Shown piece by piece: positions 1 through 22,356 of a stretch of 22,356 bases of DNA. A program made the translations under genes and the position numbers. Source of the DNA: a virus. Below the pieces are notes generated by a model. It was not told the origin of the DNA, ran no database searches, and saw only the letters and a program-made list of their open reading frames with translations. Every line of letters starts with the position of its first letter. The stretch's first letter is position 1. The stretch lies in IMG/VR virus record IMGVR_UViG_3300025128_000382, positions 1 through 22,356 of that record; one strand, written 5' to 3'.

Positions 1-1
1 T

Positions 2-259
2 GACGGCGATGGCGTCTACATTGATCAGTGGCACAGCGAATTACCTCAACCGAGTGTCGACGACATTGAAACCGCCCACGCCGAATGGCAAGCAGAACAG
101 GACGCAACCCAATATCAGCAAGATCGCAAAGCCGAGTATCCACCAATGGATGAATTAGTTGTAGCCCTGTGGGAAGCCGTCATCGAGGAGCGCCTTGCAT
201 CGTCAATTGATCTGCAAGGCAAGAGGGCAGCGGTTAAGGACAAGTATCCGAAGCCATGA
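2..259 (+). CDS. phage tail-region protein, XkdW-like C-terminus (5' truncated)
   Basis: The reading frame is open from the left edge and ends at TGA 257-259, so only the C-terminal 85 residues are present. The stretch YQQDRKAEYPPMDEL...ALWEA followed by a final KRAAVKDKYPKP is the shape of a short C-terminal module common in phage tail-end proteins (XkdW-like), which usually lie beside tail fibre genes. That assignment is from memory of the family, not from a search. The next gene begins inside its stop codon (ATGA), so the two are translationally coupled. The protein's role is not known; it could be a tail-fibre-associated or assembly protein. Confidence 0.6.
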   Translation, partial: DGDGVYIDQWHSELPQPSVDDIETAHAEWQAEQDATQYQQDRKAEYPPMDELVVALWEAVIEERLASSIDLQGKRAAVKDKYPKP

Positions 260-642
260 AACGCCTGGCGATCATGCTTGCGCTGATGGTGTCGCCAGTG
301 ATGGCGGGAAAGTTGAAGCCACCACCCGACATGTATCAGCAAACGGTTCCCTTCTCACTTTGGTGCGTTCCGAGTTTCGCTCGGATGGTTGAAATCCTTG
401 CCGACGATTTTTCCGAAGCCCCGGTCTTGCTGTCGCACATGAGTCGGCGCAGCAGTCTGATAGTCTTCACCAATAAATCGTTATCGACTTCGACCTACGT
501 GGCAAGTCGCCTCAAAGAAGATGGCACGGAAGAATGCTGCGTTCTCTGGTCAGGATCCAGTGAGCCGGGCTTGAGCTTTTCGCTATCGCCTGACCCCCAG
601 TTCCCAGAAGGACAAAGAAAAAAAAGTGGGGTCGAGATGTGA
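256..642 (+). CDS. secreted or periplasmic phage protein of unknown function
   Basis: This 128-residue protein starts at ATG 256, overlapping the previous stop by four bases. Its N-terminus (MKRLAIMLALMVSPVMAG) is a clear Sec signal peptide: two basic residues, a hydrophobic core and an AMA-like cleavage site near residue 17. The mature part contains three cysteines (C37, then the pair C114-C115 region as ECCVLW), so disulfides in the periplasm are possible. I recognise no domain. Its position directly ahead of a run of small membrane proteins suggests an envelope role, perhaps in lysis or exclusion, but this is inference only. Confidence 0.6.
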   Translation: MKRLAIMLALMVSPVMAGKLKPPPDMYQQTVPFSLWCVPSFARMVEILADDFSEAPVLLSHMSRRSSLIVFTNKSLSTSTYVASRLKEDGTEECCVLWSGSSEPGLSFSLSPDPQFPEGQRKKSGVEM

Positions 643-845
643 GCGACCTTACCCCGAAAGAAATCGGGCGATTGATTGAAAAGGTCGAGAACACGGAACG
701 GATGATGAGGGAAATGTCATCACGCATGACCCGCCTCGAAGCGCAGATTCATACGCAACGTGGATTAGGGATCGGGATTCTTGTTGCAATCACAACCATC
801 ACGGCATCTGGTGCATCGCTGATTACTAAATGGTTAAGCGGATGA
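639..845 (+). CDS. small coiled-coil plus C-terminal membrane anchor protein (XhlA-like)
   Basis: The 68-residue product starts at GTG 639, within the end of the preceding gene. Residues about 5-42 are heptad-like and charged (IGRLIEKVENTERMMREM, then MTRLEAQI), predicting a coiled coil. Residues about 43-62 (GIGILVAITTITASGASLI) form one membrane segment. This order, coiled coil then a C-terminal transmembrane helix, matches XhlA-type haemolysin/holin-associated proteins of phages. The downstream gene starts in its stop codon (ATGA). A lysis-accessory role is inferred from topology and neighbours. Confidence 0.6.
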   Translation: MSDLTPKEIGRLIEKVENTERMMREMSSRMTRLEAQIHTQRGLGIGILVAITTITASGASLITKWLSG

Positions 846-1144
846 ACATACCTACCTATTTAATCGGCGCAATTATTTTTCTGATCGGGCAAACGACCGG
901 CGCGATCTGGTGGGCTTCGTCACTATCAGCAGAGGTGGAACGTCTTGGCTCGATCCAGGGGACAGCAATACCCGCACTGCAAGCCGAAGCCAAGCAATGC
1001 GGGATCGAAATTCACAATCTAAAGAAACTTACCGCTGACCAAGAATCTACCGCAGACGCAGTAAAAAGCATCGACGTTCTGCGCTATCGGTTGTCGGCGA
1101 TTGAATCAACCCTCGACAAAGTTCTCGCCACCAAGATTCGATAA
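842..1144 (+). CDS. N-anchored periplasmic coiled-coil protein, possible i-spanin (Rz-like)
   Basis: I take ATG 842, which overlaps the upstream TGA, giving 100 residues; an in-frame ATG at 830 is the alternative. Residues about 4-24 form one N-terminal membrane segment (YLIGAIIFLIGQTTGAIWW). The remainder is soluble and mostly helical, with a single cysteine (KQCGI) and a C-terminal amphipathic helix (LRYRLSAIESTLDKVLATK). An N-terminal anchor followed by a periplasmic helical domain is the topology of inner-membrane spanins, and a lipoprotein follows at 1336. No sequence family is recognised, so the spanin call rests on topology and context. Confidence 0.55.
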   Translation: MNIPTYLIGAIIFLIGQTTGAIWWASSLSAEVERLGSIQGTAIPALQAEAKQCGIEIHNLKKLTADQESTADAVKSIDVLRYRLSAIESTLDKVLATKIR

Positions 1145-1303
1145 ATGGCATCCGATGCACCACTTAATGAATTCATATCTCTGTCGCCTCTGCTGCTCGG
1201 ATTCATAACACTTGTAGTTATCCTGGCAAAGATGCACGCAGATATAGAAACCCTTAAAGAAAAAGTTAAGGCGTTGTTTGATTTATGGAACAGGAAAACG
1301 TGA
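1145..1303 (+). CDS. 52-residue membrane protein, holin-like candidate
   Basis: ATG 1145 follows directly on the preceding stop (ATAAATG), and the frame closes at TGA 1301-1303. The protein has one strong membrane segment at residues about 12-29 (LSPLLLGFITLVVILAK), followed by a charged helix (ADIETLKEKVKALFDLW) and a basic end (NRKT). Its size, single membrane segment and place in a run of coupled membrane genes suit a small holin or holin-like lysis protein. There is no motif that proves this, and a membrane-anchored spanin partner is also possible. Confidence 0.5.
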   Translation: MASDAPLNEFISLSPLLLGFITLVVILAKMHADIETLKEKVKALFDLWNRKT

Positions 1304-1312
1304 GGTATCTCT

Positions 1313-1417
1313 ATGGTCGAAATGTTAAAGAAACGATGGCGCGGATTAGAACCACGCTACAAACTTGCCATTATCGTTGCAGGGTTCTTGGTGTTATTTT
1401 CTGCACTGTGGGACTGA
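1313..1417 (+). CDS. 34-residue membrane peptide overlapping the lipoprotein gene
   Basis: An ATG at 1313 lies seven bases after a GAGG ribosome-binding site (1302-1305), and the frame ends at TGA 1415-1417. The product begins MVEMLKKRWRGLEPRYK and then has one hydrophobic segment (LAIIVAGFLVLFSALW). The strongly basic N-terminus and short length fit a type II single-pass peptide. It is read in a different frame from the lipoprotein gene that starts at about 1336. Its ribosome-binding site is better than that of the lipoprotein. It may be translated for its own sake or may serve to couple translation of the lipoprotein. Confidence 0.45.
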   Translation: MVEMLKKRWRGLEPRYKLAIIVAGFLVLFSALWD

Positions 1418-1734
1418 CGGGTTGCAGCACACTCAAGCAAGCAGGGATAGTGGGGACAGCAGCAGGAGCGGGTGCACTTGCGGGGACTGCACTCAGTGGG
1501 GGTGTCGCTGCGCCGATACTGGGCGCCACGACGACTGCATTTGTGGCAGATGCAGTGATGGGAGCAGCGAACAGTCCGGCAGCACAGATCATTCAAGCAC
1601 CGGATAACGTGTTCAGTGTTATTCAACGCCTCGTCGAAGTAGCAGGGTGGGGTTTGCTTGTGGTTTTTGCTGCCCCGATTTTGTTGGGTTGGCTTTTACC
1701 TGGACCCCTGGAACGTAAGCGTGCCAAACCATAA
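1336..1734 (+). CDS. Gly/Ala-rich lipoprotein with C-terminal membrane segment
   Basis: The frame contains a perfect lipobox, LTGC, after a basic N-region (RIRTTLQTCHYRCR) and a hydrophobic stretch (VLGVIFCTVG). I choose ATG 1336 (MARIRT..., 132 residues) because it puts the basic region at the N-terminus; an in-frame ATG at 1285 is possible. After the lipid-accepting cysteine comes a long Gly/Ala stretch (AGIVGTAAGAGALAGTAL) of glycine-zipper type, and near the end a second hydrophobic segment (GWGLLVVFAAPILLGWLL) and a basic tail. This could be an outer-membrane component of a lysis system (o-spanin-like) or a pore-forming lipoprotein. The second membrane segment is unusual for an o-spanin. 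Confidence 0.55.
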   Translation: MARIRTTLQTCHYRCRVLGVIFCTVGLTGCSTLKQAGIVGTAAGAGALAGTALSGGVAAPILGATTTAFVADAVMGAANSPAAQIIQAPDNVFSVIQRLVEVAGWGLLVVFAAPILLGWLLPGPLERKRAKP

Positions 1735-2005
1735 TGACCTGGTAATCATTCACTGGGTTGATGTCATACAGTTTGCTGACTGGACCCCGAGCAATGACCC
1801 CATCACTAACTGCCCTGAGTTTCACACCGTTGGATATCTGATGTCCGACGATTCCACAGATGACACGATCAAACTTGCAACCACCATCGATGCGTCCGGT
1901 ATCGGTACAGGTGTGATCTCCTTCCCGGTCGGCGTTGTTAAAGAGGTTAATCCCATTGGACAAACAATTAATACAAGAAGCACTAAGCGCAGCAGAAGGA
2001 AATAA
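1721..2005 (+). CDS. small phage protein of a beta-rich family, function unknown
   Basis: I choose GTG 1721, seven bases after GGAACG, giving 94 residues; a longer frame from 1658 would run through the lipoprotein's membrane segment. The pattern is a sequence such as VIIHWVDVIQFADW, then FHTVGYLMSDDSTDDTIKLATTI, then GVISFPVGVVKEV. I recall many temperate phages carrying small proteins of this shape (a W/D segment, TVG, then an I-x-IP end), but none with a known function. It overlaps the preceding and following genes, so it belongs to the same transcript. Confidence 0.55.
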   Translation: MPNHNDLVIIHWVDVIQFADWTPSNDPITNCPEFHTVGYLMSDDSTDDTIKLATTIDASGIGTGVISFPVGVVKEVNPIGQTINTRSTKRSRRK

Positions 2006-2957
2006 GTCCGAGGCAGCACGCCTCCTCGGTATCCCCCGCACCACACTGCGACGTGCTGTATCGAAGCACGGATTGCAGCCTCCTGATGTGGAGTTGCCAG
2101 TCATTCCTGATGAGGAACTTCCGGTCGAGGAAATCATCGACGGGATGGTTAAGCGATTCACGAAACGACAGGAGCATTTCAACGCTCGGCAGTGGATGAC
2201 CTTCAAGATCAAGGATCCCAAACCGATCGGCATCTGTTGGTTCGGAGATCCGCACGTTGATAACAACGGCTGCAACTGGGCGCTGCTTCGGAATCATTGT
2301 GAGATCGTGAGTAACACAGAAGGACTGTACGGTGCGTCGATTGGAGATCACACCGACAACTGGGTGGGGCGTCTGACCAGGCTATACGCCCACTCGGATC
2401 AGTCACGCACGACAGCGATACGGTTAGCCGAATGGTTTATCCGTGACTCAGGGGTGGACTGGCTGCTGCTACTGCGTGGTAACCACGATATGTGGTCTGC
2501 GTCCAGGCACGATGACCCGCTGCACTGGATCGCACATGGTGTGGGCGCACCAATGGAGGACTGGTCAGCGCGGATTAAGTTGGAGTTCCCCAACGGCAGC
2601 ACTGCCAAGATCCACGCATCGCACAACTTCAAAGGTCACAGTCAATGGAACTCACTGCATGGACTACAGAAGGCAGCGCACATGAAAGATGCAGCAGACC
2701 TGTACGTGGCAGGACACACCCACAACTGGGCGCTGCACCAGGAAGAATCATCAAGCCGGGAGTTCACCTATTGGCTTGCTCGATGTCGGGGATACAAGTT
2801 CCTCGATGAATATGCTGATGTCCTTGGGCATCTACCACAACAGGGAGGAGCATCCATTGTCAGCGTATTCGATCCCAACGCAAAGGGATCCGGTTTTGTC
2901 CAGTGCTTCGCTGACGTAGATCAGGCAGCGAGATACCTTACATGGCTACGCTCATAA
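1956..2957 (+). CDS. calcineurin-like metallophosphoesterase with N-terminal Fis-type HTH
   Basis: The 333-residue protein begins at TTG 1956, nine bases after a GAGG site. Residues about 5-38 (ALSAAEGNKSEAARLLGI, then PRTTLRRAV) are a Fis/HTH_8-type helix-turn-helix. The rest carries the metallophosphoesterase motifs in order: D98-x-H100, G130-D131, G175-N176-H177-D178, H220/H223, and G253-H254-T255-H256. These residues bind two metal ions in the family, and all are present, so catalysis is likely. The substrate is unknown (phosphodiester, nucleotide or nucleic acid). The HTH suggests delivery to DNA. The preceding gene overlaps its start in another frame. Confidence 0.85.
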   Translation: MDKQLIQEALSAAEGNKSEAARLLGIPRTTLRRAVSKHGLQPPDVELPVIPDEELPVEEIIDGMVKRFTKRQEHFNARQWMTFKIKDPKPIGICWFGDPHVDNNGCNWALLRNHCEIVSNTEGLYGASIGDHTDNWVGRLTRLYAHSDQSRTTAIRLAEWFIRDSGVDWLLLLRGNHDMWSASRHDDPLHWIAHGVGAPMEDWSARIKLEFPNGSTAKIHASHNFKGHSQWNSLHGLQKAAHMKDAADLYVAGHTHNWALHQEESSSREFTYWLARCRGYKFLDEYADVLGHLPQQGGASIVSVFDPNAKGSGFVQCFADVDQAARYLTWLRS

Positions 2958-3187
2958 ATCATCCCGAACATTTAGAACCGAACCCACTTAAAAGAGAGAG
3001 GTATTGCCCTGTGTCATTTAAAACCAGTCAGCCATTTATGTCAGTGACAGATGTCCGAAAGAAAGTAATAGAAAGCAAAACCAAGACCGACGTGATAAAG
3101 CATCTGCTTGCATACATGGCACAGACTGGAATTAACTCAGACGCAGGACCAGAGTGGTGGGAGAAAAGGCAAAAACTCGGCGTCTAA
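2942..3187 (+). CDS. small phage protein of unknown function
   Basis: ATG 2942 lies inside the end of the phosphoesterase gene and gives 81 residues. An internal GTG at 3011 follows a better site (GAGAGG, nine bases away) and would give a 58-residue protein, so the start is uncertain. The sequence from FMSVTDVRKKVIESKTKT to the end (WWEKRQKLG) is mainly helical and basic; no family is recognised. The downstream gene starts within it. A helper for DNA binding is possible but there is no direct evidence. Confidence 0.5.
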   Translation: MATLINHPEHLEPNPLKRERYCPVSFKTSQPFMSVTDVRKKVIESKTKTDVIKHLLAYMAQTGINSDAGPEWWEKRQKLGV

Positions 3188-3339
3188 AGCAGCGCAACTT
3201 CGTTGCCAAGTATGCCGGGGAGTACAACAGATCTGGCGCACACCGGGAGCGCACCCGGTATCAGCGCCGTGATCGCTTCTGTTCTAATGCGTTGATCCGA
3301 AGCACCAGGTATGAGCGGGACAAAGAAGAAACTGACTGA
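3154..3339 (+). CDS. small very basic phage protein (RNFVAK...HRERTRYQRR type)
   Basis: GTG 3154 sits five bases after AGGA and gives 61 residues. The motif RNFVAKYAGEYNRSGAHRER and the following RYQRRDRF recall a family of tiny basic podovirus proteins with an RN-x-VAK...N-A...HRD-x-K pattern. I recognise this by eye and cannot confirm it here. The gene covers what would otherwise be a 120-base gap. It overlaps both neighbours. Function unknown; the charge suggests nucleic acid or capsid association. A strong hairpin-forming sequence (3235-3268) lies inside the coding region. Confidence 0.5.
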   Translation: MVGEKAKTRRLKQRNFVAKYAGEYNRSGAHRERTRYQRRDRFCSNALIRSTRYERDKEETD

Positions 3340-3511
3340 CCAGGACATCGAGGAGATCTACATCGAACTGCGTGAGGGATTGACCTACCGCGAGATAGGA
3401 CAATCGTTCGGTGTGTCAGGGTCGTTGATCCAACAGATCCGAAATGGGGATCGACACCGCATTCCTGGCTTCAATTATCCTGTGCTAAAACCCCCCCCGA
3501 TTGCACGCTAA
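3311..3511 (+). CDS. small helix-turn-helix protein next to attP
   Basis: The 66-residue protein begins at ATG 3311. Residues about 8-50 form a resolvase/homeodomain-like HTH: LTDQDIEEIYIELREGLTYR, then EIGQSFGVSGSLIQQIRNG, where the second helix pair is typical of DNA recognition. It has no catalytic domain. Because it lies directly upstream of attP and integrase, a regulator of integration/excision (excisionase-like) is a fair guess, but the sequence is closer to generic invertase-type HTH modules than to known Xis proteins. The first TGTGCTAAAACC repeat overlaps its last codons. Confidence 0.65.
   Translation: MSGTKKKLTDQDIEEIYIELREGLTYREIGQSFGVSGSLIQQIRNGDRHRIPGFNYPVLKPPPIAR
3481..3492 (+). 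repeat. TGTGCTAAAACC direct repeat, copy 1 (possible integrase arm site)
   Basis: This 12-bp sequence recurs exactly at 3599-3610, and an imperfect copy (GTGCTAGAAC) follows at 3611-3620. The copies flank the tRNA-derived core on both sides, as arm-type integrase sites do. Confidence 0.6.
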
Positions 3512-3530
3512 GTGTTTGATTCATAGGGAC

Positions 3531-3582
3531 ACACCGCCCTTTCACGGCGGCAACAGGGGTTCGAATCCCCTTGGGGACGCCA
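3531..3582 (+). other. attP core: 3' part of a tRNA-Glu(TTC) gene
   Basis: The sequence folds as the anticodon arm, T arm and 3' acceptor strand of tRNA-Glu. The anticodon stem is CCGCC 3534-3538 with GGCGG 3546-3550, and the loop CTTTCAC holds anticodon TTC at 3541-3543. The T stem is AGGGG 3555-3559 with CCCCT 3567-3571 and loop TTCGAAT. TGGGGAC 3572-3578 is followed by discriminator G and an encoded CCA 3580-3582. Upstream there is no D arm and no GTCCCC acceptor strand, so it is not a complete tRNA gene. Such a 3' fragment restores the host tRNA after integration and marks the crossover site. Confidence 0.88.
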
Positions 3583-3598
3583 CTTTCCGACATCGGCT

Positions 3599-3620
3599 TG
3601 TGCTAAAACCGTGCTAGAAC
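3599..3620 (+). repeat. TGTGCTAAAACC direct repeat copy 2 plus imperfect copy 3
   Basis: The exact copy spans 3599-3610, followed head to tail by GTGCTAGAAC at 3611-3620. They lie between the attP core and the integrase start. Tandem copies on one side and a single copy on the other are usual for tyrosine-integrase arm sites; integrase binding could also repress the integrase promoter. Confidence 0.55.
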
Positions 3621-3636
3621 TGAACAGGAGAAGCAC

Positions 3637-4575
3637 ATGGCACGACCGATTGGGGCGCCTAAGACGTACTGGCGCGGAGGCGTACAGTGGATCCGGTGGA
3701 GTGAGCCGGGCAAGGGTCAGCAGCGCAAACGCTTGACCGATGCCGAGCCGGACTGCATCGACACACCGTACTTGTGTCAGCACATCGTCACATACCTGGC
3801 ATGGCATGAGGAGGAATACCCGGCGCATTATCCGCGAGTGGAATCCATCATCCGTGTTCATCTCGCCCCTGCCTTCGGCAACCTGCAACTAAACAAGATC
3901 ACTCCCGAACTGGTCGCTAAGTACAAGAAGCAGCGACGGCAGCGGGGCGCCAGACCTGGCACGATCAACAAGGAACTGCGCACGCTGAATGCGGTACTGA
4001 ACCACGCTGTCACCTGGGACGCGCTTCAGAAGAATCCTATCGCTAAGAAGGTAAAACCCGCTAAAGATCCAGACGCGCAACCAAACCGTTTTTATAAGGA
4101 GAAGCAACTGCAAAAGTTGTACGCGCAGAACACCCGTTGGACAGACGTATGGAAGTTCATGGCAAACACGGGGCTGCGGTTGCATGAGATGCGGAACCTT
4201 AAACCGGAGCATGTGGGGGACAATGCGTTGTACGTCATCAGTACACCGGAGTCCCCGAACAAGACAACATCCTGGCGCCTGGTCCCTCTTTCAGATAACG
4301 CACAGGACGCACTGAGTCGGCTTCTGCTGCGCGATCACCTTTGCCCCAGGGTCACAGACAAGTCCATGTCCAGGGCGTTCAAGCGGGAGGCTAAGAGGGC
4401 AGGGATACCAGGGTCGCTGCACTGGCTACGTCACACATATTGCAGCCATCAGGTAATGAGCGGGACACCGCTCCCAAAGGTCCAGGCACTAGCCGGACAC
4501 TCGTCCTTCAAGACGACGCTTCATTACGTGCATCTCACGCCGGGCTATCTCGCTACGGGTGTTATCAATATCTGA
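3637..4575 (+). CDS. int: tyrosine-type site-specific integrase
   Basis: The 312-residue protein starts at ATG 3637 behind AGGAG, eight bases upstream. Residues about 1-35 look like a short AP2-like arm-binding region, 55-135 a SAM-like core-binding domain, and 150-312 the catalytic domain. The catalytic set is visible: R181 (TGLRLHEMR), H262-x-x-R265 (LHWLRHTYC), H288 (LAGHSS) and nucleophile Y297 (TTLHYVHL). It would recombine the adjacent tRNA-Glu core with the host tRNA gene. It is slightly shorter than many phage integrases, but nothing essential is missing. Its 3' end overlaps a convergent gene by 87 bases. Confidence 0.95.
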   Translation: MARPIGAPKTYWRGGVQWIRWSEPGKGQQRKRLTDAEPDCIDTPYLCQHIVTYLAWHEEEYPAHYPRVESIIRVHLAPAFGNLQLNKITPELVAKYKKQRRQRGARPGTINKELRTLNAVLNHAVTWDALQKNPIAKKVKPAKDPDAQPNRFYKEKQLQKLYAQNTRWTDVWKFMANTGLRLHEMRNLKPEHVGDNALYVISTPESPNKTTSWRLVPLSDNAQDALSRLLLRDHLCPRVTDKSMSRAFKREAKRAGIPGSLHWLRHTYCSHQVMSGTPLPKVQALAGHSSFKTTLHYVHLTPGYLATGVINI

Positions 4576-5058
4576 TCTCCCACTGATGAGGTCTTCGATG
4601 GGGCGCAGGTGAATACCGTCGAGTACGTCCCGCTCTCCGTAGCCGAAGTCATGCTGCCGACAGTCTCGGTAGAACTCGTCACGGGTACACCATCCGTGAA
4701 TGCGTACTCGGCACGCACCGACTACCTGAGTCAGTACACACACGTCCGCTGTCAGGCGTCGGTCGTCCTGGTTAAAGATCAGCATGTCAGTGTTGGATGT
4801 CTTCACCTGGATGCTGTGTTCACGGAACTGAAGATCCTTCCCACCATCTCCTCCCTTGTGGTGGGTTGAATCGACTGCAACGTCGAGCGTCTTGCCGACG
4901 GCGAACTCACCCATGATCCCGGCAAGCATCACTTCGAAGTCTGTATGCGTGTCAGCGATCTTTCGATTTTTAGCTTTTGCTCCCGCCTTGAACGTGTTGC
5001 GTGATTCAGCAAGCACGATCAGTGCAGGGAGTTGCAGTGCGGTGAAGGTGAAATCCAT
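4489..5058 (-). CDS. putative PD-(D/E)XK-like nuclease at the end of the recombination operon
   Basis: I start at the ATG at 5058 (189 residues) because the longer frame upstream only translates a CTC repeat into poly-leucine. The segment MGEFAVGKTLDVAVD, then GGKDLQFREHSIQVKTSNTD, shows a conserved-looking E...D...QVK order that fits a PD-(D/E)XK fold with Q-x-K in place of E-x-K. It is the last gene of the leftward operon after the SSB-like gene, separated by 178 bases. No good ribosome-binding site is visible. The last 29 codons overlap the 3' end of the integrase gene on the other strand. Nuclease function is inference. Confidence 0.55.
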   Translation of the reverse strand: MDFTFTALQLPALIVLAESRNTFKAGAKAKNRKIADTHTDFEVMLAGIMGEFAVGKTLDVAVDSTHHKGGDGGKDLQFREHSIQVKTSNTDMLIFNQDDRRLTADVCVLTQVVGACRVRIHGWCTRDEFYRDCRQHDFGYGERDVLDGIHLRPIEDLISGRSDIDNTRSEIARREMHVMKRRLEGRVSG

Positions 5059-5236
5059 TAGGAGTCCCGCCCCTGGCAGGAGGAGGAGGAGAAGCAACCC
5101 CACGGAATTGGGATCCGCAGGACCAGGGACGGGACTTGTGTGGCGAACCCCCACTGCCCACCAAGGTGACCAGACCTACCTACTCTGACGTAAGACATAT
5201 CTAAAGTAAGTGAACTCAGGCAGCAGGGGTTCATAG

Positions 5237-5533
5237 TTAGAAGGGGATGTCGTCGTCGAAAGGGTTGCCTTTCTTCGGTGCAGCCTTTTGCGTGGTTGCA
5301 GCCTTTGGCGCATCATCATTTTCTTTCGGCACATAAGTGTCTTCTTTGATGTAGCCCCCGAAAAACTTTTCACCGTTGTGCTTTTCGTTTATCCACAACG
5401 ACACTTCTACTTTGATATCAGACCCGCTCGGTACTTCTAACAATCCTTTACCACGATACGCAGGTTGCTTATCGTTATCTTTGAATTGATTCTTGAAGAC
5501 GCTTATCGTCCCCGGCTCATGTTCAAACGCCAT
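5237..5533 (-). CDS. SSB-like protein (DUF736-type core with DDDIPF C-terminus)
   Basis: The 98-residue protein starts at the ATG at 5533 behind AGGAG. The core (residues about 8-65: SVFKNQFKDNDKQPAYRGKG, VEVSLWINEKHNGEKFFGGY) has the K-N-...-P-x-Y-x-G...W-I-N-E pattern of DUF736-type small beta-rich phage proteins. A linker rich in A, K, T and P follows, and the last residues are FDDDIPF, the same ending as bacterial SSB, which recruits repair and replication proteins. A ssDNA-binding role beside exonuclease and annealing protein is therefore likely. It is about half the length of host SSB. The start overlaps the exonuclease stop (TAATG). Confidence 0.75.
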   Translation of the reverse strand: MAFEHEPGTISVFKNQFKDNDKQPAYRGKGLLEVPSGSDIKVEVSLWINEKHNGEKFFGGYIKEDTYVPKENDDAPKAATTQKAAPKKGNPFDDDIPF

Positions 5534-6432
5534 TACGCACTCCTTATTTTGTGATAGACAGTTGATGGTTTGCGGAACCTGTTGACCAGTGAGTCATGCA
5601 ACTGCTGATCGGCACACAGTTCCTTCCAATCCACATTCCCCTTACGCACAATGCGCTCGATGATGTGACCGTTGCAGCGGATGCTGCACACGTCTGCGAA
5701 CTCAGTGATCTGGTCGCGCAGTTCTTTCTCCCGTTCCTTTGCTTCCTTGATCTCCCGCTGCACATACTCAAAGTCAGAGATCAGGGTATGCAGCACAGGA
5801 TCGTCGGACTCCTTCACGTCACCACGCTGCGCCGGGGGTGTGATCCCCTGGGTGTAGTAGTGCCAGAACTCGTCCCACTTTTCCCGCAGCGCACCCTGGC
5901 ACTCAGGGTCAGGAGGGATAGGGATGATCTTGATCTCGTCGATGTCAGATGCGTAGACCACCAGGTCAATCTGATCCGACTCAGAAACCATGTACTGATG
6001 CTGTATCTGAAGCCGGTAGTGAATCGGCACATCGTCCACGGTCTTCGCTGCCCACAGTTTCGACTTGCTCCCTTTGACTGGCGTCTTGAACTCGGCACTG
6101 CGATCGATCGGTGCGAACGGATTGTCCATGTGTGACCAGTCCATCGATGCACCCAGGTATCCGTTGCTGATGACCAGGGGCGAACCCTCAAGACCAGTGG
6201 CTTTCTCGTAGTGATCCTTGATCGTGTCCTCTGACTCGGACCCGTGCTTCATGGCGTCGGTCACAAAGATCTCACGCACGCCCGTCATCACTTCGATCAA
6301 CTTACGAGGTGTCTTCGGTTCGAATGCAGCGACACCCATGATGACCGGGGCATAACTTGCGGTTCCGTGTGTCGCACGCCAGGCATGCCACTCCTCGGTG
6401 CGCTGCTGTATCGGATGGATGTGCAGTGTCAT
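5533..6432 (-). CDS. YqaJ-type viral recombinase exonuclease
   Basis: The 299-residue protein starts at the ATG at 6432, five bases after AGGAGG. Residues about 13-35 (EEWHAWRATHG...APVIMG) are the YqaJ opening motif. The PD-(D/E)XK nuclease residues are D98 (GASMDWS) and E114-x-K116 (AEFKTP), with an acidic pair at 66-69. VPIHYRLQIQHQYMV (136-150) supplies the conserved Q-x-Q-H-Q. It should resect dsDNA 5' ends, like lambda Exo, to give ssDNA for the annealing protein. Residues about 220-245 form a coiled coil. It is coupled to the ERF gene by an ATGA overlap. Confidence 0.9.
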   Translation of the reverse strand: MTLHIHPIQQRTEEWHAWRATHGTASYAPVIMGVAAFEPKTPRKLIEVMTGVREIFVTDAMKHGSESEDTIKDHYEKATGLEGSPLVISNGYLGASMDWSHMDNPFAPIDRSAEFKTPVKGSKSKLWAAKTVDDVPIHYRLQIQHQYMVSESDQIDLVVYASDIDEIKIIPIPPDPECQGALREKWDEFWHYYTQGITPPAQRGDVKESDDPVLHTLISDFEYVQREIKEAKEREKELRDQITEFADVCSIRCNGHIIERIVRKGNVDWKELCADQQLHDSLVNRFRKPSTVYHKIRSA

Positions 6433-7025
6433 GCTGCCTCCTTTGCTTCTTCGGTGTTGGCTTTCATGTAGGCGACCCCTTGGTTCAGCAGATCAATGGC
6501 TTCATCAAAGTGGTCCACCCGTAAGTCGGGCAACGCTTTCAATTGGCACTTCGCAAGGAAGCGGTCTTTAAGATCGTCAGTCAGTTGATCGAACAACGAC
6601 TTCATCTGAGTGACCTGCTTTTTGTTGACGCGCTGTGGCGCTGCGTCATCGTCAGCCTCGGCGCACAGACCCGCAGCGGACTGGATCGCATAGCGACGGG
6701 CGTAGGTACTCGCGCTGCCGTACTGCTGACATGCGCTCATGTTCCTGTTGCTCTCCATCGGAATGCTCATGGTTGATTCGATGAACTGACCAGACTCATG
6801 GATCAGTGTGGTAGACAAGCCCACGGTCCCAGGCTCAGAAGCCACGTGGTTCTGGGTCAACATGATTCCGTGTGTGTTAAGCACAGGCACGACACAATCG
6901 ATTACCTGGTCGAGCGTGGCGTACTTGTAGTTATGCCCCTTGGTATCCTTCTTGGGGTTGGCAAACTCCTGCTGCGCTGCAAGCAGCGCCGGAGCAATCT
7001 GGTCTAACGTATCTGATGTTCTCAC
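6429..7025 (-). CDS. erf: ERF-family single-strand annealing protein
   Basis: I place the start at GTG 7025, seven bases after AGGAGA, which overlaps the upstream TAG by one base; this gives 198 residues. The ERF signature is clear: LLAAQQEFANPKKD, then YKYATLDQVIDCVVPVLNTH, GIMLTQNHV, and ACQQYGSASTYARRYA. ERF proteins anneal complementary ssDNA in phage recombination and work with an exonuclease, here the next gene. The C-terminal part (NKKQVTQMKSLFDQLTDDLK) is a small helical domain common in ERF proteins. Longer upstream starts would read through the previous gene. Confidence 0.9.
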   Translation of the reverse strand: MRTSDTLDQIAPALLAAQQEFANPKKDTKGHNYKYATLDQVIDCVVPVLNTHGIMLTQNHVASEPGTVGLSTTLIHESGQFIESTMSIPMESNRNMSACQQYGSASTYARRYAIQSAAGLCAEADDDAAPQRVNKKQVTQMKSLFDQLTDDLKDRFLAKCQLKALPDLRVDHFDEAIDLLNQGVAYMKANTEEAKEAA

Positions 7026-7369
7026 TATCGCTTCTCCTGTTTCGTCGGTGCAAACCGAAGTCCTTGTTTGGCTGCTGCCTGTGCAAATCTCCATGCGCAT
7101 CGCTGAGAGTGGAACCATTCATCAACTACCCACGAATATTGTCCGGTGTCGATCTTCTCCTCCCATTTGTGAATGCCATCGACTCTTGGTTCTTCTCGGC
7201 TTCCACCAATTTCATATCCGTGTTCCAACCAGAACGCATGGATCTCTTTCTGCGCGGATAGAGTCACTGAACAAAATTCCTGGCGCGATTCGTACCGATA
7301 AACTTTCCTTGTGGGACACTTCTTACCGCACCACAAGCAAGTGCCTGGTTCGTTGGTTCGGTTAGTCAT
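7025..7369 (-). CDS. small protein with possible zinc-binding cysteines
   Basis: The 114-residue protein starts at the ATG at 7369. Near the N-terminus is CLWCGKKC (residues 11-18), a C-x2-C-x3-C cluster, with a further cysteine at FCSV (33) and HSQRCAW near residues 87-93. These could bind zinc. The middle has many W/E residues. It lies between an unknown gene and the ERF gene, overlapping both by a few bases, so it is cotranscribed with the recombination genes. I recognise no family, and a role in recombination is inferred only from position. Confidence 0.65.
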   Translation of the reverse strand: MTNRTNEPGTCLWCGKKCPTRKVYRYESRQEFCSVTLSAQKEIHAFWLEHGYEIGGSREEPRVDGIHKWEEKIDTGQYSWVVDEWFHSQRCAWRFAQAAAKQGLRFAPTKQEKR

Positions 7370-7635
7370 TTAGACGCACCCCGCAATGCACGGTGCGCTG
7401 TCTTAGTAATCCCAAAGTTTTCTGCGTGGTGTTTGAAGTGCTTGACCGCCCGACGGACGGGGTAGGGTTTGCCCTTGTAGGTAAGCGGGGACATGTTGCG
7501 CTCCTCGCTCAGACGAACCCGTCGGATCCGTACCGCATGCGACTCCATCGGTATGATCTTCATCCACTTGCGCCCACGCTCAACGATGAGCGCGGACGTG
7601 TGACCTGTGGTGGTGTGGTATCTAACGATGTCCAT
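7366..7635 (-). CDS. small basic phage protein of unknown function
   Basis: The ATG at 7635 has GGAGG six bases upstream and gives 89 residues; the longer frame lacks such a site. The sequence has many histidines and basic residues (HTTTGHTSALIVERGRKWMK, then AVKHFKHHAENFGITKTAHR). A beta-rich N-terminal half and a helical basic C-terminal half are suggested by eye. No known domain. It overlaps the previous gene by 14 bases and the next by four, so it is part of the leftward early operon. Confidence 0.65.
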   Translation of the reverse strand: MDIVRYHTTTGHTSALIVERGRKWMKIIPMESHAVRIRRVRLSEERNMSPLTYKGKPYPVRRAVKHFKHHAENFGITKTAHRALRGASK

Positions 7636-7954
7636 GTCGCGCCTCCAGGTATCGAAGATCGATAACGTAGTTGAAGACGTTGGTCTTCGCGTCCAACCCG
7701 TACATCCCACGCACCATGTCGAAGAAACGAATCATGTCGTCCGAGACAGCATCACGACCCATCGATTCGGGATCATCGGTAAGGAATTCACCCATCCGAC
7801 TAACCACCCGGTCGAGGTGTCGATCCTTGTACTCCTTGCGTGACTCGGGGTTGTTGCCGAACATGAGTGCGAACACACCGTGCGTGTCACACAGGTGATC
7901 CAGTTCGGATTCCATACCGTCGTCGAAGTTCATCAACCAATCGCGTGGATCCAT
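7622..7954 (-). CDS. small acidic protein of unknown function
   Basis: The 110-residue protein starts at the ATG at 7954 behind GAGGGGG. It is acidic in its N-terminal half (FDDGMESELDHLCD) and predicted to be largely helical (HLDRVVSRMGEFLTDDPE, RFFDMVRGMYGL). I recognise no motif. The start shares one base with the upstream stop (TAATG), so translation is coupled. Small acidic proteins in phage early operons often modify host enzymes or counter defence, but nothing here shows this. Confidence 0.65.
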   Translation of the reverse strand: MDPRDWLMNFDDGMESELDHLCDTHGVFALMFGNNPESRKEYKDRHLDRVVSRMGEFLTDDPESMGRDAVSDDMIRFFDMVRGMYGLDAKTNVFNYVIDLRYLEARHGHR

Positions 7955-8280
7955 TAGATAACCCCCTCAAGATGAGTGAGGAACTTGCGCAGTTCTTTGA
8001 TCTCATCGCGCAGGTCTTCGAACAACGCCATCCGTGCATCCGAATCTTTGGATGTGAGTTGGAAGTGTTCGCACATTTCGACAATGGTCATCGCACCACC
8101 TTCGATGTTGTTGACGGCAGCATCGCCAGGTGCGAGGTCGCGCCAATCACGGAACACCATCCCCTTCTCGGTGTCGTGTCCGACCATTGCGCGTTGGTAA
8201 GGAAAGATGGAGTTTGCTACCCAACCATCAAGATACTCCGCTGCGTGTATCGGTACTGCCTCCGGTAAAACTCTATTCAT
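7954..8280 (-). CDS. first gene of leftward early operon, unknown function
   Basis: The ATG at 8280 lies seven bases after AGGAGA; this start gives 108 residues and avoids a longer frame that would run through the promoter. The protein begins MNRVLPEAVPIHAAEYLDGW and ends with a coiled-coil-like helix (ALFEDLRDEIKELRKFLTHL). The centre includes GDAAVNNIEGGAMTIVEMCE. No family is recognised. As the first gene after the inferred operator-controlled promoter at 8323-8342, it would be made first after induction or infection. Confidence 0.65.
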   Translation of the reverse strand: MNRVLPEAVPIHAAEYLDGWVANSIFPYQRAMVGHDTEKGMVFRDWRDLAPGDAAVNNIEGGAMTIVEMCEHFQLTSKDSDARMALFEDLRDEIKELRKFLTHLEGVI

Positions 8281-8322
8281 ATCTGCTTCTCCTATTAGCA
8301 TGAATGTCATACAACGGGAGAG

Positions 8323-8342
8323 AGTATACCACAACAGTAGTA
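8323..8342 (-). promoter_or_regulatory. leftward early promoter with overlapping operator
   Basis: Read on the minus strand, TACTAC-TGTT-GTGGTA (8342-8327) is a copy of the operator motif, and its final TA is the start of the -10 element TATACT (8328-8323). TGG immediately before gives an extended -10 (TGnTATACT). No good -35 is visible (GTATTG at 17-base spacing). Predicted transcription starts near 8316, about 35 bases ahead of the first gene. Repressor bound here would block the recombination operon. Confidence 0.65.
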
Positions 8343-8357
8343 AACCAATACGACAGA

Positions 8358-8375
8358 GATTCTATTAATAGAATC
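8358..8375. promoter_or_regulatory. 18-bp perfect palindrome
   Basis: GATTCTATTAATAGAATC is perfectly self-complementary. It lies between the leftward promoter and the repressor gene end and does not match the GTGGTA operator. It may be a binding site for another dimeric regulator or an upstream element of the leftward promoter. Confidence 0.5.
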
Positions 8376-8382
8376 AATGTGT

Positions 8383-8422
8383 TACGACCCCCTGGAAGAA
8401 GCTAATTTTCCAGGGAGTCGTA
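8383..8422 (-). terminator. strong hairpin after the repressor gene, possible terminator
   Basis: Arms 8383-8397 and 8408-8422 pair over 15 positions with one mismatch (C8389 with A8416), with a ten-base loop. It begins 12 bases beyond the repressor stop. There is no run of U after it in the leftward direction (the sequence continues toward the palindrome), so it may be a weak terminator or an mRNA-stabilising end. Confidence 0.5.
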
Positions 8423-8433
8423 GTTACACGGTG

Positions 8434-9063
8434 TTAAAACTTAGTTTGGCGGGTAACAACAACACCGCATAGCGTGGCGTTGCCGTTGATCGGTTGAAGT
8501 TGCGGGGTCCAGATAGGGTTGACCGCTTTCAGATAGCGACGATCACCTTCGATAACCAACTGCTTGAACGTCGCAGCGTCGTCATCGTCAAGGCGCACAA
8601 CAACATAGTCGCCATTGTTGGCTTCACGATCTGGATCAACGATGATCGTGTCGCCCTCATTGAATGTCGGTTCCATACTGACGCCCTGCACGGTTAGTGC
8701 GTACATGCGGGGACTGTCCTCTTGTTTTATTGTTGCGTATGGAATCCACCTTTCGGCATCACCTGCTGCATACGGATCTTCGACTTCGGTCCACGCTCCT
8801 GCCTGGACCCAAGAGATGACGGGTATGTTCATCAAGCGATATCGATCGTCCTCTGTTGCGTTCGCTTCTCCTTCGCCAGTCGCTAACCAGACGGGCGATA
8901 CTCCTAAACATCGTGCAAGTGACATGGTGAATTGTGATGCTTCAGCATTGCGACGCTCAATGGCGGACACTGCGCTCTGGCTTACACCTGCGCACTGGGC
9001 TAGTTCTACTTGTCCCATTCCTACCATCTTGCGTGCCTCTTTTAATCTATCTCCAAGACTCAT
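8434..9063 (-). CDS. CI/LexA-like phage repressor (HTH plus S24 peptidase)
   Basis: I choose the ATG at 9063 (209 residues), nine bases after GGAG; an ATG at 9072 is only one base after the same GGAG. Residues 17-38 (GQVELAQCAGVSQSAVSAIERR) form the HTH. Self-cleavage is likely at A88-G89 (WVQAGAW), with catalytic S129 (GVSMEP) and K167 (ATFKQL), all as expected for the RecA-responsive S24 family. It should maintain lysogeny by binding the TACCAC-N4-GTGGTA operators and be destroyed during the SOS response. An unusual feature is that an unrelated gene precedes it in the same operon. The repressor-operator pairing is inferred. Confidence 0.92.
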   Translation of the reverse strand: MSLGDRLKEARKMVGMGQVELAQCAGVSQSAVSAIERRNAEASQFTMSLARCLGVSPVWLATGEGEANATEDDRYRLMNIPVISWVQAGAWTEVEDPYAAGDAERWIPYATIKQEDSPRMYALTVQGVSMEPTFNEGDTIIVDPDREANNGDYVVVRLDDDDAATFKQLVIEGDRRYLKAVNPIWTPQLQPINGNATLCGVVVTRQTKF

Positions 9064-9121
9064 TACTTTCATCTCCACATTTTTTGAGCCAGGTTGGGTC
9101 ACTGGCACAGCATAATTTTTT

Positions 9122-9517
9122 TTAGGGGTGATGTTCTGAATACCAAGATGGGCATCCACAACTCCACCCGCGAATGTCTTTACGATCTGCTCCACTCGTT
9201 TCGTGGTTGTCCATGTGATTCGCGGGAATCGAGTCGTCGCCAAACCTTGACCACAGATTTTTTGCTTGGTCCGTGGTCATGCCACCGCCAATGCCACATT
9301 CTTTTCCCCACTCGGTGAGTCCACCTTGGGGAGACAGCAGGTTCCACATGGGTGGAAGTTTCATATATCGCCAACTTCCTGAATCGGTGTTGCGGTCCCC
9401 GAATGCGCTCCGATATTCATCCGGGAGAAATTCCTTAAGACCATTCGTCTGCCTGACTTTTCTCATGCGCTGTTGGACATTCATCAACGCCCAGAGTTGT
9501 TCTGCAACTATTTTCAT
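9122..9517 (-). CDS. unknown protein encoded ahead of the repressor
   Basis: ATG 9517 follows AAGGGG by six bases; a GTG at 9523 overlaps that site and is less likely. The 131-residue product begins with a helical basic part (MKIVAEQLWALMNVQQRMRK) and is rich in W, G and D later (PPMWNLLSPQGGLTEWGKE, then NLWSRFGDD). No family is recognised. The stop (TAA 9124-9122) leads into a run of eight A residues, and the repressor starts 58 bases further on. It shares the inferred repressor promoter, so it may be expressed in the lysogen. The C-terminal end looks less protein-like than the rest. Confidence 0.55.
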   Translation of the reverse strand: MKIVAEQLWALMNVQQRMRKVRQTNGLKEFLPDEYRSAFGDRNTDSGSWRYMKLPPMWNLLSPQGGLTEWGKECGIGGGMTTDQAKNLWSRFGDDSIPANHMDNHETSGADRKDIRGWSCGCPSWYSEHHP

Positions 9518-9553
9518 TTTCACCCCTTAAAACCTAGTTGATATTGTCCCTCA

Positions 9554-9583
9554 ATTCTACCGCAATCGTGGTAGTAAGTGGTA
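9554..9583 (-). promoter_or_regulatory. repressor-operon promoter with operator
   Basis: On the minus strand TACCAC-GATT-GCGGTA (9573-9558) is an operator copy whose last TA begins the -10 candidate TAGAAT (9559-9554). A further half-site GTGGTA lies at 9578-9583, one helical turn away on the plus strand. No convincing -35 is seen. Predicted start near 9547 gives a leader of about 30 bases with AAGGGG. Autoregulation of the repressor operon is inferred. Confidence 0.55.
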
Positions 9584-9592
9584 GAAATAAGG

Positions 9593-9608
9593 TAGTACAG
9601 GGGTGGTA
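9593..9608. promoter_or_regulatory. weaker operator copy between the divergent promoters
   Basis: TAGTAC-AGGG-GTGGTA has one perfect half-site (GTGGTA 9603-9608) and one degenerate half (TAGTAC), with the same 6-4-6 spacing. It lies between the two better operators, as a middle operator would. Confidence 0.4.
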
Positions 9609-9615
9609 ATTTAAG

Positions 9616-9645
9616 TTGATAAATACCACGATAGTGGTATATATT
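9616..9645 (+). promoter_or_regulatory. rightward early promoter with operator in its spacer
   Basis: The -35 TTGATA (9616-9621) is followed 16 bases later by TATATA (9638-9643), or 18 bases later by TATATT (9640-9645). The operator TACCAC-GATA-GTGGTA (9624-9639) fills the spacer and supplies an extended -10 (TGGTATA). Predicted transcription begins at about 9650-9652, at or within three bases of the ATG at 9653. Confidence 0.75.
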
Positions 9646-9652
9646 CCCGCCC

Positions 9653-9847
9653 ATGAAAGCAATCGAGAAAGCGGTACGGGTAGCGGGGGGGCAGTCCGCC
9701 CTGGCTCGGATGATAGGGGTGCGTCAGTCGAACGTGTGGAACTGGTTGAACCGGGATGCGAAGGGTGTCCCGCCACATCACGTGCTGTCCATCGAGAAGG
9801 CAACGGGCATCAGTCGTTTCGAACTGCGACCGGACATATTCAAATGA
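9653..9847 (+). CDS. cro: YdaS/Cro-like HTH regulator, apparently leaderless
   Basis: The 64-residue protein has one helix-turn-helix: GGQSALARMIGVRQSNVWNW (residues 12-31), with the C-terminal VLSIEKATGISRFELRPDIF typical of the YdaS/Cro group. It is divergent from the repressor, with three operator copies between them, so it is the natural Cro counterpart. Upstream of the ATG at 9653 there is only CCCGCCC, with no ribosome-binding site, and the predicted transcript starts at the ATG, so the mRNA is probably leaderless. Its stop overlaps the replication gene start (ATGA). Confidence 0.85.
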   Translation: MKAIEKAVRVAGGQSALARMIGVRQSNVWNWLNRDAKGVPPHHVLSIEKATGISRFELRPDIFK

Positions 9848-10599
9848 GCGTCGAAGCCATTGGGTATGCAGTGAAAGCGGACGGGTTGGCTGCGACCGAC
9901 AAACTCGTCCTGATCCTGATCGCTAACTGTTCCAACGCAGACACAGGTCTGTGTGTCCCGAGTCAGAGATACCTGGCGGAGCGCAGCGGACTCACCAGGG
10001 AGACAGTGAACCGTGTCGTCAAGAGATTGGAGGATGCGGGACACCTGAGAGTGACCCATCAGTTCCATGACGCAGGTGGTAAGAGATCAAACCATTACTA
10101 CATAGGGGGGTATGTGACACAGGATCACATAGGTGGTGACGCAGGATCACAACCCCATGTGACGCAGGATCACATGAAAGAAACAGAATTAAATAAACAG
10201 AATACTAAGAGGGGGGGCGCACGCGCCCAACGACTCTCTGAAGATTGGGACTTACCAGACGAGTGGGCTACGTGGGCGAGGGAAGAACGACCTGATCTGG
10301 ATCCCAAGAGCGTAGCAGCATCGTTCAAAGATTACTGGATCAGCCTGGCAGGATCCCGCGCAAGCAAGCGTGACTGGTTTGCAGTGTGGCGGAACTGGAT
10401 CCGCAAGGAAGCGCAGCCAGGAGATCGAAAGTTGAAGTCCGCATCTATCCCGTCATGGGCTGACCTACCACGGGACGATACCAAACTCGCAGACCATGCT
10501 CGATGGCATCGACTGCCTGACCCGCACCGTGGTGAATCCTTTGTTCAGTACAGGATGCGACTGACTGCTGCTATCCGTGAACGATCCCGAGCAGCGTGA
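9844..10599 (+). CDS. replication initiator, O-like, with HTH and DnaT-like C-terminal domain
   Basis: I start at ATG 9844, overlapping the cro stop by four bases; longer frames read through cro. In the 251-residue product, residues about 15-75 form a winged helix (HTH_36) with DKLVLILIANCSNADTGLC, then YLAERSGLTRETVNRVVKRL. Residues about 135-190 (WATWAREERPDLDP, KDYWISLAGSRASKRDWFAV, WRNWIRK) resemble the DnaT-type C-terminal domain found in phage initiators that load host helicase. The linker (residues about 90-118) is encoded by iteron-like repeats. It should bind the origin and recruit the helicase; a separate helicase or loader is not seen in this window. Confidence 0.82.
   Translation: MSVEAIGYAVKADGLAATDKLVLILIANCSNADTGLCVPSQRYLAERSGLTRETVNRVVKRLEDAGHLRVTHQFHDAGGKRSNHYYIGGYVTQDHIGGDAGSQPHVTQDHMKETELNKQNTKRGGARAQRLSEDWDLPDEWATWAREERPDLDPKSVAASFKDYWISLAGSRASKRDWFAVWRNWIRKEAQPGDRKLKSASIPSWADLPRDDTKLADHARWHRLPDPHRGESFVQYRMRLTAAIRERSRAA
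10114..10210 (+). other. putative replication origin: three iterons and an A+T-rich tract
   Basis: The 16-bp sequence GTGACRCAGGATCACA occurs at 10114-10129, 10136-10151 and 10159-10174 (22 and 23 bases apart). Each copy has GTGA and TCAC ends as an inverted repeat. The tract 10175-10210 that follows is strongly A+T-rich. All of this lies inside the initiator gene, between its two domains, as in lambda ori within O. A degenerate match (TGACGCAGG) is at 10068-10076. Confidence 0.7.
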
Positions 10600-10765
10600 G
10601 CGTGACTTCAAAAACCTGCGTCACTGTGCTGCCCGATTCGCATGGATACATCAGCAAGAACGGGCGCCCATTTCGGGGGTCACCTGGTCTGAATGGTTCA
10701 GACGCAAGTTCGGTATGACACTGGGCGAATACGCAGCCTGGTACGACAAAGAGAAACGGAAATGA
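10577..10765 (+). CDS. small W/R-rich protein after the initiator gene
   Basis: GTG 10577 lies inside the end of the initiator gene, giving 62 residues and a 23-base overlap. The sequence is NDPEQRERDFKNLRHCAARF, then TWSEWFRRKFGMTLGEYAAW, with four tryptophans and many charged residues, and looks like a compact helical protein. No family is recognised. It ends inside the start of the following lipoprotein gene (ATGA). Its position suggests a replication accessory, but this is not supported by any motif. Confidence 0.6.
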   Translation: MNDPEQRERDFKNLRHCAARFAWIHQQERAPISGVTWSEWFRRKFGMTLGEYAAWYDKEKRK

Positions 10766-10929
10766 AAAAGAACCTTTTTTCCTGGGAAGCAATCATCGGG
10801 TGCTACCTGATTCTGCTTACCGTGTTTCTGTGTGCGGGTTGTTCGACGACACACACCGCACGGATAGGTGACACGACCTATCACGTTGGCTTTCATCTTG
10901 ATAAATACGAGGTACAAGACATTGACTGA
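10762..10929 (+). CDS. short lipoprotein of the early operon
   Basis: ATG 10762 overlaps the previous stop. The 55-residue product has a basic start (MKKN), a hydrophobic segment (AIIGCYLILLTVFL) and a lipobox-like LCAGC with the likely lipidated cysteine at residue 27. Leucine sits at -4 rather than -3, so the box is not ideal. The mature part is only about 29 residues (STTHTARIGDTTYHVGF...). Small lipoproteins in early phage operons can block receptors or exclude other phages; that is a guess here. It overlaps the next lipoprotein gene. Confidence 0.6.
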   Translation: MKKNLFSWEAIIGCYLILLTVFLCAGCSTTHTARIGDTTYHVGFHLDKYEVQDID

Positions 10930-11107
10930 GCAAGGCAAACGATTATGGACCTGGTTCTACATGACGGGTGCGATCCTAGTAATTCTTGGGCATGTGTTCT
11001 TGGTGGGTTGCGTCGAAGTCGGCAGCACAAGTGGCGGTGCAAGCAGTGACGCTGACGCGACGGGTGGCTCAAGCACGCAGACGCAAGAGCAAACCCCTGC
11101 TGAGTGA
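10922..11107 (+). CDS. second short lipoprotein, Ser/Thr/Gly/Gln-rich tail
   Basis: I choose TTG 10922, inside the previous gene's end, giving 61 residues that begin MTEQGKRLWTWFY; this start gives a basic N-region, which an internal ATG at 10961 lacks. The lipobox is perfect (FLVGC, cysteine 30) after MTGAILVILGHV. The mature part is low complexity (GSTSGGASSDADATGGSSTQ) like a flexible tether. A frame coding for a basic, membrane-anchored product overlaps this tail. Function unknown; it may act with the preceding lipoprotein at the envelope. Confidence 0.6.
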   Translation: MTEQGKRLWTWFYMTGAILVILGHVFLVGCVEVGSTSGGASSDADATGGSSTQTQEQTPAE

Positions 11108-11210
11108 GGAGGCAATCTCTCTCATCACTGTCGTGAAACTCATGGCACTGTGCTGCGCCCTGGGGCTTGCCTTCATCTGCCTGTCGATCCTGGTCTGGTT
11201 GTTGATTTGA
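11046..11210 (+). CDS. single-pass membrane protein overlapping the lipoprotein tail
   Basis: The frame ends at TGA 11208-11210 and carries a clear membrane segment at its C-terminus (LMALCCALGLAFICLSILVW), preceded by a basic region (RRVAQARRRKSK). I suggest GTG 11046 (54 residues) but ATG 10986 is possible. A start near GTG 11133 or ATG 11142 would leave about 23-25 residues, nearly only the membrane helix. A GGAGG at 11108-11112 favours a short form. The next gene starts in its stop codon. The product's role is unknown; it could be an exclusion or anti-holin-like membrane protein. Confidence 0.4.
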   Translation: MTLTRRVAQARRRKSKPLLSEEAISLITVVKLMALCCALGLAFICLSILVWLLI

Positions 11211-11614
11211 TTAACTCTCGGGCGAAGGGCAAGACCGGGGAGTTGGAGATCGTCAAACTTCTGTGCGATGAACTCGGCGTCGATGCGACACGCAACTGGC
11301 GTGAGCAAGCAGCAGTAGGTGGGTCCGACATCCTTGGTGTGCCAGGGTGGGCGATCGAGGTAAAGCGCCAGAAAAAATACGACGCCTCCTGGTGGCAGCA
11401 GACAGCGGAACAGGCAGCACGTACTGACCTCGACCCCGTGTTGCTGTATCGCCTGGACCGCAAGCCATGGATGGCACGCTGCTGCATCTGCTCAATCGTT
11501 ACGGGTTACGGACACTTCCAAGTCGAGATGGGAATCATGGACTGGATCACCATCGCTCGGGAACACATGGATGATAGATCCAAAGACGATCAAGAAGATT
11601 TGCAGGGTGTGTGA
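11207..11614 (+). CDS. PD-(D/E)XK nuclease, Holliday-junction-resolvase-like
   Basis: The start TTG 11207 overlaps the previous stop and gives 135 residues. The nuclease core is visible as KGKTGELEIVKLL (E12), GGSDILGV (D41), AIEVKRQKK (E51-x-K53) and WWQQTAEQA (Q65), the order of archaeal-type resolvases and phage endonucleases of the PD-(D/E)XK superfamily. It may resolve branched DNA during replication or before packaging. It lies between replication and packaging genes, which fits that role. The longer frame upstream is the membrane-protein region read out of frame. Confidence 0.78.
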   Translation: MINSRAKGKTGELEIVKLLCDELGVDATRNWREQAAVGGSDILGVPGWAIEVKRQKKYDASWWQQTAEQAARTDLDPVLLYRLDRKPWMARCCICSIVTGYGHFQVEMGIMDWITIAREHMDDRSKDDQEDLQGV

Positions 11615-11801
11615 AAAAGAAGCTGCGCGTGACGATTTCGTTTGCGACAGTCAAGCGTCTGATGGACGCAAGAGTATTTGCAAACCCTGCCATGCCGAGC
11701 GCGAACGGGAACGTCGTGCAGCCAACGCAATGCGTAAACGTGGTCGCCCTTCCAAACGCACGTATGACACAACCCTTCCATTTAAATCCGTGACGAGGTA
11801 A
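11571..11801 (+). CDS. small zinc-finger protein
   Basis: ATG 11571 lies inside the nuclease gene, giving 76 residues. Cysteines in CRVC (residues 11-14) and CKPC (37-40), separated by a stretch containing F-x-C-D, form a C-x2-C...C-x2-C treble-clef-like finger. This matches the pattern C-x2-C-x8-F...DG-x-C-x2-C found in many short phage proteins and in the N-terminal part of endonuclease VII-type proteins. A basic tail follows (RERRAANAMRKRGRPSKR), including an AT-hook-like RGRPSKR. DNA binding is likely; there is no visible nuclease domain. Its last codons overlap the 11781 motif. Confidence 0.7.
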   Translation: MIDPKTIKKICRVCEKEAARDDFVCDSQASDGRKSICKPCHAERERERRAANAMRKRGRPSKRTYDTTLPFKSVTR

Positions 11802-11805
11802 TTAC
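11781..11805 (+). promoter_or_regulatory. repeated 25-bp motif, copy 1 (before packaging module)
   Basis: TTTAAATCCGTGACGAGG-TAATTAC agrees at 21 of 25 positions with 18039-18063, including an unbroken TCCGTGACGAG. It ends three bases before the ATG at 11808. It partly encodes the end of the preceding zinc-finger gene; its GAGG may also act as a ribosome-binding site. Confidence 0.5.
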
Positions 11806-11807
11806 AC

Positions 11808-12233
11808 ATGTTCAAAGTAATCGTTAAAGGAACTGCGCAACCGAGCGAAAGCAAAGAAGTCAATCAACTGTACTCAGCCGAGCGTGAAAAGATCTTCGTG
11901 CTGAACTCAGGTAACACTGCACTGGTGCGAACCGGGATTGCAGTGGACGTACCGAAGTCACATGTCGCAATGATTGTTCCGGCAGGTCCGAACCTCAACG
12001 TGATGACGAAGATGATCCCGCCAGGGATGGACAGTGAGATTGTGTTAACGGTGGTCAACGATAGCAGTGTGGCTAAGTGGATTGAGCCGGGCGAGTTGTT
12101 GGCTGAACTTACGATTGCAAAGGTAGCGGAAAAAAGCGATGGCAAGAGGGAGCAAACCAGGCGAACGAAGGGGCGGAAGACAGAAGGGGACAGCAAACAA
12201 AGCGACGAAGGAGGTTCAGCAACTTCTTTCTGA
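11808..12233 (+). CDS. dUTPase-fold-like protein lacking catalytic motifs
   Basis: The 141-residue protein starts at ATG 11808. Residues about 38-105 follow the dUTPase layout: TGIAVDVPKSHVAMIVPAG, then PPGMDSEIVLTVVND, then WIEPGELLAELTI. The catalytic sites look altered: PAGPN (58-62) replaces P-R-S-S, and PPGMDSEIV (71-79) replaces G-x-I-D-x-x-Y. It may therefore be a binding or structural relative, not an enzyme. From residue 111 on, the tail is charged low complexity (SDGKREQTRRTKGRKTEGD) and overlaps the next gene by 95 bases. The fold assignment is by eye. Confidence 0.55.
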   Translation: MFKVIVKGTAQPSESKEVNQLYSAEREKIFVLNSGNTALVRTGIAVDVPKSHVAMIVPAGPNLNVMTKMIPPGMDSEIVLTVVNDSSVAKWIEPGELLAELTIAKVAEKSDGKREQTRRTKGRKTEGDSKQSDEGGSATSF

Positions 12234-12417
12234 GATGGACTGCGATCCCATTGAAGGCATGGCGCGGATCGCTATGGATGAAACTGTCGAGTTGCCCTTA
12301 CGTGCTTCGATGCTCAAGGAACTGGCGCAGTACGTTGCGCCCAAACGGAAAGCGATCGAGCACTCGGGTGATGCAGTGGCAGCACTACCAGTGGTGATGA
12401 TCCGCGATGGCAACTGA
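12139..12417 (+). CDS. terS: terminase small subunit-like protein
   Basis: The 92-residue protein starts at ATG 12139, inside the preceding gene. The opening RGSKPGERRGGRQKGTANKA, then TKEVQQLLSE, and ELPLRASMLKELAQYVAPKR match the short small-terminase-like proteins of many podoviruses: a basic R-x-x-G-x-x-N-K start, then a helical region and a Y-x-x-P-K-R end. It would recognise phage DNA for packaging together with the large subunit, whose gene overlaps by 11 bases. Position and pattern support the call; the basic start region may bind DNA. Confidence 0.75.
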   Translation: MARGSKPGERRGGRQKGTANKATKEVQQLLSEMDCDPIEGMARIAMDETVELPLRASMLKELAQYVAPKRKAIEHSGDAVAALPVVMIRDGN

Positions 12418-13780
12418 CTACGACGCAAGCAATGTCCCAACTGTTAGAGATTTCTGGAAACATAACGGGTTTCAACGGATGCTTATCGGACCATTTGGTT
12501 CTGGAAAATCCTCCGGGTGTGTTCAAGAGATTGTTCGTCGTGCCTGTAAGCAGCAGCCGAATAGCGACGGAGTACGACGATCTCGATGGGCAATCATTCG
12601 AAACAGTTATCCGCAACTGCGGGACACCACTATACGGACAGTGTTGGATTGGTATCCCAGTCCCGAGTGGGGACGATACTCCGAAGTCAACCACAACTAC
12701 ACAATGCAGTGGGCTTGCGAGGATCAGACAACGGTGAACTGTGAACTGTTGTTCCGTGCGCTCGATCGCCCCGACCAGGTGAGCAACCTGCTATCCCTGG
12801 AACTGACTGGCGCCTGGGTGAACGAAGCCAGGGAAGTACCGGGTCAGATATGGGAGGCGCTGCAAGGCAGGGTCGGACGTTACCCATCCTTCCGTGAGGA
12901 GGGGGCAACCTGGTTCGGTGTGATCGGTGACACCAACCCGTGCGACGACGATCACTGGATCTACAAACTGTTCGAAGAAGTCAGACCCGAGAACGCAGGG
13001 ATCTTCAAGCAGCCGAGTGGACGTGGACCTAAAGCCGAGAACGTGGAGAACCTTCCGCCTGACTACTACGCGAACCTGGCAACGGGCAAGGGTGATGACT
13101 TCATCCGTGTGTACGTGGATGGTGAGTACGGTTACGTGCAGGAGGGCAAGCCCGTGTACCCCGAGTACGTGGACAGCATCCATTGCAAGGAGTTCGAAGT
13201 AGCGCCGACCGTCCCGGTGTACCGGGGGTGGGACTTCGGGCTATCACCTGCATGCGTGTACACACAGTTGATGCCAAGCGGACAGTGGCGGATCTTCGAT
13301 GAGGTGATCGCTACCCGGATGGGCGCACGCTCGATGGGGGAGCAGGTGGTACAGCACACGAACATGGAGTACCCGGACCTGACTATCGAAGGTGACTACG
13401 GTGACCCTGCCGGGCGTACCCCGAGCGAGACAGACGAGAAGACGTGCTTCCAGATACTGCGCTCGTTGGAGATAGACATCGAGGCAGGGGAGCAGAACCT
13501 TGAGCGTCGCCTAGACGCAGTGCGTTCACGCTTCAACCGCATGATCGATGGCGAACCTGCGATCCTGGTACACCCACGATGCAGGGTGATACGCAAGGCA
13601 TTCCGGGGCGGATACAAGTACCGTCGCCTCCAGGTGTCCGGTGACAGATACACGGACAAGCCGGACAAGGATTCGTTCAGTCATCCAATGGATGCGGTGC
13701 AGTACGTAGCGACACGCCTGTTCACCGTGGATGAGAAGAACCGGGACGACCGAGTACCGAGTGTCATCAAGGCAGCATGA
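12407..13780 (+). CDS. terL: terminase large subunit
   Basis: The 457-residue protein starts at ATG 12407. Walker A is GPFGSGKSS (28-36), the Walker B/catalytic region is LELTGAWVNEARE (131-143), and GDTNP (174-178) fits the coupling motif. The nuclease half has D276 (RGWDFG), D330 and D333 (IEGDYGDPAG) and D429 (HPMDAV). It is the ATP-driven motor that cuts and packages phage DNA into the prohead through the portal. Length is within the range for podovirus terminases. The next gene starts inside its stop (ATGA). Confidence 0.93.
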   Translation: MATDYDASNVPTVRDFWKHNGFQRMLIGPFGSGKSSGCVQEIVRRACKQQPNSDGVRRSRWAIIRNSYPQLRDTTIRTVLDWYPSPEWGRYSEVNHNYTMQWACEDQTTVNCELLFRALDRPDQVSNLLSLELTGAWVNEAREVPGQIWEALQGRVGRYPSFREEGATWFGVIGDTNPCDDDHWIYKLFEEVRPENAGIFKQPSGRGPKAENVENLPPDYYANLATGKGDDFIRVYVDGEYGYVQEGKPVYPEYVDSIHCKEFEVAPTVPVYRGWDFGLSPACVYTQLMPSGQWRIFDEVIATRMGARSMGEQVVQHTNMEYPDLTIEGDYGDPAGRTPSETDEKTCFQILRSLEIDIEAGEQNLERRLDAVRSRFNRMIDGEPAILVHPRCRVIRKAFRGGYKYRRLQVSGDRYTDKPDKDSFSHPMDAVQYVATRLFTVDEKNRDDRVPSVIKAA

Positions 13781-14223
13781 GCATTGAGCAAGGAACCGAA
13801 CAAGACATCAAGCGGTGCGTGGAACTGGGAGCAGACATGCACGCTGAAGGTCACTACGCCGATCTCATCTACGACCATGACATCGCAGCGGAGTATGGAC
13901 GAAGGGTGTGCGAATACGGTTGTTTCCTTGTGGCAAGAAAGGATGCGGACATTGTGGGGTTCTTCACTGGTTCGATTCAGCAGTACCGATTCGGACCCGA
14001 GTACATAGCGGTCGAGGATTTGCTTTACGTGACACCGGAACACCGCACAGGATCGATAGGCTATCGGCTGCTCAAGGTATTCATGCAGTGGGCGCAGGAC
14101 AACGGAGCAAGCGAGGTGTCGTTTGCGACATCGGTAAAACACAGGAAAGGATTTGACGCATTGGCGGAGCGACTAGGGATGTACCCGGTAGGTGCTGTGT
14201 ACAAGGCGAAACTCAAAGGGTGA
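13777..14223 (+). CDS. GNAT-family N-acetyltransferase-like protein
   Basis: The 148-residue protein starts at ATG 13777. The GNAT core is visible: IVGFFTGSI (strand 4), AVEDLLYVTPEHRTGSIGYR (motif A, with R90-T-G-S-I-G as the acetyl-CoA pyrophosphate loop), LLKVFMQWAQDNGASEV and the terminal MYPVGAVYKAKL. It probably transfers an acetyl group, but the target is unknown. GNAT genes between the terminase and portal genes recur in podoviruses. It is not part of the head itself as far as can be seen. It overlaps the terminase gene by four bases. Confidence 0.8.
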   Translation: MSIEQGTEQDIKRCVELGADMHAEGHYADLIYDHDIAAEYGRRVCEYGCFLVARKDADIVGFFTGSIQQYRFGPEYIAVEDLLYVTPEHRTGSIGYRLLKVFMQWAQDNGASEVSFATSVKHRKGFDALAERLGMYPVGAVYKAKLKG

Positions 14224-14227
14224 CACT

Positions 14228-15463
14228 ATGAAACGAAAAGCATTTGATTGGGACATCGAAGGATATCCACGCGCTCTCTGCTCATGCGAGGGCGGAGGTG
14301 ATGGTGGGGGCGTTGGTCCTGGCACGGGACGCAACGAAGCAAACCCTGCCGGGAACCAAGGCAAGGGCAAGGGCAAAGGCACATCAGCGGGTACAAGTCA
14401 GGGTGGTGGGCAACGCTCAACCGGAAACCGTAATCAACCGGGCAGTAAGTCAGGAATGCGATCCGCATCTTTGGGTGTTCGATCCAGGGGGTCGCGGAAT
14501 CCAGGTGGGATATCAGGGAATACGCCATCCAGATCCACCGGCAGTCCGACGCAGCCCGGAACGAACCCCGCTGTTCCTCAAAGTTACGATTTCACAACGG
14601 AAGACGCAACTTTATCTAATACTTACGATATGGATGATATGAACCAGGTGGTGGACCCTGATAAGGTGGGGAAGATTGGGAAGAAAGCGCCAGTCGAATC
14701 GGTAGCCGTTACTGCTCCGCCGAACACACCGCAGGATCAGCGTAACCGCACACGTGGTCGCAGAAGCACAGGCAACCCGAATCAACCAGGCAAAACGAGG
14801 GGTGTCGCTGTTGCACCTGGCGCACAGGATGCACGCAACGTGCCTAAAAGTCTCCTCGCCGGATACTTGGGGTTAGATGAGGATAGCCGACAAGCGAACC
14901 TCAACTACGATCCGTTCGACACACCCGATCCGGCAGGTGGTGAACACACCATGCTTGAGGAGGAGAAAAGGAAAAAGAAAGAAGCAGAGGATGCGCAAGA
15001 GCAGGACGAGACAGCAGCAGAAGCCGAGTCCGAAAGCGGGACCGAAGCACCTGCCTATTCAGATGGGGGCGGATCATCGGGCAGCGGATCTTCATCGGGC
15101 AGCGGGATGGTTACGGCAACTGCGGATGGACCGACTGTAGCGGGTCTGTTGCAGATGATTCTGGATCAGGGGAATACCTCGACGACCCCGGCGACCGGAG
15201 TCGAAGCGACACCTTCGTATGGTCTTGAGGACACACGCATCACCAAGCGTCCGCTGACGGATCCCAACCTGAGAACGTCTGCGCTGACTAACCTGGGGAC
15301 ACGCAACATGGGAACAGCGAATCCCGTAGTGGATCCCGTAACCGGATCGATCTACGCCAACCCGTCTGCTGCACGCAGTGCCGGGATAACGAACTGGGTA
15401 TACAAGTACGTGTACGACTCAAAGACGTCCGGGTCTAGCCTGTACTCAGCGGTGATCGGCTAA
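14228..15463 (+). CDS. large disordered protein with RSTGxxxQPG repeats
   Basis: ATG 14228 gives 411 residues. The composition is low complexity: Gly/Asn/Ser/Pro-rich at 20-110, acidic and Lys-rich at 240-275 (EEEKRKKKEAEDAQEQDETA), then Ser/Gly (GGSSGSGSSSGSG). Three copies of R-S-T-G-N/S-x-x-Q-P-G occur at residues 63-72, 102-111 and 179-188. No enzymatic domain is seen. The last 80 residues (ANPVVDPVTGSIYAN...) are more ordered. It lies between GNAT and portal, so it may be a virion-associated or ejected disordered protein. A short well-conserved-looking start (MKRKAFDWD) is a candidate binding site. Confidence 0.7.
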   Translation: MKRKAFDWDIEGYPRALCSCEGGGDGGGVGPGTGRNEANPAGNQGKGKGKGTSAGTSQGGGQRSTGNRNQPGSKSGMRSASLGVRSRGSRNPGGISGNTPSRSTGSPTQPGTNPAVPQSYDFTTEDATLSNTYDMDDMNQVVDPDKVGKIGKKAPVESVAVTAPPNTPQDQRNRTRGRRSTGNPNQPGKTRGVAVAPGAQDARNVPKSLLAGYLGLDEDSRQANLNYDPFDTPDPAGGEHTMLEEEKRKKKEAEDAQEQDETAAEAESESGTEAPAYSDGGGSSGSGSSSGSGMVTATADGPTVAGLLQMILDQGNTSTTPATGVEATPSYGLEDTRITKRPLTDPNLRTSALTNLGTRNMGTANPVVDPVTGSIYANPSAARSAGITNWVYKYVYDSKTSGSSLYSAVIG

Positions 15464-17058
15464 TGGCAACAGGCACAGTCGAGCAGATACTGAAGCGGTA
15501 CGAGTCGCTTAAAAGCGCACGTGCTAACTGGGACCGGGACTGGGAGGACGTATCGCTGTACGTCATGCCTAACCGTGCCGACTTCGTAACGCAACGTCCG
15601 AAGGGGGACCGCTCCCGCACGGACAAGATCTATGACAGCACCGCAGTGCATGCCAATCAGATCCTGGCAGCGTCGCTGCACATGGCACTGACATCCCCGG
15701 CATCGCCCTGGTTCTCCATCCGCTTTCGTGATGACCTGCTCGGTGATGATGACGCAGCAAACGAGTGGCTTGAGGGATGCACTGAACGGATGTTCAATGC
15801 TCTGTCTGAGTCGAACTTCAACACGCAGATCAACGAGGTGTACTTAGACCTCGGCGCCCTGGGGACATCGTGCCTATTCCTTGAGGAAGGCAAGGACACG
15901 GGACCGTGGGGTGGACTACGCTTTGACACCGTGCATCTATCGGACCTCTGCATCACCGAGTCCTCGATGGGTAGCGTCGATACGGTGTACCGTCAGTTCG
16001 AACTCACAGCACGTGCAGCGGTAGAGCGGTGGAGTGAAGCGGACATGCCGAAGGTGCGGAATGCGCTTGACCAGGATCCAGATAAGAAGTTCAAGTTCCT
16101 CCACTGCGTGTCTCCGAGTGACGACAAAGCGTACTCGGAAAAAGAAGCTGCTGCTCCACAGGACCGACCCTTCGTTGAGAAGTACGTGTGCATCGAGGAC
16201 AAGATGATCGTCGAGGAAGGTGGGTACTATGAGTTGCCGTACTTCATTCCGAGATGGGCAAAGACTTCCGGCGAAGCCTGGGGTTTCTCACCTGGACTGA
16301 TCGCACGTGCTGACATCGTGACACTGAACGAAGCCAAGCGCCTGGAACTTACCGGGTGGGAGAAGTCGATCGATCCCCCGTACATGGCGGGACGCAATGC
16401 AATCGTCGGTGACCTGCACCTGGAACCCGGTGGGCTGACCCTGCTGCGGGACATGGGTGAGTTGCGTGTCTTGGATAACGGAACCAGGTGGGACGTGTCG
16501 CAGATCAAGTCGATGGAGTTACGCCAGGGCATCCGTGAGATGTTCTTCTCGGATCAACTGGAACTACCTGATCGACCCAACGCTACCGCAACGGAAGTGC
16601 AGATCCGATACGAGATGATGCAGCGGTTGCTCGGTGCAACTCTTGGTCGCTTGCAGTCGGAACTCCTGACGCCGATGGTCGAGCGTGTCTTCTACATGAT
16701 GTACCGCTCGATGCAGTTTGTTTCACCGCCCGAATCGGTACTGGAATCCCAAGGATCACAACTCGACATCGAGTATGTGTCACCCCTGGCACGTGCGCAG
16801 AAGATGGGCGATGTCCAGGCGATAGAGCGATGGGTCAGTGCGCTGACGCAGATGGCGCAGTTAAATCCCGAGGTCTTGGATGTCGTGGACTTCGATGCCG
16901 TCGCCAACAAACTGGCGGATAGGCATGGCGTCCCTGCTGACGTGCGTCATGGATTGCAGGAAGTAGAGCAGAAGCGTACGCAACGTGCCGAGCAGCAACA
17001 GCAGATGATGCAGCAACAGGCAGCAATGGAGGCGCAGAGTGCCGGACAAGATCAGTGA
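15463..17058 (+). CDS. portal protein (T7-like head-to-tail connector type)
   Basis: The 531-residue protein starts at ATG 15463, overlapping the previous stop by one base. Features of the head-to-tail connector family are the N-terminal ANWDRDWEDVSLYVMPNRAD, the SLHMALTSPASPWFSI segment, LGALGTSCLFLEEG and the WGFSPGLIARADIVTLNE region. The C-terminus is a Gln-rich coiled coil (QKRTQRAEQQQQMMQQQ). Twelve copies form the channel through which DNA enters and leaves in this family. Length is close to T7 gp8. The following Bbp19-like gene overlaps its end. Confidence 0.92.
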   Translation: MATGTVEQILKRYESLKSARANWDRDWEDVSLYVMPNRADFVTQRPKGDRSRTDKIYDSTAVHANQILAASLHMALTSPASPWFSIRFRDDLLGDDDAANEWLEGCTERMFNALSESNFNTQINEVYLDLGALGTSCLFLEEGKDTGPWGGLRFDTVHLSDLCITESSMGSVDTVYRQFELTARAAVERWSEADMPKVRNALDQDPDKKFKFLHCVSPSDDKAYSEKEAAAPQDRPFVEKYVCIEDKMIVEEGGYYELPYFIPRWAKTSGEAWGFSPGLIARADIVTLNEAKRLELTGWEKSIDPPYMAGRNAIVGDLHLEPGGLTLLRDMGELRVLDNGTRWDVSQIKSMELRQGIREMFFSDQLELPDRPNATATEVQIRYEMMQRLLGATLGRLQSELLTPMVERVFYMMYRSMQFVSPPESVLESQGSQLDIEYVSPLARAQKMGDVQAIERWVSALTQMAQLNPEVLDVVDFDAVANKLADRHGVPADVRHGLQEVEQKRTQRAEQQQQMMQQQAAMEAQSAGQDQ

Positions 17059-17239
17059 GTTGGCATCGCTTACCTTCAAGACGCAGCCTGGGCAGGATCT
17101 GCTCGACGAGTTACGGAAGACTTACTGTGAGCGTAACAACTACATGAAAGGGGATACCCACGAAACGGCATACCGACTAGGCATGGCGTCCATCGTGGGG
17201 ATGCTTTGTAACCTAGCCAAACCTGACGAGGGTAAATGA
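17039..17239 (+). CDS. Bbp19-like small phage protein
   Basis: GTG 17039 gives 66 residues and overlaps the portal gene by 20 bases. The segment GQDLLDELRKTY, then DTHETAYRLGMASIVGML, matches the Bbp19-like domain that is found between portal and scaffold genes in Bordetella phage BPP-1 and relatives. Function is not known; a role in head assembly is inferred from place. Its stop overlaps the scaffold gene start. Confidence 0.75.
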   Translation: MPDKISELASLTFKTQPGQDLLDELRKTYCERNNYMKGDTHETAYRLGMASIVGMLCNLAKPDEGK

Positions 17240-18033
17240 TGAGCGAAGACAAGTGGTATGCGGGACTGCCGGAAGACATGCACGCCCAGGTCGAGAAGTT
17301 CGACACGGTAGAAGACCTGGCAAAAGGATATGCCAATGCGGAAAGCATGATCGGCAGCAGCGTGCGCATCCCATCTGAAGATGCCGAGCCGGGGCAGTGG
17401 GACCAGTTTAAAGAGAAACTGCGGGACGTGCCTGGCATCACCATGATGCCGAGTGGTGAAGACGAGCAGGGATGGAGTGATCTGTACGGCACACTCGGTA
17501 GACCTGGGGAGGCAACCGGGTACGAGATTGACGACTCGGTATTCGCGGACCTCGCACACGCGAACAACCTCACGACCAGTCAGGCACGCAACCTGTACGA
17601 AGCATACACGGGCGCTGAAACACTGAAGAATGAGCAGCGCCAGATTGAGATGACCGGGCTGATGGAATCGCTCAAAGAGGAATGGGGCGCAGCGTTTGAC
17701 CAGAACGGTAGACGCGCACAGCAAGCGGTCGAATACCTGGACAAGAAGATCAAGGCAAAGGGTGAACTGACTCAGGCGCTGCATGAGCCAGGCATGGGCG
17801 ATCACCCGCTGTTGATTAAGGCACTGGCTGCTATCGGTGAGATGTTAGGCGAGAAGCAGATCGCTGCAACCGATACGACCAACGTCTTCGGTGTCGCACC
17901 AGGCGAAGCCAAAGAGCGTGCGATGGCAATCATTGGTGACTTGAAGGATGCGTACCATGACGCCGGACATCCGAATCACCAGTCACGTATCGATCATGTG
18001 CGTCGCCTAATGGAGATCGCGCATCCAGAGTAA
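17236..18033 (+). CDS. capsid assembly (scaffold) protein
   Basis: ATG 17236 (or the adjacent ATG 17239) gives 265 residues. The N-terminal WYAGLPEDMHAQVEKF, then LAKGYANAESMIGSSVRIP, then GQWDQFKEKLRDVPG is the usual opening of podovirus scaffold proteins. The rest is mainly helical with charged segments, and the C-terminus has a basic helix (HQSRIDHVRRLMEIAHPE) of the kind that touches the coat. It would direct capsid assembly and be removed before DNA fills the head. Location between portal and capsid genes agrees. Confidence 0.85.
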   Translation: MMSEDKWYAGLPEDMHAQVEKFDTVEDLAKGYANAESMIGSSVRIPSEDAEPGQWDQFKEKLRDVPGITMMPSGEDEQGWSDLYGTLGRPGEATGYEIDDSVFADLAHANNLTTSQARNLYEAYTGAETLKNEQRQIEMTGLMESLKEEWGAAFDQNGRRAQQAVEYLDKKIKAKGELTQALHEPGMGDHPLLIKALAAIGEMLGEKQIAATDTTNVFGVAPGEAKERAMAIIGDLKDAYHDAGHPNHQSRIDHVRRLMEIAHPE

Positions 18034-18038
18034 TTGCG

Positions 18039-18063
18039 TTTAATTCCGTGACGAGTTATTAAC
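18039..18063 (+). promoter_or_regulatory. repeated 25-bp motif, copy 2 (before capsid leader)
   Basis: TTTAATTCCGTGACGAGT-TATTAAC is the second copy of the motif at 11781-11805 (21 of 25 positions agree). It lies six bases after the scaffold stop and just before the structured capsid leader. Its ends, TTAAT and ATTAA, are inverted repeats. Confidence 0.5.
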
Positions 18064-18205
18064 AGGATATAAATGGGCAACCCGTAAGGGTCCATTCCGC
18101 TGACATCGGTAACTGTCCGCCAACCCAGGCGTTAAAAGGCAGGATGGTCCGGGTAGCCGGGTAACTCTCCGAAGGGTTTTGTTTAAACAACTTTGGGAGT
18201 TACTA
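18064..18205 (+). promoter_or_regulatory. structured 5' leader of the capsid gene
   Basis: Several short hairpins can form: AATGG 18072-18076 with CCATT 18092-18096 around ACCC-GTAA-GGGT (18080-18091, a GNRA loop); CGCC 18118-18121 with GGCG 18128-18131; and CCGG-GTAG-CCGG at 18149-18160. The motif GGTAACT(G/C)TCCG occurs twice (18108-18119 and 18160-18171). A four-codon ORF (MGNP) starts at 18073, five bases after AGGA. The leader ends with GGGAG before the capsid ATG. Confidence 0.5.
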
Positions 18206-19069
18206 ATGGCTAATACCATCTCAAAAGCATTTGTAGAGCAGTTCAAATCAAACGTCGTGCATCTCGCACAGCAACGTGGCAGTCGGTTGAAGGACGCAGT
18301 ACGTAGTGAGACTGTGACTGGTTCGAAGCACAATTTCGAACGAATCGGAAGTATGGACAGCGTTGAGAAGACGACTAGACATACTGACACTCCTGTCCTC
18401 GATGTTCCCCACTCAAGGCGCGTCGTCACAATGCGCGACTGGCAGTGGGCAGATCTGATCGACCAGGAAGACAAGATCCGTATGCTGATCTCACCGCAGT
18501 CTGAGTACGCGAAGACTGGAGGGTATGCGATGGGTCGTCGGTGGGACAAACTCATCATCGATGCTGCTACCGCAGCAGCCACTGATGGTGATGCTGCGTC
18601 TGTCGCGTTTCCTGCGGGTAACAAGGTTGCCCACGCTTCTGGTGGCATGACTGTTGCCAAGATCCTGGCAGCGCGTGAGATCCTGTTGGCGAACGATGTC
18701 GATGAGGAAGCAGACCCGATGTACTTCGTTATCAGTTCCGGTGAACTGACGGACCTGCTTAACGCGACGGAAGTAAAAAGCGCCGATTACAACACGATAA
18801 AGGCTCTTGCAAAAGGGGACCTCTCGGACTTCGCCGGATTCTCGTTTATCCGCAGTGAGCAGTTGAACGTCGATACCTCCGGTACAAACTTCCGGCAGTG
18901 TCTTGCGTTCGTGAAGTCGGGTCTTGGTCTTGCGGTTGGGGCTGATGTCTCTACCCGTATCGATGACCGAGCAGACAAGTCGTATGCCACTCAGGTGTAC
19001 ATGGCTTTCTCTGCTGCTGCGACTCGCATCGAGGAAGAAAAAGTCGTCGAGGTACAAGCGACTTACTAA
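18206..19069 (+). CDS. major capsid protein
   Basis: ATG 18206 has GGGAG eight bases upstream and gives 287 residues; a longer frame from 18179 has no such site. The sequence ISKAFVEQFKSNVVHLAQQR, then RRVVTMRDWQWADLIDQED, YAMGRRWDKLIIDAATAAA and AFVKSGLGLAVGADVSTRID agrees with podovirus capsid proteins of the P22-type/Phage_capsid_2-like class. It forms the head shell (HK97-fold in the family). It sits between scaffold and tail tube genes and after a long structured leader, as the most expressed gene of the module. Confidence 0.88.
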   Translation: MANTISKAFVEQFKSNVVHLAQQRGSRLKDAVRSETVTGSKHNFERIGSMDSVEKTTRHTDTPVLDVPHSRRVVTMRDWQWADLIDQEDKIRMLISPQSEYAKTGGYAMGRRWDKLIIDAATAAATDGDAASVAFPAGNKVAHASGGMTVAKILAAREILLANDVDEEADPMYFVISSGELTDLLNATEVKSADYNTIKALAKGDLSDFAGFSFIRSEQLNVDTSGTNFRQCLAFVKSGLGLAVGADVSTRIDDRADKSYATQVYMAFSAAATRIEEEKVVEVQATY

Positions 19070-19078
19070 CCGCTGTAC

Positions 19079-19106
19079 GGTGGGGTGTCCAGGTGGATGC
19101 CCCACC
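19079..19106 (+). terminator. 12-bp hairpin after the capsid gene
   Basis: Arms 19079-19090 and 19095-19106 pair at all 12 positions (ten Watson-Crick, two G-U) around an AGGT loop. It lies nine bases after the capsid stop. No U run follows, so it may be a partial terminator or an RNA-stabilising or processing site that lets capsid mRNA exceed that of the tail genes. Confidence 0.55.
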
Positions 19107-19127
19107 ACTTCCCTCTGAGGGCAACGC

Positions 19128-19694
19128 ATGGCTAGTGAAGTCGATGTCGCTAACGACGCATTAACATTCATCGGAGCATCACGCATCACGTCACTGTCTG
19201 ACGAACAGACAGAGGCAAAGGTGATGACCCAGTTGTATCAACGCACGGTCGATGCCGTGCTGCGCAGTTATCCGTGGAAGTGTGCCAAGGTTCAGACCGA
19301 ACTGGCGAAGTCCGCAACTGCACCTGTGTACCAATGGGACAACGCATTCCGCCTCCCAGTGGATCCCGCATGTCTGCGTGTGCTTGATGTCAAAGACGCA
19401 GACACAGACGACAAGTGGGATCGATACGGTGACTTTATCTACACCGATCTGGAGTCGTGCAAGATCACATACATCGGACGCATAGACGCATCTGCATTCG
19501 ACCCGTTGCTGCGCGACGCTGTGGCATCACGACTCGCAGCCGAGTGTGCATACACCCTGGTCGGGTCCACCACGCTTCAGGCAGCGATGACCAACATCTA
19601 CATGGCGAAGATCGACGAAGCCAGGGAAGCAAGTGCGATCGAGGGGAGCAGTCCGAGGTTCGTATCTAACTTTCTGGAAACCGCACGCAAGTGA
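19128..19694 (+). CDS. tail tubular protein A-like (T7 gp11-like adaptor)
   Basis: ATG 19128 follows GAGGG; the product has 188 residues. The opening VDVANDALTFIGASRITSLS, then TEAKVMTQLYQRTVDAVLRS, then YPWKCA is the classic tail-tubular A (gp11-like) signature, with a helical ring-forming domain and a C-terminal helix pair (DAVASRLAAECAYTL). It joins the portal to the tail nozzle as a 12-fold ring in T7-like phages. Its stop overlaps the next start (GTGA). Confidence 0.88.
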   Translation: MASEVDVANDALTFIGASRITSLSDEQTEAKVMTQLYQRTVDAVLRSYPWKCAKVQTELAKSATAPVYQWDNAFRLPVDPACLRVLDVKDADTDDKWDRYGDFIYTDLESCKITYIGRIDASAFDPLLRDAVASRLAAECAYTLVGSTTLQAAMTNIYMAKIDEAREASAIEGSSPRFVSNFLETARK

Positions 19695-21406
19695 GATTCC
19701 AACCGATCATAGAGTCTTTCACCACGGGTGAAATCTCTCCGCTGCTGTTGGGTCGTGTCAGTACGACGCAGTACCAACGCGCATGCAAGAACATGACGAA
19801 CTGTTTGCCTGAGTCGCACGGTGGTGTGAAGCGACGCCCAGGCACGGTGTACGTGGCAGAGGTAAAAGATTCATCTAAGGCAACCCGTGTTATCCCGTTC
19901 AACGTGGCACGTGACGAGTCCTACATCCTGGAAGTCGGGCATCTATATATCCGGGTCTACACCGCTAACGCACAAGTCGTGTCTGGTGGGAGTCCCGTCG
20001 AGATCGTAACGCCCTGGACTGAAACAGATATATGGGACATCCACTTCGCCCAGGCAAACGACGTGATGTACATGGTGCATGACGGATTCAACCCACGGAA
20101 ACTGACGCACACGTCTGCAACCAGTTGGGCGCTGTCTCAGCCGACGCTAACCGGGGCGCCCTGGAACGGTAACGCCGACGCCCATGTCGATGGGTTCCCC
20201 CGCACGGTTGCATTCTTTGAGCAGCGTCTGTGGCTCGGTGGCACGGTGTCGAAGCCGACAACCTTGTGGGGTTCCAAGGTCGCGGACTTTGAGAACTTCA
20301 CCATCCCGGCGTCATCGGTTGCGGATGATCCTGTCGAGTACGTGATGGCGTCGTACACCAAGGACACGATTCAGTGGCTTGCTGCTGCTGAAGTGCTGTT
20401 CATTGGTACGACGGCAACCGAGCATCGCCTGGTCCCGAATGCGTACATCAGTACGACAAGCGTACCGGAGATCACCAGGCAAGCAAGTTACGGATCCAGA
20501 CATATTCAGCCCGAGTACATCGGGTCGATGATGGTCTTTGTCCAGGGGTCCGGCAGACAGATACGTACCTTCAGCCAGAACACCACGTCGGTGGTGGAGA
20601 TCTATGACTCGGTGAATCTGACCTGGTTGTCGGAACACCTGACCGATGGGGGTATTGTTGACATGTCATACGCACAGGTTCCTGACTCAGTGCTGTGGTG
20701 TGTGCGCAATGACGGGACGCTGCTGTCCGCAACCTATGACCCATCGATAGATGATGATTCGTTCGAAGGTGTGGGATGGGCAAAGCACACCTTGGATGGC
20801 GAAGTTAAATCGATCGCCACAATCCCGAAAGAAACGGTAGACCAGACCTGGTTGGTGGTAAAGCGCACCATCAACGGAAGTACCAAGCGTTACATCGAGT
20901 ACATGGACTCATCCGTGTATGTAGATTCCTCGTTGTCGTACAGCGGAACCGCGACGACAGCGATCAGTGGGTTGGGGCATCTGGAAGGTAAGACACTAAA
21001 CATTATTGCGGACAATGCTGTACATCCGCAGAAAACGGTGTCGAGCAGCGGAATAACTCTTGATTACGCTGCGGGTACAGTGGTGGCGGGACTTCCTTTT
21101 GTGCCGACGTTGACCCCTGTGGAGTTCGAAGGCGGAGTGCCTTCGGGTGCGTCACAGGGTTTGCCGAAGCGGTGGGTCCAGGCAAAGGTGCGTCTGCATC
21201 AGTCTGCCTTACCCAAGATCAACGGCACACGCCCACCTGATCGATCTCCATCCTCCCCTATGGATGCAATGGAACCTCTGACTACGGGTGACTCCACGCA
21301 TTACAACCTGGGCAACTCGGAGAACGGGGAGATAACTATCACACAAGACCTGCCAGTGGCGATGCACATCCTGGCGATCTTCGGACAGATGACGGTGAGC
21401 GCATGA
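19691..21406 (+). CDS. tail tubular protein B-like (nozzle) protein
   Basis: GTG 19691 gives 571 residues. It starts RFQPIIESFTTGEISPLLLG, then YQRACKNMTNCLPESHGGVK, then RRPGT, the pattern of the short-tail tube protein that follows gp11-like genes. Later segments (WDIHFAQANDVMYMVHDGFN, FFEQRLWLGGTVSKP, YTKDTIQWLAAAEVLFIGT) are characteristic of the beta-propeller/nozzle. The C-terminal part (from about 430) is less conserved in appearance and may bind tail appendages. It is shorter than T7 gp12. It overlaps both neighbours by four bases. Confidence 0.85.
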   Translation: MRFQPIIESFTTGEISPLLLGRVSTTQYQRACKNMTNCLPESHGGVKRRPGTVYVAEVKDSSKATRVIPFNVARDESYILEVGHLYIRVYTANAQVVSGGSPVEIVTPWTETDIWDIHFAQANDVMYMVHDGFNPRKLTHTSATSWALSQPTLTGAPWNGNADAHVDGFPRTVAFFEQRLWLGGTVSKPTTLWGSKVADFENFTIPASSVADDPVEYVMASYTKDTIQWLAAAEVLFIGTTATEHRLVPNAYISTTSVPEITRQASYGSRHIQPEYIGSMMVFVQGSGRQIRTFSQNTTSVVEIYDSVNLTWLSEHLTDGGIVDMSYAQVPDSVLWCVRNDGTLLSATYDPSIDDDSFEGVGWAKHTLDGEVKSIATIPKETVDQTWLVVKRTINGSTKRYIEYMDSSVYVDSSLSYSGTATTAISGLGHLEGKTLNIIADNAVHPQKTVSSSGITLDYAAGTVVAGLPFVPTLTPVEFEGGVPSGASQGLPKRWVQAKVRLHQSALPKINGTRPPDRSPSSPMDAMEPLTTGDSTHYNLGNSENGEITITQDLPVAMHILAIFGQMTVSA

Positions 21407-22095
21407 GTTGGGGAACAGCGTTACAAGTAATTGGTGCGGGTGTGTCAATCATTGGTGGCTCAAAACAAAGCAGCGACCTTAAAGAAGCACGCGAAGACGC
21501 AATCCGAATCGGTGGGGAAAACGCCGATGACTTGATTGCATTGACTGAAGCAAATCACGCGCTCTCCGAGTATGCAGCCGGGTACACCGCAGGAGCAATC
21601 CGGCACGTCGGGTATGCCAATGCAGGTGCAGTCGAGCAAACAGCAGACCGCAACTATCAGTTAATGGGTCTGAAGACTGCACACACCAATTACAAGATGG
21701 AACTGGAAACGCGACAGATGGCAGGTGATATCCGTGCCAGGGTTGCTTCTACCGGGATCAGCGTCAACGAAGGATCCCCGCTGCACTACCTTAATCAGCA
21801 GGTCGCAGAAGCAGAGTTCGATCGCAAGTTCACTGTCGGTGTCGAGCAGTTGTCGGCACTGGGTTACCTGGCAGACGAGAAAGAAAAGGCACGACTGATG
21901 CGCATGGATGCCGATCAGCGTGCGGACATGACGGTATTCAACGAAGCAATATCAAGCGAGATCGCATGGAACGAAGCACAAGCACAGGCAGCATCAATGC
22001 GTCGTGGCGCAGAGATGAATGCACGAACTCTAAGTATCCAAGCAAACGCTGCGCTGTACAGCGGGTTATCACAAGGACTCAGTTTCTTCGCGTGA
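21403..22095 (+). CDS. internal virion protein (gp14-like)
   Basis: ATG 21403 overlaps the previous stop, giving 230 residues. The N-terminus has a Gly-rich hydrophobic part (ALQVIGAGVSIIGGSKQSSD), then a long Ala-rich helical region (LSEYAAGYTAGAIRHVGYA, then YKMELETRQMAGDIRARVAS). ASTGISVNEGSPLHYL, then AEAEFDRKF is the conserved core of gp14-like proteins. These are ejected with the DNA and help form the channel across the host envelope. Position just after the nozzle gene supports the call. Confidence 0.82.
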   Translation: MSWGTALQVIGAGVSIIGGSKQSSDLKEAREDAIRIGGENADDLIALTEANHALSEYAAGYTAGAIRHVGYANAGAVEQTADRNYQLMGLKTAHTNYKMELETRQMAGDIRARVASTGISVNEGSPLHYLNQQVAEAEFDRKFTVGVEQLSALGYLADEKEKARLMRMDADQRADMTVFNEAISSEIAWNEAQAQAASMRRGAEMNARTLSIQANAALYSGLSQGLSFFA

Positions 22096-22096
22096 C

Positions 22097-22356
22097 ATGG
22101 GCATAAAACTTCCACAGTGGCAGTCCTCATCCTCCCCGAACTTTCGTATGCGTTCGGCAGCATTCCAGTCGCAGCCGTTGGCGATGGCAGCACCGCAGCA
22201 AAGGTTCATCCCCGAGGTGACCAGTGATGATGTGACTCGCCAGGCACTGACTCGGTATCGTGCGCAGGGTCAGGTGATCGCATCGGTAGGCAATACCATT
22301 GGTGCATTCTTAACTACACAAAAGCGTTTAGAAGCGCAGATCAGCGAAACCGAAGC
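22097..22356 (+). CDS. next internal virion/structural protein (3' truncated)
   Basis: ATG 22097 lies one base after the preceding TGA, and the frame is open to the window edge (86 codons). The visible start MGIKLPQWQSSSSPNFRMRS, then MAAPQQRFIPEVTSDD, and a helical stretch (QGQVIASVGNTIGAFLTTQK) look like the N-terminus of the large internal protein that follows gp14-like genes in podoviruses. Only about a tenth or less of such a protein would be present, so function rests on gene order. Confidence 0.6.
   Translation, partial: MGIKLPQWQSSSSPNFRMRSAAFQSQPLAMAAPQQRFIPEVTSDDVTRQALTRYRAQGQVIASVGNTIGAFLTTQKRLEAQISETE

Follow-up and report, generated by a model that had tools for sequence, protein, structure and literature searches.

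Our analysis showed that three copies of one palindrome, TACCAC-N4-GTGGTA, lie around the repressor gene of a temperate phage, and that they are very probably the operators of the phage's own CI/Cro immunity switch, where the repressor would exclude RNA polymerase at PR, PL and PRM. The DNA analysed is a virus record of this phage (called the window below, meaning the whole stretch at its full length of 22,356 bp), and the group to which it belongs is known here only from uncultivated contigs.

The probable operator motif and its promoters

The control region comprises the following features of the window, several of them shared with related contigs (L numbers).

7954–8280, minus strand: first gene of the left operon under PL; its homologue in L134 lies directly downstream of the PL operator of that contig
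8327–8342, minus strand: OL-like operator on PL; same position in L134 and L135
8434–9063, minus strand: cI-type repressor, 209 aa, with HTH and Peptidase_S24 domains; VQAG, Ser129 and Lys167 aligned to lambda CI
9122–9523, minus strand: accessory ORF, 133 aa, lying between cI and PRM; it is listed with a GTG start, and in-frame ATGs follow
9558–9573, minus strand: OR3-like operator on PRM, one mismatch; same position in L005, L134 and L135
9593–9608, plus strand: weak middle site, OR2-like, of which only the GTGGTA half (9603–9608) is good
9616–9645, plus strand: PR promoter, read either as TTGATA, 18 bp, TATATT or as TTGATA, 16 bp, TATATA with an extended -10
9624–9639, plus strand: OR1-like operator on the cro promoter PR; conserved in L005, L134 and L135
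9653–9847, plus strand: cro-type regulator, 64 aa, of the YdaS / P22_Cro family

With at most one mismatch allowed, the window contains three copies of the motif and no others, and they begin at 8327, 9558 and 9624, exactly where the original prediction had placed them. Dinucleotide shuffles contained 0.05 such sites on average, and 0 of 100 reached three. The site at 8327–8342 reads TACCACAACAGTAGTA (TACTACTGTTGTGGTA on the minus strand) and that at 9558–9573 reads TACCGCAATCGTGGTA, each with one mismatch, while the site at 9624–9639, TACCACGATAGTGGTA, has none, its arms forming a perfect palindrome. All three fall inside the two non-coding stretches flanking the repressor gene. The motif itself was picked post hoc from the window; a weight matrix trained on sites of other phages only, with the window's sites left out, placed the same three at ranks 1, 2 and 3 of the whole window (scores 21.7, 18.5 and 15.7). 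Rank 4, at 10123, scored 12.1, and the best score of simulated genomes averaged 11.0. We rejected 10123 (three mismatches) as an extra operator, and also 9342 and 20581 (two mismatches each), all with chance-level scores and inside genes.

As originally described, the terminal TA of the operator is also the first TA of the -10 at all three window sites, and the extended -10 (TGn) claimed for two of them is present. PL has the -10 TATACT at 8328–8323 on the minus strand, with the extension; PRM, on the same strand, has TAGAAT overlapping the operator's terminal TA, and no TGn. At PR, TATATA on the plus strand starts with the operator's TA and a hexamer closer to consensus, TATATT, lies two bases further on, with TTGATA 18 bp upstream of it. 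Matches to the -35 element are poor at PRM and PL (2–3 of 6). When we oriented by promoter the 11 sites of four lineages, which are homologous and thus not fully independent, the operator's terminal TA started a -10-like hexamer in every case. The hexamer had the form TA-N3-T at 10 of the 11, compared with 14% of TA hexamers in the window, the sole exception at the sixth base being the window's own PR (TATATA). A TGn extension was likewise present at 10 of the 11, and it is the GTGGTA arm itself that supplies it.

It had been proposed that one repressor blocks three early promoters. One repressor and three promoters still stand, but only PR (9624) and PL (8327) are early; the site at 9558 belongs to PRM, the promoter of the repressor gene itself, and would therefore mean autoregulation. 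Conservation in relatives, a lambda-type repressor and a match to the lambda geometry together strongly support the reading that a single repressor acts at the three promoters by covering the spacer and the -10.

Relatives, repressor and Cro

Three further lineages, with repressors 61–76% identical to that of the window, came from searches of viral contigs that used the repressor and Cro as queries. A search of these related phages for the 16-bp motif, as had been suggested, located it in all three at the same promoters. In L005/L004 (repressor 76%) the PR copy of the motif matches perfectly and the PRM copy has two mismatches, the contig ending before PL. In L134 (71%) the PR and PL copies are perfect and the one at PRM has a single mismatch, three sites where 0.01 are expected; this contig also surfaced independently in a DNA pattern scan, as L090, among the matches listed. 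In L135/L167 (61%) the motifs at PR, PRM and PL are degraded. Alignment showed that operator positions were kept while the flanks diverged, and that the motif drifts as the repressor does. This comparative evidence suggests that the three sites of the window are functional operators.

The repressor has an N-terminal HTH and a C-terminal S24 domain (Pfam HTH_3 and Peptidase_S24, the latter at 2e-26), and its best sequence match among solved structures in the PDB is full-length lambda CI (3bdn, 1e-14). The VQAG cleavage site and the catalytic Ser and Lys motifs, G.SM and TFK, align with those of lambda CI, and the recognition helix SQSAVSA aligns with lambda GQSGVGA. In the lambda complex, the Gln and Ser of this helix recognise positions 2 and 4 in half-sites of the form TATCAC/TACCAC, and the TACCAC half-site of the window agrees with what such Gln/Ser recognition would predict. 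Several repressors with a QQ helix have TACAAx-N4-xTTGTA sites at the same place in related loci, in the manner of 434, and QQ helices are mostly paired with ACAA-type sites. A strict code leading from a QS helix to TACCAC was rejected, as L133 and L246 also have QS and carry different palindromes.

Cro matches Pfam YdaS_toxin (PF15943) with 74.2 bits against a curated cut-off of 30, and its gene, divergent from cI, opens the rightward operon and is followed by an O-like gene. The cro ATG lies 9 nt after the -10 in the window and 7–9 nt after it in all four lineages, leaving no room for a ribosome-binding site, which suggests that cro mRNA is probably leaderless, or nearly so. The coordinates of this region are as follows.

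Window, 9638–9653
L005, 916–930
L134, 2416–2429
L135, 2865–2878

Since Cro is conserved across all motif-bearing relatives, the motif could instead be mainly the site of this YdaS-type protein, with the S24 repressor binding elsewhere or only weakly here. Lambda Cro shares the operators of CI. Overlap of Cro and CI sites is also known from the E. coli cryptic prophage CP-933P, where the footprints of YdaS and of the CI analogue PaaR2 overlap over PRM and PR and both proteins repress PL (PMC8630535). At the same time, the motif decays as the repressor diverges, and a clade of three contigs, L006–L008, separates the two proteins. Their Cro, 57–62% identical to that of the window, has the identical recognition helix VRQSNVWNW, and yet the motif is absent from them and no repressor gene is adjacent. 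In L007 the cro control region borders immediately on the left operon's first gene and no repressor gene intervenes; upstream of cro on the short contigs L006 and L008, too, no repressor was detected. A different palindrome, around CACAAGTGTG, is found in this clade at the cro promoter and at the facing left promoter; loss of lysogeny control, or a repressor encoded elsewhere, is possible there. A motif that is missing where the same Cro helix persists beside no repressor gene is tied to the repressor, and from the association in four lineages only we infer that the repressor reads it, with Cro quite possibly sharing it. A mainly Cro-specific site is improbable.

The repeat might also be a promoter feature, the extended -10 TGGTA, with the palindrome incidental, given that GTGGTA contains TGn-TA and that the extension is so common among the 11 sites. 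This is very improbable. The left arm, TACCAC, is conserved in the spacer, at some distance upstream of the -10, a position for which we know of no promoter role; perfect palindromes recur in diverged flanks; and the PRM site of the window keeps its palindrome without a TGn. Chance similarity, which the post hoc choice of the motif might favour, has a negligible probability, as the matrix built from other phages puts these three sites at the top, the shuffles never reach three and the independent relatives already refute it.

The candidate middle operator and known switches

The half-sites of the right-hand region start at 9568, 9578, 9603 and 9634, in steps of 10, 25 and 31 bp, and so do not form the chain about one turn apart that had been read into them. 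Among the extra half-sites only 9603–9608 is conserved: in the alignment, a (G/T)TGGTA half-site ends 15 bp before OR1 in the window, L005 and L134 (31 bp centre to centre), and we regard it as a candidate OR2. Counted as adjacent operators, the right region has two that are strong and a weak half-site between them, and the left region has one strong site. With only one good operator at PL and a weak middle OR site, it is uncertain whether binding to adjacent sites is cooperative as in lambda. PL and PR are about 1.2 kb apart in both the window and L134. A switch that manages with essentially a single operator at each promoter, through sites embedded in the promoters and long-range contact between PL and PR and not through adjacent cooperative sites, in a group where the L006–L008 clade appears to have lost the repressor gene beside cro and has different operators at both promoters, is an unlikely combination.

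Extra half-sites were seen at the N4 distance from an operator in two places. At PRM of the window, a direct one at 9578–9583 stands exactly N4 upstream of the operator (GTGGTA-GTAA-GTGGTA), and at PL of L134, at about 3702–3717, an everted one stands exactly N4 upstream (GTGGTA-TTCC-TACCAC).

Comparison with lambda shows a shared plan. Both have a CI of the S24/LexA family encoded divergently from cro, operators within PR, PRM and PL, a QSxVxA recognition helix and the residues for CI self-cleavage; lambda OL1 contains the half-site TACCAC, and the lambda OR3/PRM operator ends GTGATA (GTGATA-GATT) over the -10 TAGATT, which is the same TA overlap as in the window. At the same time, the -10 elements of lambda PR and PL are GATAAT and GATACT, with the TA offset by two bases, and the lambda operator is 17 bp long compared with 16 bp (N4) here. 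Lambda spaces three sites about 24 bp apart, while here there is one strong site per promoter and a weak middle one at 31-bp centre spacing. Cro is of the YdaS/P22 type here, an extra ORF lies between PRM and cI, and it is cro that looks leaderless, not cI as in lambda. In view of the -10 overlaps at lambda OR3/PRM, PR and PL, a binding site embedded in the promoter is the classic arrangement.

CP-933P also uses YdaS as Cro, and its palindromes overlap PRM, PR and PL, two of them, at PRM and PR, being good and others having a single good half; its repeats, however, are of 18 bp with a different half-site, GTTTAGTAA, a toxin-antitoxin operon is under the control of PaaR2, and it is paaR2 that is leaderless there (PMC8630535). 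The 209-residue repressor shares its family (HTH_3 plus S24) with 434-type repressors, whose operators are ACAA-N6-TTGT in contrast to the QS helix and TACCAC half-sites found here. Phage CBW1004C-Prop1 (MZ188970) has a repressor 37% identical to that of the window, a divergent cro, an ERF gene in the left operon and, flanking the repressor gene on either side, 16-bp N4 palindromes; its operator is a different one, TATGGG-N4-CCCATA, and its right-hand sites are 24 bp apart as in lambda.

The proposed switch and its setting

The operons that the switch would govern, and the rest of the window, fit a temperate phage. Leftward, the operon holds SSB-like, YqaJ and ERF genes; 3' of the O/DnaD-like gene lie terminase, portal and structural genes, the portal being 38–42% identical to portals of Pelagibacter, Alteromonas and Vibrio phages. 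Two more features belong here.

9853–10599, plus strand: O/DnaD-like replication protein, encoded after cro on the PR transcript
3512–4575: tRNA-Glu and integrase

The tRNA-Glu gene (3512–3582, 71 nt, anticodon ttc) lies directly upstream of the integrase gene and is likely an attachment site, or a host-derived 3' part of a tRNA. Three iterons, GTGAC(G/A)CAGGATCAC, spaced by 22 and 23 bp, lie inside the replication-protein gene at 10112–10175 and probably constitute the origin of replication, as in lambda O; their spacing is identical in three phages (the window, L005 at 1518–1577 and L134 at 1809–1868). Compared with phage records by Megablast, the whole window gave no match, and in a scan of bacterial genomes for the repressor, patterns matched, no relative was confirmed and the host was not found.

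PRM is predicted to drive the accessory ORF together with the repressor gene. The ORF between PRM and cI varies in size, from 133 aa in the window to about 151–156 aa in L134 (2505–2975) and about 45 aa in L005 (about 660–800); the C-terminal ends are similar (P-x-W-(W/Y)...EH), and such an ORF is present in three of the four lineages and absent in L135. Those of the window and L134 had no Pfam match.

In the switch that we propose, a dimer of the S24-type CI would bind TACCAC-N4-GTGGTA, an operator that spans the promoter spacer and reaches two bases into the -10, and once bound would keep RNA polymerase out. Repressor at PR would silence cro together with the replication gene, and at PL the left operon with its SSB-like, YqaJ and ERF genes, while at PRM it would limit the repressor's own synthesis. 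The YdaS-type Cro would probably act on overlapping sites and favour lytic growth, while RecA-stimulated self-cleavage of CI, suggested by the conserved cleavage residues, would release the promoters. An S24 repressor, a divergent Cro and the same operator in PR, PRM and PL bear out the idea of a lambda-like circuit with the binding site built into the promoter.

These results provide a set of operators, derived from sequence and tested by comparison, for a temperate phage group known here from uncultivated contigs. They extend the lambda/434 repressor family by one repressor-operator pair, a QS helix with a TACCAC half-site, and allow lineages with the repressor gene to be compared in evolution with lineages that have none. 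The general picture of such switches is unchanged: this would be a classic switch of the lambda kind with an operator sequence of its own.
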